Shown here: piece after piece, positions 1 through 64,000 of the stretch
Layout of the letters: the number at the start of each line of letters is the position of its first letter
How positions within the stretch are numbered: the stretch's first letter is position 1
NCBI GenBank assembly: GCA_018003015.1
Contig: JAGNEZ010000027.1
Span: 1-64,000 of the forward strand
Length of the DNA stretch: 64,000 bases
DNA from: Phycisphaerae bacterium
GTDB lineage: Bacteria > Planctomycetota > Phycisphaerae > UBA1845 > PWPN01
Reading direction: 5' to 3'
The notes under the pieces: generated by a model
Told to the model about the DNA's origin: nothing
Databases searched by the model: none
The model's input: the letters and a program-made list of their open reading frames with translations, nothing else
Made by a program: the position numbers and the translations under genes

Positions 1-109
1 TATAGCCCTGCGGTTCGCGAACCTCACCGCCGGTGAACTCCGGGAGCAACGGCCGCCGGGCACGATTCGCCCGGCCGGGCCGTGCAATTCGGCACCTTCG
101 TGCTGGCTT

Positions 110-289
110 TTATGCAACTGGGGGGTATAGATAGAAACTCAGGAGCGCCCGGATGATCATGGCGTTAACCGGCATCCAGACTGGCCCCCGCCAGTTGGAG
201 TTGCCGCCGAACATGCCGGTACTCGACTCGGCCGGCAGGTAATCGGCGCGGTACTCCTGGCCCCCGCCGTGGAACTTGATCTGCAAAGC
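110..289 (-). pseudogene. C-terminal remnant of a GH63-type glucosidase
   Basis: Reading leftward from about 289 the minus strand encodes [16 protein letters not shown] followed by [17 protein letters not shown] and then [11 protein letters not shown] before a TAA at 110-112. The [12 protein letters not shown] block is the hallmark of the (alpha/alpha)6 catalytic domain of GH63 and related MGH1-type glucosidases. In that family the protein normally continues well past FYLYYGD; here the reading changes to PPVA and stops. There is no start codon or upstream domain, because the 3' end of the glycine-rich gene immediately precedes it. I therefore read it as a decayed fragment. Family recognition is from memory of the motif. 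Confidence 0.7.
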
Positions 290-2145
290 TACTCTCCTCT
301 GTTCAGGGGCGACATCTCGAAGCGTTTGACGTTGCCAGGCAGCTTGAACGCGAATGTCCCCTCATTGAACGAGGGTGAGCCGCTCCAACCAGCGATATCC
401 GCCGTGTATCGCGATCGGGTCTCATTTTGCCCGTAGTCGATGGTGATCTTACGAAGAACCGGTTTGCCTTCAGCCTCGATCCAGAACTCCCAGCTCGAGT
501 CGCCGGCCACGAACACCAGGTGATGGCACTTGCGGCCGTTCACGGTAGCCGTTCCGAGGTAATCACCCGCTGTGATGCGGGTCAATACCCTGTCGTACAG
601 GTCTTTGTACATCAGATCCTCGAGAGGAAAGACGACTTCGTACTTCACGGCGAGGGTGTCGAGTGCGGCGTCGATCGTATTGGGAACCTCGACGACGGTG
701 TAGAGGCTCTTCGAGCGATCGAGCATTGAGACCGTCTTGCCGTCGTAGACCATTCGTCTGGCGCCGTTGTCGCCGGTGACTTCGACCGCTACTTTATCCG
801 GCCGGCTCACGCAGATGGCCCGCCGCTCTGAGACCTGGACCTTGTCGCCGGACACGCGGATCTCATCGCGGGTCGTATTGGCGACCATGCTGAACTTGTC
901 GAGGCCGGCGAGGTAATCGCACGCACCCTTGAGGATCTCGAAAGGATTGGGGCCCTTGGCCGCGGCCGATTCTCCCGGTGGCGCCGGGGATTCGGCAACG
1001 ACGTAGCCCTTTTTGCCGTCCTGCTCACCATCCTGGTAGTACACACCTTCCGACTCGTAGTAGGTTGTGTTGTTAATGACAACCGTCTCGTATTGTGGAG
1101 GGAGGGCGGGGTAGTAGTACCCGACCGGCGGATACGCCCAGCTGTAGCACACGGCTCCGGCGACCCATCCGGCGGTGAACCAGGCCCAGCCCGAGTGCCA
1201 GTAGTCGTTTCCGTGCCACGGGTAGTGAATGGCACCGGCAGGCAGGGTGGTGACATAGCGGCCGCCGTACGGGCCTCGCACGCCCGCGACGCCGTAGCCC
1301 GCGGGTCCCCACGCTGCGCCGGCGGCTGCTCCTCCGGGTCCTCTGACGCCGACCGCGCCGCCGCCATAGGGTCCGCGGACAGCACCCGCTGCCGCACCCC
1401 CCGGTCCTCGGATGCCAGCGGCCGCACCACCGTTGGGACCTCTAACGGCACCGGCCGCGCCGCCCTCAGGCCCTTTGACGCCCGCGGCTGCGCCACCGCC
1501 GGGGCCTTTGATGGCACCGGCACTCCCGCCGTCGGGTCCCTTAACGCTGACAGCACCGCCACCCCCGGGCCCCTTGATGCCGCTGATCGTGGTACCGCCC
1601 GGCGTCGTGATGGAGCCGTGGTGAACGAGCGATCCGGTGTTTGCCGGCAGTTGAGCGGGACTGACCGGCCGCGAGATCGAGGCTGCACCGGATGAACCCG
1701 GAGTCGGCCGCCGGATCGTGGTTGTAGCCCCCCTTGCGATCGCCGGTCCGGGCGCGACGCTGCCGCCGGCGGTGCTGGGCCTGGGGGCAACGCTTCCTCC
1801 AGCGGTACTGGGCCGAGGTGCGACGCTGCCGCTCGCGGTGCTGGGCCGCGGCGCCACGCTCCCGCCGGCGGTGCTGGGTCGATATGACGGGTTCGACGGC
1901 CGCGAGTACGAGGGCGTCGATGGTCGGGAATAGGATGGCGTGGAGGGCCGCGGTGATGAGTAGCGGATACTCCCGCTGCCGGAGTAGGATGGACGGCTGA
2001 CTCCGCCTCCGCCCCCTCGGAATCCTCCTCCGCCGCGTCGCCCGCCGCCACCACCACCACGTCCGATCGCGTATGCGGTGTCACCCATGAGTGCGACAGC
2101 GAACATGCAGAACAACGCGAGCCACCGGTATTGACGACTGGTCAT
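289..2145 (-). CDS. Secreted glycine-rich repeat protein with DUF6515-like and DUF2092-like regions
   Basis: This 618-residue protein begins with a signal peptide ([16 protein letters not shown], about residues 11-26). A Gly/Arg and Ser/Pro-rich zone follows, then four 11-residue [11 protein letters not shown] repeats (89-132) and ten perfectly spaced 11-residue (K/R)GPxGG repeats (191-300). Next is a Tyr-rich segment with [16 protein letters not shown] (about 360-385), like the DUF6515 family. Residues 400-618 match the DUF2092 periplasmic family and are clearly paralogous to the whole upstream gene (shared CHHL, DYLG/AYLG and W.IEA/W.IDA positions). Its ATG overlaps the TGA of the upstream paralogue as ATGA, so the two are probably co-translated. 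The function is unknown; an envelope-associated role is inferred from the signal peptide and low-complexity repeats. Confidence 0.85.
1246..1575 (-). repeat. Ten tandem 33-bp units encoding 11-residue GPxGG repeats
   Basis: Units start at residues 191, 202, 213, 224, 235, 246, 257, 268, 279 and 290 of the glycine-rich protein. Each is of the form (K/R/W)GPxGGxAxGx. The spacing is exactly 11 residues throughout, while the DNA has diverged between units. Confidence 0.9.
1750..1881 (-). repeat. Four tandem 33-bp units encoding [11 protein letters not shown]
   Basis: These cover residues 89-132 of the same protein. The four units are nearly identical in protein (one has Ser for Gly) and have the same 33-bp period as the second repeat block in the gene, though an unrelated sequence. 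Confidence 0.9.
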
Positions 2146-2927
2146 GGCTGTGCTCCTTCTTCATCGGTCACCAGCTCAGACATCGGAACGCTCTTTGCCC
2201 CCGCCGACGGGGCAAAGGTAAATGTCTGTTCCGAAACGGCCGGTGCGAGGTCCCAATCATCCATCGTGGCGATGTACTGTGGCTGGTCCGGCTCCTGGGT
2301 ATACGTGATCAACAGCTTTCGCGGAACCGCCACTTTGCCCGCGTCGATCCAGATCTGCCAGTCGATATTCTCCTGGCGGAACAGGAGATGATGACACTCT
2401 GTCTCGCCGACCGCATGAAGACCCAGATAGGCGCCGGAGTCGACGTTGGCCAACAGCGAATCGTAGGTCTTGCCGGCCAGCAGGTCGGCCAGCGGTATCA
2501 CCAGATCGTAATGGTCGACCATGTAGTCGAGCATCTCGCCGATGCGGCCCGGCACCTTCTCAGTCGCATAGGCGTTGGCGTCCTTGTCGAGTATCACCAG
2601 CGTGCGGCCGCGATACCAGACAGACCACTTGCCATCGTCGGATTCGGTTTCTGCCCTCAGCCGGTCGGGCCGGGCCACGGTGACCATGCTGGAGCGGTGG
2701 AACTGGGCGAGTTGCCCGGTGCCCACGGGTCTGTCGATCGTCGCCTGTACACGGACCCGAAACGTCTTCGCGGCGTCCATGGTCGCGCACATCCGCTTGA
2801 AGATCGGATCGGCCTGGGGATCGATCTCGCGTATTCGGGCTTCCTGAGATGCGCAGCCTACCGACATGGCTGCAGCGGCGATGCCAAGCATCGCTCCGTA
2901 GGAGAGGTATCTTCGTAACAGGGTCAT
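2142..2927 (-). CDS. DUF2092-type lipoprotein
   Basis: This 261-residue protein starts MTLLRRY, with a strong GGAGG 9 bases upstream of the ATG at 2927. An N-terminal extension to 3023 is possible but lacks a ribosome binding site. The leader ends in a lipobox-like MSVGC, giving a probable lipid-anchored Cys near residue 24. The rest resembles the DUF2092 family of periplasmic proteins (a LolA/LppX-like beta-sheet fold is my inference) and is a full-length paralogue of the C-terminal region of the downstream gene, to which it is fused by an ATGA overlap. The tandem pair probably arose by duplication, with one copy gaining the repeat region. Confidence 0.85.
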   Translation of the reverse strand: MTLLRRYLSYGAMLGIAAAAMSVGCASQEARIREIDPQADPIFKRMCATMDAAKTFRVRVQATIDRPVGTGQLAQFHRSSMVTVARPDRLRAETESDDGKWSVWYRGRTLVILDKDANAYATEKVPGRIGEMLDYMVDHYDLVIPLADLLAGKTYDSLLANVDSGAYLGLHAVGETECHHLLFRQENIDWQIWIDAGKVAVPRKLLITYTQEPDQPQYIATMDDWDLAPAVSEQTFTFAPSAGAKSVPMSELVTDEEGAQP

Positions 2928-3086
2928 TTGTCTGTCCTCCAAATACCGGGAATCGGTGATCATCGACCGGTTCCGCATGAAAGCCTGTGTTGCTCGCTGC
3001 CTCGCGTTGCGGATGCCCGCCACGCTGAAACCAGGTTCAGGACACCAACTGCTGCTTTTCGGCCGGCGCTCTTTCTGCTCAGGGTC

Positions 3087-3380
3087 TCATGGAACGCGAT
3101 CGGCGTCAATCATCGCGCCCCAATTCGTGCGTTTGCGTATCTGGTCCTTGATCTCAGCCGGCACCGGGTCGTTTCCCTGTCGCAGTTCCCAGCCGCCGCC
3201 CAGCGCGCGACACAGCGTGATCATGCGGTGTGCGGCGGAGCCACGAGTTGAGATCAACCGAGACTGCTCGGTGATCAGGTTCTGTTGGGCCACCCGTACG
3301 CGGATGTAATCGGCGATGCCTCCTTTGTATTGCTGTGTCGCGACGTTGACGGCGCGTGACGCCGCTTCTGGCGTGGAACC
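3087..3380 (-). pseudogene. C-terminal remnant of a NodT/TolC-family outer-membrane efflux protein
   Basis: The minus strand reads ASRAVNVATQQYKGGIADY, then VAQQNLITEQSRLISTRG, then ALGGGWELRQG and KRTNWGAM before TGA at 3087-3089. The LxxALGGGWE ending and the coiled-coil-like repeats before it are typical of the C-terminus of RND-type outer-membrane factor lipoproteins. Only about 95 residues remain, with no start codon, signal or first efflux domain. It lies just upstream of the DUF2092 lipoprotein gene on the same strand, so the original locus may have encoded an efflux operon. Confidence 0.7.
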
Positions 3381-3476
3381 GGATGGTCTGGCCCGATCGT
3401 CTAAGCAGCAGGACCAGATCGAGACAACTGAGATGGACCTTGCGTGTCATGTGGGCCTCCAAGTGTACGGCCCATC

Positions 3477-3809
3477 TTACTCGTTTTCGCTGGTCGAGTG
3501 AATTGCCGTTGCGTCCTCTAGTCGGGCTGGCACCGGCGACCCGCATTCTGGGCAAGTGCGACTCGTGTTCCCGGTCAAGTTATAGCCACACTGCGAGGAG
3601 TGACCGGATGGGAAGCGGCGGCGGTCACGCCACCACAGGAAGGCGGTCGGGACGGTGATGGGTAGGAACGGTATCCATAGCGGTAGAGACGTGGAGGAGG
3701 GGACGACGGCAAAGCAGATGGGCTCCCAGTCGGGGGGTGCATCCCGTCTGGTCATCTCCAATCTGGCGGGCGGTGCTCCTATGGATGATTGCCAGCCCTC
3801 GTAGGCCAT
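3477..3809 (-). CDS. Small membrane protein with degenerate zinc ribbon
   Basis: This 110-residue ORF has one hydrophobic segment (LPLWIPFLPITVPTAFLWW, about 42-60) followed by RDRRR and a C-terminal ribbon QCGYNLTGNTSRTCPECGSP. Planctomycetes have many membrane proteins ending in a CxxCGY(N/D)L...CPECG ribbon. Here the first cysteine position is Ser (HSSQCGYN), so only three of the expected four zinc ligands remain. The protein is also shorter than most relatives, which usually have a longer periplasmic part. It sits between two gene remnants and may itself be decaying. Function unknown. Confidence 0.5.
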   Translation of the reverse strand: MAYEGWQSSIGAPPARLEMTRRDAPPDWEPICFAVVPSSTSLPLWIPFLPITVPTAFLWWRDRRRFPSGHSSQCGYNLTGNTSRTCPECGSPVPARLEDATAIHSTSENE

Positions 3810-3820
3810 CCGACCTCCAC

Positions 3821-3990
3821 TCAGCCCGCAACTCCACGCTTGGGGAAGGACAGCTGCGTTCCGATCTTGGCAACCGAGAGCGCGGCGGCCGCATTCGCAC
3901 GCAGGACGGCATCGCGCATCGGTACGCCTTCGCCGAGGGAGACCGCGAGGCTGCCGATGAACGTATCGCCCGCGCAGGTGCCCGGCCGCC
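3821..3990 (-). pseudogene. C-terminal remnant of a PfkB/ribokinase-type sugar kinase
   Basis: The minus strand encodes CAGDTFIGSLAVSLGEG then DAVLRANAAAALSVAKIGTQ and SFPKR before a TGA at 3821-3823. This matches the C-terminal signature of ribokinase, where GAGDxFxG holds the catalytic Asp and anion hole and the ANAAAAL(S)V..G.Q.S(I/F)P block follows. In intact enzymes the stretch begins DTTGAGD; here the upstream sequence is unrelated (PRRPGTCAGD), and no N-terminal half is found nearby. I read it as a fragment of about 50 recognisable residues. Confidence 0.7.
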
Positions 3991-4231
3991 GTGGAGCCAT
4001 CAACGCCGATGTGGCGAGCAAACGGTTCAGCCGTTCAGGTGCAACCACGTGGGAACACAGGCGGAGACCTCAACTATGGTGCGCGACCCTTGTGGAAACG
4101 ACGCGGCAGAGTATCTTCTGGTAAGCCTGGCACTGAAGATGTCACTTCGGTTGCAGGCAACGGCGGGCCGCGGGAGCAAGGGCGAGTGGCGCTTGTCCGC
4201 TTCTCCCCTCGTGTCGAGGCCGGACACGCCG

Positions 4232-4266
4232 TATAATACATAGACCTACCCGGCGACGTAGCCGGG
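4232..4266 (+). promoter_or_regulatory. TATAAT box followed by a 6-bp hairpin
   Basis: A perfect TATAAT lies at 4232-4237, with no convincing -35 hexamer at 16-18 bases. A CCCGGC/GCCGGG hairpin (4249-4254 and 4261-4266) follows. It precedes the dockerin-tailed gene starting at 4372. The rest of 3991-4371 shows no recognisable gene on either strand. Confidence 0.3.
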
Positions 4267-4371
4267 CAAGGCCAAATCGGAAGCGTTCGCCAGCGAAGGC
4301 CCTCACATGCACCGTATCGAATGACGGCAGGCCACGATGCCGCCTCCGCTGCCATGCGAGGAGGGTATACG

Positions 4372-5193
4372 ATGCCAGAGATGCGATCACGATGGGCAGC
4401 GATTATTGTCGCCTGCATGGGCACCACGACCGGACTGCTGCCGCGGGCGCAAGCCCAGATCCAATGGAACTTCACATCCGACTCGGACGGATGGGTGGTG
4501 GCCGACCTGCAATGTGGGGTGGCCTACCGGGATGCGCTGGCCGCCTATCCCGCCACGTGGCACGCCACCGGCGGCGACTCAGTCGGGTACATTAGTGGCA
4601 CCGATCAAACCAGTAATTGCTTCTTTTTTCAGGCACCCGCGGAACAACTCGGTAACCTCAGCTCGTATGAGGGCGGGCGGATCCAGTTCAGCCTGAAATC
4701 CAGCCACAACACCTGGCTTCAGGATAACGTGGTGGTCCTGGTCGGCGCAAACTCGACGGTACTTGTCGCCGAGATCACACCGTTGCCGGCCACTTCCTGG
4801 ACACGTTACGAGGTGCTACTCCTGGCCGATTCATTCCGGTACAACACGAAGGCCGGCGCGGTCTGCTCTGAAACGGGTTTTCAGGCCGTGCTGGCGAACG
4901 TAATTGCGATGCGCATCCCCGCCGAGTTCGGATCTTCGGTTCAGGAGACCACGTCGCTGGATCGGGTACGGTTGGTCACGCCCTGGGGTTGCACCGAGTG
5001 CCCCACGGATTACGACGAGGACTGCGATGTGGACGGCAACGACTTCGAGGTCTTCCTAGCCTGCGTGAGCGGTCCGGGCGTCCTCCAGGCCGATGCCTCG
5101 TGCCGTCAGAAGGCGGATCTCGACAATGACGGCGACGTGGACCAGAACGATTTCGGCGTCTTTCAGCGATGCTTCACGGGCCCGCAGCCCTAG
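4372..5193 (+). CDS. Secreted laminin-B-like protein with dockerin-like tail
   Basis: This 273-residue protein starts at the ATG at 4372, preceded by GGAGG 7 bases upstream; an upstream ATG at 4321 lacks such a site. It has a signal peptide ending near RAQAQ. The central part (IQWNF...LDRVRLVTP, about 25-210) resembles the laminin B (domain IV) beta-sandwich: FxAPAEQLGNLSSYEGGRIQF is the typical core. The C-terminus holds two Ca-binding-like EF-hand loops, DEDCDVDGNDFEVF and DNDGDVDQNDFGVF, each followed by a CxxG/CFTG turn, as in planctomycete dockerin-like modules. It is probably an extracellular binding protein; the ligand is unknown. Confidence 0.8.
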   Translation: MPEMRSRWAAIIVACMGTTTGLLPRAQAQIQWNFTSDSDGWVVADLQCGVAYRDALAAYPATWHATGGDSVGYISGTDQTSNCFFFQAPAEQLGNLSSYEGGRIQFSLKSSHNTWLQDNVVVLVGANSTVLVAEITPLPATSWTRYEVLLLADSFRYNTKAGAVCSETGFQAVLANVIAMRIPAEFGSSVQETTSLDRVRLVTPWGCTECPTDYDEDCDVDGNDFEVFLACVSGPGVLQADASCRQKADLDNDGDVDQNDFGVFQRCFTGPQP

Positions 5194-5238
5194 CTCCAAT
5201 TCGATGAGAAACGTGTCTCACGAAAGGAAGTCTCGCCA

Positions 5239-6111
5239 GTGCGGCATCTGCTGACCATCGCCACACTCACCATGACCTGCCTTTGCTCCTGTGCGACCGG
5301 ACCGGCGAGCCAGCCAATCGAGCGGTATGTGCTCAACTACGACTCGCCGACGGATCCACCGCTACAGGCTCAGGTCGAGCACATCGATGCCAATCTGCGC
5401 CGGCGACATGGCATGACCACTGAGCAGACCGCCGTCGGCGTGCTCGACCTCAAGGCTCCTCGGCTGGCGATGATTCACCCGGATCGGATCGAATACGCCG
5501 CCAGCATACCGAAGATCGGGATCCTGCTCGCGTACTTCCAGTTGCACGCCGAGGCAGCGACCAGCCTCGACCCAGTGACACGGCATGAACTGGGCCTCAT
5601 GGTCAAGGCCAGCAGCAACGAGATGGCCGCCAAGTACTCGCGGCAGCTCGGTCTCAAGGCGATCCAGGGCGTGCTTAACGACCAAGGGTTCTACGACAAG
5701 GCTCGCGGCGGCGGCATCTGGGTGGGCAAGCACTACGGCAAGGGTGAAGAGCGGTATCCCGACCTCGTCGGCGATCATTCCCACGCTGCCACCGTTCGCC
5801 AACTGCTCCGGTACTTTCTGCTCCTCGAAAAGGGGAAGCTTATCTCGCCCGAGGCATCACGAACCATGCGCGAGATATTCGCTTCCCCTGATATTCCGCA
5901 CGATGATATCAAGTTCGTCAGGGGCCTCGCCGATCGCCACGTGCAGATCATCCGCAAATGGGGCTCGTGGGAGGACTGGAACCACGACGCCGCGGTGGTC
6001 ACCGGCCCGGACCGCCACTACATCCTGGTCGCTCTCACTCGGCACCCTCGAGGCAACGATTACCTGGTCGAATTGGCGAAAGCCATCGACGACCTGATGC
6101 AACGGCGGTAA
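5239..6111 (+). CDS. Lipoprotein serine hydrolase of the class A beta-lactamase/PBP fold
   Basis: This 290-residue protein has a GTG start with AAAGGAAG about 10 bases upstream. The leader ends in LCSC, a lipobox-like site with Cys18. It shows the three active-site motifs of the serine beta-lactamase fold: SIPK (Ser89, Lys92), SSN (125-127) and a KTG-like KWG at 240-242. The general architecture resembles class A enzymes, but KTG is altered and I see no clear omega-loop glutamate motif. A peptidase or esterase activity is as likely as beta-lactam hydrolysis. It lies 45 bases after the dockerin-tailed gene on the same strand. Confidence 0.75.
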   Translation: MRHLLTIATLTMTCLCSCATGPASQPIERYVLNYDSPTDPPLQAQVEHIDANLRRRHGMTTEQTAVGVLDLKAPRLAMIHPDRIEYAASIPKIGILLAYFQLHAEAATSLDPVTRHELGLMVKASSNEMAAKYSRQLGLKAIQGVLNDQGFYDKARGGGIWVGKHYGKGEERYPDLVGDHSHAATVRQLLRYFLLLEKGKLISPEASRTMREIFASPDIPHDDIKFVRGLADRHVQIIRKWGSWEDWNHDAAVVTGPDRHYILVALTRHPRGNDYLVELAKAIDDLMQRR

Positions 6112-6131
6112 TCGACTCTATCCAAGGAAGC

Positions 6132-6480
6132 ATGCAATCTCTGGGTTTGATGTTGAACAACAGAACACGGCTCAGCGGCGCGGCTGGGCAAGATCATCAA
6201 GACAAGGTCACGCGGACCTTGTTTCTTGCGGGAATTCGCTTCCGCGGATCGCTGTGGGGCAACAACCTGCGTAGAATACTGCCGTTCGTCGTAACGATGA
6301 TCGTGGCATCGGCAACCGCGGCCCAGACCCCTGCCACTCAGGCGGACGCCGCCGTGCCATTGAGCCAGTGGTCGGGCGAAGGAGTTTTCACCCGCCGATA
6401 GATCACCAGCGCAGAGCGCGACATCCTGCCGCCGATCCAGGCCGTGGTCCTTAAGGCAAGGCACCTGCGGCTTTGCCCTG
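6132..6480 (+). pseudogene. Possible remnant of a short secreted protein with in-frame stop
   Basis: One frame encodes a signal-peptide-like stretch (RRILPFVVTMIVASATAAQ) followed by PLSQWSGEGVFTRR, a TAG at 6399-6401, and then in the same frame ITSAERDILPPIQAVVLKA. The part after the stop looks protein-like, suggesting a nonsense mutation. The downstream part overlaps the 3' end of the opposite-strand beta-helix gene. I do not recognise the family and the call is weak. Nothing else is visible in 6112-6450. Confidence 0.25.
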
Positions 6481-8312
6481 ACCGGCCAGGCCGCGAGCCG
6501 GGCTGTCCGGGGTCAGGTGGTAGTCACGTTTTGCCGCATCGACGAACTTCGGATCGGCCAGGACAGAGTGACCATCGAGGCCATGTGAGCGCATGAAAGC
6601 GGAGAAGCCTTCGGCACCCACATTCTGCTTGTCCCACAACACCCACGGGCCGCGAGCCTGAATCCAGCAGTTGAAGTCCATCGCGAGTTCGGCGGTCCAG
6701 TCCCGCCCGTGCAAGCGCATGAGGCTGTCGGTCGCGTTGCAGAAGATGTTGTGGCGGATCATCACCTTGGTCGTGGCTGCGGTGTTATCGTAGAACATGA
6801 GATGCCGCCCGTTGGGGTCCGGCCGCTGGCCGTGGCCCCAGCCGAATCCGGCATCCACACAGGTGTTGTGTTCGAACACGATGTTGTTCGTTCGGCTGGC
6901 GGCCTCGCGGTTCCAATACTCGAAGGAGTACTCGCTGTTCCAGATCACGTTGCGGCGATAGGTGATGTTCTCCTGCACGTTCTTGCCGCTGCCCTGGTTG
7001 GTCAACGCGGCATCGTAGATTTCCCAGATGCGGCAGTCCTCCACGAGGCAGCCGCGCGCGTCGGCCCAGAATTCGATGCCGTTGCCGAAGCGGACGGGCG
7101 AACCATCGGGTCGCGTGAGCTGATGGCCGCCGCCGATGTAGGAGATTTCGCAGCCGCGGATGGTGATGTGATGGACGCCTCCGCCGCCGAAGCCGTGGGC
7201 GGCGCCATAGCGCAGGTCGAGGTTCTCGTAGCTCACATGGCCTCGCCCGCTCTGATCGACGATGTGCCGTCGCAGAGCCAGTTCGATACTCCGGTAGCGT
7301 GTCGCTGGATTGGCATCGGAGCGGAGTTTCACTTGCCAGGAGCGGGCGTCGTACAGGTAGTCCCCGTCGCGGCGGAGATCGTCGAGCTTCCATTTCTTCA
7401 CGCCGGTGGTCTTGCCGTGATCGAAGATGATGTTGCCCACGTCCACTGAAAGAGGCATCGACTGATTGCACCGTGCCTGCGTGAGTCGCCCCGGCTTCAC
7501 CAGCAGCGTGGAATCCGCGGGCAGAGCGCCGCCGAGAAACACGGTGATTCGGGCATCGGCGGCCGTGGTTGTCACACGGAACCGGATTGTGTACTCGGCC
7601 CAGGTTGTGCCGATGGTCGGCGGGTCCGTCTCCGGCGAGGCGTAGGATGTCCACGGTGAGTCCTGTTTCATCAGGGCGACCGAAGCCGGCGTGAATGGCT
7701 TGGTGGCCTGGGCCTGGAAGGAGACGAGGTAGTACTCGCCTTCCTGCACGGCAAGCCCGGAGATGAACAGCTGCAGGTGATTGGATCGCGTCCCGGGCTT
7801 TCGGCAGGTCAGCCGGAGCGTTGTCTTACCATCCGCGTCCTGCTTGTCGCGGGCGAGATCACACGATGCGCCGCCCTCGTGATGCAGCGACCAGCGTTGC
7901 TGCGGTAAATCGGTTTGATTGCCGACCGGCTCGAATCGCAGAGGTTTCGTGTCCCAGAGATGCTCGCCGGCCGGCTGCCAGTCCTCAGGGTGATCGGCGG
8001 CCACGGAGCCCAGCAGAATGGGCTTGTCACCCGTCCGAAGGCGCCGTAGGTGACGTCTCCATTGGCATTGCCGTCATGCGGGATCAATTGTCCTCGCCAC
8101 GTCTGGCCGCGACGGAACAGGACCCGGTCGCCAGGGGCCAGAGACGCGTGGTTAACCTTGGCCAGCGAGCGCCACGCCGTTTCCGCCTTCAGACCGTCGC
8201 TCGAATCGTCGCCGCTCGCCGCGTCCACATAGTAGGTATGAGCCGGAGCACCAACCGCGGCCGTGTCCAAGGCCTGCAGTAAACCCAGGATAGTGACGAG
8301 CATGATCTTCAT
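6451..8312 (-). CDS. Secreted right-handed parallel beta-helix protein, frameshifted near 8032
   Basis: The gene reads from ATG at 8312 (MKIMLVTILGLLQ, signal peptide) through TYYVDAASGDDSSDG, LAPGDRVLFRRGQTW and GDVTYGAFG, the usual start of secreted beta-helix (pectate-lyase-like) proteins. At 8032-8033 one base appears to be missing: GGA-CG-GGT restores the expected FG(T)GDKPILLGS only with an extra base. The frame then continues to 6451. Downstream are a carbohydrate-binding-like segment (about 7400-7900) and beta-helix rungs (NIVFEHNTCVDAGFGW, RHNIFCNATD). The reconstructed length is about 620 residues. The shift could be a real mutation or an assembly error. Substrate unknown; probably an extracellular polysaccharide. 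Confidence 0.75.
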
Positions 8313-8464
8313 CGCCGTCTCACCTGAAATAGACATTGGCTCGACAGCTCGGCATGAGCGCATGCACCGCGTTCGAGTCCAGCTCCAACCTACCGTGTGG
8401 ACCTTGCAGGGGCAAATGTCGGCTGATCGTCCGGCGCTCAACCCGGCTCGGCGCAAACGCCGCC

Positions 8465-8492
8465 TTGACAAACATCGGTGCCGACATAGCAT
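8465..8492 (+). promoter_or_regulatory. Candidate sigma70-type promoter for the GH16 gene
   Basis: A perfect TTGACA (8465-8470), a 16-base spacer and TAGCAT (8487-8492, 4 of 6 matches to TATAAT) lie about 95 bases before the GH16 start codon. No other gene starts nearby on this strand. Confidence 0.4.
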
Positions 8493-8586
8493 CGCAAGCG
8501 TCAACCATACGATATAGCGTCCGATGCCGGGGTTTCCGACTCGTGGTTGCTGGTAAGGCACATCCCTCTTTTGAAAGGACCGGAAA

Positions 8587-9366
8587 ATGAAACGGTTGCT
8601 CGCAATCCCATCTTTGCTCCTGCTCCAGTTGACCGCGTGTTCCCAGCTCACCAACGTGAAAGACACCCTGCCGGCCGCCCCCGAAGGTAAGACCTGGAGG
8701 CTGGTCTGGCACGACGAGTTCGATGGGACGGAGCTCGATGCAACCAAGTGGGGCATTCCTGAATACAAGCGACGTGACGGCTACTGGTCGCGGAAAGCCA
8801 TCTCCCTCGACGGCAAGGGGCACTTGGTCATGAGCGTCCTGAAGGAAGACGACAAGTACCTGGATGGCTGCGTGCGGACCAGAGACAAGTTCGAGCATTG
8901 TTTCGGTTATTACGTGGCTCGTATCCAGTTGCACAGGCAAGCGGGCCACTGGCCGGCGTTCTGGATCATGGGCGATGGCGTGGGCAAGGTCGGCGACGAG
9001 GGCCGTGACGGCACGGAAATCGACATCATGGAGAAGCCGCGGATGGACGAGAGAGTCAACTGCGCCCTTCATTGGGACGGATACGGCAAGGAACACAAGT
9101 CCGCAAGCACGGTGGTCAACATCCCCGCGGTGATGGACGGCTGGCATACCTTTGCCCTGTGGTGGAAGTCCGACGAATACGTGTTCTACGTCGACGGCAA
9201 GGAAACGTGGCGAACCAGCGCCGGTGGCGTATCCCAGGTGCCTGAGTTCATCAAACTCAGCGATGAAATCGGAAAGTGGGCCGGAGACATCAAGGAGGCC
9301 ACGCTGCCCGATGCGTTCCTGGTTGACTACGTTCGCGTGTACGATCTGGCGGAGAAACCACACTAG
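8587..9366 (+). CDS. Lipoprotein glycoside hydrolase family 16 (beta-glucanase-like)
   Basis: This 259-residue protein has a lipoprotein signal (LLLQLTAC, Cys18) and a GH16 beta-jelly-roll. The entry LVWHDEFDGTELDATKW (39-55) is typical of the family. The catalytic motif is GTEIDIME with nucleophile Glu144, Asp146 and acid/base Glu149. The HWPAFWIMG strand (121-129) and the DYVRVY C-terminal strand also match. GH16 enzymes cleave beta-1,3/1,4-glucans or marine galactans; the exact substrate cannot be read from this sequence. Start chosen at ATG with GAAAGGACC upstream. It is monocistronic. Confidence 0.9.
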   Translation: MKRLLAIPSLLLLQLTACSQLTNVKDTLPAAPEGKTWRLVWHDEFDGTELDATKWGIPEYKRRDGYWSRKAISLDGKGHLVMSVLKEDDKYLDGCVRTRDKFEHCFGYYVARIQLHRQAGHWPAFWIMGDGVGKVGDEGRDGTEIDIMEKPRMDERVNCALHWDGYGKEHKSASTVVNIPAVMDGWHTFALWWKSDEYVFYVDGKETWRTSAGGVSQVPEFIKLSDEIGKWAGDIKEATLPDAFLVDYVRVYDLAEKPH

Positions 9367-9444
9367 GGCCGCCCCGCCGCGACCATCCCGCCCCGCCCGG
9401 CATACACGCCCGACGCGCGGGATGAACGCCGAACAGACGGATGC

Positions 9445-10692
9445 CTACAGCGAATACTGCGGGATCTTCAAGGTCTCGCCGTCCTTCGTGGCCGACAGAT
9501 GGGCATAGTAGCCGGGGACGGTCATGTTCAATGCGTCGATCACATCGACCGCCGGTTTCCGGCCCCGGAGGATGGCGTCAATGAAGTCGTCACACAAATA
9601 CCCGTGCGAACCGCCGTGCCCGCCCGGCTCGATACCGGGCGGCAAGGCGGGTTTCTTCGTCTGCACGCCTTGTTCGATCGCTTTCTTGAATCGCCGTTGG
9701 CCTTCGGCGTCACCCACGAAGCCGTCCGACCGCCCGTTGTGCCAGTCGTAGCCGCCATATTCCCCCCGAAGCCTTCCGGCTTCCAGATACTCGCCCTGGG
9801 AGCCGCAGACAATGATACGGCACAGTCCTCCCTCGCGCGTCCGGAACAGTCCGACTTCCGAATTGAAAATATTGCCGACGCCGTTGGGCGTGCGTTTGCT
9901 CTTATCGAACGGGGCTGTTCCCTGGCAACTCACTTCCAGCAAGCTGCCGTGAGTCACGCCGACATAGTAGGCGGTCGCGTGGGTCGGATACCACATCGGC
10001 GCGCCGTTCTTGCGCCAGTCCTTGTAGGATCCGATCGCGGGGGCTCCCAGGGAATGTGGATGGCAGTATTCCCCTTCCGAGTAAACGATATGCCCGAAGA
10101 CGTCGGCCGCGTACAACTTCTGCATGGCGTACAAGTCGTTGTGGAAGACGGAGGTCTCGAACATGGCATAGACCAGGCCCCGGTTCTTGTTGACACATTC
10201 CAGCAATCGCTCGGCGTCGTCGATATCGCCCCGGAAGACGGGAACGGCCGTACAGACATGCTTGCCGTGGTTGAGAACCTCGATGCAATGCTTGGCGTGC
10301 GATGGGGCGTCCGTAGCCACGAAGACGGCCTCAATCGTGTCGTCCTTGACCAGTTCCTCGAGCGACGGGTAGGTCTTCTCGCACCGGCAGACCTTGGCCA
10401 AGTTGGCACAGCGGTCGGGGAAGAGGTCACTGACGGCCGTCACCTTGACGTTGGGGTGATCCTGGAAACTGAAGGCGGCCCCGAACTGGCACACGCCGTA
10501 TCCTACGATGCCTACACGAATCTTGCGGTCGGAGAAGGGTTTCCAGCTTTTGGACGAGTCCGCGTCGGCAGGCGTTTTCTCAAAGCCCGGGATCGGCTCC
10601 TTCTCGGAGCGGGCCGATTGCTGAAGCCCCAGAGCGGCCGCGCCCGCACCCATCGCCTGCAGGAACGAACGTCGTGTCGAAAAGTCACGCAT
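9445..10692 (-). CDS. Tat-exported Gfo/Idh/MocA family oxidoreductase
   Basis: This 415-residue protein starts at ATG 10692 (GGAGG 8 bases upstream); an extension to 10806 has no ribosome binding site. The N-terminus carries a twin-arginine signal (STRRSFLQAMGAGAAALG). A Rossmann fold follows (KIRVGIVGYGVCQFGAAF) with AVSDLFPDRC, and the FVATDAPSHAKHCIEVLNHGKHV block is typical of this NAD(P)-dependent family. The usual EKP motif is replaced by TAVPV, so the standard catalytic Lys is absent, which is common in exported planctomycete paralogues. It probably acts on a sugar or inositol in the periplasm. A second family member lies divergently at 11155. Confidence 0.85.
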   Translation of the reverse strand: MRDFSTRRSFLQAMGAGAAALGLQQSARSEKEPIPGFEKTPADADSSKSWKPFSDRKIRVGIVGYGVCQFGAAFSFQDHPNVKVTAVSDLFPDRCANLAKVCRCEKTYPSLEELVKDDTIEAVFVATDAPSHAKHCIEVLNHGKHVCTAVPVFRGDIDDAERLLECVNKNRGLVYAMFETSVFHNDLYAMQKLYAADVFGHIVYSEGEYCHPHSLGAPAIGSYKDWRKNGAPMWYPTHATAYYVGVTHGSLLEVSCQGTAPFDKSKRTPNGVGNIFNSEVGLFRTREGGLCRIIVCGSQGEYLEAGRLRGEYGGYDWHNGRSDGFVGDAEGQRRFKKAIEQGVQTKKPALPPGIEPGGHGGSHGYLCDDFIDAILRGRKPAVDVIDALNMTVPGYYAHLSATKDGETLKIPQYSL

Positions 10693-11154
10693 CGCAAGTC
10701 CTCCGTATGTGCTCGACGAACAATGATCACTATAAGGGCTTGCCCTGGTGATCAACAAGGGCGATTCGAAGCCCAGGCCATGTTCGGCCGCTGCCAATGT
10801 TTTCACCGCAAGCGGCCGTCCACATCCGCGATGCAGGGTAGCATCGTCTTCCCCCCATGCTTCGGTCCCAAGGTTATCTGCGGATCCCCGCCAATCCTCG
10901 GGCGCCTCCGTCGCAACGGCCGAGGTCTAATGAAGATAACAACAAGCAGCCACCAGGGTGCGGCCGCGAGGCCGATCCGGACGAGAGCGATCCTGATCGG
11001 CGCACAGTCCTTGCTTCGCCCTTTCTTCCTCGAACAAGGCGCTTGACACCGGCGTGTCCGGGAACGACACTCATGCTCATCCGGCTACCATCGTAGGGTC
11101 CCGGTGGCCGTGACGGAGCTTACGGACCCCCATCCCATGAATCGGAAACCGGCC
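10693..11154. other. Intergenic region between two divergent oxidoreductase genes
   Basis: No credible gene is visible. A TTGACA occurs at 11043-11048 but lacks a good -10 element at the right distance. Promoters for both divergent genes presumably lie here. Confidence 0.5.
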
Positions 11155-12552
11155 ATGAAGAAGATCAATTGCTCGATGTCGTCCCGTCGCGAGTTTCTGA
11201 GAAACACCGGTTGTCTGGCAACCGCCTCCGCCCTCTCCGGCGTCATCGTACCCTCGGTCTACGCCGCGGGCAGCGATGCGATCCAGGTCGCTCTCATCGG
11301 CTGCGGCGGCCGTGGCACCGGGGCCGTTGAACAAGCCCTGTCCACCAAAGGAGGCCCCATCAAACTCGTTGCCATGGCGGACGTCTTTCCCGACCGCCTC
11401 AAGGGCAGCTACAACCACCTCCACGGAAACGAGCGGTTCAAGGCGAGCGTGGACGTCCCGCCCGACCGCCAGTTCCTCGGTTTCGACGCCTACAAGAAGG
11501 CCATGGATTGCCTTAAGCCGGGCGACATCGCCGTCTTCGGAACGCCGCCGGCGTTCCGCTGGGTCCACTTCACCTACGCGATCGAGAAGGGCCTGCATGT
11601 CTTCATGGAAAAGCCGGTGACCGTCGACGGCCCGACCTCGAAGCGCATGTTCGCACTCGGCGAGGCCGCGTCGAAGAAGAACCTCAAGGTGGGCGTGGGT
11701 CTGATGTCCCGCCACAGTCGGGCACTGGCGGACCTGGCCAAGCGCGTCCAGGACGGCGAGATCGGCGACATCATCCTGCAGCGCGGTTACCGCATGCACG
11801 GGCCGATTGGCTACTTCGCCTCACCGCCCAAACCCGCCGGCGTCAGCGATCTGATGTACCAGGTCCAGCGTTTCCACAGCTTCCTCTGGGCTGGTGGCGG
11901 GAACTACAGCGACTTCTACATCCACATCATCGACCACCTCGGCTGGATGAAGGGCGCCTGGCCGGTCAAGGCTCAGGCTCTCGGCGGCCGCCACTACCGC
12001 GAGATCTCCAAAGGCGTCCTCTCCGTGGATCAGAACCTGGACACCTACGCGGTCGAATACACCTACGCCGACGGAACCAAGTTCAACTTCGACGGCCGGT
12101 GCATCAACGGGTGCGACGATACCTACGCGAGCTTCCTGCACGGCACCAAGGGCTCGGCGATCGCCTCTGCTGGAGGCGACTGCGGCGGACCTTCCAGGCT
12201 TTTCAAGGGCCAGGCCATGAAGGACTCGGACAAGTTCTGGGAGTCCAAGGTCAAGGACGGCGAGGGCGATCCCTATCAGAACGAGTGGGACGACCTGATG
12301 GACGCCATCCGCAATGACAAGCCGTACAACGAAACCAAGCGCGGCGTTGAAGCCAGCCTCGTGACCTCGATGGGCCGCATGGCTGCTCATACCGGCCAGG
12401 TGATCACGTTGGAGCAGATCCTGAACTCCGATCACGAGTTTGCCCCGGGGCTCGATAAGCTGACCGCGGATTCGCCCGCGCCACTCAAGGCCGGTCCCGA
12501 CGGAAGGTATCCCGTCCCCCAGCCGGGTATCACCAAGACCCGCGAGTACTGA
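11155..12552 (+). CDS. Tat-exported Gfo/Idh/MocA family oxidoreductase
   Basis: This protein of about 465 residues has a twin-arginine signal (SSRREFLRNTGCLATASAL) and a Rossmann fold with VALIGCGGRGTGAVEQAL and AMADVFPDRL. The conserved lysine motif EKGLHVFMEKPVTVD is present, unlike in the divergent neighbour, so this copy keeps the canonical catalytic Lys. The C-terminal domain has the GGGNYSDFYIHIIDHLGWM histidine stretch seen in planctomycete paralogues. The start is uncertain: ATG 11155 has GGAA 7 bases upstream, while ATG 11137 and GTG 11104 are in frame. It is followed by a strong terminator. Confidence 0.87.
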   Translation: MKKINCSMSSRREFLRNTGCLATASALSGVIVPSVYAAGSDAIQVALIGCGGRGTGAVEQALSTKGGPIKLVAMADVFPDRLKGSYNHLHGNERFKASVDVPPDRQFLGFDAYKKAMDCLKPGDIAVFGTPPAFRWVHFTYAIEKGLHVFMEKPVTVDGPTSKRMFALGEAASKKNLKVGVGLMSRHSRALADLAKRVQDGEIGDIILQRGYRMHGPIGYFASPPKPAGVSDLMYQVQRFHSFLWAGGGNYSDFYIHIIDHLGWMKGAWPVKAQALGGRHYREISKGVLSVDQNLDTYAVEYTYADGTKFNFDGRCINGCDDTYASFLHGTKGSAIASAGGDCGGPSRLFKGQAMKDSDKFWESKVKDGEGDPYQNEWDDLMDAIRNDKPYNETKRGVEASLVTSMGRMAAHTGQVITLEQILNSDHEFAPGLDKLTADSPAPLKAGPDGRYPVPQPGITKTREY

Positions 12553-12578
12553 GAAGGACCGAGCGCGGACAAGACAAC

Positions 12579-12619
12579 GCGGGCTCTCCGCACGAGGTGT
12601 GGAGAGCCCGCCTTCTTTG
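12579..12619 (+). terminator. Rho-independent terminator
   Basis: GCGGGCTCTCC (12579-12589) pairs perfectly with GGAGAGCCCGC (12601-12611) around an 11-base loop. CTTCTTT follows. It lies 27 bases after the oxidoreductase stop codon. Confidence 0.8.
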
Positions 12620-12713
12620 GAGGACTGACCGTGGCGCGAGCGGGGACATCACCCATGCCTTCAGAAGCCGCGACGCCGGGATAGACGCCGCCCATCGATG
12701 AAGGATCATCGCG

Positions 12714-12797
12714 ATGAAAGACTCACCTCTATTCTGCCACCGCTGCGGCGTCGAGTTGTCGCCGGGGCGCGCGGACGATGGCTTCGTTACTCGGTGA
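12714..12797 (+). pseudogene. Truncated N-terminus of a zinc-ribbon protein
   Basis: A 27-residue ORF, MKDSPLFCHRCGVELSPGR and a few more residues, starts at 12714 with AAGGA upstream. The CxxCGxEL(S/T)PGR pattern resembles the first half of a planctomycete zinc-ribbon protein. It stops abruptly where the prenyltransferase fragment begins in another frame, so it looks like a deletion junction. Confidence 0.35.
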
Positions 12798-13086
12798 TCG
12801 TTTCTCCGCCACCTATTATGGATTCCTGGTCTTCTCGCCGTTCGCGGTCGTGCTGGCGCTTATCGTGTTGAGTCGTTGCGGCGTCGGGCCGAGGATGCCA
12901 CTTACATTCCTGATCACGTTTCTCGCTTTGCCTCTTGCGGTGCGACTCATGCGCCGTGCCCTCGCCCGAAAGACGAGCACCGATCCCGCCCAGTTTCGCT
13001 CCCTGGACGGCGCAACCGGTCAGCTCAACCTCGCGTTCGGGCTTCTCTCCACCGCTGCACTCGGCCTCGCGGCCATTCCGCACTGA
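12766..13086 (+). pseudogene. C-terminal remnant of a UbiA-family (MenA-like) prenyltransferase
   Basis: The frame reads RTMASLLGDRFSATYYGFLV, three hydrophobic segments, ALPLAVRLMRRAL, then GATGQLNLAFGLLSTAALGL. This follows the C-terminal layout of 1,4-dihydroxy-2-naphthoate prenyltransferases: (K)RTLAVRLG, two membrane helices, LPL..R..R, and a last helix with N.LF.LG. The two catalytic Asp-rich motifs of the N-terminal half are missing and no start fits, so it is a fragment. Its left edge touches the truncated zinc-ribbon ORF. Confidence 0.6.
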
Positions 13087-13517
13087 CAGTACGGCCGAAG
13101 AAGGGGGGACCAGGGGCTGCGCTCCGTGCAGAGGAAGTCGCCAAGCCGAGAGGAAGTAGTCCCCCAAGGTTGCGGAGGGACGGGGATGAAGGATCAACGA
13201 ACGTCGAAGCCAGGATTGCGAGGAGGATGAATAGAATGGACAGGATGACGTGGCGAATCCTGTCCATCCTGCTCGTCCTGTCCCGCTCGTCTCGCCGAGT
13301 CGCACTTGCGTCAATCCATGCTACCCTTGGTTTCATTCGTCACGCTCGCGGACTCCCGAAGCGCGGGCCCGGAACCGGTCCTTCAAAGCCGGACAAGAGA
13401 AGCGTATCGCCGGAATAGCATGAAGCTGTCGCTGCAGGAGTCAGGCGCGTGGATGCTGCAGCAAGCCAAAGCGGCCATGAAGGCCTCCCTGGCGGTGGCC
13501 GGCTGGTGTTCGGCTGC
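13087..13517. other. Non-coding region with an inverted repeat
   Basis: No gene is recognised. GGACAGGAT (13238-13246) and ATCCTGTCC (13257-13265) form a 9-bp inverted repeat with a 10-base loop. Copies of related GGACAGGAT words surround it, so it may be a dispersed non-coding repeat. Confidence 0.4.
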
Positions 13518-15224
13518 TCAGTACAGCCGCACGACCCTGCCTTGGGGATTGATGTTCGTCACCGTGTCGCCCAGCCACTCGACGGAAAACGGCTCGGGGT
13601 GCCCGGCGGCCTTTTCCGCAACTCGCTGCTGGGGCTGAGCGAAGGTCAGCTCGACCCGATCGCCCCCGGTGAGGTTCGCCACGAAGGTCTCGTGATGAAG
13701 GGGCCGGGCGGGCTGCTCCTGGTCATTGATCCTGAGTCTGAGGGACTCCCGTGATAACCAGTGGGGGGCCCTTATGAAGAGCGGGCCAGGCCGGTGCATC
13801 GTGGCCTCCACCCGACCCTCCACCGGGAGGTGGCTCCTGACCGTGACCGCTTCGCTCGGACGGCTTAGCAGCAGGTTGACGTGCAGCCCCGCCTGGTCCT
13901 GCGTGACGATCGAGTTCCAGGCGTCGCAGAGGCTCTGCACGGCCCCGCCGACCAGGTCCGTGGCGTACGAGTGGTAGTCGCTCGGCGTCGTGAACACAAA
14001 CCCGCCCCGCGCACGCCGGCGCACATCGCTGTAGATCGTCTCCGGCGTATCCGGACGCCCGTCGGAATCGGCTATCCAGTCGGTGTTGACGACCTGGCTG
14101 GCCAGAAGACCATTGCGGATGAAGCGTTCGGCATCGGCGAAGTACGCACGGTGACCCCCTTGCCCGAGCAGCAGCGCCGTTTGAATCAGATCGCCCGTGT
14201 TGTTCGCCTCCCCGCGTCCGGGCCCGTTGATACGCTTCTCCGCCGCCCACCCGAAACTGGTACGCCACGGACGCAGCCCGACGTCGTAGATGCGCCTGCC
14301 GGCCTCGACGTACTCCGCGTCGCCGAGTACCCGGCCCAGATCGATCAGCCCGGTCACAGTACCTTCGATGGAATGCAGGTGCGTGCCGGCCATCTCCGTC
14401 AGGTCGCCGCTGGGTGTGAACGCGCGGGCCAGATTGTAGTCGGCGAGACGCACCGCGAGGTCGATCGCGATCGGGTCACGTATCGCACGGTAGTAACGTA
14501 ACAGCGCCCCGATGAGCCGGCCGGAGTTCATCGGTGGGTAGCGATGCGAGCCGTCGAGCTCGTCCCAGCCGGCCTCCAGCCGAAAGCCGGCGGGAAAAGT
14601 GCCCGTCGCCCGCGTGGCCACCTCGATGTCCCGTACGAATCGCCTCGCCCGTCCCGCCGACTCGTCGCACTTCTGCCAGGTCGCAAGACCCGCCAGCGCC
14701 AGCAGCACCTCCCGGCAGTGATGCATGCACGCGCTGCGGCGGCCGTCGGGGTCGGGCCCGATATCGAACGCAAACCCTGTCGGGTTATCGAGCGATGCGA
14801 ACAGGAGCCTCCGCAGCCCGCTCAGCACCTCCATGTCGGCCGGGACGCTGACTATCGGAGCGCTCACCGCAAGGGCGTCGATAAACCGCCCCACCATGTG
14901 CGGCGATCCCCAGGACGAGTGCTGCGCACACGGCGGGGACTCCGTCAGATCAAACCGCACCACCGGCAAATACCCGCGCCGTCGATCCACCGCACCGTGG
15001 TAGATGTGCTCGACGGCCATCCTGATCGCGTCACGCAGATCAATGGGCCGAAGGCGAAGTCCATTGAGCTGCGGGGGCGACGGCCGTGAGGCGGGCGACG
15101 GCCGTGAGGCGGGCGACGGCTCGGTCCCCGACGCGGTTCTCCTGAACCTGTTCAAAGCGCAGCCGATCGCGAGAGTCTGGCATCCGCCCAGGAATGTGCG
15201 CCGAGTTGAGCGACTCATGAGCAT
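13518..15224 (-). CDS. Tat-exported six-hairpin glycosidase-like protein
   Basis: This 568-residue protein starts MLMSRSTRRTFLGG, a twin-arginine signal. A short tandem PSPASR repeat (about 37-50) follows. The body is helical with motifs of (alpha/alpha)6 proteins of the DUF1680/GH127 type: CMHHCREVLLALAGLA, RYPPMNSGRLIGALLRYY, THLHSIEGTVTGL and GRGEANNTGDLIQTALLLG. The C-terminal 120 residues (VEATMHRPGPLFIRAPHW, VELTF) look like the beta-sandwich of such enzymes. GH127 proteins are beta-L-arabinofuranosidases, but the zinc-binding Cys cluster is not evident, so the activity is uncertain. The gene has its own upstream region toward 15,400. Confidence 0.65.
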   Translation of the reverse strand: MLMSRSTRRTFLGGCQTLAIGCALNRFRRTASGTEPSPASRPSPASRPSPPQLNGLRLRPIDLRDAIRMAVEHIYHGAVDRRRGYLPVVRFDLTESPPCAQHSSWGSPHMVGRFIDALAVSAPIVSVPADMEVLSGLRRLLFASLDNPTGFAFDIGPDPDGRRSACMHHCREVLLALAGLATWQKCDESAGRARRFVRDIEVATRATGTFPAGFRLEAGWDELDGSHRYPPMNSGRLIGALLRYYRAIRDPIAIDLAVRLADYNLARAFTPSGDLTEMAGTHLHSIEGTVTGLIDLGRVLGDAEYVEAGRRIYDVGLRPWRTSFGWAAEKRINGPGRGEANNTGDLIQTALLLGQGGHRAYFADAERFIRNGLLASQVVNTDWIADSDGRPDTPETIYSDVRRRARGGFVFTTPSDYHSYATDLVGGAVQSLCDAWNSIVTQDQAGLHVNLLLSRPSEAVTVRSHLPVEGRVEATMHRPGPLFIRAPHWLSRESLRLRINDQEQPARPLHHETFVANLTGGDRVELTFAQPQQRVAEKAAGHPEPFSVEWLGDTVTNINPQGRVVRLY

Positions 15225-15299
15225 TGGCTCCCTGATGCAGTCAACTTGCCCTCAAGCTGAGACTACCTGCTGGGTCGGTCCAAGTCTCCAGGTCGGCGT

Positions 15300-15392
15300 C
15301 TCGGAGAGATTGACGCGAATGCCCGAAGCTCAAGAGCAATAGAGCAACGATGGCGACGACGACTCGGACCTCGATCAACGTGGAATCTGGCC
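15300..15392 (-). pseudogene. Remnant of a type II pseudopilin N-terminus
   Basis: The minus strand encodes STLIEVRVVVAIVALLLLSF, a close copy of the prepilin methylation helix [20 protein letters not shown] found in planctomycete pseudopilins (compare the intact gene at 42481). It has no start codon next to it. The residues after it (GHSRQSLRDADLE) are as if shifted from LPSLxxARxxA, and no C-terminal part follows. Confidence 0.5.
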
Positions 15393-15578
15393 TATGCAAA
15401 AGCCTGCTGGGAAAGAGCTTCCGCGCATTTGCCAAGAGCTGTTCCGACACGTGCGAGCTCCCAAGTGAGAGCCAATGCAGGCGAGGGATCGTTATTCCAT
15501 AATAACACAAGTACTCCGCGGCCGGAGACTGTCAAGTCGGAAAGTCCGAAAAAAGCGTCGGCTCCGTTCGATAGCCGC

Positions 15579-15607
15579 TTGACAGGTCGGTCCCTTCGTA
15601 ATATGCT
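15579..15607 (+). promoter_or_regulatory. Consensus sigma70-type promoter
   Basis: TTGACA (15579-15584), a 17-base spacer and TATGCT (15602-15607) form one of the best -35/-10 pairs in the window. It would give a leader of about 280 bases before the ATG at 15894. The rest of 15225-15893 holds only the pseudopilin remnant and a small GTTATT/AATAAC inverted repeat near 15490. Confidence 0.6.
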
Positions 15608-15893
15608 GATAACACCTCGTACCCAGTCGCTGGTCTGTTGTCACCTCGGAGGCGGCCTGCGTGACCAGCAGAGGATTCAAGCCAACTCCCGGAGCGAGTC
15701 GCGTTCGGCGGGAACGGCGGCGCGACTTGCGATCTGGGCATTTCCCCTTGGGTACGCCGCTTTCCTTGGTGCGGAGGGTGGCCGCTGGCGCGAGCTTCTC
15801 TCCCTGTTCGGTACACCAGGCTTCCAGGCAGATCGAGGCCGCAGGACACAGGGGCAGGTCCCAGGTCTGGCCAAGAACTCAAGGAGGAAGAAG

Positions 15894-18314
15894 ATGACGC
15901 GGACACAATGTGCAGTCGTGGCCCTGGTGGCCTGCGTGGCCATGATGGGGCTGGTTACGCCGGCGGAGGCGGTGACGATCACCGTCGACGGTACCGTGGT
16001 GTTCGACGCGGGCGGCTTTGAGGCGGATACGCCCGGGCAGTTGCCCGGCGCGGCCGCGGTGGGAACCTGGAACGTCGGCGACAACGGTGACACGCGCTGT
16101 CGCGTGGTGGATAACGCGCCGATCGCGGGCGCTTACGAAGGTGCCCATGCCCTGAACTTCTATCGCAACGAAGGGGATTCTGCTGGCGCGACTGCCGTCA
16201 TGGCCTCCGCTTCCACCGTCGGGCAGACAGTGAAGGTGACCACGATGCTCTACCTTCAGGAATTCGCCCTCCCCGGCTGGGAAACCAAGGCTCTGTCCGC
16301 TCAGTTCGGTCTCCTGGGTGGAGGTTTATACCTCCAGAATGTGCAATTCGGGGGCGGTGGCGTACTCCAGTACTATGCAGGCGGTTGGCAGAGCACAAGC
16401 CTGACCGCCTCCTTCGGTGCATGGCACCTGCTGGAAGTCGAGTACCTGACCGGTGCGGATGCCCTGACGGTGACGTTGGATGGTGGTGCTTCGGTTTCGA
16501 TTCCCGCAGCCAACGTGCTGGCGAGCGTGGATAGCGTCCTATTCCAGGTCAGCAACTGGTACAACGATTGGTATCTTGACGCCGTGCCGGCGGACGTGCT
16601 GCTGAACGACACCTGCGCGAGAGCGATGGCCATCGGCGACGGGACTTACGGTGGCTCCACGGCACTGGCGACCGCCGACGGAACCGCCTCCTGCGGGACT
16701 TCCGACGGCACCGCGGATGTCTGGTACAAGGTGACACCTTTCAACTCGGGCACTCTCGCTCTGGCAACGTGCGGCTCCGAGTTTGACACCGTCCTCAGTG
16801 TCTACAGCTCGTGCGGGGGGGGTGAGATCGGGTGCAGCGACAACTGTGCCGGCTCACCGTGTGGAGGTACGGATTCCTGTTTGAGCGTGTCGGTGACCGC
16901 CGGTTCAACGTACTTCGTGCGTGTGAGCGGCGTGAGCGGAGCCAAGGGGACCTACACGTTGAGCGTCACAACGCCGCCTCCCCCCCCGCCGCCACCCAAC
17001 GATTCCTGCGAGAACGCCGCGGCCATCGGCGACGGGACCGTGACGGGCTCAACGACGTGGGCCACCGGTGATGGTGACGCTTCGTGCGGCAATTCGGGAA
17101 CCGCGGTCGACGTCTGGTATGCGTACACCGCGACATGCGACGGCGTGCTGTCGGCGGATACCTGCGGATCGGCGTACAACACCGTCCTCTCGGTGCACGG
17201 GGAGTGTCCAGGTACGCTCGGCAACACGCTGGCCTGCAGCGACGATTGCGCGGGGACATCCGCCTCATGCCTCCAGACACCGGTTGTATCGGGCCAAGTA
17301 TACCTCATCCGCGTGGCGGGCAACGGCACGGCCAGGGGCGACTTCACCCTGCATACGTCCTGCGGGCCGGCAACGACGACGCTGGCCCTGCCGTTGGTCC
17401 AGGCATTCGAGACCGATCCGGCCGGTTCGACAGGTGGATGGGAGGTGGCGCCCAGTCTGGTCATGTCTCCGCCGCCCATCTGCTCGAGCCCGCCGCTGAT
17501 CGAGGTGATCACGACGGATCCGAGCCCGGCCGGTGGCGGGACGCACAGCCTCAAGTGGTTCGAACCCGCCGGTGGAACGCGCAGCGGCGTGGGGCTTCGC
17601 TGGATGCCGCCCGCCAGCAGCACGACAGGCATCATGAAGCTGAGTTACGACTTCAAGATCGTGCAGCACACGAACCGCGGCCTCTCGTTCTGCCTGTCCG
17701 GTTTTGCCGCCGACGGCACATTGAACCTGAACGTATACGGTACCCGGTTTGATTCCACCACCGATGACGGTCTGCCGATCGGCTGGAATTGGTACTACGG
17801 CGGAGAATGGCACAACATCATACCCGTAACGGACGTGAATCAAGTGATCGGACACTGGTTCCGCTGCAGTGCAACTGTCGATGTTGGAGCACGCACGGTG
17901 GATCTCACCATGACGCCGCTCGATGACGGTGGGGTGGGCGGCCATGTCCTCGGTGAGTTCGGTGGCGGCAACCCGCTGGACATGGACATGGCCAACTACA
18001 CCGGCTTCTTCGTGTTCCAGGCTAACCCCGCGGCCACCAGCGAAGTCATCTTCGACAACCTGAGGGTCGAGATCGTCGGCCAGGAGGTCTGTCATCCTGT
18101 GTGGGCGGACCACGACGGCGACAACGACGTGGACCAGGTCGACTTCGGCGCGTTTCAGGCGTGTTTCACAGGCGCGACGACCGGGCTGCTACCGGGCTGC
18201 TATTGCTTCGATCGAGACAAGAACTCGACCGTCGATCGGAGTGACTTTGCGTCATTCGAGCTGTGTGTGAGCGGGCCCAGTGTCCCGGCGGACACGGTGC
18301 TGTGCGCACCGTGA
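15894..18314 (+). CDS. Large secreted multidomain protein with PPC-like repeats and dockerin-like tail
   Basis: This 806-residue protein starts at ATG 15894 with AAGGAGGAAG directly upstream. The signal peptide ends near TPAEA. Domains in order are: a concanavalin-like sandwich (about 25-225, FDAGGFEADTPGQLP to YNDWYLDAVP); two paralogous Cys-rich PPC-like modules (NDTC/NDSC...AIGDGT...DVWY, GCSDNCAG/ACSDDCAG) joined by an eight-proline linker; a second lectin-like sandwich (about 510-735); and a C-terminal pair of EF-hand loops (DHDGDNDVDQVDFGAF, DRDKNSTVDRSDFASF) with Cys turns as in the gene at 4372. It is probably an extracellular or cell-surface binding protein. No catalytic motif is seen. 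Confidence 0.85.
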   Translation: MTRTQCAVVALVACVAMMGLVTPAEAVTITVDGTVVFDAGGFEADTPGQLPGAAAVGTWNVGDNGDTRCRVVDNAPIAGAYEGAHALNFYRNEGDSAGATAVMASASTVGQTVKVTTMLYLQEFALPGWETKALSAQFGLLGGGLYLQNVQFGGGGVLQYYAGGWQSTSLTASFGAWHLLEVEYLTGADALTVTLDGGASVSIPAANVLASVDSVLFQVSNWYNDWYLDAVPADVLLNDTCARAMAIGDGTYGGSTALATADGTASCGTSDGTADVWYKVTPFNSGTLALATCGSEFDTVLSVYSSCGGGEIGCSDNCAGSPCGGTDSCLSVSVTAGSTYFVRVSGVSGAKGTYTLSVTTPPPPPPPPNDSCENAAAIGDGTVTGSTTWATGDGDASCGNSGTAVDVWYAYTATCDGVLSADTCGSAYNTVLSVHGECPGTLGNTLACSDDCAGTSASCLQTPVVSGQVYLIRVAGNGTARGDFTLHTSCGPATTTLALPLVQAFETDPAGSTGGWEVAPSLVMSPPPICSSPPLIEVITTDPSPAGGGTHSLKWFEPAGGTRSGVGLRWMPPASSTTGIMKLSYDFKIVQHTNRGLSFCLSGFAADGTLNLNVYGTRFDSTTDDGLPIGWNWYYGGEWHNIIPVTDVNQVIGHWFRCSATVDVGARTVDLTMTPLDDGGVGGHVLGEFGGGNPLDMDMANYTGFFVFQANPAATSEVIFDNLRVEIVGQEVCHPVWADHDGDNDVDQVDFGAFQACFTGATTGLLPGCYCFDRDKNSTVDRSDFASFELCVSGPSVPADTVLCAP

Positions 18315-18448
18315 ATGACGAGACTCCGTCCCCTCGGCGTGTGCCGGAAGGCCATCGGTGGCGGGCGGACGGTTAGCGTGTCCGCCACGGGAGGAGGGAC
18401 ACTGGGTTCCTGAAGGCGGCCTCTGGCCGAACGACCTGGGCCGCCGCA

Positions 18449-18473
18449 GCGGCACTCACCCGAGGAGTGCCGC
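18449..18473 (+). promoter_or_regulatory. Perfect 9-bp hairpin in the leader of the PEP-CTERM gene
   Basis: GCGGCACTC (18449-18457) and GAGTGCCGC (18465-18473) enclose a 7-base loop. AAAGGAGGTGG follows within 5 bases but no start codon sits after it. It could be a terminator for the upstream gene (no T-run) or a leader structure. Confidence 0.4.
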
Positions 18474-18560
18474 AGCAAAGGAGGTGGTCGCACCAAGACG
18501 ATTGATCTGTTCTGCGTGATTTGCCCGCGACTGTTGTCAGCTTTTCTGGAGGGAGACCTA

Positions 18561-19352
18561 ATGCGATATGTGGGTCTTACGGCACTGGCCGCCATGGTTA
18601 CGGGAATCATCCTGTCGCCCGCCGTGGGCACGGAGATTCTGCGAAACGACGCGGTTCTGGTTTCGGACAACTACAACACCACGGCCAGCGGAGGAAACGA
18701 CACCCTCGGGGCCCAGCCATTGGCCGACGTCGGCACATGGATTGTCGATGAGGGCACTTCCGGCAACATCGTGACCGACGCCGCCATACCGGGAGTGCAG
18801 GAGGGCGACGGTTACTTGAAGCTGCTCCACGATGGCGCCGGCGGGGCTCAGCTCAAAGCCAAGTTCGATCCCATCACGGTGGTGGGCGACAAGTTCACAT
18901 GGCGGTCTCGCGCCTATTTCACAGGCGGTGGGCACGACGATGACTATCAATTTGCCCTTCGCACGACCGGGACGCCGACGTCGCCCTGGTATGATGATGT
19001 CATCTTCACGACGACAATCCGGGGCGGGGTGGTCAACGCCTACGATGGAAGCAACTACGTTCCCACCGGCACCACGATCCTGACCGACCAGTGGACGACA
19101 TGGGAGGTCTCATACACCCGAGGGGCCAACACATTCTCTTGGTTGGTGAACGGTGTTGGCGACACGGCAATGCCAACCATACCAGGGGCGTCGAACAAGG
19201 ACATCGGGTTCGCGATGTTCTTCGGCAACTACACCTCGAGCACCGACGGCGGCTTCCCGGTCTGCCTGGACATGGTTCCGGAACCGACTTCCGCACTGCT
19301 GCTGCTCGGAGGAGTTGCCGGTCTGGCCATCCGGCGGCGGAAGACCGCCTGA
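18561..19352 (+). CDS. PEP-CTERM sorting-domain protein
   Basis: This 263-residue protein starts at ATG 18561 with GGAGGGAGA upstream. It has an N-terminal signal peptide (ALAAMVTGIILSPAVG). The middle is a beta-sandwich-like domain (LVSDNYNTTASGGND, TWEVSYTRGANTFSWLVNG) resembling lectin/LamG folds. The C-terminus is VPEPTSALLLLGGVAGLAIR followed by basic residues, the canonical PEP-CTERM signal: a V-PEP motif, a hydrophobic helix and an Arg-rich end, recognised by exosortase. It is therefore probably exported and processed at the cell surface, perhaps with exopolysaccharide. No exosortase gene lies in this window. Confidence 0.9.
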   Translation: MRYVGLTALAAMVTGIILSPAVGTEILRNDAVLVSDNYNTTASGGNDTLGAQPLADVGTWIVDEGTSGNIVTDAAIPGVQEGDGYLKLLHDGAGGAQLKAKFDPITVVGDKFTWRSRAYFTGGGHDDDYQFALRTTGTPTSPWYDDVIFTTTIRGGVVNAYDGSNYVPTGTTILTDQWTTWEVSYTRGANTFSWLVNGVGDTAMPTIPGASNKDIGFAMFFGNYTSSTDGGFPVCLDMVPEPTSALLLLGGVAGLAIRRRKTA

Positions 19353-19599
19353 ACACCACGGGGTTTCGCGATGTTCTTTTGGGAGCGGCGGCGGATGCGA
19401 CTCCGCCACTGCTCCTATTGTTGCGTACGGGAAGTACGTGGTTCCCGTTGAGCGTGCGCGCCTACCTAGCTTCTCGGTCCCGGAAGGCCTTCAGGGGGTG
19501 CGCTCAGGCGAAGGAGGTCGGCAGAAGCGAACGAGGCCGCTTATGGCGGACGGTTGAAGATGAACAAGCAGGCGCGACTTCAATTGTGCAACGAGCGCA

Positions 19600-19815
19600 G
19601 ACCTCCCCATCCTGGAAGACCGTGTGGTAGGCGCAGACGTTGCCCTCCCGGGGCTGATCGTGAACGATGGTCAGTTCACGGGGGCTCGGGGAGTGCAGCC
19701 TCAGCGAAGCCCCGTTCATGCTCTCGATCCGGGCATCGTCGACGAACAGTTCGAGTTGCGATCCGATGCGCACAGGTTCGCCCGCCTGACCGCACAGAGC
19801 GATCCCGCCCGTTAG
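19600..19815 (-). pseudogene. N-terminal remnant of a propeller-type glycosidase-like protein
   Basis: The minus strand encodes GEPVRIGSQLELFVDDARIE, then LRLHSPSPRELTIVHDQP and REGNVCAYHTVFQDGE, and then loses the family pattern. Secreted planctomycete hydrolase-like proteins begin in this way: IGSRLELFVDD, LxLHxPxPREV, EGNxxAYxTVFxDGD. Only about 70 residues survive, without a good start codon. It lies directly downstream of a complete propeller gene, suggesting an old tandem array. The rest of 19353-19844 holds nothing I can identify. Confidence 0.6.
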
Positions 19816-19844
19816 CCAGATCGTGCAGAAGCTTGAAACTCTTA

Positions 19845-21425
19845 TTAATTCTCATTACTGTTTATCAAAGTGACCGCATACACCGTCGCACGTTCCAGGT
19901 GTAGACGAAGCATGTGCTTGCCCGCGGCCAGGTCGCCGAGTCTCCGGTCCTTCCATGCCACGGGGTGCCGGAGAGAGTCGCCCTTGACCGGAAGACAGTC
20001 GTCGCGCGAGAAGCCGCGAACGCGTTTTCCACGTTTGTCGAGCACTTCGACTCGCACGGACCCCGCGGAGGCGTCCGCATTGACCAGGATGCCGGTGTAC
20101 CCCGCAAGGTCGATCGGCTTCAGCGTGACCTGGCCGACGTGCTCGAGAGGCTTCAGAAGCGTTGGCTGGTCGCTACGTTCCACAGACCGAATCCCGGCAA
20201 ACCGATCGCGAGGGATCGAGGCGAAGCCGATTCCGCTCCCCAGGTTGTAGTCGTCTCCGCCGGTAGCCCCCTGCGAGTACGCCCCGTAGTAGAAACGAAT
20301 CTCATCCTCAAGGACAACCGGCGTCGAACTGGTAAAGACGGACCCGCTGTCGAAGGCGCTTCCAGGCGCGCGGGCCAGCACGAAGGCGTGGCGGAAGGGA
20401 CGATCCCAGCGCAGGCCGTCGCGACTCGTCGCCATCTCAATGTCGATGACCCCACCACCCTTTGCGCGATCCAGAATCTGGATGAGCGAAAAATACACAT
20501 CTCCATACAGGAACACAGGGGCAGTGTGAAACTCGACCCAGGGCGAGTCGAGATCATCGGGGGTAAGAACAAGTTGCGGCGTGGACCAGTGAATGAAGTC
20601 CTTGCTTTCGGTCCGGCCCATACCGTGTTTGAAGCCCATCCCTCCGTCCGGGCCGTCAAACCACATCTTTCCGTAGATGGCGAAGACGCCACGCTTCGTG
20701 TCTTGGAAGACATCCACTGCGTCCGACATCGACAGGGGGACATCCCAATCTCGCCCGGGCTCGTCGGAATATGGCAGGACCGTGCCGTAGTTTCCGTAGA
20801 ACGAGTGCAGCAGCGGCATCTCGGGGTGCTTCGTCCAATGGATGCCGTCGGGCGAAAACGCCACGTGTAGGCCCGGGTACTCCTTCCCGCTGCTCTTGCC
20901 GAAGTCGAAGAACGTCATCTTGTAACGCCTGGTGGGATCAGGGTCCGCGGGGTCGACGATGACCGAGTTGGCGTACCGGACCGACGTGCCACCGGCACCG
21001 ATCAGCACGATGTTGGTCTTCCTGATATCGTTGAACGGAAAAAGGTCCAGTTCCGGCTTGGCAAAGTGAATACCGTCTCTGGATTCGGCGTAGCACACCA
21101 CGCAGGCGTGCGTGCGTTGGGTAGCGCGATTGCCCGAGAACGCCTGGTACCAGAGCTGGTACAGACCGGTTTCGGGGCTCCGGTAAACGCTCATCCACGC
21201 AATGGCGACCTCCCACGGTTTGTCGCACCTGATGAGCGGGTTTGCCGGGTGCCGGGTGAACGGCTGAACCTGTCGCTTGGTCCCGGAGCGGTAAAGGACG
21301 TCCTCATCGTCGATCAGCAGGATCGTGCGGGCCAACCCGTTCGTCGACTCCTCGGCGGCTTGGGCACACAGGGCCACCCCGCAGGTCACCGCCAGAACGA
21401 ACACCCCTGCCGTGCGTACGCGCAT
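19845..21425 (-). CDS. Secreted five-bladed beta-propeller glycosidase-like protein
   Basis: This 526-residue protein starts at ATG 21425 with AGGAG 7 bases upstream; an ATG at 21440 is in frame but has no such site. It has a signal peptide (GVFVLAVTCGVALCAQA). The body alternates strands as in GH32/GH43-like propellers: NPLIRCDKPWE, YRSPETGLYQLWYQAF, VCYAESRDGIHFAKPELDLF, GLHVAFSPDGIHWTKHPEMP, IEMATSRDGLRWDRPF and IRFYYGAYSQGATGG. The repeated S(P/R)DGI/LxW blades are typical of uncharacterised planctomycete and verrucomicrobial members. The last 100 residues form a separate beta domain. I cannot assign a substrate. It overlaps or abuts the Kelch gene at 21437, so the three minus-strand genes may be one operon. 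Confidence 0.75.
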   Translation of the reverse strand: MRVRTAGVFVLAVTCGVALCAQAAEESTNGLARTILLIDDEDVLYRSGTKRQVQPFTRHPANPLIRCDKPWEVAIAWMSVYRSPETGLYQLWYQAFSGNRATQRTHACVVCYAESRDGIHFAKPELDLFPFNDIRKTNIVLIGAGGTSVRYANSVIVDPADPDPTRRYKMTFFDFGKSSGKEYPGLHVAFSPDGIHWTKHPEMPLLHSFYGNYGTVLPYSDEPGRDWDVPLSMSDAVDVFQDTKRGVFAIYGKMWFDGPDGGMGFKHGMGRTESKDFIHWSTPQLVLTPDDLDSPWVEFHTAPVFLYGDVYFSLIQILDRAKGGGVIDIEMATSRDGLRWDRPFRHAFVLARAPGSAFDSGSVFTSSTPVVLEDEIRFYYGAYSQGATGGDDYNLGSGIGFASIPRDRFAGIRSVERSDQPTLLKPLEHVGQVTLKPIDLAGYTGILVNADASAGSVRVEVLDKRGKRVRGFSRDDCLPVKGDSLRHPVAWKDRRLGDLAAGKHMLRLHLERATVYAVTLINSNEN

Positions 21426-21436
21426 CAGTGGACTCC

Positions 21437-22663
21437 TCATGGAGACGGGTTGCTGATCGTGCCGATCAGGTAGAGATCCGGATGATGCCCAAAGGCCTCA
21501 CTGTCGATCACCGCGCCGCCCGTTTCGCCACCTGCAAGGTAGATGTGGTCGCCGCGGACGATGGTCATTGGGGTATTGTTGTTGAGCGGCAGTGGGTCGG
21601 CGCTGCCGAAGAGGCCTGTCTGAACATCGTAGACGAACACGTCACTGAAATAGGCTCTGTCGGGATAGTGGCGGGTCGGCTTGCCATACGGGGGGCGAAC
21701 CGTGCCATCGGGGTTCTCGATCCTTGGGTATTGGCAGCCACCCACGAGGATAATCCACCGGTCGCGATAGGCGATCTCACCCACGGTGAAGAAGTTGCCA
21801 CTGGCGATGGGCAGATCGCGCAAGCGCGTCCATCCGTCGACCGTCGGGTCGTACATCCAGTTGTCGACAACGGTAGAGTAGCCTCCGGGCGCCAGCGAAT
21901 TATCGTCGCCGCCCGCGCCGCCAAAAACGTAGATTCTGCCACCGACGACGGCCATACCAGGCGTAAAGCGTGGCGTGCCCGGGCAGTCCGCCAGCCGTCG
22001 CCATCCGGCCTTCAGATCCCGCGTATCGAGCATGAGCAGCTTCGCCCCGAGGCGCGGCTGGTGACCCGCACGGTCGGTATGTGTGTAGAATCTCTCGGAA
22101 TCGTAGTCGGCGCCGCCGAAAAGATAGATCTTGGATCCGATGGCACATGTCCCGGACCAGACGGCTGGGGCGGGCAGTCCCGGTACACTCGTTTCCCAAA
22201 CCCACTCATCACGTTTCTTCGAGAGCCGATAGCCATCGCGATAGGTGAACGGAGCCGTATAGTTGATGCCGCCCCAGCAGTAGAGGGTCTCATCAACGAC
22301 GATTCCGGCGAGCGCCTGCCGCTCGATCCCCGGCAGGTCAGGCAGCGACACCCAACTCGCCTGAGGGTCCTTCAGGCTCAGCGCCCACCCCTTCTTCAGG
22401 AACCCGCGCGGGTACTTGCCGGGCTTGCCGGGAACCGTCTCCTTGTCTCGACCGGCGCAGAATCCACCCACCAGGATCAACTGGTCATCGATGATCCCGA
22501 TCGCGCTATCCTGCAACCCCTGCGGCAGGGAGGTTCCCTTTTTCCAGGTGATCCGCAGAATCGAACGCAGCTCCGACTGCGGTTGCGTGTCGGCAGGTTT
22601 GGTCTGGGCGATCGTGGTTTGTGCCATAAAGACGAGGGCCAGGCCGACGCGGAGTAAGCTCAT
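21437..22663 (-). CDS. Secreted Kelch-type beta-propeller protein (copy 1)
   Basis: This protein of about 408 residues starts MSLLRVG with GGAGG 6 bases upstream, followed by a signal peptide ending near TTIAQ. Six Kelch-like blades can be traced by LVGGFCAG, YCWGGINY, YLFGGADYD, YVFGGAGGDDN, LVGGCQY and YLAGGETGG, each a hydrophobic strand followed by GG. The family includes the periplasmic sialic-acid mutarotase NanM and many planctomycete paralogues of unknown role. It shares its whole length with the next gene upstream (FLKKxWxLSL, VVDETLYxWGG, FGHHPDLYLxGTI), so the pair is a tandem duplication. Confidence 0.8.
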   Translation of the reverse strand: MSLLRVGLALVFMAQTTIAQTKPADTQPQSELRSILRITWKKGTSLPQGLQDSAIGIIDDQLILVGGFCAGRDKETVPGKPGKYPRGFLKKGWALSLKDPQASWVSLPDLPGIERQALAGIVVDETLYCWGGINYTAPFTYRDGYRLSKKRDEWVWETSVPGLPAPAVWSGTCAIGSKIYLFGGADYDSERFYTHTDRAGHQPRLGAKLLMLDTRDLKAGWRRLADCPGTPRFTPGMAVVGGRIYVFGGAGGDDNSLAPGGYSTVVDNWMYDPTVDGWTRLRDLPIASGNFFTVGEIAYRDRWIILVGGCQYPRIENPDGTVRPPYGKPTRHYPDRAYFSDVFVYDVQTGLFGSADPLPLNNNTPMTIVRGDHIYLAGGETGGAVIDSEAFGHHPDLYLIGTISNPSP

Positions 22664-22750
22664 TGAATCCTCCTGTCCAGGGAGCCGCGACCTTGAAACC
22701 ACAGCGCATCTGCGTCTGCACACATATCGCCGACAGAACCCGCCTGCGGC

Positions 22751-23995
22751 TCATTTCGTCTCTTGAATCGTCCCGACCAAGTACAAGTCCGGATGGTGGC
22801 CAAAAACCTCGCCTTCGATTTCACAACCGCCGGTCTCGCCGCCAATCAGGTGAATCCGACGATCTTCGACCACCGTCATGGGGAGATTGTTGTTGAGTGG
22901 CAACGGGTCCGCCGTGCCGAACTCGCCTGTTCGCGTGTCGTAGACCAGCATGTCACTGTAGTAGCTCTTGTTCTTGTAGTACTTGAAGGGCTGTCCGTAG
23001 GGATCTCGCGCGCTCCCGTCCGGATTCATGACCTTGTCGTAGGGGTTGCCCCCGACGAGCAGGATGTACCGGTCGGCGAAGACAATACGTCCACTTGGGA
23101 AGTTCCCGCTGGCGATCGGGAGGTCGCGGATTCGGCTCCATTGGCGGGAGGGCGGATCATACACCCAGTTATCTACAACGGTGCAGTAGGACTTCGTCCG
23201 ATTGTCGTTCCCAGTTGCGCCGCCGATGACGTAGATCTTCCCTTTCACCGCCGTCATCGCTGCAATCCATCGGGGCGTCCCCGGACATGGGTCCAGTTCC
23301 CTCCACCCGGCCTTGAGGTCGGCGGTGTCAATGACCAGGAGCCGAGTCCCCTGACGTTTCACCGAGCCTGTTCGATCGGTGGACGTGAAGAAGGTGCCGT
23401 CATTGACGTCGGCGTCGTAGTCGCAGCCTCCACAAACGTAGATTCTCGTGCCGACGGCGCAGACCCCGCTCGAGGCAGCCGGCGAAGGAAGGTCGGGCAG
23501 GGAATCCCATACCCATTTGCCAGCACGCAGGGAAAGACGATACCCGTCCTTGTAGCAGTAAGGCTTCGTATAGCTGAAGCCGCCCCACCCATAGAGTGTC
23601 TCATCCACCACAATGGCGAACAACTCCTGCCTCGGCTCGCCCGGGAAATCCGGCAAGGGCTGCCAGCCTCGACTTGACTCTGCGAGGCTGAGCCCCCAGA
23701 CCTTCTTCAGGAAACCGCGTGGGTACACGGTGTCCTTGCCGGGCACCCCCTTTTGTCCGCTACAAAACCCCCCGACCGTGACCAGCATGCGGCCAACGAT
23801 CCCTCCATCGCTGTCCTGGAAACCCTGGGGCAGGTCGGGGCCTTTCTTCCAGGCGATCTTCAGCATCGGTCGCAGCGATTCCTGCGGCTGCGGCCCCGGG
23901 AAGGGCGGAATCGGGTCGGCGCACCATCCCTCCGTTGCCCCACATCCAATCAGGGCAACGCAAGCCAAGCCGTGCAGCAGTCTATGGGAGGCCAT
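22751..23995 (-). CDS. Secreted Kelch-type beta-propeller protein (copy 2)
   Basis: This 414-residue protein starts MASHRLL with AAAGGAGA a few bases upstream. Its signal peptide has LACVALIGC, so it may be a lipoprotein. The blades carry LVTVGGFCSG, YGWGGFSY, YVCGGCDYD, YVIGGATGNDN, LVGGNPYD and HLIGGETGG. It is the close paralogue of the neighbouring gene, 87 bases away on the same strand. A mutarotase or carbohydrate-binding role is possible by family (NanM-like), but the active-site residues of NanM cannot be assigned here. Confidence 0.8.
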   Translation of the reverse strand: MASHRLLHGLACVALIGCGATEGWCADPIPPFPGPQPQESLRPMLKIAWKKGPDLPQGFQDSDGGIVGRMLVTVGGFCSGQKGVPGKDTVYPRGFLKKVWGLSLAESSRGWQPLPDFPGEPRQELFAIVVDETLYGWGGFSYTKPYCYKDGYRLSLRAGKWVWDSLPDLPSPAASSGVCAVGTRIYVCGGCDYDADVNDGTFFTSTDRTGSVKRQGTRLLVIDTADLKAGWRELDPCPGTPRWIAAMTAVKGKIYVIGGATGNDNRTKSYCTVVDNWVYDPPSRQWSRIRDLPIASGNFPSGRIVFADRYILLVGGNPYDKVMNPDGSARDPYGQPFKYYKNKSYYSDMLVYDTRTGEFGTADPLPLNNNLPMTVVEDRRIHLIGGETGGCEIEGEVFGHHPDLYLVGTIQETK

Positions 23996-24270
23996 GCACA
24001 TCTCCTTTGGTCCTGGGGCAACGCGTCTCCTCGTCGATGTACACATCAACTCCTTCCTAGGGGAAAGTCGAGATTGTCGTACCGGCCCAGAACGGACCCC
24101 AAGGCCGTAGTGGGCCGCTATCCAGTCAGCGATCGAGCACAGTCTCGGAACATGCTGCAGCCGCGATTACAGATCACGTCAGGGCCGGATCCATCTGACC
24201 TTGGGGGTGAGGGGCACCCCCGCTGCCGAGTTCCCGCCAACTCGCATCGCCGTGCCGCTCCAGTGTGTGT

Positions 24271-24444
24271 TCAGTACCCACTTGTTGCCAACCACTCGGC
24301 AATCAGCCGCTCGTATTCTCGGCGGCTGTCGGTCGAACCGTGCGGGCCAAGGTAAAAGTCCCTGCCGTTCAAGCGGACCACTGCCAGCCCGCTCGGTTTG
24401 TGCAGACGATACCCGGGGATTTTGGGGGGCTTCACGCTGGGCAT
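24271..24444 (-). pseudogene. N-terminal fragment of a planctomycete tyrosine recombinase/integrase
   Basis: A 57-residue ORF starts at ATG 24444 (AGGAG upstream). It reads PGYRLHKPSGLAVVRLNGRD, FYLGPHGSTDSRREYERLI and AEWLATSGY, then TGA. This is the arm-type N-terminal module of a large planctomycete integrase family (PxYRLHKPSGQAVVxLxGRDxYLG...YxRLIAEWLA). The core-binding and catalytic domains (Arg-His-Tyr) are absent downstream. The fragment lies 117 bases from the 3' end of a tRNA-Ala gene, the classic position for an integrase next to its attachment site. Confidence 0.65.
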
Positions 24445-24560
24445 CTTGCAGCTCCTGGAAGTCCAAATGTGGTCATTACCACACTCATCAGCTTCCCGAG
24501 CCGCACTGCCGCACGCCGGCAGGAACGCTAAATCAAGCGTTCGGCTGGACTTACAGTGAA

Positions 24561-24633
<73 letters not shown>

Positions 24634-24741
24634 AAGCCGAGTGCATAATCTATCGGCCAATGGGCGGTCTGGCAAGAGCCCCGGAGTGTTCTGCAGGCAC
24701 GATTTGACCCTTCCCCCCTTGCGTCGGTATGTTCCGAGGGC

Positions 24742-26565
24742 ATGACCGTGCTTCGGATTCGACACCCTATTGGCCCGGCGGCCCTGATCCGGATGGCCGT
24801 GGTTGTCGGCGCATGGGGGATAGTCGCTCTGGGGGCTGCCTGCGGCCCGGGGTCGGGAGGGGCAGGCGGCCCGTACTCCCCGGCTTTTCCCCCAACGATC
24901 GACCGGATGATGAAAGCCTACCCGGACCTGGCCAGTCGGAAGTTTCAGATCCTGGCCGACTTTGAGGACCCTGCTCAGGCAAGTCTGTTCCGACGGGAAA
25001 TGGATGGCCAATCGGAAGCCATGACCGTCTCCACCGAGCGGGCTCAGCAGAGCACGGGTGTCGGTTCGCTGAAGATGCCGCTGCTCGGCTCGACGCAGCG
25101 GGTATGCGCCGCCGACCTTCCTGACCGTCAGTGGTCTTTGTACCGCGATTGGTCGAAGTACCACCTGCTTCTGTTCAGCGTGTTCAGCCCGCGCGACTTG
25201 GGCGGCTTCACCTTCGGCGTCACCAGCGGCACTGACAAGCGTCTGACTTACCGCCACCCGCGCATCTTCCTGCACCCCGGATGGAACCTGATTCGGATTG
25301 ACATGGCCGACCTTGGTGACCACATCAACCTGGCTGACGTTCGCGAGATGCAGTTCTGGTGCGACCCGCTGGATACACCGACCGATCTCTATCTGGATGA
25401 TCTGCTGCTGGTGGACAACAGGCGGCAGATCTTCGGTCCGACCGACCCGGGGCCGGGGGATCTGTACGTCGGCACGAAGGGTCGCCGCCTGGTGGTCGGA
25501 GCGGGCGAGCGGTTCGAGCTGGTTCTTTCTCGCGGGCGGGTCGTTCAGTGGTTCGATCTCGGCAGAGATCCCACTCGACTTCACAACCTGATCGGACCGG
25601 GGGCGCTGGGACCCACGCCGGTGGTGGTTTTCGGTGACGCCGATGCTTCGGTGCGGATCGACGACCCGGGGCAATGGTCGGCATTAGGCCCGGCGATCGA
25701 TTCGCATCAGACCCTTGTCGAGGTCTGCCCGCTTCGGGCGGTGCTCCAGGGCGAGTGGCGGTTCGGTCAACCGGACGCCCCGGCTACCGAGAACGGCCCG
25801 GTTCACCGCTGGACCTACTCGGTCTATCGTGACGGCCGCGTGTACATGGCCTGTTCAGGTACTGCGCGTACCCCGGGTTTTCAGCCGGCGGGGCTGGGCA
25901 TCGTTTTCGGTTGCGATCGCGAGCAGGGGTTCACCCGGCGGGTGATCGAAGGCTGGAGCGGTGAAGAGTCTCCTCCGATCGGGCGTGAAACCTACGCTCT
26001 TTTCAGCCGAGCGGAGAGAGGGCAGGCGGACCTGCTGGTCGTTCCCGCGCGCCCGCTGGTTGTCCGGGCGCCCCAGGCACCGCGCGACCCTCGATTGTCG
26101 GTGCTGTGGCGGCTTCCGTCAAACGGCGACCAATTCACGTTCAGCTGCCTGATGAGGGTCTGGCCGCCCGATCTTGACTCTCCCGAACAAGCCGGACCGG
26201 TGGCCTCGGACTACTGCCACCCCCTGCCGATCACCCTCGACGCCGGCCAGTTGGTTCGCACCGACGAAGGTGACGACAACAAGGACGGTTTCAGCGAGGG
26301 CCATGGCTACTACGTCGTGCAGCTTGACGGGAACGTCGCCAAGGTCCGGCTCAAGGGCAAGGAGCACCTGCGCTTTTCGCCACTGTTCAAGCTGGCTGAC
26401 ACCAGCAGCCGGGATGTGTGGGTCTACATCGACGGCCGGGAGCTGAAGGAGCTGCATCGCGACCAGAGCGGCGACGTCCTCTTCGCGATACCGGGTGTGG
26501 TTTCCGACGAGGTGCTCGTCGAGGTCACCTCGACTCTGCGTGAGGCGACGAGGACGAAGTCGTAG
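24742..26565 (+). CDS. Secreted protein of unknown function with CBM-like N-terminal region
   Basis: This 607-residue protein has a long N-terminal hydrophobic leader (AALIRMAVVVGAWGIVALGAAC), which may be a lipoprotein signal. Residues 65-225 (ILADFEDPAQAS, YHLLLFSVFSPRDLGGFTFG, LYLDDLLLVD) look like a carbohydrate-binding jelly-roll of the CBM11/CIA30 type seen in many secreted planctomycete proteins. The remainder is beta-rich without a motif I recognise. The C-terminus contains DEGDDNKDGFSEGHGYYV, a possible calcium loop. The gene is transcribed away from tRNA-Ala and is 17 bases upstream of an alternative start of the SDR gene. No function is assigned. Confidence 0.7.
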   Translation: MTVLRIRHPIGPAALIRMAVVVGAWGIVALGAACGPGSGGAGGPYSPAFPPTIDRMMKAYPDLASRKFQILADFEDPAQASLFRREMDGQSEAMTVSTERAQQSTGVGSLKMPLLGSTQRVCAADLPDRQWSLYRDWSKYHLLLFSVFSPRDLGGFTFGVTSGTDKRLTYRHPRIFLHPGWNLIRIDMADLGDHINLADVREMQFWCDPLDTPTDLYLDDLLLVDNRRQIFGPTDPGPGDLYVGTKGRRLVVGAGERFELVLSRGRVVQWFDLGRDPTRLHNLIGPGALGPTPVVVFGDADASVRIDDPGQWSALGPAIDSHQTLVEVCPLRAVLQGEWRFGQPDAPATENGPVHRWTYSVYRDGRVYMACSGTARTPGFQPAGLGIVFGCDREQGFTRRVIEGWSGEESPPIGRETYALFSRAERGQADLLVVPARPLVVRAPQAPRDPRLSVLWRLPSNGDQFTFSCLMRVWPPDLDSPEQAGPVASDYCHPLPITLDAGQLVRTDEGDDNKDGFSEGHGYYVVQLDGNVAKVRLKGKEHLRFSPLFKLADTSSRDVWVYIDGRELKELHRDQSGDVLFAIPGVVSDEVLVEVTSTLREATRTKS

Positions 26566-26662
26566 GGTGACTTCGGGGCCTTGAATGGGCACTTGGTCTT
26601 CTCGTCGATTGATGAGTTGCCCTTTCGATGCCGGCGGCGGCCGGATTCAGGAGGAGGCTTCG

Positions 26663-27364
26663 GTGTCCCTTCGCGGCAAGGTGTGTATTGTGACGGGCGC
26701 GGGTCGAGGGATCGGCCGTGCGATCACGTTGCGGCTGGCCCGCCAAGGCGCGAACATCCTGATGGTTGCCCGGACGCAGAGCGATTTGGCCGAGACCGCC
26801 AGACTGGCGACGGATCACCCTTGTCGCTGCATCGTACATGAAGCCGACGTCACCCAGTCCGGACAAGTGGATGCCCTTGTCGCCCACTGTGAGCGAGCGT
26901 TTGGCTCCATCGACGTCCTGGTGAACAACGCCGGTATCGCCCCGCTGGCGAGCATCGAGAACACGACCGACGACATGTTGGCCACCGCGCTCGCGGTGAA
27001 TGTGAGCGCGGTGGTCTATGCTTGCCGGGCGGCCTGGACGGCTCTCTCGCGGTCGCAGGGCACGATTATCAACCTCTCGAGCATGGCGGCCACCGATCCG
27101 TTTCCCGGCTTTGCCGTCTACGGGGCGACGAAGGCGTGGGTCAACGTCTTCACCCAGGCCCTGGCCGGCGAGGGAAAGAAGGTCGGTATCAAGGTCTTTG
27201 CGGTGGGACCTGGAGCGGTCGAAACGGAGCTGTTGCGGAAGAACTTCCCAGGATTCCCTGCCGCGCAGACGCTGCAGCCCGACGACATTGCGGGAGCGGT
27301 GGAGTGGCTGCTGGATGATCGCTGCAGGCACATGACCGGACAGACTCTTTATGTCAAGAAGTGA
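26663..27364 (+). CDS. Short-chain dehydrogenase/reductase
   Basis: This protein of about 233 residues starts at GTG 26663, preceded by CAGGAGGAGG; an in-frame ATG at 26585 would add an unrelated 26-residue extension. It has the classical SDR layout: cofactor-binding TGAGRGIG, the DV pair (EADVTQ), NNAG, catalytic Ser in INLSSMA, and YGATK carrying the Tyr and Lys. The GPGAVETEL segment after the active site and the C-terminal MTGQTLYV are typical. NADP preference is suggested by the Arg in MVARTQSD after the second strand. The substrate cannot be inferred. It may be co-transcribed with yjbQ, 91 bases downstream. Confidence 0.92.
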   Translation: MSLRGKVCIVTGAGRGIGRAITLRLARQGANILMVARTQSDLAETARLATDHPCRCIVHEADVTQSGQVDALVAHCERAFGSIDVLVNNAGIAPLASIENTTDDMLATALAVNVSAVVYACRAAWTALSRSQGTIINLSSMAATDPFPGFAVYGATKAWVNVFTQALAGEGKKVGIKVFAVGPGAVETELLRKNFPGFPAAQTLQPDDIAGAVEWLLDDRCRHMTGQTLYVKK

Positions 27365-27454
27365 GGAGCCGCGATCAGCGATCGGTTCTCTGTTGCTTCC
27401 CGTCGGTGTCATACGACTGGTCGCTGACCGCCCTCCTGCAACGGAGGCCTCAAG

Positions 27455-27874
27455 ATGAAATCCTACCGCAAGGAACTCTGGCTCAAGACTGCGAACCGCC
27501 GGGACTACATCAACATCACCTCGGAGATCGAGGACGCGGTGCAGGAAAGCGGCGTCCGCGAGGGACTGGCGCTGGTCAACGCGATGCACATCACCGCCAG
27601 CGTCTACATCAACGATGCGGAGACCGGTCTGCTGGCCGACTATGACGATTGGCTCGAGAGGCTCGCTCCGCACGAGCCGACCTCCCAGTACCGGCACAAC
27701 GCCACCGGTGAGGACAACGGAGACGCCCATCTCAAGCGGCAGGTCATGGGCCGCGAGGTTGTCGTCGCGATCACCGACGGCAAGTTGGACTTCGGGCCGT
27801 GGGAGCAGATCTACTATGCCGAGTTTGACGGCGGACGAAAGAAGCGCGTCCTGGTCAAGATCATCGGGGAGTAA
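27455..27874 (+). CDS. yjbQ: YjbQ/UPF0047 family protein
   Basis: This 139-residue protein begins 5 bases after GGAGGCC. The family signature is clear: [50 protein letters not shown], a [20 protein letters not shown] histidine block, and [29 protein letters not shown]. YjbQ proteins form trimers with three conserved histidines and a metal-site-like cleft. E. coli YjbQ has a secondary thiamin-phosphate synthase activity, but the true physiological role is uncertain. The length is that of the family. Confidence 0.93.
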
Positions 27875-28038
27875 CGGCGGACTCAAGGCGTTCGCCGTGG
27901 TGCGGCCTGATGTCGTTGAACGGCTGAAGGATCCGGAATGCCCGGTGGAGACAGGAGAACGCACGACGAATCGCTGTTGCCGTGATCGGCACAGCCGGCA
28001 GACTGGTCGCTCAACACCGACTACCGACCGAGGCCTCG

Positions 28039-29586
28039 TCACTCCCACTCGATTGTGGCGGGCGGCTTGCTCGACACGTCGTAGACCACGCGGTTCACGC
28101 CAGGCACCTCGTTCATGATGCGGCTGGAGATGCGGGCCAGAACCTCATGGTCCATCCGCACCCAATCGGCGGTCATGAAGTCGGTCGTTTCGACGAAACG
28201 CAGGGCCACCAAGTGCTGTCCCTCGTAGCTCCGCCCGTCGCCCATGACGCCGACGGTGCTGACCGGCACGAGGGCGGCGAAGGCCTGCCCGATCTTGCGG
28301 TACCAATCGGCCGCCCGGATTTCTTCGATGACGATGTCGTCAACCTCCTGGAGGAGGGCGACGCGTTGGGCGGTGACTTCGCCCATGATCCGGACTGCCA
28401 GGCCGGGGCCCGGGAACGGATGCCGCCACACGATCTCGTCGGGCAGTCCGAGGTGCTCGCCTGCCCGCCTGACCTCATCCTTGAACAGTTCGCGAAGCGG
28501 CTCGATCAACTCGAAGCCGAGGTCTTTGGGCAGGCCGCCCACGTTGTGGTGCAGCTTGATGTTGGCCGCATGGCCGCTGTATCCCTGTCCGGACTCGATG
28601 ACATCGGGATAGAGCGTCCCCTGGGCCAGGAACCGGGCATTGGGGATGGCCTTCGCCTGGGCGCTGAACACCCTGATGAACTCGTGTCCGATCCGTCGTC
28701 GCTTCTCCTGCGGCTCGATCACGCCGGCCAGCTGAGCCAGGAAGCTCTCCGCGGCGTTGACCACGCGCAGGTCGATCTTGAAATGGTCACGGAAAGTCGA
28801 TTCAACCAGTGCAACCTCGTTCTTGCGCAGCACGCCGTTGTCGACGAAGATGCAGACCAACCGGTCTCCGATCGCCTCATTCAACATGGCGGCGGTGACA
28901 CTGCTATCCACGCCGCCGGACAGGCCGCAGATTACCCGGTCGCTGGGAGTGACCCGCTGGCGAATGGCCGATATCGTTTCGGTCAGGAAATTGCCGACCT
29001 CCCATAGCCCCTTGCATCCGCAGATCTCATACACGAAGTTGCGGAGAATCTGGCCCCCGCAGGGCGTGTGAGTGACCTCGGGGTGGAATTGCACGCCGAA
29101 GATCGGGCGGGTTCTGTGCCGAACGGCGGCGATCGGACAGCTGGGTGTTTTGGCGAGCGGGACGAAGTCCTTGGGGAGGATCTGGACCATGTCGCCGTGG
29201 CTCATCCAGACATTGGTGCGGGCGGGGATGTTCGCCATGAGGCTACTGGGATCGACGACATCGAGCCGAACGCGGCCGTACTCCCGGGCCGGGGCGGCAT
29301 CGACCTTGGCGCCCAGGAGGCGGCAGCTCGCCTGCATCCCGTAGCAGATGCCCAGCACCGGCAGTCCCATTTCCAGAAGCGCGGCGTCACACTGCGGGGC
29401 ACCCTCGTGATACACGCTGGCGGGACCGCCGGAGAAGATCAGCCCGACGGCGTTCATCGCTCGCAGCTCGGCGGGGGTGATGGCCGGTGACACCAAGGTG
29501 CTGAAGACGCGGTTCTCTCGCACTCGCCGGGCGATGAGTTGCGCGTACTGGCCACCGAAGTCGAGAATGGCGACGGTCTCTTTCAT
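28039..29586 (-). CDS. guaA: GMP synthase (glutamine-hydrolysing)
   Basis: This 515-residue enzyme converts XMP, ATP and glutamine to GMP in purine synthesis. Its class I glutamine amidotransferase domain has Cys81 (GICYGMQ), His168 and Glu170 (QFHPEVTHT). The ATP-pyrophosphatase domain has the P-loop LSGGVDSS (222-229). The dimerisation domain ends with the family's invariant KPPATIEWE. All domains are complete. A perfect TATAAT on this strand at 29598-29593 places the expected transcription start at or next to the ATG, and no Shine-Dalgarno sequence precedes it, so the message may be leaderless. It is divergent from accD. Confidence 0.97.
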
Positions 29587-29592
29587 GGGGGA

Positions 29593-29598
29593 ATTATA
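29593..29598 (-). promoter_or_regulatory. Perfect -10 box for guaA, possibly leaderless
   Basis: TATAAT reads leftward 7 bases before the guaA ATG. No good -35 element is seen at 16-18 bases upstream. The spacing would start the transcript at the start codon. Confidence 0.45.
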
Positions 29599-29677
29599 AA
29601 CATGGCCCGGCGAACTCCGCCAGCCAGGACGACAGCCGGTGCCGCGGCGCCGAGCTTGGTCTCGTCACGGTCCTTGG

Positions 29678-29705
29678 TTGACCCTGAGGGGGGTTCGGAG
29701 ATAAT
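29678..29705 (+). promoter_or_regulatory. Candidate promoter for accD
   Basis: TTGACC (29678-29683), a 16-base spacer and GATAAT (29700-29705) each match consensus at five of six positions. It lies inside the longest possible accD reading frame, which supports a start codon downstream of it. Confidence 0.45.
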
Positions 29706-29787
29706 AGCCGGCGTCTCGTGGCCGGGTGCCGGCGTGCCCGAGGGTCGCCGTGCATGCAGAGGGCGGTCGCTCCCTGGAACGAGGCAG

Positions 29788-30657
29788 GTGGAGACCCGAA
29801 CGTTGGCAGGCGAGCAACCGACCACGACTCCGAGCAGCAGCTCCTCGACCGGGCCGCAGGACCGGGTGGACGTTCCGAAGGGGATGTGGAGCCAGTGTCC
29901 TTCCTGCCAGGCGACGGTGTACCAGAAGGCTTTGGAGGAATCGCTGCACGTTTGTCCGGAGTGCGGCTACCACCATCGCATTTCCGCCCGCACCCGGATT
30001 CAGCAGCTGGTCGATCCTGACACGTTCGAGGAATTCCTGAGGGACCTGGTCTCGACCAACCCGCTCAACTTCAAGGATCGCATCGGGTACAGGGACCGGC
30101 TTCGTGAGGTTCAGGCCAAGACCGGCGAGCCGGAGGCGGTCATTGTCGGTCGGGCCTTCATTCGCGGCCGGCCGGTCGTTCTGGCGGCCATGGACCCCTT
30201 CTTCATCATGGCCTCGATGGGAGCCGTGGTTGGCGAGAAGATCACCTCGGCCATCGAGCGAGCGGCCGACGAGAACATCCCGTTTGTGATCGTGACCGCC
30301 TCGGGCGGGGCTCGGATGCAGGAAGGCATGGTATCCCTGGTTCAGATGGCCAAGACTTCGGCGGCCGTCGCCCGACTGGACGATGCCGGTGGCCTTTACA
30401 TCGTGGTCATGTCGGACCCCACCACGGCGGGGGTAGCCGCCAGCTTTGCCTCGCTGGGCGACATTCACATCGCGGAACCGGGGGCGATGATCGGCTTTGC
30501 CGGGCCGCGTGTGATCGAGAACACGATCAAAGCCCTGCTGCCCGAAGGCTTCCAGTCCGCGGAGTTCATGCTCGAGCACGGCTTCATTGATCTCATCGTC
30601 GAGCGACGGAACCTGCGCACGGAGATTGCGCGTATCATTGACTACTCCGGAAAGTAG
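29788..30657 (+). CDS. accD: Acetyl-CoA carboxylase carboxyltransferase subunit beta
   Basis: With the GTG start at 29788 the protein has 289 residues, the usual AccD length. In-frame starts exist upstream at 29602 and 29539, but the extra 62 or more residues are low-complexity and the region contains a promoter-like pair. AccD has a zinc finger, here CPSC...CPECG, and a crotonase-fold domain with ASGGARMQEGMVSLVQMAKT, SDPTTAGVAASFASLGD and GFAGPRVIE. With AccA it transfers the carboxyl group from carboxybiotin to acetyl-CoA in the first step of fatty-acid synthesis. AccA is not in this window. Confidence 0.92.
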   Translation: METRTLAGEQPTTTPSSSSSTGPQDRVDVPKGMWSQCPSCQATVYQKALEESLHVCPECGYHHRISARTRIQQLVDPDTFEEFLRDLVSTNPLNFKDRIGYRDRLREVQAKTGEPEAVIVGRAFIRGRPVVLAAMDPFFIMASMGAVVGEKITSAIERAADENIPFVIVTASGGARMQEGMVSLVQMAKTSAAVARLDDAGGLYIVVMSDPTTAGVAASFASLGDIHIAEPGAMIGFAGPRVIENTIKALLPEGFQSAEFMLEHGFIDLIVERRNLRTEIARIIDYSGK

Positions 30658-30813
30658 CGTCCGATAAGCCGGCCCCCCCAGCGGTCGAATCTGAGACCTT
30701 GCCGCGCATAGCTCAGCAGGGATCCGTTCTGATCCGATATCACCAGAGAGACGCGGTACGGAACGAGGTGCGAGCGAACTCGCCACCGGTCGACCCGCGA
30801 GAAGGGAGCGACT

Positions 30814-31137
30814 ATGTCCTCGTCAGATCAGCCTGAGATTTTCAGCACGCTGGGCAACGATCCCGACATGGTGGAGCTGATCCAGGAGTTCGTCAACGCC
30901 CTGCCTGAGCGGGTCAAGTCGATCGAGGCGGCGATGAACGCGAACGATCTTGAGACTCTCCGGCGTCTCGCCCACCAACTCAAAGGCGCCAGCGGCGGCT
31001 ACGGATTCGAGCTACTCGGCCAAGCCGCAGCGTCGCTGGAACAGTCCGCCAAAGCGGCCAGTTCGGTGAACCAGGTCACCGGGCAGGTTCAGGAATTCGT
31101 CTCACTCTGCCAGCGAGCCAAAGTCGCTCCAGCCTGA
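30814..31137 (+). CDS. Histidine phosphotransfer (Hpt) domain protein
   Basis: This 107-residue protein starts after AGAAGGGAGCG. It is a stand-alone four-helix Hpt domain: MVELIQEFVNALPERVKSIE, then the phosphorylation site RRLAHQLKGASGGYG, with His54 as the probable phospho-acceptor, and a last helix with LEQSAKA. Such proteins relay phosphate between hybrid histidine kinases and response regulators. No kinase or regulator gene is adjacent, so its partners must be encoded elsewhere. It is convergent with the UDG gene and 156 bases downstream of accD. Confidence 0.9.
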   Translation: MSSSDQPEIFSTLGNDPDMVELIQEFVNALPERVKSIEAAMNANDLETLRRLAHQLKGASGGYGFELLGQAAASLEQSAKAASSVNQVTGQVQEFVSLCQRAKVAPA

Positions 31138-31186
31138 GCCAAGACCGCCTTTTTGCCTACGAGCCTGCGACGAGTCCGGGCAGCGA

Positions 31187-32053
31187 TCATGCGGGTATCG
31201 GCAAACCCAGGAGGGCCATGACCTGCTTCAGGTCGCTCCACGCCTTGCCCTTCTCCGATGGATCCCTCAGGAGATAGGCAGGGTGAAAGGTAGGCATGAG
31301 CGGCGTAGGCTTGCCAGCCATGGGCATTCCCGAGATGTGGTAGTCGTGGAACTGGCCGCGTAGCCGCCCGATGCTTTCCGTGGTTCGGAGGAGGGTCTGG
31401 CTGGCGGGTTTGCCGAGGGCCACGATCACCTCCGGTTGGATGATCTGGAGTTGTCGGTCCAGGAAAGGCCAGCAGGCGGCTATTTCGTCGAGCGCCGGTG
31501 TTCGGTTCTCGGGCGGCCGGCACTTCAGCGTATTGCAGATGAAAACGTCGTCGCGGCTCAGTCCCATCGCTTCGATCATCCTGCTGAGCAGCTGGCCGGC
31601 CTTGCCCACGAAGGCCAGACCCTGGAGGTCCTCGTCACGTCCCGGAGCCTCGCCGACGAACACCAGCCGGGCGGCTGGATGACCCTGGCCGAAGACGGTC
31701 TTGGTCCGGGTGCGGCACAGATGGCATTTGGTGCAGGGCTTCACTTCCTGCTCATCCAGTTGGCGAAGGGCCTCCCGCCGTTGGGCGATCTCATTCTCGG
31801 AGAGGGCAGCCTGCCGTCGGAGTTCCGGAGGTACGCCCTGGGGGCAGGCCGCCGAGGGGCGCTGAACCGCTCCATGGGTGGTTAATGACGATATGCCGTC
31901 GGCGGGGTGTTGCGGTTGAGGCGGAGTCGCTGGCGGGCTTCTCCGAGATGGCGCCGGCACCGACAACGGCACGGCGCGGACGCCGAGGAGGAGGTCGGTT
32001 TCCAGGTGGCGGACCAGCGAGCCGCGGAGCATGTCATCGGAAACGTCCTTCAC
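31187..32053 (-). CDS. Family 4 uracil-DNA glycosylase
   Basis: This 288-residue protein has a low-complexity Pro/Ala-rich N-terminus (about 1-85), then the catalytic domain. The domain contains CTKCHLC and further cysteines that in family 4 bind a [4Fe-4S] cluster (CNTLKCRPPENR holds one, CWPF another). It also has the active-site GEAPGRDEDLQGLAFVG and PTFHPAYLLRDP. The enzyme removes uracil from DNA to start base-excision repair. The family is common in thermophiles and in many bacteria, including planctomycetes. The long N-terminal extension is like that of SPO1-pol-related family members. Start uncertain within the extension. Confidence 0.92.
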   Translation of the reverse strand: MKDVSDDMLRGSLVRHLETDLLLGVRAVPLSVPAPSRRSPPATPPQPQHPADGISSLTTHGAVQRPSAACPQGVPPELRRQAALSENEIAQRREALRQLDEQEVKPCTKCHLCRTRTKTVFGQGHPAARLVFVGEAPGRDEDLQGLAFVGKAGQLLSRMIEAMGLSRDDVFICNTLKCRPPENRTPALDEIAACWPFLDRQLQIIQPEVIVALGKPASQTLLRTTESIGRLRGQFHDYHISGMPMAGKPTPLMPTFHPAYLLRDPSEKGKAWSDLKQVMALLGLPIPA

Positions 32054-32101
32054 GCCGTGGGTTTAACCGACCGGGGGTGGGACGTCAACCTGTTGCCGGC
32101 G

Positions 32102-32130
32102 CTGCCATTGAAGAGGACGATTGGTATAAT
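32102..32130 (+). promoter_or_regulatory. Candidate promoter upstream of the gene at 32198
   Basis: CTGCCA (32102-32107), a 17-base spacer and a perfect TATAAT (32125-32130). It lies 67 bases before the ATG at 32198, between divergent genes. Confidence 0.5.
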
Positions 32131-32197
32131 ACAGGGCTTGTCCGTTGGTTGGCCCGGAGATCGGGGAGCATGTGTGCCGAGGAGGTTGTGATTCGCG

Positions 32198-32506
32198 ATG
32201 GCGATTGACCCAAGCAAGAATCTAGCGGCAGGTACCAAGGTGCGGGTGGTTGCGCCGATGGAGGTACCCGAATGGTCGGAGTGGGATGACGACAAGGGAC
32301 GTTGCTCCACGCCGGTAAAGAAACGGCTGCAGTCCATGTTCTTCAAAGGGGAACAGAAGGTTGCCGCGGAGATTGTCTACATCGCTCGTGAGACCGAACG
32401 CGACGAGCTTCGCCGCCTCGGGCGTGTCAAGGTCCGCCTTCGCGACCCCAGCGGTTCCACGGTGGTGGTGACGGCCGAGAGCGCCAAGCTCACCAAAGCG
32501 CGATAG
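32198..32506 (+). CDS. Small hypothetical protein
   Basis: This 102-residue soluble protein is preceded by GAGGAGG about 12 bases before the ATG and by a good TATAAT promoter. It is charged and beta-rich: AAGTKVRVVAPMEVPEWSEWDDDKGRC, KVAAEIVYIARETERDELRR and VKVRLRDPSGSTVVVTAESAKL. There are no signal peptide and no membrane segments. I do not recognise a family. The KVRV...VKVRLRDPSG pattern could be a small SH3-like beta barrel, but this is speculation. It is probably real given the promoter, ribosome binding site and codon use. Confidence 0.7.
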   Translation: MAIDPSKNLAAGTKVRVVAPMEVPEWSEWDDDKGRCSTPVKKRLQSMFFKGEQKVAAEIVYIARETERDELRRLGRVKVRLRDPSGSTVVVTAESAKLTKAR

Positions 32507-32853
32507 CGGGCGTGAGCTGGGCCCAACGGCCAACACGTTGCCGCCCTACCTCGTGGTGTCCCGGGTGTATTCCTGATGTGGGTGACGCCCGGGCTGGCAG
32601 GCATTTCGAAGTTGTTCAGCGGCTGATCCGAGGCCGGGCACGGGGCGTGCTGGCCCAGTGGGACGGCCACCTCGCCGGGCAACAGACCGCGGTTCTGGTC
32701 TCGCCGGAAGCGGCCGTTGCCCAGGGCCTGCGTCATCTCCCTGAGAGGCGGTGAGGCGCGCCCCGCTGGTTTCAGACAATTCCCGAGCGACCGTCGAGCA
32801 AGCGTCGCAAATCCCGTTCAAGCCGCGCGCACCGCTGAGCCGATCTATTCTCA
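32507..32853. other. Intergenic region before the NeuA-NeuB gene
   Basis: Several short open frames cross this stretch on both strands, but none has a family resemblance or a ribosome binding site that I would trust. No hairpin with a T-run is visible. Confidence 0.4.
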
Positions 32854-34710
32854 ATGAACACCCTCACGGTCATCATGGCCAGGGCGGGGAGCAAGGGTTT
32901 GCCCGACAAGTGCTGCCTTCCGCTCTGCGGTCGCCCGGTGATCGCCTACACCATCGGTCATGCCCAGAGGAGCCGGCGGGGCGGAACCATTGTCCTGACC
33001 ACCGACTCAGTGCGTGCCCAAGCGATCGGGCGCTCAATGGGGATCGAGCTGGTGAACCGGCCCCCAGAACTGGCCGTGGACACTGCCCGGGTCGACGATG
33101 TCGTCCGAGACGCGGTTGAGCAGTACGAGCGCCGGTCGGGCTGCAGGGTTGATGTCGTGGTCATCCTGTACGGCAATATTCCCATCCGCGCCGACGGCAT
33201 CATCGACCGGTGTGTCGATCACCTGGTTCAGACCGGATGTGATTCGGTGCGAACCGTCGCCCCTGTATCCAAGCAGCATCCCGACTGGCTCCACCGCCTG
33301 AACGGGGATCGGATGGAGCAATTCAGAGTCAACAGCATCCACCGCCGCCAGGACCTTGAACCGGTCTACTATCACGACGGTGCGGTGATTGCAGTCACCC
33401 GGGCCTCGCTCTTCAATCCGCAGACGCGGAGTGACCCGCACGGCTTCTTCGGGCGCGACCGACGCGCCGTCGTGCAGCGGGCGGAAGATTCCGTAGACAT
33501 CGATACAGCCATGGATTTCTATCAGGCCGAGGCGATGGTTCGTGTCCGGGGCGAGATCGGGCCCGAGCGGGCGATCGAAGCTGACATGATGACCACGAGT
33601 GCCCCGTGGTCTCCGATCTGTGAAGTGAGTGCTGGACACCTGGCCTGCCCGGCGTTCAGGATTGGCGGCACCCTGGTCGGGGCGCCCCGTTCCGCCTTCG
33701 TCATTGCAGAGGCTGGCGTCAACCACGATGGGGACATTCAAGCGGCCCGGGAGTTGGTCGCCGCGGCGGCCGAGGCCGGCGCCGACGCGGTCAAGTTCCA
33801 GGTGTTCGCCGCCCACCGCCTGGTTACGCGGACTTCGCCGGCGGCCGATTACCAGCAGCGGGCGGGTGGAGGCTGCGTCCAGTACGAGATGCTTGAACGT
33901 CTGGAGTTGCGGCATGACGAGTTCGAGGAATTGGCCGCGTTGGCCCGCAGGTCGGGCATTCAGTTTCTGGCCACGCCGTTTTCTGTTCCGGATCTGGATT
34001 TCCTCGTTTCCCTCGGCGTGCCGGCTCTGAAGTTGGCCTCCACCGACATTGTCAATGGCCCCCTATTGGACGCGGCGGCGGCCTCTGGACTACCGATTCT
34101 AGCCTCGACCGGAGCGGCGGACCTCCATGAGGTCTTGGCCGCGGTGGAGCGACTTCGCCGGGGTGAAGCCGGTCCACTCGCCCTGCTGCATTGTATCAGC
34201 AGCTACCCCGCCGATCCGGGCGAGGCCAATTTGGCAGCGATTGGCACACTGGCGAGAGAGTTCAACTGCATCAGCGGCTTCAGCGACCACACCGAGTCGC
34301 TGACCATTGGTGGACTGGCTGTGGCTGCCGGGGCCAAGGTCATCGAGAAGCACATGACTCTCGATCGCAGGCGGTCCGGACCGGATCACTCCTTCTCTCT
34401 CGAACCGAAGGCCATGGCCGAGTATACCCGGTCCGTTCGTGATGCCGCCCGCGTCCTTGGCGAAGGGCAGCTCGAGCCGACGGCGACCCAGCGAGAGGTG
34501 CGCCGGGTATCGCGAGCCAGCGTTGTGGCCGCCCGGGACATCGCCACGGGCGAGGTCCTCGCTCGGACGATGCTGACGACCAAGCGCCCGGGTGATGGGA
34601 TATCTCCCATGAGTATTGACAGCCTGGTTGGGCGACGGGTGCTGCGACCGGTTCCTGCGGACCACCTCATCACCTGGGACATCCTCGAACGGTCCACTGT
34701 TGCCGTATGA
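32854..34710 (+). CDS. Bifunctional CMP-nonulosonate cytidylyltransferase and nonulosonate synthase (NeuA-NeuB fusion)
   Basis: One 618-residue frame joins two enzymes. Residues 1-230 are a NeuA-type CMP-sialate synthetase: MARAGSKGLPDKCCLPLCG carries the nucleotide-binding ARAGSKG(L)P.K motif, and SVDIDT (213-218) the metal-binding Asp. Residues 275-618 are NeuB: AFVIAEAGVNHDG, GADAVKFQ, FLATPFS, GFSDHT, IEKHMTLDR and GPDHSFSLEP, then a SAF domain (VVAARDIATGEVL, TKRPGDGISP). NeuB condenses a hexosamine with phosphoenolpyruvate and NeuA activates the product with CTP. These are usually separate genes. Its TGA overlaps the neuC start as ATGA, giving an apparently complete pathway. Confidence 0.9.
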   Translation: MNTLTVIMARAGSKGLPDKCCLPLCGRPVIAYTIGHAQRSRRGGTIVLTTDSVRAQAIGRSMGIELVNRPPELAVDTARVDDVVRDAVEQYERRSGCRVDVVVILYGNIPIRADGIIDRCVDHLVQTGCDSVRTVAPVSKQHPDWLHRLNGDRMEQFRVNSIHRRQDLEPVYYHDGAVIAVTRASLFNPQTRSDPHGFFGRDRRAVVQRAEDSVDIDTAMDFYQAEAMVRVRGEIGPERAIEADMMTTSAPWSPICEVSAGHLACPAFRIGGTLVGAPRSAFVIAEAGVNHDGDIQAARELVAAAAEAGADAVKFQVFAAHRLVTRTSPAADYQQRAGGGCVQYEMLERLELRHDEFEELAALARRSGIQFLATPFSVPDLDFLVSLGVPALKLASTDIVNGPLLDAAAASGLPILASTGAADLHEVLAAVERLRRGEAGPLALLHCISSYPADPGEANLAAIGTLAREFNCISGFSDHTESLTIGGLAVAAGAKVIEKHMTLDRRRSGPDHSFSLEPKAMAEYTRSVRDAARVLGEGQLEPTATQREVRRVSRASVVAARDIATGEVLARTMLTTKRPGDGISPMSIDSLVGRRVLRPVPADHLITWDILERSTVAV

Positions 34711-36008
34711 CTGCCATCGCCGCCAAAGGACCATCCCGAGCGCGTCACACCTCCTCGGCGAGACACGGCGGTGCCGCTCTCGATAGGAATGACTTGACTG
34801 AAGCCGCCGAGTTTCGGGGGTGCCGGGGCACTGCTGGAGCCCGCGGGCTTCGCCGCGTAGCGGTCATCACGGGTACGCGGGCCGAGTTCGGCCTGTTGGA
34901 GACGGTTCTGCGAGCGATAAAAGCCCGCAAGCGTCCTGAGGTCAGGCTGATCGTGACCGGGATGCACCTGCTGCCAAAATTCGGCCGAACCATCGATCAC
35001 ATCCGCCGTGCAGGCTGGCGTATAGACGCGACCGTGCCCATGCAGACTGGCCGCGACGATGCCGCGGGCGAGGCTCAGGCTGTGGGCCGCGGGGTGGGTG
35101 GCATTGCCCGAGCCCTCGATTGCCTGCGTTGTGATTCGGTCCTCGTTTTGGGTGACCGGATCGAGGCTTTCGCCGGGGCCTGTGCGGCGGCCTGCTCGAG
35201 ACGAATCCTGGTCCACATTCACGGAGGGGATCGTGCAGCGGGGGATGTGGACGATGCCTTGCGCAACGCCATCAGTCGGATGGCCCACGTCCACCTGGTC
35301 GCATCGCAGCAGGCCGCCGACCGCCTCTGCCGGATGGGCGAACAGCCCTTCCGCATCTACCGTGTCGGGGCGCCGGGGCTAGACGACATCCGCCTGTTTC
35401 GCCAGACGGATCGACGTGACCGCCGGCCGGCCGACAGGCGTGTCGCCGCCCTACTGGGCCCGATCGCGGCCGACTCTTACGCCCTGGTTGCGTTGCACCC
35501 TCGTGGCCGACCAGCCCGAACCGAGGCGGTCACCGCCCAGCGTCTGGCTGCTGCCGTGGAGGCATACGGTCTTGCGGGCATTGCCGTTTACCCCAACAGT
35601 GACCCGGGCCACGAGGGGATTCTCGAGGTGCTGGCCGCCGTCGCGGATCGCCCCTGGTGGCGTGTTTTCCCTTCGCTGACACGCGACGACTACATTCGGG
35701 TGGCGTCCCGAGCGACCGTTTTGGTCGGCAACTCGTCGAGCGGCATCATCGAATCGGCGAGCCTGGGACTGACGGCCGTCGATATCGGACCTCGCCAGAA
35801 CGGTCGCCTGGCCTGCGGCCCCGGCGTGATCCACTGTGGTGAATCGCTGGCGGACATAAGCCGCGGCATCCGCCTCGCGGTGAGCCGCCGAAAGCCTGCG
35901 GCTGGATGCTCTGTCTACGGCGACGGGCGTGCGGGGCTACGCATTGCCCGAATCCTCTCGCGTCTGATAATCTCGCCTGTGCTGGCCCGCAAGGAACTGG
36001 TGTACTAG
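34707..36008 (+). CDS. neuC: Hydrolysing UDP-N-acetylglucosamine 2-epimerase (NeuC/LegG type)
   Basis: This 433-residue protein overlaps the preceding gene by 4 bases. After a 50-residue extension the GT-B-like epimerase fold begins with VAVITGTRAEFGLLETVL. It has the motifs of NeuC-type hydrolysing epimerases: VTGMHLLPKFGRT, LVLGDRIEAFAGA, VHIHGGDRA, AHVHLVASQ, ALHPRGRP, VYPNSDPGH and VGNSSSGIIESASLG. The enzyme makes ManNAc (or the 2,4-diacetamido analogue for legionaminate) and UDP from the UDP-sugar, supplying the substrate for NeuB. The C-terminal helices look complete. The N-terminal extension may be a mis-start, but no better ATG is evident. Confidence 0.88.
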   Translation: MTAIAAKGPSRARHTSSARHGGAALDRNDLTEAAEFRGCRGTAGARGLRRVAVITGTRAEFGLLETVLRAIKARKRPEVRLIVTGMHLLPKFGRTIDHIRRAGWRIDATVPMQTGRDDAAGEAQAVGRGVGGIARALDCLRCDSVLVLGDRIEAFAGACAAACSRRILVHIHGGDRAAGDVDDALRNAISRMAHVHLVASQQAADRLCRMGEQPFRIYRVGAPGLDDIRLFRQTDRRDRRPADRRVAALLGPIAADSYALVALHPRGRPARTEAVTAQRLAAAVEAYGLAGIAVYPNSDPGHEGILEVLAAVADRPWWRVFPSLTRDDYIRVASRATVLVGNSSSGIIESASLGLTAVDIGPRQNGRLACGPGVIHCGESLADISRGIRLAVSRRKPAAGCSVYGDGRAGLRIARILSRLIISPVLARKELVY

Positions 36009-36087
36009 TCGACGGCCGTGGGCGGACAGTGTTCGCACCCCCCCGCTGCTCGACCGCCTCGCCCGTACCGGGCAATTCGACGTGTGC

Positions 36088-36097
36088 TTTAGCTAAA
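36088..36097. promoter_or_regulatory. 10-bp palindrome TTTAGCTAAA before the HDOD gene
   Basis: A perfect AT-rich palindrome sits 86 bases upstream of the HDOD start codon in otherwise GC-rich DNA. It could be an operator or part of a promoter region. Confidence 0.3.
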
Positions 36098-36182
36098 TAT
36101 GGGGCATCGGAGGGTCGATCCATAGCACAGGCGACTGGCTGGGGTCCAGCCGATCGCAGGATCCTCGCAAGGATGAACAGTA

Positions 36183-37064
36183 ATGCCTAGTACAACAGCA
36201 GTTCCTGACGCCGCACAGGTCATCAAGCTGGCCCTCGGGAGGATCGGCGAGGTTGCCACGCTGCCGGAGGTGACCGCCAAGATCATCTCGGTGGTGGATG
36301 ACCCCAAGAGCACGGCCCGTGATCTGCATCACATCATCAAGAACGACCCGGCGCTGGCGACCAAGATCATGAAGGTCGTCAACTCCGCGTTCTATGGCCT
36401 GCCGGGACAGGTGTCGGATCTCGACCGGGCGATTGTCCTTCTGGGGCTGAGCGCGGTCAAGAACATCGCGATTTCGGCTTCCATCAGTCGTCTCTTCACC
36501 AGCGACAAGATGTCCGACAAGTTCAGTGCCCGCGACCTATGGAAGCACAGCGTGGCCGTCGGCGTGGCGACTCGACAGTTCTGCTGTCTGATCGGCAAGA
36601 AGGCATTTGCGGAGGAGGCGTTCCTAGGAGGTCTGATCCACGATCTTGGTCTGCTGGTTCAGCGTCAAGCTTTCACCGATCAGTTCGCGGAGGTGATCCA
36701 GGTGGCCTCCAAGGGCGAGACGCGATTCTGCCAAGCGGAGGCCGAGATCATCGGTGCTGACCATCAGGTCCTCGGGGCGGCCTTGGCAGCCAAGTGGAAG
36801 TTCCCGCGCGGCCTGCAGACCGTGCTGGGCTATCACCACCATATCACCAACCTCAGCGAGGACCATCGCATCCTGCCGTCCATCGTCTACGTGGGCGACG
36901 TCCTCTGCTGCCACGAACGAATCGGCTTCCACCTCACCGCGGAAGGTCAACCGCTCGACAGCGGTTTACTCGAATCGGTTGGCCTGACCGAGGCGGACCT
37001 CAACAAGGTGCGCGAGGAGTTGCCCGAACTGATTGTGGCGGTTGAGGATATCCTCATGGCCTGA
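36183..37064 (+). CDS. HDOD-domain signalling protein
   Basis: This 293-residue soluble protein consists of an HDOD domain (about 15-215): LPEVTAKIISVVDDPKSTARDL, IIKNDPALATKIMKVVNSAFYG, AIVLLGLSAVKNIAISAS, WKHSVAVGVATRQF, AFLGGLIHDLGLLVQ, HQVLGAALAAKWKFP and IVYVGDVLC. HDOD proteins resemble HD phosphohydrolases, but most are thought to be non-catalytic signalling modules that regulate motility, the cell cycle or c-di-GMP responses. One HD pair (IHDLG) is retained here. It is monocistronic. No adjacent signalling partner is visible, though the Hpt protein at 30814 is in the same region. Confidence 0.93.
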   Translation: MPSTTAVPDAAQVIKLALGRIGEVATLPEVTAKIISVVDDPKSTARDLHHIIKNDPALATKIMKVVNSAFYGLPGQVSDLDRAIVLLGLSAVKNIAISASISRLFTSDKMSDKFSARDLWKHSVAVGVATRQFCCLIGKKAFAEEAFLGGLIHDLGLLVQRQAFTDQFAEVIQVASKGETRFCQAEAEIIGADHQVLGAALAAKWKFPRGLQTVLGYHHHITNLSEDHRILPSIVYVGDVLCCHERIGFHLTAEGQPLDSGLLESVGLTEADLNKVREELPELIVAVEDILMA

Positions 37065-37267
37065 CGCATCTTACGCGTCGTCGAGCTTGATTACGCCATC
37101 GCAGTACGCATCCCGCGACGATCCTCCTCCAGGGCCAACCCTGGGACCGGGCACCGGAAGTCTGGCACACAGCCGAGCTGGCGACGCATCTGCAGGCGAG
37201 CTGCGAGCCGGTTGTTTTGACCCGCGATTGAACGAAGCTACCCTTCATGAGCAGGCTTCACCTTCCA

Positions 37268-37296
37268 TTGACACTGGGCGAACACAACCCTAAAGT
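37268..37296 (+). promoter_or_regulatory. Candidate sigma70-type promoter for the GT2 gene
   Basis: TTGACA (37268-37273), a 17-base spacer and TAAAGT (37291-37296, 4 of 6 matches) lie 60 bases before the glycosyltransferase ATG at 37356. The remaining stretch from 37065 shows no gene. Confidence 0.5.
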
Positions 37297-37355
37297 ACCG
37301 CCTGAGCGAGGTTTGGCGGAAACCACGGGAACGGCGAGCGGGGCTTGGGGACGCC

Positions 37356-38945
37356 ATGGCGTCGAGCGACTTTCTAAGGTCACTTCTCATCACCGTCTTC
37401 CTGGTCAGCACGAGCGCCCTCGCCCTGTACGGCCTGCACCTGTATGTGCTGGTGTTCTTCTTTCGCAGGCGACACGCAGCTGCAAGCAGTGAGCAGCAGG
37501 CGTTTCTCGCGCGTTATCGCGAGGAGACTCCGGAAAGCGACTGGCTCGGCGTCACCAGCCAGATCCCGATCTACAACGAAGCCGATGTGGCCATCAGGGT
37601 GATCACGGCCGTGGCGGGCATGGACTATCCTGGCGGCAAGCACACGATTCAGGTTCTGGACGACAGCACGGACGAGACCCGGCTGCTCGTCGATCGGGTG
37701 GTCAGGCCGCTCCGCGAACAGGGGGTGGACATCGAGGTCATCCGGCGTGAGAACCGCGAAGGATTCAAGGCTGGTGCACTCAAGATGGGACTGGCGCGAA
37801 GCCGGCACCCACTGGTTGCCATTTTCGACGCCGACTTCGTTCCTCCCCGTGATTTCCTTCGACGGGCGACCCCGTTCCTGGCTGGGAACGAGAAAGTGGC
37901 CTGTATTCAAGGGCGGTGGACCTACCTGAACCCCCACGAGTCCTGGCTAACGGAAGCCCAGTCGGTGGGTCTCGACGGCCATTTTGCGATTGAGCAGGGT
38001 GCTCGGGCGTGGAATCAGCTCTTCATGAACTTCAACGGAACGGCCGGCGTCTGGCGCAAGGCCGCCATCGACGACCCGGCGGTGGGCGGCTGGACGGCCG
38101 ACACGCTCACCGAGGACCTGGATCTGTCGTACCGGGCTCAACTGGCGGGCTGGAAGATCGAATACTGCTTGTCGCTGGAATGCCCGTCTGAGCTGCCCAG
38201 CACGATTACTGCCCTCAAAGCCCAGCAGCGGCGCTGGACGACTGGGGCTACCCAGACGGCAGTGAAGTTGTTGCCTCGGATCTGGCGGTCAGACGCCCGG
38301 CTCTCCCAGAAGCTCGAGGCGACCTTCCATCTCACGCATCACACGGCGTCGCTCTGGATGGTCTTCGTAGCCCTGATGACTCGTCCGTTGATCCTGGGAG
38401 TCGATCCTTCCGCATTTCTGCCCGCCTTCTTGACTGGTTACACGATGATGATCATCACGTCTCTCGCCCCGCCGACGATGTATGGATACGCCCGTCGCGT
38501 TCTGGGCGGCGGATGGAGCGGCCTCAAAACCACCCCGGCGATGATGGTGATCGGAACGGGCATGTCCATCAACAACGCTCTGGCAGTGCTTCGGGGGCTT
38601 CTCACCCGCGGGGGGGAGTTCGTGCGAACACCCAAATCGGGCAGCACGCAGCGGCGCAAGCAGGCGAGCCGCTACAAGACCAAGAGCGCTCCGCGGCTGT
38701 GGATCGCCGAGATGCTGCTCGGAGCCTATTGTCTGGCCTACTGGGTAGTATGCCTTTCTCAGGGTCGGCTCGTGTTCAGCGTCTTCCTGATGGTCTACGC
38801 GGCCGGGTTCCTGATATCAGGGTGGATGTCACGCCCCAGCGCACCAACGATCGATCGCCGACGTTTCATAACCGTCTCCGACGGCGGGGAGACCGAAGTG
38901 AGCCCCACCCTCGCTCCGGCGAGCGCGCCGGTTCGCGCCCGCTAG
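37356..38945 (+). CDS. Processive family 2 glycosyltransferase (cellulose-synthase-like)
   Basis: This 529-residue membrane protein has one N-terminal helix (10-36), a cytoplasmic catalytic domain and about four to five C-terminal helices. The processive GT2 motifs are all present: QIPIYNEADV, LDDSTDE (Asp102/103), FDAD (158-160), LTEDLDLSYR with base Asp at 254, and QQRRW (290-294). The best-known relatives are CslA/CslC-type enzymes that make beta-mannan or beta-1,4-glucan backbones; the Gln-Gln-Arg-Arg-Trp form fits these. It probably makes and extrudes an exopolysaccharide. It is followed after 54 bases by a large glycosidase-like gene. Confidence 0.92.
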   Translation: MASSDFLRSLLITVFLVSTSALALYGLHLYVLVFFFRRRHAAASSEQQAFLARYREETPESDWLGVTSQIPIYNEADVAIRVITAVAGMDYPGGKHTIQVLDDSTDETRLLVDRVVRPLREQGVDIEVIRRENREGFKAGALKMGLARSRHPLVAIFDADFVPPRDFLRRATPFLAGNEKVACIQGRWTYLNPHESWLTEAQSVGLDGHFAIEQGARAWNQLFMNFNGTAGVWRKAAIDDPAVGGWTADTLTEDLDLSYRAQLAGWKIEYCLSLECPSELPSTITALKAQQRRWTTGATQTAVKLLPRIWRSDARLSQKLEATFHLTHHTASLWMVFVALMTRPLILGVDPSAFLPAFLTGYTMMIITSLAPPTMYGYARRVLGGGWSGLKTTPAMMVIGTGMSINNALAVLRGLLTRGGEFVRTPKSGSTQRRKQASRYKTKSAPRLWIAEMLLGAYCLAYWVVCLSQGRLVFSVFLMVYAAGFLISGWMSRPSAPTIDRRRFITVSDGGETEVSPTLAPASAPVRAR

Positions 38946-38999
38946 CCCGGCAACTCCCAGCTGACCGACTCATGTTTGTGCAGTGAAAGGAGCTTACGC

Positions 39000-41900
39000 A
39001 TGCCGCAATGGAGTCTTTGGTTTGTCTTCAGCGTCATCGCGACGACCGGGGTCGGGCGGCAGACGGCCCAGGCCAAGGTGGGCGAAGCGGTCAACCTGGC
39101 GGACTTCGCCCGAGTCGTCAAGTACGTCGGCGATTCGCCGGAGACTTTGCAGGTTCGGGAGCTCGAGCAAGGCAGCGAGGGATGGGAACCCTGGCGTGGC
39201 GACGACAACGAGTACATGATCGGTCTCGAGTGGGACGAGCCGAGAGACGTGTGCCTGGTCGAAATCGAGTTCCGGCACGCCATTTCCGATCGAGACAAGA
39301 TTCGCGTGCAGTATTATCAGGACCATTGGCCGAGTGCCGAGACAGGCGGGTGGGCGGGAGTTGATGATCCTTTCCACGGCAAGTGGGTCACCGCCAAGGC
39401 GGACTGGTGGGCAGGCGATCGGGACGTCACCTTCGCGTTCCTGCCCTACGACCAGGAGCAGCCCGGCGCCGGGGCTCCGGACGTCATCTACCGTCGGACC
39501 TACCGTTTGCGGTTTCTCCTTGGGAGGCGGGACATCGAACTGCCTGCGGTTAGATACTTCCGGGTTTATGGTCCCCGGAAGACGCTCTCGGCGAAGTTCG
39601 ACATCCGCTTCGAGCCCCGAGGCAAGCTGCGTCTTCCGCTGGACGTCTCGGTGGTTAACGGTGACATCATCGACCGACTGGTTGGCGACACGACGATCCA
39701 GAGCTGGGTGCTGAATCGCGAGCCCACCAGTCTCGAAGTCAACTACCTCGAGGACCTGGAGACCCCGAGCCGCACCGTGGTCACACTCCGCTCGCCGGAG
39801 AATCCGCTTGTGGGCATGTCGTTTCTTCCGGCTGAGGTCGTCAAGCACGGGATCATGCGCGTTCCCTCGATGGGCATCGTGATCGCTCACGTTGGCAGCA
39901 GGCAAGCTCTCCAGGCGGGATCAAGGACGGGAATCTCGGTTTTCGATCGGGTGGCAACGGAGCCGGAGCAGAGCTGGGAGCGGGCCCGGCGAGAGATTCC
40001 CGAGCTCAGGAAAAGCCGACAGGTCCACCTTCCGCTGCACCTGCCGCTCGGGCCGCCGGATGCCCGCCAGGAAATCGCGGTTAGTTACGATGGGAGCATC
40101 CTGCTGAGCAAGTCGGCACTCAAAGTGCCCGCGGCGGACAGCGACCGGATGCACTTCCCTGCGGACGAGTGGTACATCCGGGTGGATACCGGCACGCGGG
40201 CATTCGACCGAACAACGGAGGGAAACGTCAAGCAGCGACTGGTGGACGGCTATCTGCCCATCGTGGTCAACTCGTGGGAACACGAGGGTGTCAAGTATGA
40301 GGAGACCTCGGTCGCCACGTTCCTCGACGGCGAGCCGCGGGAGATCCGAGGTGACGAGACCGTTGTCCTGCTGACCCGGTTGACCATGACCAATCCCGGC
40401 AGCGGCCCGGTTACGGCGGCGGCCGCACTCAGCAGCGATCCCGGGGAGCAGCTGATCCTGGAGTCGGGGCACGTCTCGGCCCGAGCGGCGATTCGCGAGA
40501 AAAAAGCGAGTGTCTATCACCGTCCGCAGTATCGGTACCACGTCAGGAGCAGTGCCGAGGTCATCCGAATCGAATCCCACGGCAGCGACGGCGCGGAGGC
40601 CATTGTATGGCAAGGCCGACTGGCGGCCGGACAGTCCGTGGTTCTCGAGTGGTTTGTGCCCTTTGTCACCATCGATACTGACGTCGAGCGGCGTGCGATC
40701 GCCGGGCTCGATTTCGACAAGGTCCTCAAGAGCGAGAGCGAGCGGTGGCAGGCCATCATTGCCGGACAAGCCACCATCGAAGTTCCCGACCCGCTGCTCA
40801 ACGATTTCTACAAGGCCCAGCTGGCTCACATTCTGATCACCGCCGATCGTGATCCGTACGGAGGCTTTCGCGTTCTGCCGGCGGCCACGCTCAGCTACAA
40901 CGTGTGCATGAACGAGTCCTGCCATCAAATCCGGGCGCTGGAGGTGCGTGGTTTGCACGCGCACGCACAACAGTATCTGGATGCGTTTCTCACGGGTCAG
41001 TCCACGCGCGGTCTTCATGGCCGGTTCACCGACAAGCACGGTGTCATCCACGGCCTGCCGAGCATAAACGGCAACTACCAGACGTTCAACTACAACCTGG
41101 ACCACGGTTTCGCCCTGTGGATGCTGAACGAGCACTACCGCTTCACTCGTGACAAGGGTTGGCTATCGGCCGTGACCGGTCAGCTGGTTGCGGCCTGCGA
41201 TTTCGTGACCCGCCAGAGCAGGCTCCCGGCTGAATCCAACACCCTGGGCAAGGACGATGCTCGATGGGGCGAAGGGCTATTGCCTCCGGGTCACCTCGAG
41301 GACCCGCCCGAATGGTTGTGGTGGTTCGCGGTGAATGCCTACGCCGCTCGGGGGATGCGAATGACCGCTGAGTCGCTGGCCGAGATCCACGCTCCTGAAG
41401 CGGCCCGGATCGCCCGCGAGGCGACCGCGTTCAGCAAACACCTCGAAGACTCGTGCCGGGAGGCGATGGTGCAAGCGCCGGTTGTCCGCCTCCGAGATGG
41501 CACCTACGTGCCCTTTCAGCCGACGCGGAGCCGGCTGCGCGGACGTGATCTTGGCTGGATCCGTGACGCTCTCTATGGCCCCGTACATCTGATCGATTGC
41601 GGCGTGTTCACGCCGGATTCGCCCGAGGCCGAGTGGATCCTCCGCGATACGGAGGACAACGTATTCATCGGCGAGGAACGAGGACGAGGACTCGACGACT
41701 TCGAGAGACGGTGGTTCAGTTGGGGTGGGATCACGATTCAATCGAACCTGCTGCCCAATCCGCTGGTGTACCTGCAGCGCGGCCAGGGCAAGCATGCCGT
41801 CCGGGCGTTCTACAACAGCCTGGCCGCCAACGTGTACGCCGACGTTCGGGCCTTCACCGAACACCCGGTTGCGGCGTACGGGCTGGGCCAAGGACCAAAC

Positions 41901-42284
41901 TACAAGACGCCCGACGAATCCGCCTTCGTCGTCTGGCTCCGCTCGCTGCTGGTGTTCGAGCGCGGCCAGGAACTCGACTTGCTGGCCGGAGTACCGCAGG
42001 AATGGCTAGGGCCGGGCAAGAAGATCACGATACGGGGCGCGGCGACCTGGTTCGGGCCCCTCGATCTGGCAGCTGAAGTGGCGGCAGATGGACGGCAGCT
42101 GTCGGTCAAGCTCAGTAGTCCCAGCCGCAATCCGCCCAAGGCCATCCGGCTGCACACCCGGTTACCTGGCAAGGTGGCGGCCGTGACCCTCAACGGCGCT
42201 GCCCTCTCGACCTTCGATGCCCAGGGAGGCATCGTCACACTGCCGGGCAACGTCGGCCGGGCGGAGATCATCATCGCGCATTGA
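39000..42284 (+). CDS. Large secreted six-hairpin glycosidase-like protein
   Basis: This 1,094-residue protein starts at ATG 39000 with GAAAGGAG upstream; it has a short signal peptide (FVFSVIATTGVGRQTAQA). Residues about 25-210 form a beta domain (VCLVEIEFRHAIS, VRYFRVYGPR). The middle is a super-beta-sandwich. About residues 630-1,000 form an (alpha/alpha)6 barrel: DPYGGFRVLPAATLSYNVCMNESC, GLPSINGNYQTFNYNLDHGFALWMLNEHY, GEGLLPPGHLEDPP and FSWGGITIQSNLLPNPLVYL. The C-terminus is a small beta domain. This resembles GH78/GH95/GH116-like enzymes, but the catalytic acids cannot be assigned. The position directly after a polysaccharide synthase gene suggests it trims that polymer. Confidence 0.75.
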   Translation: MPQWSLWFVFSVIATTGVGRQTAQAKVGEAVNLADFARVVKYVGDSPETLQVRELEQGSEGWEPWRGDDNEYMIGLEWDEPRDVCLVEIEFRHAISDRDKIRVQYYQDHWPSAETGGWAGVDDPFHGKWVTAKADWWAGDRDVTFAFLPYDQEQPGAGAPDVIYRRTYRLRFLLGRRDIELPAVRYFRVYGPRKTLSAKFDIRFEPRGKLRLPLDVSVVNGDIIDRLVGDTTIQSWVLNREPTSLEVNYLEDLETPSRTVVTLRSPENPLVGMSFLPAEVVKHGIMRVPSMGIVIAHVGSRQALQAGSRTGISVFDRVATEPEQSWERARREIPELRKSRQVHLPLHLPLGPPDARQEIAVSYDGSILLSKSALKVPAADSDRMHFPADEWYIRVDTGTRAFDRTTEGNVKQRLVDGYLPIVVNSWEHEGVKYEETSVATFLDGEPREIRGDETVVLLTRLTMTNPGSGPVTAAAALSSDPGEQLILESGHVSARAAIREKKASVYHRPQYRYHVRSSAEVIRIESHGSDGAEAIVWQGRLAAGQSVVLEWFVPFVTIDTDVERRAIAGLDFDKVLKSESERWQAIIAGQATIEVPDPLLNDFYKAQLAHILITADRDPYGGFRVLPAATLSYNVCMNESCHQIRALEVRGLHAHAQQYLDAFLTGQSTRGLHGRFTDKHGVIHGLPSINGNYQTFNYNLDHGFALWMLNEHYRFTRDKGWLSAVTGQLVAACDFVTRQSRLPAESNTLGKDDARWGEGLLPPGHLEDPPEWLWWFAVNAYAARGMRMTAESLAEIHAPEAARIAREATAFSKHLEDSCREAMVQAPVVRLRDGTYVPFQPTRSRLRGRDLGWIRDALYGPVHLIDCGVFTPDSPEAEWILRDTEDNVFIGEERGRGLDDFERRWFSWGGITIQSNLLPNPLVYLQRGQGKHAVRAFYNSLAANVYADVRAFTEHPVAAYGLGQGPNYKTPDESAFVVWLRSLLVFERGQELDLLAGVPQEWLGPGKKITIRGAATWFGPLDLAAEVAADGRQLSVKLSSPSRNPPKAIRLHTRLPGKVAAVTLNGAALSTFDAQGGIVTLPGNVGRAEIIIAH

Positions 42285-42333
42285 CGGAGAACTCGTGGCG
42301 AGATCCTGAGCACCTGCGGGATTCTTCGTGGCG

Positions 42334-42414
42334 GGACCCCTCTTCGGGCGGGTCCTGTTGGCCTCAACCCCGTCATTTACCGTCCAACAAGAACGGCCGG
42401 CACAGAAGCCGGCC
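42334..42414. terminator. Two hairpins between convergent genes
   Basis: GGACCC/GGGTCC (42334-42339 and 42350-42355) and the stronger GGCCGGC/GCCGGCC (42395-42401 and 42408-42414, 6-base loop) lie between the ends of the glycosidase-like and pseudopilin genes. Neither has a T-run, so a role as bidirectional terminators is only plausible. Confidence 0.35.
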
Positions 42415-42480
42415 GCAGCGGCAATCGTCGGGACAACTGACCAGCGACCACGCGCCGGCGCGGGCACCGAAGGTGAACAG

Positions 42481-43356
42481 TCAGTTATAGCGGTGCCTGA
42501 CGCCGTAGTCCTCGGCTGACGGGCACTTCTCGATCTGGCGATACGCACCTTTGCCGCCGGTCTTGGAACTGCCGCGGTAGAACTCATCATACCATTCGCG
42601 ACCGGACACCCACTTGCTTCTGTACTTGACGCACTGGTCCCTGGAGCCGAAGTACTTCCCTTCCGTATGGGGCCGGGGCGGAAGGGACAGAGCCTCGACG
42701 TGGCCATCCGCGCAGCCGACGTTGCCCCGCTTGCGCGAATGCCGGTCGGTCAATCCGTCGTCGTTGTCCCAAGCGCTGTTGTTGCACCCGCTCAGGTACC
42801 ACTCGTAGTCTTCCTCGACCAGGATGAAGGTGGGGCTGACGCGCATGTTCGCGGTGTGATCCGTCTCGCTGTAGTTGCCGGAGGCGCCGGCTCCTCCGAA
42901 GCGGTAGTGGGATTGTCCCACGGAAGCGGTATTGGCTCCGCTCATCATGACGGGGGTGGTGTAACTGTAGGCATCATTGGTTCTGCTGGTATCCCGGTGG
43001 GGGTTGTCGTCGGGGCAGCGGTAGGCCGCCCTGTTGCTGCCCATGTGCTTGAAGACGGTGCCATCCTCGGGCTGGCGCCCGGGGTATCCGCCGGTCTTCC
43101 TGTTCCTGTTGCTGAGTCCCAGCCAGTCCGCGTTGTCATCCTCGCTGTTGCCGGGAAGGAAGCCCTTGGTCTCCGAGGAATACGCGAGGAAGGCGGTCGT
43201 GAGCGACTTGAGGTTGGCCTGGCAAACGACCATCCGAGCCTGCTTTCTGGCCGACTCCAGCGAAGGGAGCAGGACGGAGACGAGTAGGGCAATGATGGCT
43301 ACGACGACCAAGACTTCGATCAGGGTGAAGCCCCGGCTACGTCTGAGGTGCGGCAT
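42481..43356 (-). CDS. Type II secretion/pseudopilin-like protein (N-terminal methylation)
   Basis: This 291-residue protein starts MPHLRRSRG at 43356 with AGGAG 8 bases upstream. The prepilin peptidase site is [20 protein letters not shown], with the invariant Glu5 of the mature protein. The C-terminal domain carries [12 protein letters not shown] and a [16 protein letters not shown] block; the final ADGHV motif is characteristic of the very large planctomycete DUF1559-like pseudopilin family. These are exported, methylated and probably assemble into envelope structures; individual roles are unknown. It is transcribed toward the glycosidase-like gene. Confidence 0.93.
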
Positions 43357-43432
43357 GGCCAAGTCTCCTGTTCTGTACATTTGTGACTTCGCAGACCTGT
43401 ACTAATACTTTAGCCATCCTTGTAGTGATCTG

Positions 43433-43855
43433 TCAAGGAGCGGGATTGCCGCTGCGGCGAAGACCGGCGATGTTGTTCTGAATTGCGCTGCGGACATCAG
43501 TGTTTTTTTCTTTTTGCAGCAGCCGTTCAAGTGCGGGTATAGCCTGGACGGGGGCGTTCGTGCGGTAGATGGCGGTCACCAGCTGGATGCGGAGATCGGG
43601 GTCGTTGGGAGCCTTTTCGTAAGCGGCTGTCACCTGGGGAATGACCTCCGGGCCGCGGCGGCCCAGTTCAATGATCATGTCATCGCGCTGGTCGGGCTTG
43701 GCCGCCATCAGCTTGTCGATCAACTCGTCGGAAGGTGCTTTGAGCTGAGCGGCGGGCCGGTTGAGCCAGAGGTAGCCGAGGACGACCACGATCACGGCCA
43801 GGACGATACCGCCACCGACGGCGACTCTGCGATTGGGGCTAGAAGATTGGCTCAT
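43433..43855 (-). CDS. Membrane-anchored HEAT-repeat-like protein
   Basis: This 140-residue protein starts MSQSSSPN at 43855, with AGGAAG about 8 bases upstream. One N-terminal helix (VAVGGGIVLAVIVVVLGYLWL, about 11-31) anchors it. The remainder is alpha-helical with repeat-like units: ELIDKLMAAKPDQRDDMIIELG, EVIPQVTAAYEKAPNDPDLRIQL and AIPALERLLQKEKNTDVRSAIQ, which fit HEAT/armadillo-type repeats. It ends 76 bases upstream of the pseudopilin start on the same strand and may be co-transcribed. Function unknown. Confidence 0.7.
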   Translation of the reverse strand: MSQSSSPNRRVAVGGGIVLAVIVVVLGYLWLNRPAAQLKAPSDELIDKLMAAKPDQRDDMIIELGRRGPEVIPQVTAAYEKAPNDPDLRIQLVTAIYRTNAPVQAIPALERLLQKEKNTDVRSAIQNNIAGLRRSGNPAP

Positions 43856-44508
43856 ATGCGTCTTCCTGTCTCTCTCTTGCCTGGTTCTGCCGAAGCCAAG
43901 AACCAGCCTTCCTGAGTTGCACCTTACCGGGAAACCACCTCCCGCAATCGGGTTTGTTTCCCGTTCCATGGCTCGCGCCCGTCGCTGCGAGGGCACTATC
44001 GCGTGGCGCCGACCCCGGGGGGCGGCGGAGAAATGGGCGCTACGCATATCCTGCTGGTTGCCCTTTGGCCCAGGCCTCTGGACCGGGACTCGGCTCGACG
44101 CCCGCCGGCGTCCTGTCCTCCGTCCAGGGCGCCTTCCATGATACCACCTTTCTTCTCCCCGAGTCCACCAGACCACCTGGGCTCGGGTGCTGTGGGGTCG
44201 TCTCGGGCCTGCCGGAGGTCAACTGGCCGCGCTCGGGCCTTCAAGGCCCATGGCGGCGTCCTGGGTTTGAACGGATGAGTCGCTCCACGATTCGGCTTGC
44301 CGTGCCCGCCCTTCCGGGTTACTGTCGCGGCCATGGTCGTGTCCTCCAACTCGAACCGACCGAGTTCCGGCCATACCCGTGGCCGAGAAGCTGACGAGCG
44401 AGCTGAGGAAATGGGACCGAAGGTGTCCGCAATAGACAGCGGCGTTCTCTGTTGTTTCGCAAGTAACGCATTTGGGCTACGTTACAAACGTAGGAGATTT
44501 GTCATATC
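43856..44508. other. 650-base intergenic region without a recognised gene
   Basis: This divergent spacer contains only GC-rich open frames with no family resemblance. Its right end carries overlapping inverted repeats described separately. I see no tRNA-like or other recognised structured RNA. Confidence 0.5.
44463..44493 (+). promoter_or_regulatory. Overlapping inverted repeats before the SpoIID/LytB gene
   Basis: CTACGTT (44477-44483) and AACGTAG (44487-44493) form a 7-bp palindrome with a 3-base centre. GTAACG (44463-44468) and CGTTAC (44480-44485) form a second, overlapping one. TAGGAG, the probable ribosome binding site for the ATG at 44509, overlaps the last arm, so a bound protein or RNA hairpin would block translation or transcription. 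Confidence 0.4.
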
Positions 44509-45903
44509 ATGAGCGTCTGCAGCCTAGCGGCGTGGGATATGGAGACCCGCCAGGAGCCGAGCATCCGCGTGGGCATCATCCTTCCCGAAGACGAAACGCA
44601 TCAGGTTCGGTTGAGCACCCCCAAGGATGATGCTTATCGTGTCTGGCTGGACGACATGAGTGGTCCCATGCTCCAGGGGGCCAGCCTTGAGGTCCAGATC
44701 GATGATCGGCGACTGGTCTTGAAGGGCGGCGACAGCGCGATCGGGAAAGCGGGCATCATCCGGTTGATGCCTGAGGCGGAGCAGCGGCTCGCCCAAGGGG
44801 CGGGAGCATTGGTCCGAGGAGTGGTCACCGGGCGTGGCTTCCATTGGCAGAAGCGGATTCACACCAGCCTGAATGGCATGCTCGAGTTCCGGCTGCACGA
44901 GGACCATCTGCTGCTGGTCAATGAGGTCCCGCTCGAGCAGTACCTTGTCGGCGTGCTCACGGCAGAGATGAGCGGCAATTGCCCGGTGGAGTATCTGAAG
45001 ACCCAGGTCATTGTCGCTCGATCGTGGGTCCTGGCTTATACGGAGAACAAGCACCCGGATCTGCCCTTCGACCGCTGCAACGACGACGATTGTCAGCGGT
45101 ACCACGGCACGACGTCGCTGACGCCTACGGCGGTGGAGGCGGTGCGGGCCACGCGCGGCCAGGTGCTGGTGGATGCCAGCGGCGAGGTCATTGACGCCAA
45201 TTACTCCAAGAGCTGCGGGGGCGTGAGCGAGACGCCGGAGAACACCTGGTCCGTTGCCAAGGCCGGCCTGGTGGCCATGGTCGACGCGCCAGCGGGCTCG
45301 CAGGCCCGAGGGTTCTTTCCCGTGACCGAGGACAATCTCGACGAGTACCTCACCGGCTCATGGCTGGCACACACTGACATCTTCTGCAGCCCAGCGGTTG
45401 TACCTGATGATGAGGTTGCCCGGTACATCGGGAAGGTGGACGAGCGCGGCAACTACTTCCGTTGGCAGATTCACTATGATCGCGAAGACCTCGAGCAGAT
45501 CCTGCGCGACAAGTTCTTCGCCCGACAGGATCCGGGCAAGGTGGCCGCCCTTTCCACGCTGATGGACGTTCGGGTGACGCGACGAGGGCTCTCGGGCCGA
45601 GCGATCGCGATGGATCTCGAGTATCTGGACCCGATGCGCCAGCTCCATCTGGTGCAGCTGACCGACCAGCACAAGATCCGCGATGCCTTACACGAGAAGT
45701 TTCTCTACAGCAGTGCATTCAAGATCGACATAGAACGCGACCCGAACGGTGTTCCGAGGCGAATCACGCTGACCGGCGCCGGTTGGGGGCACGGCGTGGG
45801 CATGTGCCAGATTGGAGCGCTGGGCATGGCCCTCAGGGGTTACACGTGTGAACAGATCGTGCGGCACTACTTCGAGGGGATCGACATCCACGCGTGCTAC
45901 TAG
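44509..45903 (+). CDS. SpoIID/LytB-domain protein
   Basis: This 464-residue protein has the SpoIID/LytB catalytic region at about 135-460: VPLEQYLVGVLTAEMSG, with Glu in AEM as the likely catalytic acid, then LKTQVIVARSWVLAY, DRCNDDDCQRYHG, VRATRGQVLVDASGEVIDANYSKSCGG and GAGWGHGVGMCQIGALGMALRG. SpoIID is a lytic transglycosylase that cleaves glycan strands lacking stem peptides. Unlike SpoIID, this protein has no obvious signal peptide or membrane anchor: the N-terminus is MSVCSLAAWDMETRQEPS. Its export is therefore unclear, and an N-terminal start error is possible. Upstream lie overlapping palindromes. Confidence 0.88.
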   Translation: MSVCSLAAWDMETRQEPSIRVGIILPEDETHQVRLSTPKDDAYRVWLDDMSGPMLQGASLEVQIDDRRLVLKGGDSAIGKAGIIRLMPEAEQRLAQGAGALVRGVVTGRGFHWQKRIHTSLNGMLEFRLHEDHLLLVNEVPLEQYLVGVLTAEMSGNCPVEYLKTQVIVARSWVLAYTENKHPDLPFDRCNDDDCQRYHGTTSLTPTAVEAVRATRGQVLVDASGEVIDANYSKSCGGVSETPENTWSVAKAGLVAMVDAPAGSQARGFFPVTEDNLDEYLTGSWLAHTDIFCSPAVVPDDEVARYIGKVDERGNYFRWQIHYDREDLEQILRDKFFARQDPGKVAALSTLMDVRVTRRGLSGRAIAMDLEYLDPMRQLHLVQLTDQHKIRDALHEKFLYSSAFKIDIERDPNGVPRRITLTGAGWGHGVGMCQIGALGMALRGYTCEQIVRHYFEGIDIHACY

Positions 45904-46036
45904 CGAGGCCCGACACGCCGAGATGGGGATGCGATCTGTCGCCTTTCAGCCGGGGCGGGATCCTGGGATCAAGGGTCGGGGACGATCTCGACCGACGACC
46001 GCTCGAGCCCATGAAACCCGATAGCTGCGTACTTGC

Positions 46037-47344
46037 GTGAACATATCGAGCACATTCCCGTCGACCAACCGCCTCCTCACGTGGGGTCTGGCCTTGTTTC
46101 TGCTTGCGGTGATAGCGCGTGTGGGGTGGGTGGTTGTGCGGTTTGGCTCGCCGGAGCGATCGGAGACGCTGACCTACCCGGATGAGGAAGCTTACTGGGA
46201 GGGAGCCCTGTCGCTGGCGGCGGAGCGGGGGCTGGTCGACGAGTTTGGGTTTCGGGCAACGTACATGCCCGCGTATCCGGCGTTTCTGTCGATCTACACA
46301 GGCTGTCAGCGGCCGCTCTTCTGGGCTCGTATTGGACAAGCGTTGTTTGGAGCGTTGGCGGCCCCGGCGGCCATGTTTCTCGCCTGGCGGTGGTGCATGG
46401 CCGTCTCGTTGTCGTCGGGGATTCGGATCATCGCCCCCCTGGCAGGCACGCTTGTGGCGCTCGATCCGTTCCTGGTGTTCTTTTCCGGTCTCCTGCTCAC
46501 CGAAGCCTTGTTTGCAGTGGTCTTGGTCGGATGGATGGCATTCGCCATCTCCATGGCCGACCGGGCGCGACGGCTTTCGATCCGGGACGCGTTGCTCAGC
46601 GGGGTGATGGCTTGGGGCTGCATCATGCTCCGCCCCTCGGCCGTGTTCCTTGTCCTGCTGTTGCCTGTGGTGATAGTGCTGCGCAAGCGGTTCGACTGGC
46701 GGAGCTTTGCGGCCGGGGGTCTCCTTCTTGCCGTTCCGATGCTTGGACTCGTTCCTTGGGCCGTCCGCAACCACCAGACTGTCGGCCAGTGGCGGTGGCT
46801 GACGACTCGCGGCGGGATTTCGCTGTACGATGGAGTTCGGGGGGGTGCGACAGGAGACAGCGATCTGGCCCATACCAAGAGTATGACCGAGGTGCAGGGG
46901 CTCAGCGAAGTGGAGTGGGACGCCTATTTTCGAGCCCAAGCCTGGAAGGCTATCGCCGAGGATCCTGGCCGGATCGTGCGTTTGATGGGCGCCAAGTTCC
47001 TTCGAACCTGGAGTCTCACCCCGAACGTTGCGGCATATCGAGGTGGCATGGTGGCTTGGATCAGCGGGATCTGGATGCTGGCGGTTCTTGTTCTGGCGGT
47101 GGCGGGCTTCTGTGTTGTCGTGGGTCGCAAACCCGGTCGAGAGGGCGAGCCGCCTTCGCGCCGGGAGCGTGTGGCGACTACCTTCCTCTTGCTCTTACCG
47201 GTGATTGTGTTCACACTGCTGCACATGGTATTCGTTGGCAGTGTTCGGTATCGGGTGCCGATCATGCCGTTCCTATGCGTGCTGGCCGCGACCGGCCTGG
47301 TGGCCCGGGGGCCGCGCCGGCGAACCGGGAACCTGCCCAGGTGA
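46037..47344 (+). CDS. Polytopic GT-C-like glycosyltransferase (PMT/ArnT type)
   Basis: This 435-residue protein has a GTG start and about ten membrane helices. After the first helix an external loop has TYPDEEAYWEGA, whose acidic residues fit the catalytic DxD/DE position of GT-C (GT39/GT83) enzymes, followed by YMPAYPAFLSIY. The RPSAVFLVLLLPVVIVL and PWAVRNHQTVG stretches are typical of this fold. GT-C enzymes transfer sugars from polyprenyl-phosphate donors at the outer face of the membrane. The family match is by topology and motifs, not by a specific relative. It is followed after 7 bases by the AsmA-like gene. Confidence 0.78.
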   Translation: MNISSTFPSTNRLLTWGLALFLLAVIARVGWVVVRFGSPERSETLTYPDEEAYWEGALSLAAERGLVDEFGFRATYMPAYPAFLSIYTGCQRPLFWARIGQALFGALAAPAAMFLAWRWCMAVSLSSGIRIIAPLAGTLVALDPFLVFFSGLLLTEALFAVVLVGWMAFAISMADRARRLSIRDALLSGVMAWGCIMLRPSAVFLVLLLPVVIVLRKRFDWRSFAAGGLLLAVPMLGLVPWAVRNHQTVGQWRWLTTRGGISLYDGVRGGATGDSDLAHTKSMTEVQGLSEVEWDAYFRAQAWKAIAEDPGRIVRLMGAKFLRTWSLTPNVAAYRGGMVAWISGIWMLAVLVLAVAGFCVVVGRKPGREGEPPSRRERVATTFLLLLPVIVFTLLHMVFVGSVRYRVPIMPFLCVLAATGLVARGPRRRTGNLPR

Positions 47345-47351
47345 ACCGCTC

Positions 47352-50300
47352 TTGAGGAATCCCTTCACCAAGCCGTGGGGTGTGCTGCTGAAGCGCCGCC
47401 GGCCGCTGTCTCGGGGACGGCGGTGGGTTGGTCTGGCTCTACTGGTGGTGCTGGTTCTGATTCTGGGGGGGTACTGCCGACTGACCGACAAGACCCGGCT
47501 GCGGGCGATGGCCGAGGGGTGGCTGGAGGATTTCAGCGGCGGCGAGGTGCGGATCGAAGATGTCCGCCTGGACATGTTCGAGGGGCTGCATCTGGTCGGG
47601 GTGACCATTGCGACGCCAACCGCAGCGCGCTTTGACCCGAGTGACGATTCGCTGGCCAACCGTGTCATCCTGAGGGCCGCCACCGTCTTCCTGCAGCTCC
47701 GCCCGGTCAGCGTTCTGACTGGCCATCTTGTCGTGCCGCAGATCACAGCGATCAATCCCGAGATCGTTGTTGCCCGCCGCAGCTCGGATGGCAAGTGGAA
47801 CTGGGAGATGATGGCTCCCCAGCATAGGAAGCGCTTGTCCAAGAAGGCCATGCAGCTTCCGGAGATCCGGCTGCGTGATGCTCGGGTCATCCAATGCCGG
47901 CTGGACGAGCGCGGCTGGTTTCGCGCACCGGCCCAGGGATTCTGGGTGGAGGCTCGGCCCAAGCCCGACCAGGCCGACACGTACACGATCGCTCTCACCC
48001 GGGTGTTCAACAGCTCAGCCGAGGCCGAGACGGAGCCGGAATCGGCCCAATTTGACTTCAATATGCGGACGCTCGCGCTGGAAGGCAGCTTACCGTTCCT
48101 GTCCGTGGACGAGATCAGGATGGCAGCGCCGGCGACGGTCTCGCGGTGGCTCGAGGTGTTCTCCACCAGCGGTTTCGTCCGCGCGAACAGCCTTCGGGTG
48201 AATGAGGGCGCGAGGCTTGCCGCATCGCTTGATCTGCGCGAGGCCACCGTGTCGGTTCCACTGAACGACGACGAAGCCGCTCGTCCACCCGAGCAACGTC
48301 ACATCCGCCTTGATCAGATCGAAGGCACGATCACGATCTCCGGCCGCGATGCGACCGCCGACCTCCGGGGCCGATTTCACGGCCGGCCGGTCGCGATGAA
48401 AGGTCGGCTGGAGTTGCCGGCCGACGCCGTCCGGGGCATCGAGAGCCTGGGATTCGAACTGGAGATCAAGGCTGACACTGTCCAACTGCCGCGTGCCGAC
48501 GGACAGGCGGACGAAGCCGAGCGACGGTTTGTACAGAGCTGGCCGTCGGTAAGCCGTTTCGTGCGTGATTTCGACGGGATGGGGGCGATGGACCTGACGG
48601 CTCGGATCCGGAAATCCGCCGGGCCGGGCAGCCACGTCGAGTTCATCGATGGCAAGCTGGTGTTTCGGAACTCGTCCGCTCAGTACATCTTCTTCCCGTA
48701 CCGGCTCCACGAGCTGAACGGCGCGGTTCAGTTCCGACCGGACGGTCGGATCGCGCTCAAGGACATTGCGGGGGTTCACGACCGGGGCCGGGTGGTCATC
48801 AACGGCCTTCTGGGCGGGCGCTTGTCCCAGGAGGGACAGCTGAGCATCACCGGTGAGGGCATCAGCTTGACCGAAGACCTGCTGGTCTGCCTCGATCGGC
48901 GAGACCAGGAACTCATCCGCAGATTCCGAGCCACTGCGAAGGCTGATGTCCACGTTGAGATGAAGCGGCCAGCGAGACCTCTCGACGGTCCGCCGGCACC
49001 TTGGGAAACCGAAGTCGACCTGCGTTTCCTGGACGGCAGCGTGAACCTGGACAGCTTCCCTTACCCGCTGGACCATCTTGGCGGGCAGATGCGCATCGCC
49101 AAGCAGCGTATCGAGGTCAAGGATCTCTCCGGCCGGCGGAGGGATGGGCGGGTCAGCGTCAGCGGATGGGCCTCGGACGCGCCGGATAGGGGCGTGGCGT
49201 TCGATCTGACGCTGAGCGCCACCGGCATTGAGATCGACGAGATGCTCGGCCAAGCTCTTCCCAGCAGCGGCCGGCGGCTGTACGAACGATTCGAACCCAC
49301 CGGCGTTGCGGACATCGACGGCACGCTGAGCACGACCGAGCCGGGTGGCGCGCTGACCTGCAATCTCGACGCGAACCTGAGCAGGACATCGGTTGTCATT
49401 CCCGAGGGCGCCTCCCGACTGGAAGACGCACGAGCCAGACTGAAGATCACGCCAGAGACCCTTGAGGTGACCTCTTTCGAAGGCCGACTCGGCCAAGCGG
49501 AGGTCCGGTGTTCGGCGAGGATTCCGCTCGCGGATGACGATCCGCACCTGTCGTTGCACCTGACCGCCGATCGCATGCCGCTCGACGATAGGCTTCGCCA
49601 GTCTCTCCCCGCGAGCTTGCGGGAGGTCTATGACTCGTTCCAGCCCAAGGGTACAGCGGCCGTGGATGCCCGGTACGAGCGTTCGTCCTTCTCGTCCCGG
49701 CCTGCGGGTACAACGCAGCCCACCAGTCTCCCGACGGACACATCCGACTACGTCGTGGCGATCGAGCCTCAGGGTTGCGAGGCAGTTTACGAGGGCTTCG
49801 CGCTACCGCTCCGGGAAATCAAGGGCCGGATTACGGTGACCCCCCGTGCGATTCGCATCGAATCGACGACGGCTCGCTACGAGAACAGCCCGGTACGCAT
49901 CGATGGTACCGTTCGTCGGCAAGGGAACCAGACCTCGATCGAGTTGGCCATCGACGCCAAGGAGGTCGGCTTCGCTGAATCGCTTCGGCAGGTGCTGCCT
50001 TGGCGAATACGGCGACTCTGGAACGATGTGAAGCCCATTGGCAAAGCGGATTTGACCTTCGACCGCCTGGCCATGACGCTGAGTGCCGGTTCGCGGCCTG
50101 CCTGGGAGTTTTCCGGCAGGGCTGAGCTGAAGGGCCTGTCGCTCGCCCTGGGCTCGTCTCTCACGGACATTCACGGGGTGATAGGTGCGACGGGCAGGAT
50201 GGGTGACGGATGGGAGATCAGCGGGGAACTGGACTGGCCATCGTTGCGGATCGACGGCCGTCCGCTGAGCAACGTCAAAGCCCAATTCGCTCGTCCCGCG

Positions 50301-50996
50301 AACGATCCTGTTTTTCGAATCCAGCAGATTCTCGGCAACTTTTGCGGTGGCAGCGTGATGGGGGAAGTGGACATCGACACCTCGCGTTCGGGCCCGGCCT
50401 TTGGCCTGTCGCTCGCGGCCAGGGAGGTGTCGATTGGGGACTTCTTGAATGCCGCCCTTAAGCCAGGCCAGACGCCGGTCGACCTGCAAGGCCAAGTTGA
50501 AGGCAACCTGGTTTTGGCGGGCCGGTTCGGCGATCCGTTCAGCCGGCACGGTAGCGGTTCGGTGACGATTCGAGAGGCCCAGATGCTGAAGCTGCCGTTC
50601 CTGCTGGCCATGCTGCAGGCGGCGAACAAGCCGGCCGAGGATCAGAGCGCGTTTCAGGATGCCCTGCTGACCTTCGCCGTGGATGGTGACCAGCTCTTGT
50701 TCGAGGAGATTGACCTGCGAGGCAAGACGCTGTCGATGGTCGGAGCCGGTCAGGTGAACACGCCCACGGAGGCGCTCGACCTCACGCTGTTGATCGGCAG
50801 CCCGCTGCGTTTGCCCAGGATCGAGGTGCTGAGCGAACTGCTGGAAGGCGTTGCCCGGGAGTTGGTCGAGGTCCGCGTGGAGGGCACGCTAGCGTCTCCG
50901 ATCTACCGGGCGGAGCTCGTGCGCAGCATTCGCAAGACGCTGGATACGATTCTGAACGCCCGGCACCGGCAACCGAGAGTTCCCCGATCGCGATGA
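47352..50996 (+). CDS. Giant AsmA-like envelope protein
   Basis: This protein of about 1,214 residues starts at TTG 47352 (AGGTGA 8 bases upstream) or GTG 47382. A basic N-terminus and one helix (VGLALLVVLVLILGGYC) are followed by a very long beta-rich periplasmic region. Repeated motifs fit AsmA/TamB-like repeating-beta-groove proteins: GEVRIEDVRLDMFEGLHLVGVTI at the N-terminus, a recurring LR.V..(S/R) core, and the C-terminal DALLTFAVDGDQLLFEEIDLRG...GAGQVNTPTEALDLTLLIGSPL. In other bacteria such proteins move phospholipids to the outer membrane or regulate assembly. Here it follows a GT-C gene and fits envelope biogenesis. Confidence 0.82.
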   Translation: MRNPFTKPWGVLLKRRRPLSRGRRWVGLALLVVLVLILGGYCRLTDKTRLRAMAEGWLEDFSGGEVRIEDVRLDMFEGLHLVGVTIATPTAARFDPSDDSLANRVILRAATVFLQLRPVSVLTGHLVVPQITAINPEIVVARRSSDGKWNWEMMAPQHRKRLSKKAMQLPEIRLRDARVIQCRLDERGWFRAPAQGFWVEARPKPDQADTYTIALTRVFNSSAEAETEPESAQFDFNMRTLALEGSLPFLSVDEIRMAAPATVSRWLEVFSTSGFVRANSLRVNEGARLAASLDLREATVSVPLNDDEAARPPEQRHIRLDQIEGTITISGRDATADLRGRFHGRPVAMKGRLELPADAVRGIESLGFELEIKADTVQLPRADGQADEAERRFVQSWPSVSRFVRDFDGMGAMDLTARIRKSAGPGSHVEFIDGKLVFRNSSAQYIFFPYRLHELNGAVQFRPDGRIALKDIAGVHDRGRVVINGLLGGRLSQEGQLSITGEGISLTEDLLVCLDRRDQELIRRFRATAKADVHVEMKRPARPLDGPPAPWETEVDLRFLDGSVNLDSFPYPLDHLGGQMRIAKQRIEVKDLSGRRRDGRVSVSGWASDAPDRGVAFDLTLSATGIEIDEMLGQALPSSGRRLYERFEPTGVADIDGTLSTTEPGGALTCNLDANLSRTSVVIPEGASRLEDARARLKITPETLEVTSFEGRLGQAEVRCSARIPLADDDPHLSLHLTADRMPLDDRLRQSLPASLREVYDSFQPKGTAAVDARYERSSFSSRPAGTTQPTSLPTDTSDYVVAIEPQGCEAVYEGFALPLREIKGRITVTPRAIRIESTTARYENSPVRIDGTVRRQGNQTSIELAIDAKEVGFAESLRQVLPWRIRRLWNDVKPIGKADLTFDRLAMTLSAGSRPAWEFSGRAELKGLSLALGSSLTDIHGVIGATGRMGDGWEISGELDWPSLRIDGRPLSNVKAQFARPANDPVFRIQQILGNFCGGSVMGEVDIDTSRSGPAFGLSLAAREVSIGDFLNAALKPGQTPVDLQGQVEGNLVLAGRFGDPFSRHGSGSVTIREAQMLKLPFLLAMLQAANKPAEDQSAFQDALLTFAVDGDQLLFEEIDLRGKTLSMVGAGQVNTPTEALDLTLLIGSPLRLPRIEVLSELLEGVARELVEVRVEGTLASPIYRAELVRSIRKTLDTILNARHRQPRVPRSR

Positions 50997-50997
50997 C

Positions 50998-51447
50998 CTA
51001 TCGGAGAACGGCCGGTCGCCGGAGGTCGGCCTGTGCATCGCGACGTTTGGGTCCTTTCTCCTGCAGGACCTTCATGGCCTTCTTGTTATCGGCGACCTTG
51101 AACACCCCGTTGGTCTTGCCCCCTTGTGCGCCGGTCGTGCAGTAGGCGTAACTGATGTTGATGTGTGCGTCAGCCAGTCTCTGACACAGATCTGCCAGCG
51201 CTCCGGAGCGGTTGGCCAGAGCGACAACCAGGACCTCGGTCTCCGTGGTAGGCAGGTTCAGCCTGGTGAGAGCCTCACGGAGACGACCAGGGGCATCCAC
51301 GACCAGGCGGAGCACGCCGTGCTCGCTCGAATCGGCCAGGGTCATGGCCAGGACATTGATCCTGGCCATGGCGATCTGTCGAGTCACCTGGGCCAGAACA
51401 CCGGGCTTGTTGACCAGGAAGACGGAGAATTGCGACGTTAGTTCCAT
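50998..51447 (-). CDS. Tandem ACT-domain protein
   Basis: This 149-residue protein has two ACT domains: FSVFLVNKPGVLAQVTRQIAMARINVLAM (8-36) and VLVVALANRSGALADLCQRLADAHINISYAY (about 72-102). ACT domains bind amino acids or other small ligands and regulate metabolism. The protein has no catalytic domain and ends in a basic tail. It is a widespread planctomycete type, probably a small allosteric sensor. The stop codon lies only a few bases from the end of the convergent AsmA-like gene. Confidence 0.9.
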   Translation of the reverse strand: MELTSQFSVFLVNKPGVLAQVTRQIAMARINVLAMTLADSSEHGVLRLVVDAPGRLREALTRLNLPTTETEVLVVALANRSGALADLCQRLADAHINISYAYCTTGAQGGKTNGVFKVADNKKAMKVLQEKGPKRRDAQADLRRPAVLR

Positions 51448-51579
51448 GCTGCACCTCGACTCCTGTACCTACGAACGCCGAACGAATGACCTGGATCACT
51501 TGATGCCTGGGGCATCGGTCCATGAACCGGGTCCGGGACGGGCCCCCGTCGCCGGTTCCAGGCAATTATAGTACCGGCA

Positions 51580-53055
51580 CTACCCACCGAGCCTGGCCTT
51601 GAGTTCGCGTTTGAGGATCTTGCCGGTGGGTCCGTGGGGCAGGCTTTCAAGGATGTAAAGCTCTCTGGGGGTCTTGTAGCCCGCCAGCCGCTGACGACTG
51701 AACTCGCGGAGTTCATCGGCCGTGGCCTGGGCCCCGTCCTTGAGAGCCACGAAGGCGACGACCACCTCGCCCCGGCTGTGGTCCAGGCGCCCGATCACGC
51801 CGACTTCGAAGACCGCCGGATGCTGCTCCAGAACGGACTCGACTTCTCGGGGGAACACGTTCTCGCCCCCGACGATCATCATCTCCTTGGCCCGGCCGGT
51901 GATCTTGATGAAGCTCTCTTCGTCCAGGCGAACAATATCGCCGGTCCGGAACCAGCCGTCCTTGTCGATCACGGCGGCCGTTTCCTCGGGACGGTTAAAG
52001 TACCCCTTCATAATCATTGGACCTCGAACCCAGAGTTCGCCTTCTTGTCCGATGGGCAGCGACCGGCCGGCCTCGTCGCGAACCAGCAGCTCGCAATCGC
52101 GGATTGGGCGTCCGACCGTCCCGATCTTATTCGCCCAGGGCTGGTTGGAGGAGACGACCGGTGAGGTCTCGGTCAAGCCATAGCCCTCAAGGAGGGAGAC
52201 TCCTGTCTTTGCGAGGAAGTCGTCGTAGGTTCGTCGCGGGAGCGGTTCCCCGCCGCTGACCGTCAAGACAAGCCGCTTGAAGTCGGCCGGCTCGATCTGT
52301 TTGAGGCGAGCGATGGCCCCGTACATGCTTGCGACGGCCATGATGATGGATATGTCTGAATCGCGGATCGATTTGTGGATGGCCTGGGGTGAAAACCGGG
52401 GGAGGAAAGTGACGGTGGCGCGCAGGACGACCGGGAGCAGAGTCGTGCAGGTCAGGCCGAACACGTGGAACGGCGGGATGATCCCCAGGACGTGGTGCTC
52501 GGGTGTCATCTGGAAGTGCTCGATGGCCCCCTGACAGTTGGTGAGGAGGTTATTGTGGGTGAGACAGACGCCCTTGGGTTGCCCGGTCGATCCGGATGTG
52601 TAGATGATGGCCGCAGTGTCGTGTGGATCCACATGGGGTATTGGGGGGGCGGAGCGCAGTTTCTCGACCAAGTAGGCGCGCTTGAGGGGAAGGTCCTCGA
52701 GGTAGACGGCCTTGACGGGCAGTTGGGCCAACTGGTCTTTGAAGTGCCTCGTGGCAATGACCAAGTCGATGCCGGCATCGGCGAGGATGGCGGCCAGTTC
52801 TCGGGCGGGCAGAAGGAAATTGAGTGGTATCGCGATTCGTCCTGCCCAAAGGGTGCCCAGGATAGTGCCCAGCGCGGCCACGGAAGCGGGAAGCATGATG
52901 CCCACCCCTTCGCAGCGACTTTCTCGGATCACAAGGCGGGCCATGACGCGGGAGAGGGTGACCAGTTGGGCATAGGTTACCTCGCGCACGCCATCCCGGG
53001 CAGCCGCTTTCCCCGGGATCCGCTCGGCGGCGTCAAGCAGGCATCTGAGCAGCAT
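51580..53055 (-). CDS. Acyl-CoA synthetase (AMP-forming)
   Basis: This 491-residue protein starts MLLRCLLDAAERIPG; longer in-frame starts exist to 53190. ANL-superfamily motifs are in order: AIIYTSGSTGQPKGVCLTHNN (ATP-binding loop), the substrate-site VLTVSGGEPLP, EGYGLTETSPVVSSN, WVRGPMIMKGYFNRPEET, DGWFRTGDIVRLDEESF, KEMMIVGGENVFPREVE and the C-terminal PTGKILKREL carrying the catalytic Lys. It activates a carboxylic acid as acyl-AMP and transfers it to CoA. Long- or medium-chain fatty acids are likely, but the substrate cannot be fixed. It is convergent with nothing; the divergent TPR-SPOR gene starts 165 bases away. Confidence 0.92.
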   Translation of the reverse strand: MLLRCLLDAAERIPGKAAARDGVREVTYAQLVTLSRVMARLVIRESRCEGVGIMLPASVAALGTILGTLWAGRIAIPLNFLLPARELAAILADAGIDLVIATRHFKDQLAQLPVKAVYLEDLPLKRAYLVEKLRSAPPIPHVDPHDTAAIIYTSGSTGQPKGVCLTHNNLLTNCQGAIEHFQMTPEHHVLGIIPPFHVFGLTCTTLLPVVLRATVTFLPRFSPQAIHKSIRDSDISIIMAVASMYGAIARLKQIEPADFKRLVLTVSGGEPLPRRTYDDFLAKTGVSLLEGYGLTETSPVVSSNQPWANKIGTVGRPIRDCELLVRDEAGRSLPIGQEGELWVRGPMIMKGYFNRPEETAAVIDKDGWFRTGDIVRLDEESFIKITGRAKEMMIVGGENVFPREVESVLEQHPAVFEVGVIGRLDHSRGEVVVAFVALKDGAQATADELREFSRQRLAGYKTPRELYILESLPHGPTGKILKRELKARLGG

Positions 53056-53219
53056 GGGGGTCTCCGACTCGACAAAAGACGTAGTTGCGATCATGCTAGC
53101 AGGGGTCCGCGAGGCCGTCCACCTGGGTGAGAAAAAAGTCGCGGGCATCGCCGGATCGGCACTGGACCGGAAGGCGCCGGGCCGCGGCAAAACGAGAGGT
53201 TCCTGGATCCGAAGGAGCC

Positions 53220-54071
53220 ATGCGGACCATGGTGAACGATGAGTACGGATGGAGCGACGGGCGGCCTACGGGAGCGGCAGTCGGCACGAGTTCCGCGACG
53301 GGGCGCGAGGGCATGGTTCTGGTTGCCTTGGCTGCCCTTTTCGGGGGCTGCACGCAGTTTGGTCCTGCGGAGAAGGAATTGCTGATCCAGGCCAACCAGC
53401 AGTATGCTCAAGGCGACGTGAGCGGGGCGACTGGGCGGCTGAACCGGCTGATCAAGGACTACGGACAGGCCAGCGAGATCGGGGAGGCGTACTATCTCCG
53501 AGGGCTGTGCCGGGTGCGGGCCGGGCAGGCGGAGGCGGCTCGCAGCGACTTTGAGGAGGCTCTGAGCAGGAGCCGCCGGGACGACCTCACGGCCCAAGCG
53601 CAGGCATCATTAGGGACGCTTGCCTACGAACGAGGCCAATGGACTGAGGCCGCGGATCGATTCGCCAAGGCGATTCCCGGATTGCCCAACCAGCCGCCCA
53701 AAGACGAAGTGCTCTTTTCAGCCGCCATGGCCAACCAGCGGGCCGGCAGCTGGAGACAGGCGAAGGCCTATCTGGCCGAGCTGTTGCGCAACTTCCACGA
53801 CCGTCCGATCGCCGCAGAAGCCCGGCGGCTCGCTTCCTGGCGGCACGAGTGTTACGCCATTCAACTGGCGGCCTATCAGAGTTCCGACAACGCCCAGGAA
53901 GCCGTCAAGTCATGGCGGCGCAAGGGCCTTGATCCCGATCTGGAGAACGTTCCCCGAGGTGGTGCCGCCATCTGGATCATCAAGGTCGGCCGCTACCGCA
54001 CCTACGCCGAGGCGTCCAATGCCCTGGCCGCCATGCGCAAGCTTGAACCCAAGGCGATCATCGTGCCCTAA
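53220..54071 (+). CDS. TPR-repeat lipoprotein with a C-terminal SPOR-like domain
   Basis: This 283-residue protein starts at ATG 53220 with AAGGAG upstream. It has a lipobox-like LAALFGGC around residue 44. Residues 50-210 form helical tetratricopeptide repeats: LLIQANQQYAQGDVSGATGRL, GEAYYLRGLCRVRAGQAEAARSDFEEAL and GTLAYERGQWTEAADRFAKAI. The C-terminal YAIQLAAYQSSDNAQEAVKSW...KVGRYRTYAEASNALAAMRK is SPOR-like; SPOR domains bind denuded peptidoglycan. It is 17 bases before the flippase gene and probably heads an operon. A role in septal or envelope assembly is inferred. Confidence 0.82.
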   Translation: MRTMVNDEYGWSDGRPTGAAVGTSSATGREGMVLVALAALFGGCTQFGPAEKELLIQANQQYAQGDVSGATGRLNRLIKDYGQASEIGEAYYLRGLCRVRAGQAEAARSDFEEALSRSRRDDLTAQAQASLGTLAYERGQWTEAADRFAKAIPGLPNQPPKDEVLFSAAMANQRAGSWRQAKAYLAELLRNFHDRPIAAEARRLASWRHECYAIQLAAYQSSDNAQEAVKSWRRKGLDPDLENVPRGGAAIWIIKVGRYRTYAEASNALAAMRKLEPKAIIVP

Positions 54072-54088
54072 TCGGCGAGGCGCGACAC

Positions 54089-55720
54089 GTGACGAGTGAA
54101 CCGGGCCACAACACCGCTTCCCCTCAAGCCATCGTGGGGCGTCCGCTCGGCTGCCTGGGTCAGGTTTTCAGATCGGGCACGGTTACCGAGTCCCTGAGCT
54201 TCTACCTTCCGGCCGCGTTGCTCTACCGGGCGCTGGGCCTGGTCCGGGGCGTCCTCCTCGCCTGGCTGATCAGCAAGCGGGAGTTTGGGATCTTCCAGAT
54301 CATCCTTCTTGCGATCAACATCCTGGTGCCGCTCTGTGCGGCCGGCCTGAACGAGGCGGTAGCGAGGTACACACCGCAGTATGAGACCCGACACAGCCTG
54401 CGCGCGTTCCTGGGCAGAGCGATTCCCTTTGCCTTGCTGCTCGGTACGATGTTGAGTGCGATCGTTTTCCTGCTCGCAGCCCCCCTTTCGCGTCTGCTGT
54501 TTGCCACGTTTGGCCAGGGGCAACCGGAGACGGGCCTCGCCGACAGCCGCATCCCCCTGGTGTATCTGGCCACAGTCACCACGCTAGTCCTCATCGTCTA
54601 CATCCTCATCCTCGCCCTCGTCCGTGGGCTGCGGATGTTCCTGGCGGTGAGCTTGATGGAACTCATCAGCAACCTGCTTTTCACGCTCCTGGCGGTGCTG
54701 ACAGCCCTGGCCGGTCAGGAATCTGCCGAAGCCATCATGGTCTGCTACGCGGCCAGCTACCTGGTCACACTGGCCGTCTTCGGGCTGCCCTTGTGGTTGC
54801 TCGTGCGCGCGATGTCCGACCAGGGCCGGCCGCTTGACTTGGAGGCAGGCCAGTCGGGGAGCGCCACGTTGCTGGGTCGCATGCTGAGTTACAGCCTGTG
54901 GTCCGCCGTGGCCGCGGTCGCCTGGCAACTGGTTCAGTACTACCCGATGTGGTTCCTGCAGAAAGTGCATGGGCCGGAGGTCGTGGCCGTCTGTGCCGGC
55001 ATTCACCTGATCACCCAAGCTGTTCTGATTGCCGCGACCTCGGTGGTCATGGTCATCCAGCCGACGGTCACGAAGACCTGGGAAGCGCTTGGCCGCGACC
55101 TGGCCAATCGACAGCTTCTCTTGGCTCACAAGGTTACCTTGCTGGTGACTCTACTCATCTGCGCGCTGCTCGATCTGGGCGCACCGTGGCTCGTCCGGCT
55201 GTTTCCGGCGGGATATGCGGCCGGCAAGGGCATTATCCCATTGTCGCTGACATTCTTCATGGTCGCAGGCCAGGTTGTCTTTTTAGGAGTGCACTTCACC
55301 CTGATCGAGAAGACACGTTATCAGTTCGTGGTCTGGCTCGTAGCCGTGGTGTCCAACGCCTTCTTCGCTGCCCGGTTCATCCGGCCGGAGCTGTTACCCC
55401 ACCAGGCCCTGTCGGCCACCGTCTGGTCCGAGTTGTTGGGCATCACTGCGGCTCTCGCGGCAACGCTCCTGATTCTCCGCATGGAGCGGCAGCCCTTTGA
55501 TCGTGGCTTGACACTCCTGATCCTGGCCGGCTACGGCCTCATCTTGCCGGCATTGGCGTTGCTGGCCGTGATTCTCGGGGTTGTCCTACTCACCGGCGTG
55601 ACGAACGTCGTGTTGGACCGGAGAGAGAAGGTGGAGGCCCGGAATCATCTGGCGGTTATCCGGGCGGGTATACTATCGAGGCTTGGCAGGCTGACCTCGG
55701 GCCCGCCGCCCCAGGAGTGA
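54089..55720 (+). CDS. Polysaccharide flippase (Wzx/MATE-type)
   Basis: This 543-residue protein has a GTG start and about 13 membrane helices. The topology and motifs are those of the polysaccharide biosynthesis/oligosaccharide flippase family: FYLPAALLYRALGLVRGVLLAWLISKREFGIFQI at the first pair, LNEAVARYTPQYE, and MLSYSLWSAVAAVAWQLVQYYPMWFL at the seventh helix, mirrored by VMVIQPTVTKTWEALGRDL. Such proteins flip lipid-linked sugars across the inner membrane. The gene is 3 bases upstream of hypF, so they share a message, although the functions are unrelated. Confidence 0.85.
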   Translation: MTSEPGHNTASPQAIVGRPLGCLGQVFRSGTVTESLSFYLPAALLYRALGLVRGVLLAWLISKREFGIFQIILLAINILVPLCAAGLNEAVARYTPQYETRHSLRAFLGRAIPFALLLGTMLSAIVFLLAAPLSRLLFATFGQGQPETGLADSRIPLVYLATVTTLVLIVYILILALVRGLRMFLAVSLMELISNLLFTLLAVLTALAGQESAEAIMVCYAASYLVTLAVFGLPLWLLVRAMSDQGRPLDLEAGQSGSATLLGRMLSYSLWSAVAAVAWQLVQYYPMWFLQKVHGPEVVAVCAGIHLITQAVLIAATSVVMVIQPTVTKTWEALGRDLANRQLLLAHKVTLLVTLLICALLDLGAPWLVRLFPAGYAAGKGIIPLSLTFFMVAGQVVFLGVHFTLIEKTRYQFVVWLVAVVSNAFFAARFIRPELLPHQALSATVWSELLGITAALAATLLILRMERQPFDRGLTLLILAGYGLILPALALLAVILGVVLLTGVTNVVLDRREKVEARNHLAVIRAGILSRLGRLTSGPPPQE

Positions 55721-55723
55721 GCA

Positions 55724-58078
55724 TTGTCCGTCCGCGAACCTGATCAGTTTTCGGGAATAGCTCGACGCCGGCTCGAGGTGCGTGGCCGGGTACAGGGCGT
55801 CGGGTTTCGCCCGTTCGTCTACCGGCTGGCGATGGAGTCACAGCTGGCCGGGCTGGTTGGCAACGATACCCATGGTGCGTTCATCGAGATTGAGGGACCG
55901 ACGGAGCGTCTCGAGCAGTTCATCCATCGGCTGCAGGCTGAGCTACCCCCGCTGGCGAGAATCGTGGAATTGCGGGCGGAACCATTGAGGGCCGTGGGCG
56001 AGAGGGCCTTTCGCATCGAAGCCAGTGAGCGGACCGGCATCCAGGATGCGGAAATCACGCCTGACGTGGCCACCTGCGACGACTGCCTGTATGAGCTTCT
56101 TGACCCGCAGGACCGGCGATACCGCTACCCGTTCATCAACTGCACCAACTGCGGCCCTCGCTACTCGATCATCCGGGCGGTGCCTTACGACCGCCCCAAC
56201 ACGACAATGGCCCGGTTCACCATGTGTCCGTCGTGTCAGGCCGAGTATGATGACCCAGCCAATCGCCGGTTTCATGCTCAGCCGAACGCTTGCCCCGCGT
56301 GTGGTCCTCGGGTATGGCTGACGGATCGCGGGGGCCGAGAGCTGACGGGCGACGCGATCCGCGAGTGTGCGCGGTTGCTCGCCGATGGTGGAACTGTGGC
56401 TATCAAGGGCATCGGGGGATTCCACCTGGCGTGCCGGGCGGACGATGAAGGTGCCGTCTCACGGCTGAGGGAGCGTAAGGGCAGGGAAGCCAAGCCGCTG
56501 GCGATCATGACCGCGTCACTGGAGGCGGCCCGGCACTACGTGGAGATCGACGCCTGCGGAGCCGCTGAACTCGCCCGGCCGGAACGTCCTATCGTCCTGT
56601 TGCCCAAGCGTACCACCGCCCAGATCGCGCCGAGCGTCGCCCCTCGTGTGGACGCCTTCGGGCTCATGCTGCCCTACACACCTGTACACACATTGCTTTT
56701 CGCGGAAGGGCTGGGACCGCTGGTGATGACGTCGGGGAATCCGACCGAGGAGCCCTTGTGCTGCGACAACGAGGAGGCCCTGCGCAGGTTGCCAACCATC
56801 GCGGATGCCTTCCTGCTGCACGATCGAGACATTCAGCGGCGGGTCGACGACTCCGTCGTATTGGCTCCTGCTCCGGGCGCCGGAGCGACGGCGAGCGATT
56901 CCCCGCTGCCGATTCGCCGGGCTCGTGGGTTCGCTCCGGCCCCCATCGAAGTCGCGGCCCCGACGCCTCAGACTGTCCTGGCCGTTGGCGGGGAACTCAA
57001 GTCAACAATCTGCGTTCTGACCGGCAATCAGGCGATTCTCAGCGAGCATCTGGGCGAACTGGCCAACGCGGAGGCCTATCGACACTTCACCACCACGATC
57101 GAGCAGTTCAAGGCCCTGCTGCGAGCCGAACCGGCCGTCGTTGCCTGCGACTTGCATCCCGACTATGCCGCGACTCGGTGGGCGCGGAAGCTCCCCATAC
57201 CGGTGGTCGGGGTCCAACATCATCACGCCCACGTGGTGAGTGCCATGGCCGACAACGGTATTACCGGCCTAGTCGTTGGTGTCTCGTGCGATGGCACGGG
57301 GTACGGGCCGGATGGTGCCATCTGGGGCTGTGAGGTCCTGGTCTGCGACGAGGCAGAGTATGAGCGAGTCGCTCATCTCGGCTACTACCCACTTCTCGGT
57401 GGGGACGCCGGGGCGCGGGAGACCTGGCGTCCGGCGGCCGGGCTCCTTTCCGAGCTGCATGACCAGGATTGGGGCGAGATGGCGGCCGCCGAGTTCGGGG
57501 CCATCTCCGAGGAGGCTCTCGATGTGGCCCGACGCCGTCTCCGGGAGCCGCACCGCCTGCCCCAGACGTCCAGCCTGGGGCGGCTGTTTGATGCCGCGGC
57601 TTTTCTGCTTGGCCTGAGCAGCGAGAACCGGTTCGAGGCGGATGCGGCCATGAATCTGGAGGCCGTGGCCCGGCAGTGCCGCGGTGCTCCCCCCCTGTTG
57701 CCGAGGCCGACCGATGTTTTTCAGGGTGAATGGCCGATAGTAATGGATGCGCGCCCTGTGATCGGGGCACTATTGGGCGAGAAGCGGCAAGGGCGATCGG
57801 TGCCGGAGTTGGCCCGAGCGTTCCATGAGACCGTGGCTACAATGCTGGCGGAGGCTGCGGCTCGGGCTGCGGGAGACCGAGGGCTGAACCGAGTGGTCTT
57901 GTCCGGCGGCTGTCTGGCCAACCGATTGCTGGCGGAGATTCTGAGGCGGCTGCTTCGGGGGAGGGGCTTGTCGGTGTTCGTTCATCAGCAGGTGCCCGCC
58001 GGCGATGGTGGCTTGGCGTTGGGTCAGGCCGTGGTTGCGGCCGAGCGAGTTCGCCGGCGCGGCGTGAGGAGGGCGTAG
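55724..58078 (+). CDS. hypF: Hydrogenase maturation carbamoyltransferase HypF
   Basis: This 784-residue protein starts at TTG with CCCAGGAG upstream. It has all HypF modules: acylphosphatase (RGRVQGVGFRPFVYR), a zinc-finger pair (TCDDCLYELLD, INCTNCGPRYS, MCPSCQAEYDDP, ACPACGPRVW), a YrdC-like carbamoyl-adenylation domain (IKGIGGFHLACRADD, KRTTAQIAPSVAP, PYTPVHTLLF) and the Kae1-like domain (HHHAHVVSAM, DGTGYGPDGAIWGCE, LSGGCLANRLL). HypF uses carbamoyl phosphate and ATP to carbamoylate HypE, supplying the cyanide ligands of the [NiFe] centre. It heads hypFCDEAB. Confidence 0.97.
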   Translation: MSVREPDQFSGIARRRLEVRGRVQGVGFRPFVYRLAMESQLAGLVGNDTHGAFIEIEGPTERLEQFIHRLQAELPPLARIVELRAEPLRAVGERAFRIEASERTGIQDAEITPDVATCDDCLYELLDPQDRRYRYPFINCTNCGPRYSIIRAVPYDRPNTTMARFTMCPSCQAEYDDPANRRFHAQPNACPACGPRVWLTDRGGRELTGDAIRECARLLADGGTVAIKGIGGFHLACRADDEGAVSRLRERKGREAKPLAIMTASLEAARHYVEIDACGAAELARPERPIVLLPKRTTAQIAPSVAPRVDAFGLMLPYTPVHTLLFAEGLGPLVMTSGNPTEEPLCCDNEEALRRLPTIADAFLLHDRDIQRRVDDSVVLAPAPGAGATASDSPLPIRRARGFAPAPIEVAAPTPQTVLAVGGELKSTICVLTGNQAILSEHLGELANAEAYRHFTTTIEQFKALLRAEPAVVACDLHPDYAATRWARKLPIPVVGVQHHHAHVVSAMADNGITGLVVGVSCDGTGYGPDGAIWGCEVLVCDEAEYERVAHLGYYPLLGGDAGARETWRPAAGLLSELHDQDWGEMAAAEFGAISEEALDVARRRLREPHRLPQTSSLGRLFDAAAFLLGLSSENRFEADAAMNLEAVARQCRGAPPLLPRPTDVFQGEWPIVMDARPVIGALLGEKRQGRSVPELARAFHETVATMLAEAAARAAGDRGLNRVVLSGGCLANRLLAEILRRLLRGRGLSVFVHQQVPAGDGGLALGQAVVAAERVRRRGVRRA

Positions 58079-58081
58079 ACC

Positions 58082-58342
58082 GTGTGTCTGGCAGTTCCGG
58101 GCAAGATCGTTGAAATACGCAGTGAAGGCGACGGGCCGGGAGGCAACGTCGGCATCGTCGATTTTCAGGGTACGCGTGTCGAAGTCGGCCTGGCGTTCAC
58201 CCCGGACGCCAGCCCGGGCGATTGGGTGCTGGTTCACGCCGGTTATGCCCTGAACGTGCTGGATGAGCAGGAGGCTGCCGAGACCTGGCAGTATCTCAAG
58301 GAAGCGGAGGTCGTCGACGAAGTGCCAAGGGGATCGCCCTAG
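58082..58342 (+). CDS. hypC: Hydrogenase assembly chaperone HypC
   Basis: This 86-residue protein starts GTG-TGT (MCLAVPGKIVEI), with the essential N-terminal Cys2 that binds the Fe(CN)2CO unit. VGIVDFQGTRVEVGLAFTPD and GDWVLVHAGYALNVLDEQEAAET are the OB-fold and C-terminal helix of the HypC/HupF family. HypC shuttles iron between HypD and the hydrogenase large subunit. It is 3 bases after hypF and 27 before hypD. Confidence 0.97.
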   Translation: MCLAVPGKIVEIRSEGDGPGGNVGIVDFQGTRVEVGLAFTPDASPGDWVLVHAGYALNVLDEQEAAETWQYLKEAEVVDEVPRGSP

Positions 58343-58369
58343 GCTGGCCTTTGCGGTGCGGAACAACAC

Positions 58370-59491
58370 GTGAGCCGATCGCGAACAGAACAGCTGATCC
58401 AGCAGATCGAGACGCTGGCCCGTGCTACGGGACCGGTCCAGATCATGGAGGTGTGCGGCACGCACACGGTGTCGCTTTTTCGCAGCGGGGTGAAATCGCT
58501 GATGCCGGCCGAGGTGCGGTTGGTCAGCGGCCCGGGCTGCCCGGTGTGCGTGACGTCTCAAGGCTACATCGACGCGGCCTGCGATCTCGCCTCCCGAGAA
58601 GGGGTAACTGTCTGCACATACGGAGACATGGTTCGTGTGCCCGGACGGTCCGGCAGTCTGGAGAACCGCCGGGCGACCGGTGCGCACGTGGTAGTGGTCT
58701 ACTCAGCCCGCGACGCGGTCAAGTTCGCCGAGCAGCACACCGACCGCAAGGTGGTGTTCCTGGCGGTCGGCTTTGAGACGACCGCTCCGGCCACGGCGGC
58801 TGCCGTCCTCGAGGCCAACCGGCGGCAACTGATGAACTTCTGGATCCTGCCCGGGCACAAGTTGGTGATACCGGCGATGGCCGCCCTGCTGGCCGGCGGT
58901 GACGTGCCGATTCAGGGTTTCCTGTTGCCCGGCCACGTCAGCGTGGTGATCGGGACCCAGGTCTACCGGCCCATTGCCGAGCGCTATCGGAAACCCTGTG
59001 TGGTCACCGGCTTTGAACCGGAGCAGATGCTCGCGGGAATAGCGAATGTCATGGAGCAGATCTCGGCGGGTGCGAGCCGGATCGACAATGTCTACGGCGT
59101 CGCCGTCCGGGATGGGGGCAATCCTCAAGCGCTCCGTTTCATCGACGAGGTATTCGAGCCCGAGGACACCATCTGGCGAGCGATGGGCACCATCCCGATG
59201 AGTGGCCTGGGGCTTCGCGAACGGTTTCTACGGTTCGACGCCTTGCGGGAGTTCGATCTGACCATCGGTCAGGATTATGACCCCCCGGGGTGCAAGTGCG
59301 GCCAGGTCATTCAGGGCAAACTTGACCCATCTTCCTGTGGTCTCTTTGGCGAGCACTGCACTCCTTCTCATCCCGTGGGCCCCTGCATGGTCAGCAGTGA
59401 AGGAACCTGCGCCGCGTGGTTCAAGTATGGTCGTCGCGAGCGGCGAGAGGGCAAGGCGTCCACTTCCGGAGTGCAAACCGCAACACGATGA
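58370..59491 (+). CDS. hypD: Hydrogenase formation protein HypD
   Basis: This 373-residue protein starts GTG. HypD is the scaffold on which the Fe(CN)2CO unit is built. Conserved parts are QIMEVCGTHTVSLFRSG (the Cys that coordinates Fe), GPGCPVCVTSQGYID, FLAVGFETTAPATAA, LLPGHVSVVIG and, at the C-terminus, PPGCKCGQVIQGKLDPSSC with HPVGPCMVSSEGTCAAWFKY, the cysteines of the [4Fe-4S] cluster. Its TGA overlaps the hypE ATG as ATGA, showing translational coupling. Confidence 0.97.
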   Translation: MSRSRTEQLIQQIETLARATGPVQIMEVCGTHTVSLFRSGVKSLMPAEVRLVSGPGCPVCVTSQGYIDAACDLASREGVTVCTYGDMVRVPGRSGSLENRRATGAHVVVVYSARDAVKFAEQHTDRKVVFLAVGFETTAPATAAAVLEANRRQLMNFWILPGHKLVIPAMAALLAGGDVPIQGFLLPGHVSVVIGTQVYRPIAERYRKPCVVTGFEPEQMLAGIANVMEQISAGASRIDNVYGVAVRDGGNPQALRFIDEVFEPEDTIWRAMGTIPMSGLGLRERFLRFDALREFDLTIGQDYDPPGCKCGQVIQGKLDPSSCGLFGEHCTPSHPVGPCMVSSEGTCAAWFKYGRRERREGKASTSGVQTATR

Positions 59492-60513
59492 GCATGCCTG
59501 GTTACCGAGAAGAACAGATTGTCATCGCCCATGGCGGTGGTGGTGAGAAGACCCGGCAGTTGATTGCCGAACGATTTCTCCCCAGGTTGAGCAACCCCCT
59601 GCTGGCTCCGCTCGGCGACAGTGCCGTGCTTGACATTCCTCGGGGGCGAATCGCCTTCACGACCGATGCGCACGTGGTTCAACCGCTGGAGTTTCCGGGG
59701 GGCGACATTGGCCGGCTGTCGGTATGCGGCACGGTGAACGATCTGGCCGTCACCGGAGCGGTGCCGGTGGCGCTCAGTCTGGCCATGGTCATGGAGGAGG
59801 GGCTGCCGCTGCCTCTCCTGGATCGGATCATCAGTTCCATTGCGGAGGCGGCTCGGGAGGCGGGTATCGTCATCGCCACGGGGGATACCAAGGTCGTCGA
59901 GCGTCAGCGCGGCGACGGCATGACGATCACGACCGCGGGTGTGGGCGCGGTGCGGGAAGGGCTGCGGCTGGACACGACGAGGATCTGTTCGGACGACGTG
60001 ATCCTGGTGACCGGCCGAATCGCCGAGCATGGGCTGGCGGTCATGTCGGCTCGCGAAGGATTGGGGCTTCAAACGGATCTGCTCAGCGACGTCGCTCCCA
60101 TGAACGGCCTGATCGCCGCGGTTTTGGACTGCGGGGTGGACGTCAAGTTCATGCGCGATCCGACGCGTGGCGGGCTGGCGTGCGTGCTGGCGGACCTGGT
60201 GGATGACACCGGCCTGACGATCGAGGTTCGAGAAGCGGCCATTCCTCTTTCCAGCGCAGCCCGACACGCGGCGGAATTGCTGGGTCTTGATCCTCTCTCC
60301 GTGGCCAATGAGGGGAAGGTCGTCATGGTGGCGAGCGAGGCCGATGCTGGCAAGGCCCTGGCAGTCTGTCATGGCCATCCGCTGGGGAAGCATGCCGCGA
60401 TCATCGGCCGCATGGTATCTTCTCATCCAGCGTTGGTCGAGTTGGTGACGCGGAGCGGCGGTCGACGGTTGGTGCAGCGGCCATACGGCGAGGAACTCCC
60501 CCGGATCTGCTGA
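59488..60513 (+). CDS. hypE: Hydrogenase maturation protein HypE
   Basis: This 341-residue protein begins MSMPGYREEQIVIAHGGGGEKT, the HypE start. It is a PurM/ThiL-like ATPase: GDSAVLDIPRGRIAFTTDAHVVQPLEFPGGDIG, VCGTVNDLAVTGAVPVALSLAMVMEEG, ATGDTKVVERQRGDGM and MRDPTRGGLACVLADLVDD. It ends in LPRIC, the C-terminal Pro-Arg-Ile-Cys whose cysteine carries the carbamoyl group that is dehydrated to thiocyanate. The intact tail indicates a functional protein. It is 1 base before hypA. Confidence 0.97.
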   Translation: MSMPGYREEQIVIAHGGGGEKTRQLIAERFLPRLSNPLLAPLGDSAVLDIPRGRIAFTTDAHVVQPLEFPGGDIGRLSVCGTVNDLAVTGAVPVALSLAMVMEEGLPLPLLDRIISSIAEAAREAGIVIATGDTKVVERQRGDGMTITTAGVGAVREGLRLDTTRICSDDVILVTGRIAEHGLAVMSAREGLGLQTDLLSDVAPMNGLIAAVLDCGVDVKFMRDPTRGGLACVLADLVDDTGLTIEVREAAIPLSSAARHAAELLGLDPLSVANEGKVVMVASEADAGKALAVCHGHPLGKHAAIIGRMVSSHPALVELVTRSGGRRLVQRPYGEELPRIC

Positions 60514-60514
60514 C

Positions 60515-60907
60515 ATGCACGAGGCAACCATAGCCATGGCGATCGTGGAGCAGGTAGTCGAGGCCGCGTCTCCGCACCAAGTTACCCGAATCAGCGAGAT
60601 CGAGATCGACGTCGGGGTGCTCAAGCAGGTTGTCTGCGAATCGCTGCTCCTGGCCTTCGAGGCGTGTGCCGCGGGCACCCTCGCCGAGGGCGCCGTTCTC
60701 AAGATCAACGAGATTCCTCCTGCGGCCGTCTGTCAGGAGTGTGGGCAGGAGTTCACCCCGGACCTGGCGGAGTTCAGTTTTGTCTGTCCCGGCTGCGGCA
60801 AGGCGAGCGTGACCGTGGTCGGCGGTGACGAGATCCTGCTGAGGAGCATGACCTGCGAGCAGAACGACGCGCCGGTGACCGCGGTCGCACCACGCAAGGA
60901 GACGTGA
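60515..60907 (+). CDS. hypA: Hydrogenase nickel incorporation protein HypA
   Basis: This 130-residue protein starts MHEATIAMAIVEQVVEAA with His2 as a nickel ligand. The zinc domain has CQECGQEFTPDL and CPGCGKASV, the two CxxC pairs of the structural zinc site. FEACAAGTLAEGAVLKINEIP is typical. A C-terminal tail of about 20 residues is slightly longer than usual. It delivers nickel with HypB. Confidence 0.96.
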   Translation: MHEATIAMAIVEQVVEAASPHQVTRISEIEIDVGVLKQVVCESLLLAFEACAAGTLAEGAVLKINEIPPAAVCQECGQEFTPDLAEFSFVCPGCGKASVTVVGGDEILLRSMTCEQNDAPVTAVAPRKET

Positions 60908-60911
60908 TCGC

Positions 60912-61568
60912 ATGATGAAGGTTCAGCTTGTTCAGAACGTTCTCAAGGCGAATGATGCCGTGGCTGCGGCAAACCGCAGGATGCTCGGGGAGGCCAAGCT
61001 TCTGGCCCTCAACCTCATGAGCTCTCCTGGCAGCGGCAAGACCACCCTGCTGGAGAAGACCATTCCCATGCTAGGTGCTGCGTATCCATCGGCCGTACTG
61101 GTGGGCGATCTTCAGACGACCCGCGACGCCGAACGGCTGAGCAGCATTGCCACCGACGTCGTCCAGATCAATACCGGGACCGGCTGCCATCTGTCGGCCA
61201 CCCAGGTCGCCGAGGCGTTGACGGGCCTGGATCTCGGGCGGCTCGGGTTTCTGTTCGTCGAGAACGTGGGCAACATGGTGTGCCCGGCGGACTTTGACCT
61301 GGGCGAACACCGCAAGGTTGTGCTGCTCAGCGTCCCGGAGGGCGACGACAAGGTCGCCAAGTACTACACGCTCTTCCAGCGGGCAGACATCATCCTGCTC
61401 ACCAAGGTCGAGTTGCTCCGCGTGTTGGATTTCCGGATCGACCGGGTGCAGGATGATCTGGCCAAGCTGAATACCCGGGCGCCGTTCATTCAGCTGTCGG
61501 CGAAGACGGGCCAGGGCATGGACCAGTGGATCACCTGGCTTCACCAGCAGCGGGCTGCGGTGAGATAG
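60912..61568 (+). CDS. hypB: Hydrogenase nickel-inserting GTPase HypB
   Basis: This 218-residue G3E-family GTPase has the P-loop SSPGSGKTTLLEKT, VLVGDLQTTRDAERL, TGTGCHLSATQVAEAL (the nickel/zinc-binding Cys-His), LLFVENVGNMVCPADFDLGEH and LLTKVEL as the NKxD equivalent (TKVE). It lacks the His-rich N-terminal nickel store and the N-terminal CxxCGC motif of some HypB proteins, so nickel must come directly through HypA. It is 4 bases after hypA and closes the run of closely spaced genes. Confidence 0.96.
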   Translation: MMKVQLVQNVLKANDAVAAANRRMLGEAKLLALNLMSSPGSGKTTLLEKTIPMLGAAYPSAVLVGDLQTTRDAERLSSIATDVVQINTGTGCHLSATQVAEALTGLDLGRLGFLFVENVGNMVCPADFDLGEHRKVVLLSVPEGDDKVAKYYTLFQRADIILLTKVELLRVLDFRIDRVQDDLAKLNTRAPFIQLSAKTGQGMDQWITWLHQQRAAVR

Positions 61569-61646
61569 CGGTCGAGATCTCCGGCCAGACAGTCTCGCCC
61601 CAACCGCCGCGTTGACGGCTCGCCGTCCGAGGACTTCGGCTGCAAT

Positions 61647-63392
61647 ATGGATGTCATTCGTTCCCGTCCGGTGCTCGTGATTCTGGCACTCGTCCTGAGT
61701 GGTACGCCTGCGTTTGCCGCGCGAACAAGATCTCAGCCTCGCCCCCAGGTCACGCTGCCCGCGGCTGCGGAGTTCAGGGGGATGTGGGTCACGCGTTTCG
61801 AATGGCCGAGCCCCGACCAAGCCCAGTGCCGAGCCAGGATCGACCAGATCCTGCGCACCCTGGCCCGCAACCACTTCAACGCGGCCATCTTTCAGGTTCG
61901 CGGGCAGGCGGACACTCTCTATCCTTCGCCCGAAGAGCCCTGGTCGCCGATGATGTCGCCGAACGGCGCGGAGCCCGGTTGGGATCCCCTGGCGTACGCC
62001 GTTGAGATTGCTCACCAGCAGGGTCTGGCGTTTCACGCCTACATCAATACCCACACCATTTGGCAGCACGACCGCAAGGAGGCGCCGTTGGTTCCATCGC
62101 ACCTGTTCTACCGGCACGGCGACGCTGCGACACCCGGTTGCCATGATTGGCTGATCCACGACGACCAGGGTCGACCGGTGCAATGGGGCGGCGACAACTA
62201 CGTGTGGCTGGCACCGGGGGTACCTGCCGCCCAAGCCTACATCCGCAGGCAAGTCATGCACGTCGTGCAGCAGTATGACGTCGACGGGGTTCATTTCGAT
62301 CGCATTCGCACGGCCGGCGCGGAGTTCTCCCATGACCCGATCTCCGTCTCTCGCCAGGAACCGGGCAGCGAGGGCAACCCGGCCAACCTCGACTTCGGCG
62401 ACTGGACGCGTGACCAGATCACACGGCTGCTCGGCGACCTCTACGCCCAGATTGTCGAAACGAAGCCACGGCTGATTGTCAGCGCCACCCCAGTGGGCCT
62501 GTACCGCCAGGGCCGCTATCCCAACTACCCGGACGACTTCCACTACGGCTACTCGAAGTGCTACCAGGATGCCCAAGCCTGGATGGTCGCCGGGGCCATG
62601 GACTTGATTGTGCCGCAGATCTACTGGAGCGACGGCGGGAAGCCGCCCGACTTCAGCCAAGTCCTGCCGGACTGGATTGCCCACAGCGGTGGGCGACACG
62701 TCTGCGCAGGCCTGGTCAGTTCGATGATCGACAAGGAGATCATTCACCAGGTTCAGGAGACCCGCAAGCAAGGCGGGACAGGTGAGGTGTTCTTCTCATA
62801 CGGGTCGTTCAACAGGAAGGGCTACTTCCGGCTGTTCAGCCGCCCGGGCGGGCTGTATGCCAGGCAGGCGGCCATGCCCTCCATGCCGTGGAAGGAGAGC
62901 CCTACCGACGGGATCGTCGTGGGTACTCTTCTCGATGCTGTTAGTGCGGAGCCGGTGGTGGACGCCTGGGTGGTCCGGACGGGCAGTGGACATGTCGCCT
63001 TGTCTTCCGGCGATGGTCTGTACTCGTTTCTCAAGGTTCCGCCCGGTACGCACGCGCTGACCATTCGCAAACGAGGTTACGTCGAGCGGTTGGTCGACAA
63101 TGTGGTGGTCAACGCCGGACAGGTCGTGCGGGTCAACGCGGCCATGCTGCGGCAACCTGCCACCCGGCCGGCCGACATGGATGAGCAGGTGGCGGAAAGC
63201 CAACCGGCCGGTCCGCCACAGCCAAGTGATATCCTGGTCGCGGACCACGCCGGTGCGTCGTCCCCCGCTCGAACATCTCACGGCAAGGGCCTGGGCTTCC
63301 TCGCCTGGACTGGCATCCTGCTGCTCGCTGGGAGCATCTCGGCCACCCTGGTGGTGTACTTCCTCCGGCGAACCGGCCGACCCGAGGTCTGA
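61647..63392 (+). CDS. GHL10-type hydrolase with CarboxypepD_reg-like domain and C-terminal helix
   Basis: This 581-residue protein has a signal peptide (VLVILALVLSGTPAFAA). Residues 45-390 are a GHL10/DUF187 TIM barrel: RGMWVTRFEWPSPDQ, NHFNAAIFQVRGQADTLYPS, GWDPLAYAVEIAHQQGLAFHAYIN, VDGVHFDRIRTAG, VSATPVGLY and MDLIVPQIYWSDGGK. Residues 420-490 (GIVVGTLLDAVSAEPVVDAWVV, HALTIRKRGYVERLV) form a carboxypeptidase-regulatory-like beta domain. The C-terminus has one membrane helix (GFLAWTGILLLAGSISATLVVYFL) and RRTGRPEV. GHL10 proteins act on peptidoglycan or other glycans; the substrate is not known. It is 78 bases after hypB. Confidence 0.9.
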   Translation: MDVIRSRPVLVILALVLSGTPAFAARTRSQPRPQVTLPAAAEFRGMWVTRFEWPSPDQAQCRARIDQILRTLARNHFNAAIFQVRGQADTLYPSPEEPWSPMMSPNGAEPGWDPLAYAVEIAHQQGLAFHAYINTHTIWQHDRKEAPLVPSHLFYRHGDAATPGCHDWLIHDDQGRPVQWGGDNYVWLAPGVPAAQAYIRRQVMHVVQQYDVDGVHFDRIRTAGAEFSHDPISVSRQEPGSEGNPANLDFGDWTRDQITRLLGDLYAQIVETKPRLIVSATPVGLYRQGRYPNYPDDFHYGYSKCYQDAQAWMVAGAMDLIVPQIYWSDGGKPPDFSQVLPDWIAHSGGRHVCAGLVSSMIDKEIIHQVQETRKQGGTGEVFFSYGSFNRKGYFRLFSRPGGLYARQAAMPSMPWKESPTDGIVVGTLLDAVSAEPVVDAWVVRTGSGHVALSSGDGLYSFLKVPPGTHALTIRKRGYVERLVDNVVVNAGQVVRVNAAMLRQPATRPADMDEQVAESQPAGPPQPSDILVADHAGASSPARTSHGKGLGFLAWTGILLLAGSISATLVVYFLRRTGRPEV

Positions 63393-63417
63393 CGTCCATC
63401 CGTCCCATCTGCTTAGC

Positions 63418-63873
63418 CTACTGGGCGGCCCCCTTCTTTCGGAAAGCATCCACACTGATCGCCCCGTGGCCGGTCATGGTCAGCAGCAGGGCGGAAGTGA
63501 AGAGGATCACGTTCGCGTGGAACGGTCCCTGGTCGCTATAGAACTTCCCATTCTCGTACAAGGCGATGGTGAAGCTAGCGAGCATGAGGGACATGGCTCC
63601 GGCCGGCCAGCGGCCCAGGGCGCCCAAACCGACCAGGCCGCCCACGATGATCTCCAGGAAGGGCAATGCATAGCCATAGGGAGCTGCGAACCAGACCGGC
63701 AACCAAGCGGGCTTCATGCCCAGGAAGACCGTGCGATAGAACTGGGCAACACCACCCTCCGCGCTGATCTTGTGGACGCCCGCCAGCACAAAGTACAACC
63801 CGAGGGCAAGCCGATTGAGCAAGAGCACCAGGTCCATCAGGCTTTTCTGCGATCCCGCCGCGGCAGCAGACAT
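63418..63873 (-). CDS. DoxX-family membrane protein
   Basis: This 151-residue protein has four membrane helices. The family pattern is seen in LLLNRLALGLYFVLAGVHKI, YALPFLEIIVGGLVGLGALGRWPAGAM, FTIALYENGKF and ANVILFTSALLLTMTGHGAISVDAF. DoxX proteins are quinone-linked or of unknown redox role; the archaeal namesake is part of thiosulfate:quinone oxidoreductase. The start ATG at 63873 has GAGGAGGG upstream. It overlaps no gene but lies 15 bases from the stop of the partial upstream gene, so they are likely co-transcribed. Confidence 0.88.
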   Translation of the reverse strand: MSAAAAGSQKSLMDLVLLLNRLALGLYFVLAGVHKISAEGGVAQFYRTVFLGMKPAWLPVWFAAPYGYALPFLEIIVGGLVGLGALGRWPAGAMSLMLASFTIALYENGKFYSDQGPFHANVILFTSALLLTMTGHGAISVDAFRKKGAAQ

Positions 63874-63888
63874 AAAGAGTACCCTCCT

Positions 63889-64000
63889 CTACTTCGCTCG
63901 GTAGGCCTTGCGAATCACGGGAGGATCGACCGGCTGTGATTTTTCGCCACCCATCATCGGGCTGTTGACCGTCTTGACACTCTTGATCTTGTCAACCGTG
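63889..64000 (-). CDS. Partial gene, C-terminal end only
   Basis: The frame runs into the window edge and ends at 63889. It encodes TVDKIKSVKTVNSPMMGG and PVDPPVIRKAYRAK. I do not recognise the family. It is directly upstream of and on the same strand as the DoxX gene. Confidence 0.5.
   Translation of the reverse strand, partial: TVDKIKSVKTVNSPMMGGEKSQPVDPPVIRKAYRAK

Follow-up and report, generated by a model that had tools for sequence, protein, structure and literature searches.

A predicted bifunctional NeuA-NeuB fusion enzyme in Planctomycetota that overlaps neuC and most likely serves flagellin glycosylation

The window, a 64,000-nucleotide stretch of DNA from a Phycisphaerae bacterium, encodes one protein that joins a NeuA-type CMP-nonulosonate synthetase to a NeuB-type nonulosonate synthase, and its gene overlaps that of a NeuC-type epimerase. 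The locus as a whole is best explained by a bifunctional NeuA-NeuB enzyme that, together with NeuC, provides CMP-nonulosonate to Maf for flagellin and that belongs to a recurrent set of fusions, a reading to which we assign a probability of about 0.72. The fusion is genuine and, within the search made, undescribed: a literature search found no published report of a NeuA-NeuB fusion. The pathway itself is well known, and the fusion is a variant of it that recurs. Such a natural bifunctional enzyme should convert a ManNAc-type sugar, PEP, and CTP to an activated nonulosonate, which would be useful for glyco-engineering. The features of the locus are as follows:

32854..33543, plus strand: NeuA (CMP-nonulosonate synthetase) domain, residues 1-230, assigned from PF02348, solved relatives, and the metal-binding Asp residues
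33544..33639, plus strand: interdomain linker, residues 231-262, with pLDDT of <50 at 236-263 and relaxed sequence between siblings
33640..34707, plus strand: NeuB (nonulosonate synthase) domain, residues 263-618, assigned from PF03102, PF08666, active-site residues, and fold
34516-34680, plus strand: SAF domain at the C terminus of NeuB (PF08666)
34707..34710, plus strand: ATGA overlap of the neuAB stop (TGA) with the neuC start (ATG), seen in the sequence and as a -4 overlap in most relatives
34707..36008, plus strand: NeuC-type hydrolyzing UDP-sugar 2-epimerase, 433 amino acids (Epimerase_2; TIGR03568 above cut-off)
36183..37064, plus strand: HDOD-domain protein downstream of neuC (PF08668)

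The neuAB gene is a single open reading frame of 618 residues that starts with ATG and spans 32854-34710 on the plus strand. Pfam matches to CTP_transf_3 (residues 6-140, 6e-14), NeuB (residues 301-538, 3e-77), and SAF (residues 555-609, 5e-12) all lie above their gathering scores. Among NCBIfam models, the NeuB part scores 352.2 bits with N-acetylneuraminate synthase TIGR03569, below the cut-off of 399.65, and lower still with PseI (245.9), while the NeuA part is a weak match to PseF (86 versus a cut-off of 205.7). In alignments that use Neisseria numbering, NeuB retains the catalytic and substrate residues E25, K53, Q55, K129, H215, H236, D247, and R314, with one Glu replaced by Asp as in the Leptospira enzyme. 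NeuA retains R12, K21, R165, D209, and D211; its metal-binding Asp pair corresponds to D215 and D217 of the window protein, and the nucleotide-binding Arg and Lys and the sugar-carboxylate Arg are also present. With its CTP_transf_3 domain, Asp pair, and carboxylate Arg, the first half is predicted to be a NeuA/PseF-type CMP-nonulosonate synthetase, and the second half has the TIM barrel, the SAF domain, and the PEP, metal, and sugar residues of a nonulosonate synthase. The proteins resemble Neisseria CMP-Neu5Ac synthetase (1eyr), NeuB (1xuu), and the TIGR03568 and TIGR03569 families in their three expected reactions, folds, and main catalytic residues. Unlike systems with separate NeuA, NeuB, and NeuC, the window has NeuA and NeuB in one polypeptide.

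A preliminary description of this DNA had reported NeuA, NeuB, and SAF in one frame, and the reading frame, the domain matches, and a sibling species agree with it. It had also named loss of key residues and a frame break at the linker as grounds for doubt; the catalytic residues of NeuA and NeuB are all kept, and the frame runs intact through the linker in both species. We give practically no weight to an assembly or sequencing artifact, despite the draft state of the assembly (144 contigs; 98.7% complete, with neuAB in single copy). The sibling-species locus L031, from the same genus, has the same 623-codon open frame at 95% amino acid identity and aligns with no indel within genes, which rules the artifact out, and fused frames occur in many other genomes. 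Codon changes between the two loci number 23 synonymous and 10 replacement in NeuA, 35 and 16 in NeuB, and 3 and 4 in the linker, which is relaxed. In each domain, substitutions are concentrated at the third codon position, and both domains have been under purifying selection since the fusion.

The overlap of the neuAB stop codon with the neuC start, noted earlier, is confirmed as ATGA, and its conservation at -4 in most relatives examined suggests that the two genes are translationally coupled. NeuC has a loosely conserved N-terminal extension of ∼48 amino acids, and an alternative in-frame start, TTG, lies 83 nt past the neuAB stop. The protein passes TIGR03568 (319.8 versus 235.9 bits), and the solved structures nearest to it are UDP-diacetylbacillosamine epimerase and then human GNE. 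Where characterized enzymes have GGE, the window NeuC has GGD: the conserved Glu of the HGGE/EGGE motif, present in 5zlr and GNE, is Asp here, as it is order-wide in 56 of 69 relatives. In the RHAI motif that follows, the window NeuC has Asn in place of His, a change found in nine rows that include most of the window's family.

In the proposed pathway, NeuC would hydrolyze and epimerize a UDP-HexNAc to yield a ManNAc-type sugar. The NeuB domain would combine this sugar with PEP, and the resulting nonulosonic acid would be activated with CTP by the NeuA domain. The CMP-nonulosonate would then most likely be used by the single Maf glycosyltransferase of the genome on flagellin. The earlier proposal that two polypeptides could carry out the whole route from UDP-sugar to CMP-nonulosonate is consistent with the intact catalytic residues and the consecutive NeuC, NeuB, and NeuA steps. 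Its caution that the sugar cannot be told from sequence also stands, as NeuB and NeuC look Neu/Leg-type and the NeuA pocket is unlike that of a CMP-Neu5Ac synthetase. Among solved structures, NeuB is closest to a Leptospira synthase and to Bacillus SpsE, with Neisseria NeuB behind them, and one published account reports the sps genes as a legionaminic acid pathway (PMC7439481). In the NeuA sugar pocket, YGNIPIR stands in place of QPTSPLR, and relative to Neisseria NeuA, Gln104 is replaced by Tyr, Lys142 by Asp, Ser82 by Val, and Asn175 by Asp; the Tyr is common to 58 of 77 relatives. Gln104 and Lys142 are needed for Neu5Ac use by the Neisseria enzyme, which is severely impaired by their mutation (PMC2901514). 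Because both are replaced here, Neu5Ac activity is doubtful, and by these two residues the window NeuA would not be classed as a strict CMP-Neu5Ac synthetase. The CMP-Pse5Ac7Ac synthetase of Aeromonas caviae (9ftb, 9ftc) shares the Tyr at the Gln104 position and an HD motif near Asn175 with the window NeuA, but the two are only 23 to 24% identical and the window enzyme partners NeuB and NeuC types rather than PseI and PseG.

A dedicated legionaminate or pseudaminate pathway was considered for this genome and rejected: the LegB, LegC, and PseB equivalogs (TIGR04180, TIGR04181, and TIGR03589) match only below cut-off, no family of such a pathway is above cut-off, and the best aminotransferase, which is PseC-like, lies beside isocitrate dehydrogenase. 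Scattered through the genome are a 730-residue frame containing a PseB-related dehydratase, aminotransferases that resemble PseC/LegC but fall short of the cut-off, and a member of the NeuD family that exceeds its own. The precursor may be ManNAc or a 6-deoxy diamino sugar.

In an AlphaFold model of the fusion protein (mean pLDDT of 90), both domains are well folded and residues 236-263 are disordered. The linker described earlier is present, but it is about 28 to 32 residues long rather than ∼45. In Foldseek searches, the NeuB half matches NeuB and PseI (folds 1xuu, 8h2c, and 6ncs) and the NeuA half matches CMP-Neu5Ac and CMP-Pse synthetases. Both NeuA- and NeuB-type enzymes are dimeric in known relatives, and the fusion is therefore likely to assemble into dimers or larger complexes. 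The Neisseria CMP-Neu5Ac synthetase, for example, is a dimer (PMC2901514). The arrangement of the domains is uncertain (pTM of 0.62), and channeling of an unstable keto-sugar acid, suggested in the preliminary description, is unsupported because the model gives two folded domains joined by a loose tether. In their free form, nonulosonic acids are stable, and the labile species is the CMP-activated form. What the model appears to support is tethering; a closed channel is without support in it.

Neighborhoods of neuA and neuB were gathered from whole-genome searches of Planctomycetota and from plasmids. They contain 81 distinct adjacent neuA-neuB pairs, 77 of them from Planctomycetota, with 32 in one frame and 49 as two genes; because the pairs were collected through their similarity to the fused query, 32 of 81 should not be read as an unbiased frequency. 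The preliminary description knew of no common bacterial family with this domain order, but rarity within the lineage is unsupported. Split pairs mostly overlap by 4 to 20 nt (ATGA or GTGA at -4, or -8 to -20), and therefore a single small indel or frameshift switches a pair between the split and fused states. A maximum-likelihood tree of NeuA plus NeuB requires no fewer than 14 switches between the two states. A topology in which all 25 fused rows from the main set form a single clade is rejected (ΔlnL = 601, AU P = 1.9e-6), and with it one ancient fusion. The window and L031 are the sole fused members of a nine-row family clade with 100% support, and because they are nested among split relatives, the fusion in the window is recent and derived; for groups outside this family clade, the tree gives no direction of change. 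In the fused loci L008, L014, L022, L115, L127, L138, and L139, NeuA is only 25 to 32% identical to that of the window, so different NeuA lineages have been joined to NeuB. The plasmid matches covering both domains that were inspected are separate genes with no fusion, and of three phage records that match, the one covering both domains is annotated as two genes. The Leptospira NeuB with a C-terminal phosphatase domain (PMC3438082) is also a synthase fused to a neighboring pathway step, but with another partner and at the opposite end of NeuB. Fused and split versions within one order make repeated gene fusion a natural experiment.

The fusion would have arisen by a small change that put two overlapping, cotranscribed genes into one frame, and such joinings, or their reversals, have occurred many times in Planctomycetota. 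Any benefit would come from tethering and a fixed 1:1 stoichiometry rather than from a sealed channel. We rate the chance that there is no benefit, with overlapping genes drifting between the fused and split states and the product behaving as two independent enzymes, at somewhat under even. The many switches on the tree fit such drift, as does a linker that is variable in length and sequence, relaxed within the genus, and disordered in the model. The linker also contains in-frame ATG codons at 33586 and 33589, without a clear Shine-Dalgarno sequence; an internal start there could be allowed and may still yield free NeuB. Maf and SPASM share a frame in two other genomes, which suggests that adjacent operon genes fuse readily. 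Against neutrality, two groups stay fused over large divergence although one frameshift would suffice to split them: L008, L014, and L022, which span two families, and L115, L127, L138, and L139. A neutral fusion is compatible with the main pathway and with flagellin as the destination. A more ambitious reading, which we consider rather unlikely, has the fusion repeatedly evolved and selectively maintained with at least two NeuA lineages, serving a Maf/SPASM/HDOD flagellin glycosylation operon and making an undescribed CMP-nonulosonate; the last element is suggested by the changes in the NeuA pocket and in the NeuC motif.

Maf proteins are known to attach nonulosonic acids to flagellin by O-glycosylation (PMC11339370, PMC4065374). 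The window's own genome has both maf and flagellin genes: five flagellins and one PF01973 Maf (L152:8585-10561, minus strand, contig C15), for which PF01973 scores far above and Maf_flag10_N just under the gathering score. Among 392 genomes of the phylum, a NeuB-like gene is found in 70 of 77 with Maf versus 71 of 315 without (Fisher P = 2e-29), an association confounded by shared ancestry and flagella. Maf was found in 59 of the 61 genomes searched from the window's order and nearer; in 33 of the 62 genomes compared, it sits no more than 12 kb from neuA or neuB. Elsewhere in the phylum, in other families and classes, the genes of the operon run Maf, radical-SAM/SPASM, neuA, neuB, neuC, HDOD; L162 and L164 have this complete series in one locus, and L159 and L160 have the identical series up to neuC with neuA and neuB fused. 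The HDOD gene, the last of the complete series, is a conserved neighbor of neuC across the order and adjoins it in 25 of 46 loci, the window among them. The preliminary description named no destination for the sugar. On the basis of co-occurrence, operon linkage, and order-wide presence, flagellin O-glycosylation is the best-supported use, and neuABC most likely supplies the CMP-nonulosonate for it.

Delivery of the sugar to a cell surface polysaccharide or another glycoprotein is, in our judgment, unlikely. It would account for the NeuB-like matches in genomes that lack Maf, and on Sinorhizobium pSymB the same neuA-neuB-neuC order, with 4-nt overlaps, lies beside capsule export genes. There the genes are unfused, unlike those of the window, and the gene after them carries a polysialyltransferase family annotation. 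A polysialyltransferase acceptor pathway was rejected for the window's genome, which has no PF07388 match, and the near-universal presence of Maf in the order and its sharing of one operon with neuABC elsewhere also argue against this destination.

Flagellin glycosylation thus remains the preferred use, and it ties an uncharacterized planctomycete operon (Maf, SPASM radical-SAM, neuABC, and HDOD) to this process. To our knowledge, there has been little or no experimental study of flagellin glycosylation in Planctomycetota. As in the Maf systems of Aeromonas, Campylobacter, and Clostridium (PMC4065374, PMC11339370), nonulosonate genes are linked to maf in relatives of the window, and flagellins are present; the planctomycete operon differs in its extra radical-SAM/SPASM and HDOD genes, and in the window's genome maf is unlinked. 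Against this use of the sugar, the Maf and SPASM genes there lie on another contig than neuAB, which has housekeeping genes upstream of it. The upstream c7 and c3 genes in relatives were considered as Maf and its partner and are instead an uncharacterized protein and a sigma factor.

The radical-SAM/SPASM protein adjoining Maf (L152:6914-8560, contig C15) is a distant relative of spiro-SPASM TIGR04321, below cut-off, and the operon position of its gene suggests a role in the flagellin glycan. Maf and radical-SAM/SPASM occupy one open frame in L162 (1502-5296, 1265 codons) and L164 (1066-5478, 1471 codons), which may be another recurrent fusion within this operon, and similarly long Maf frames (>1100 codons) are found in about a dozen other members of the class. 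Directly behind a GT2 glycosyltransferase, the window also encodes a 1102-residue protein (38976-42284) that has no Pfam match and is conserved in the sibling genome.
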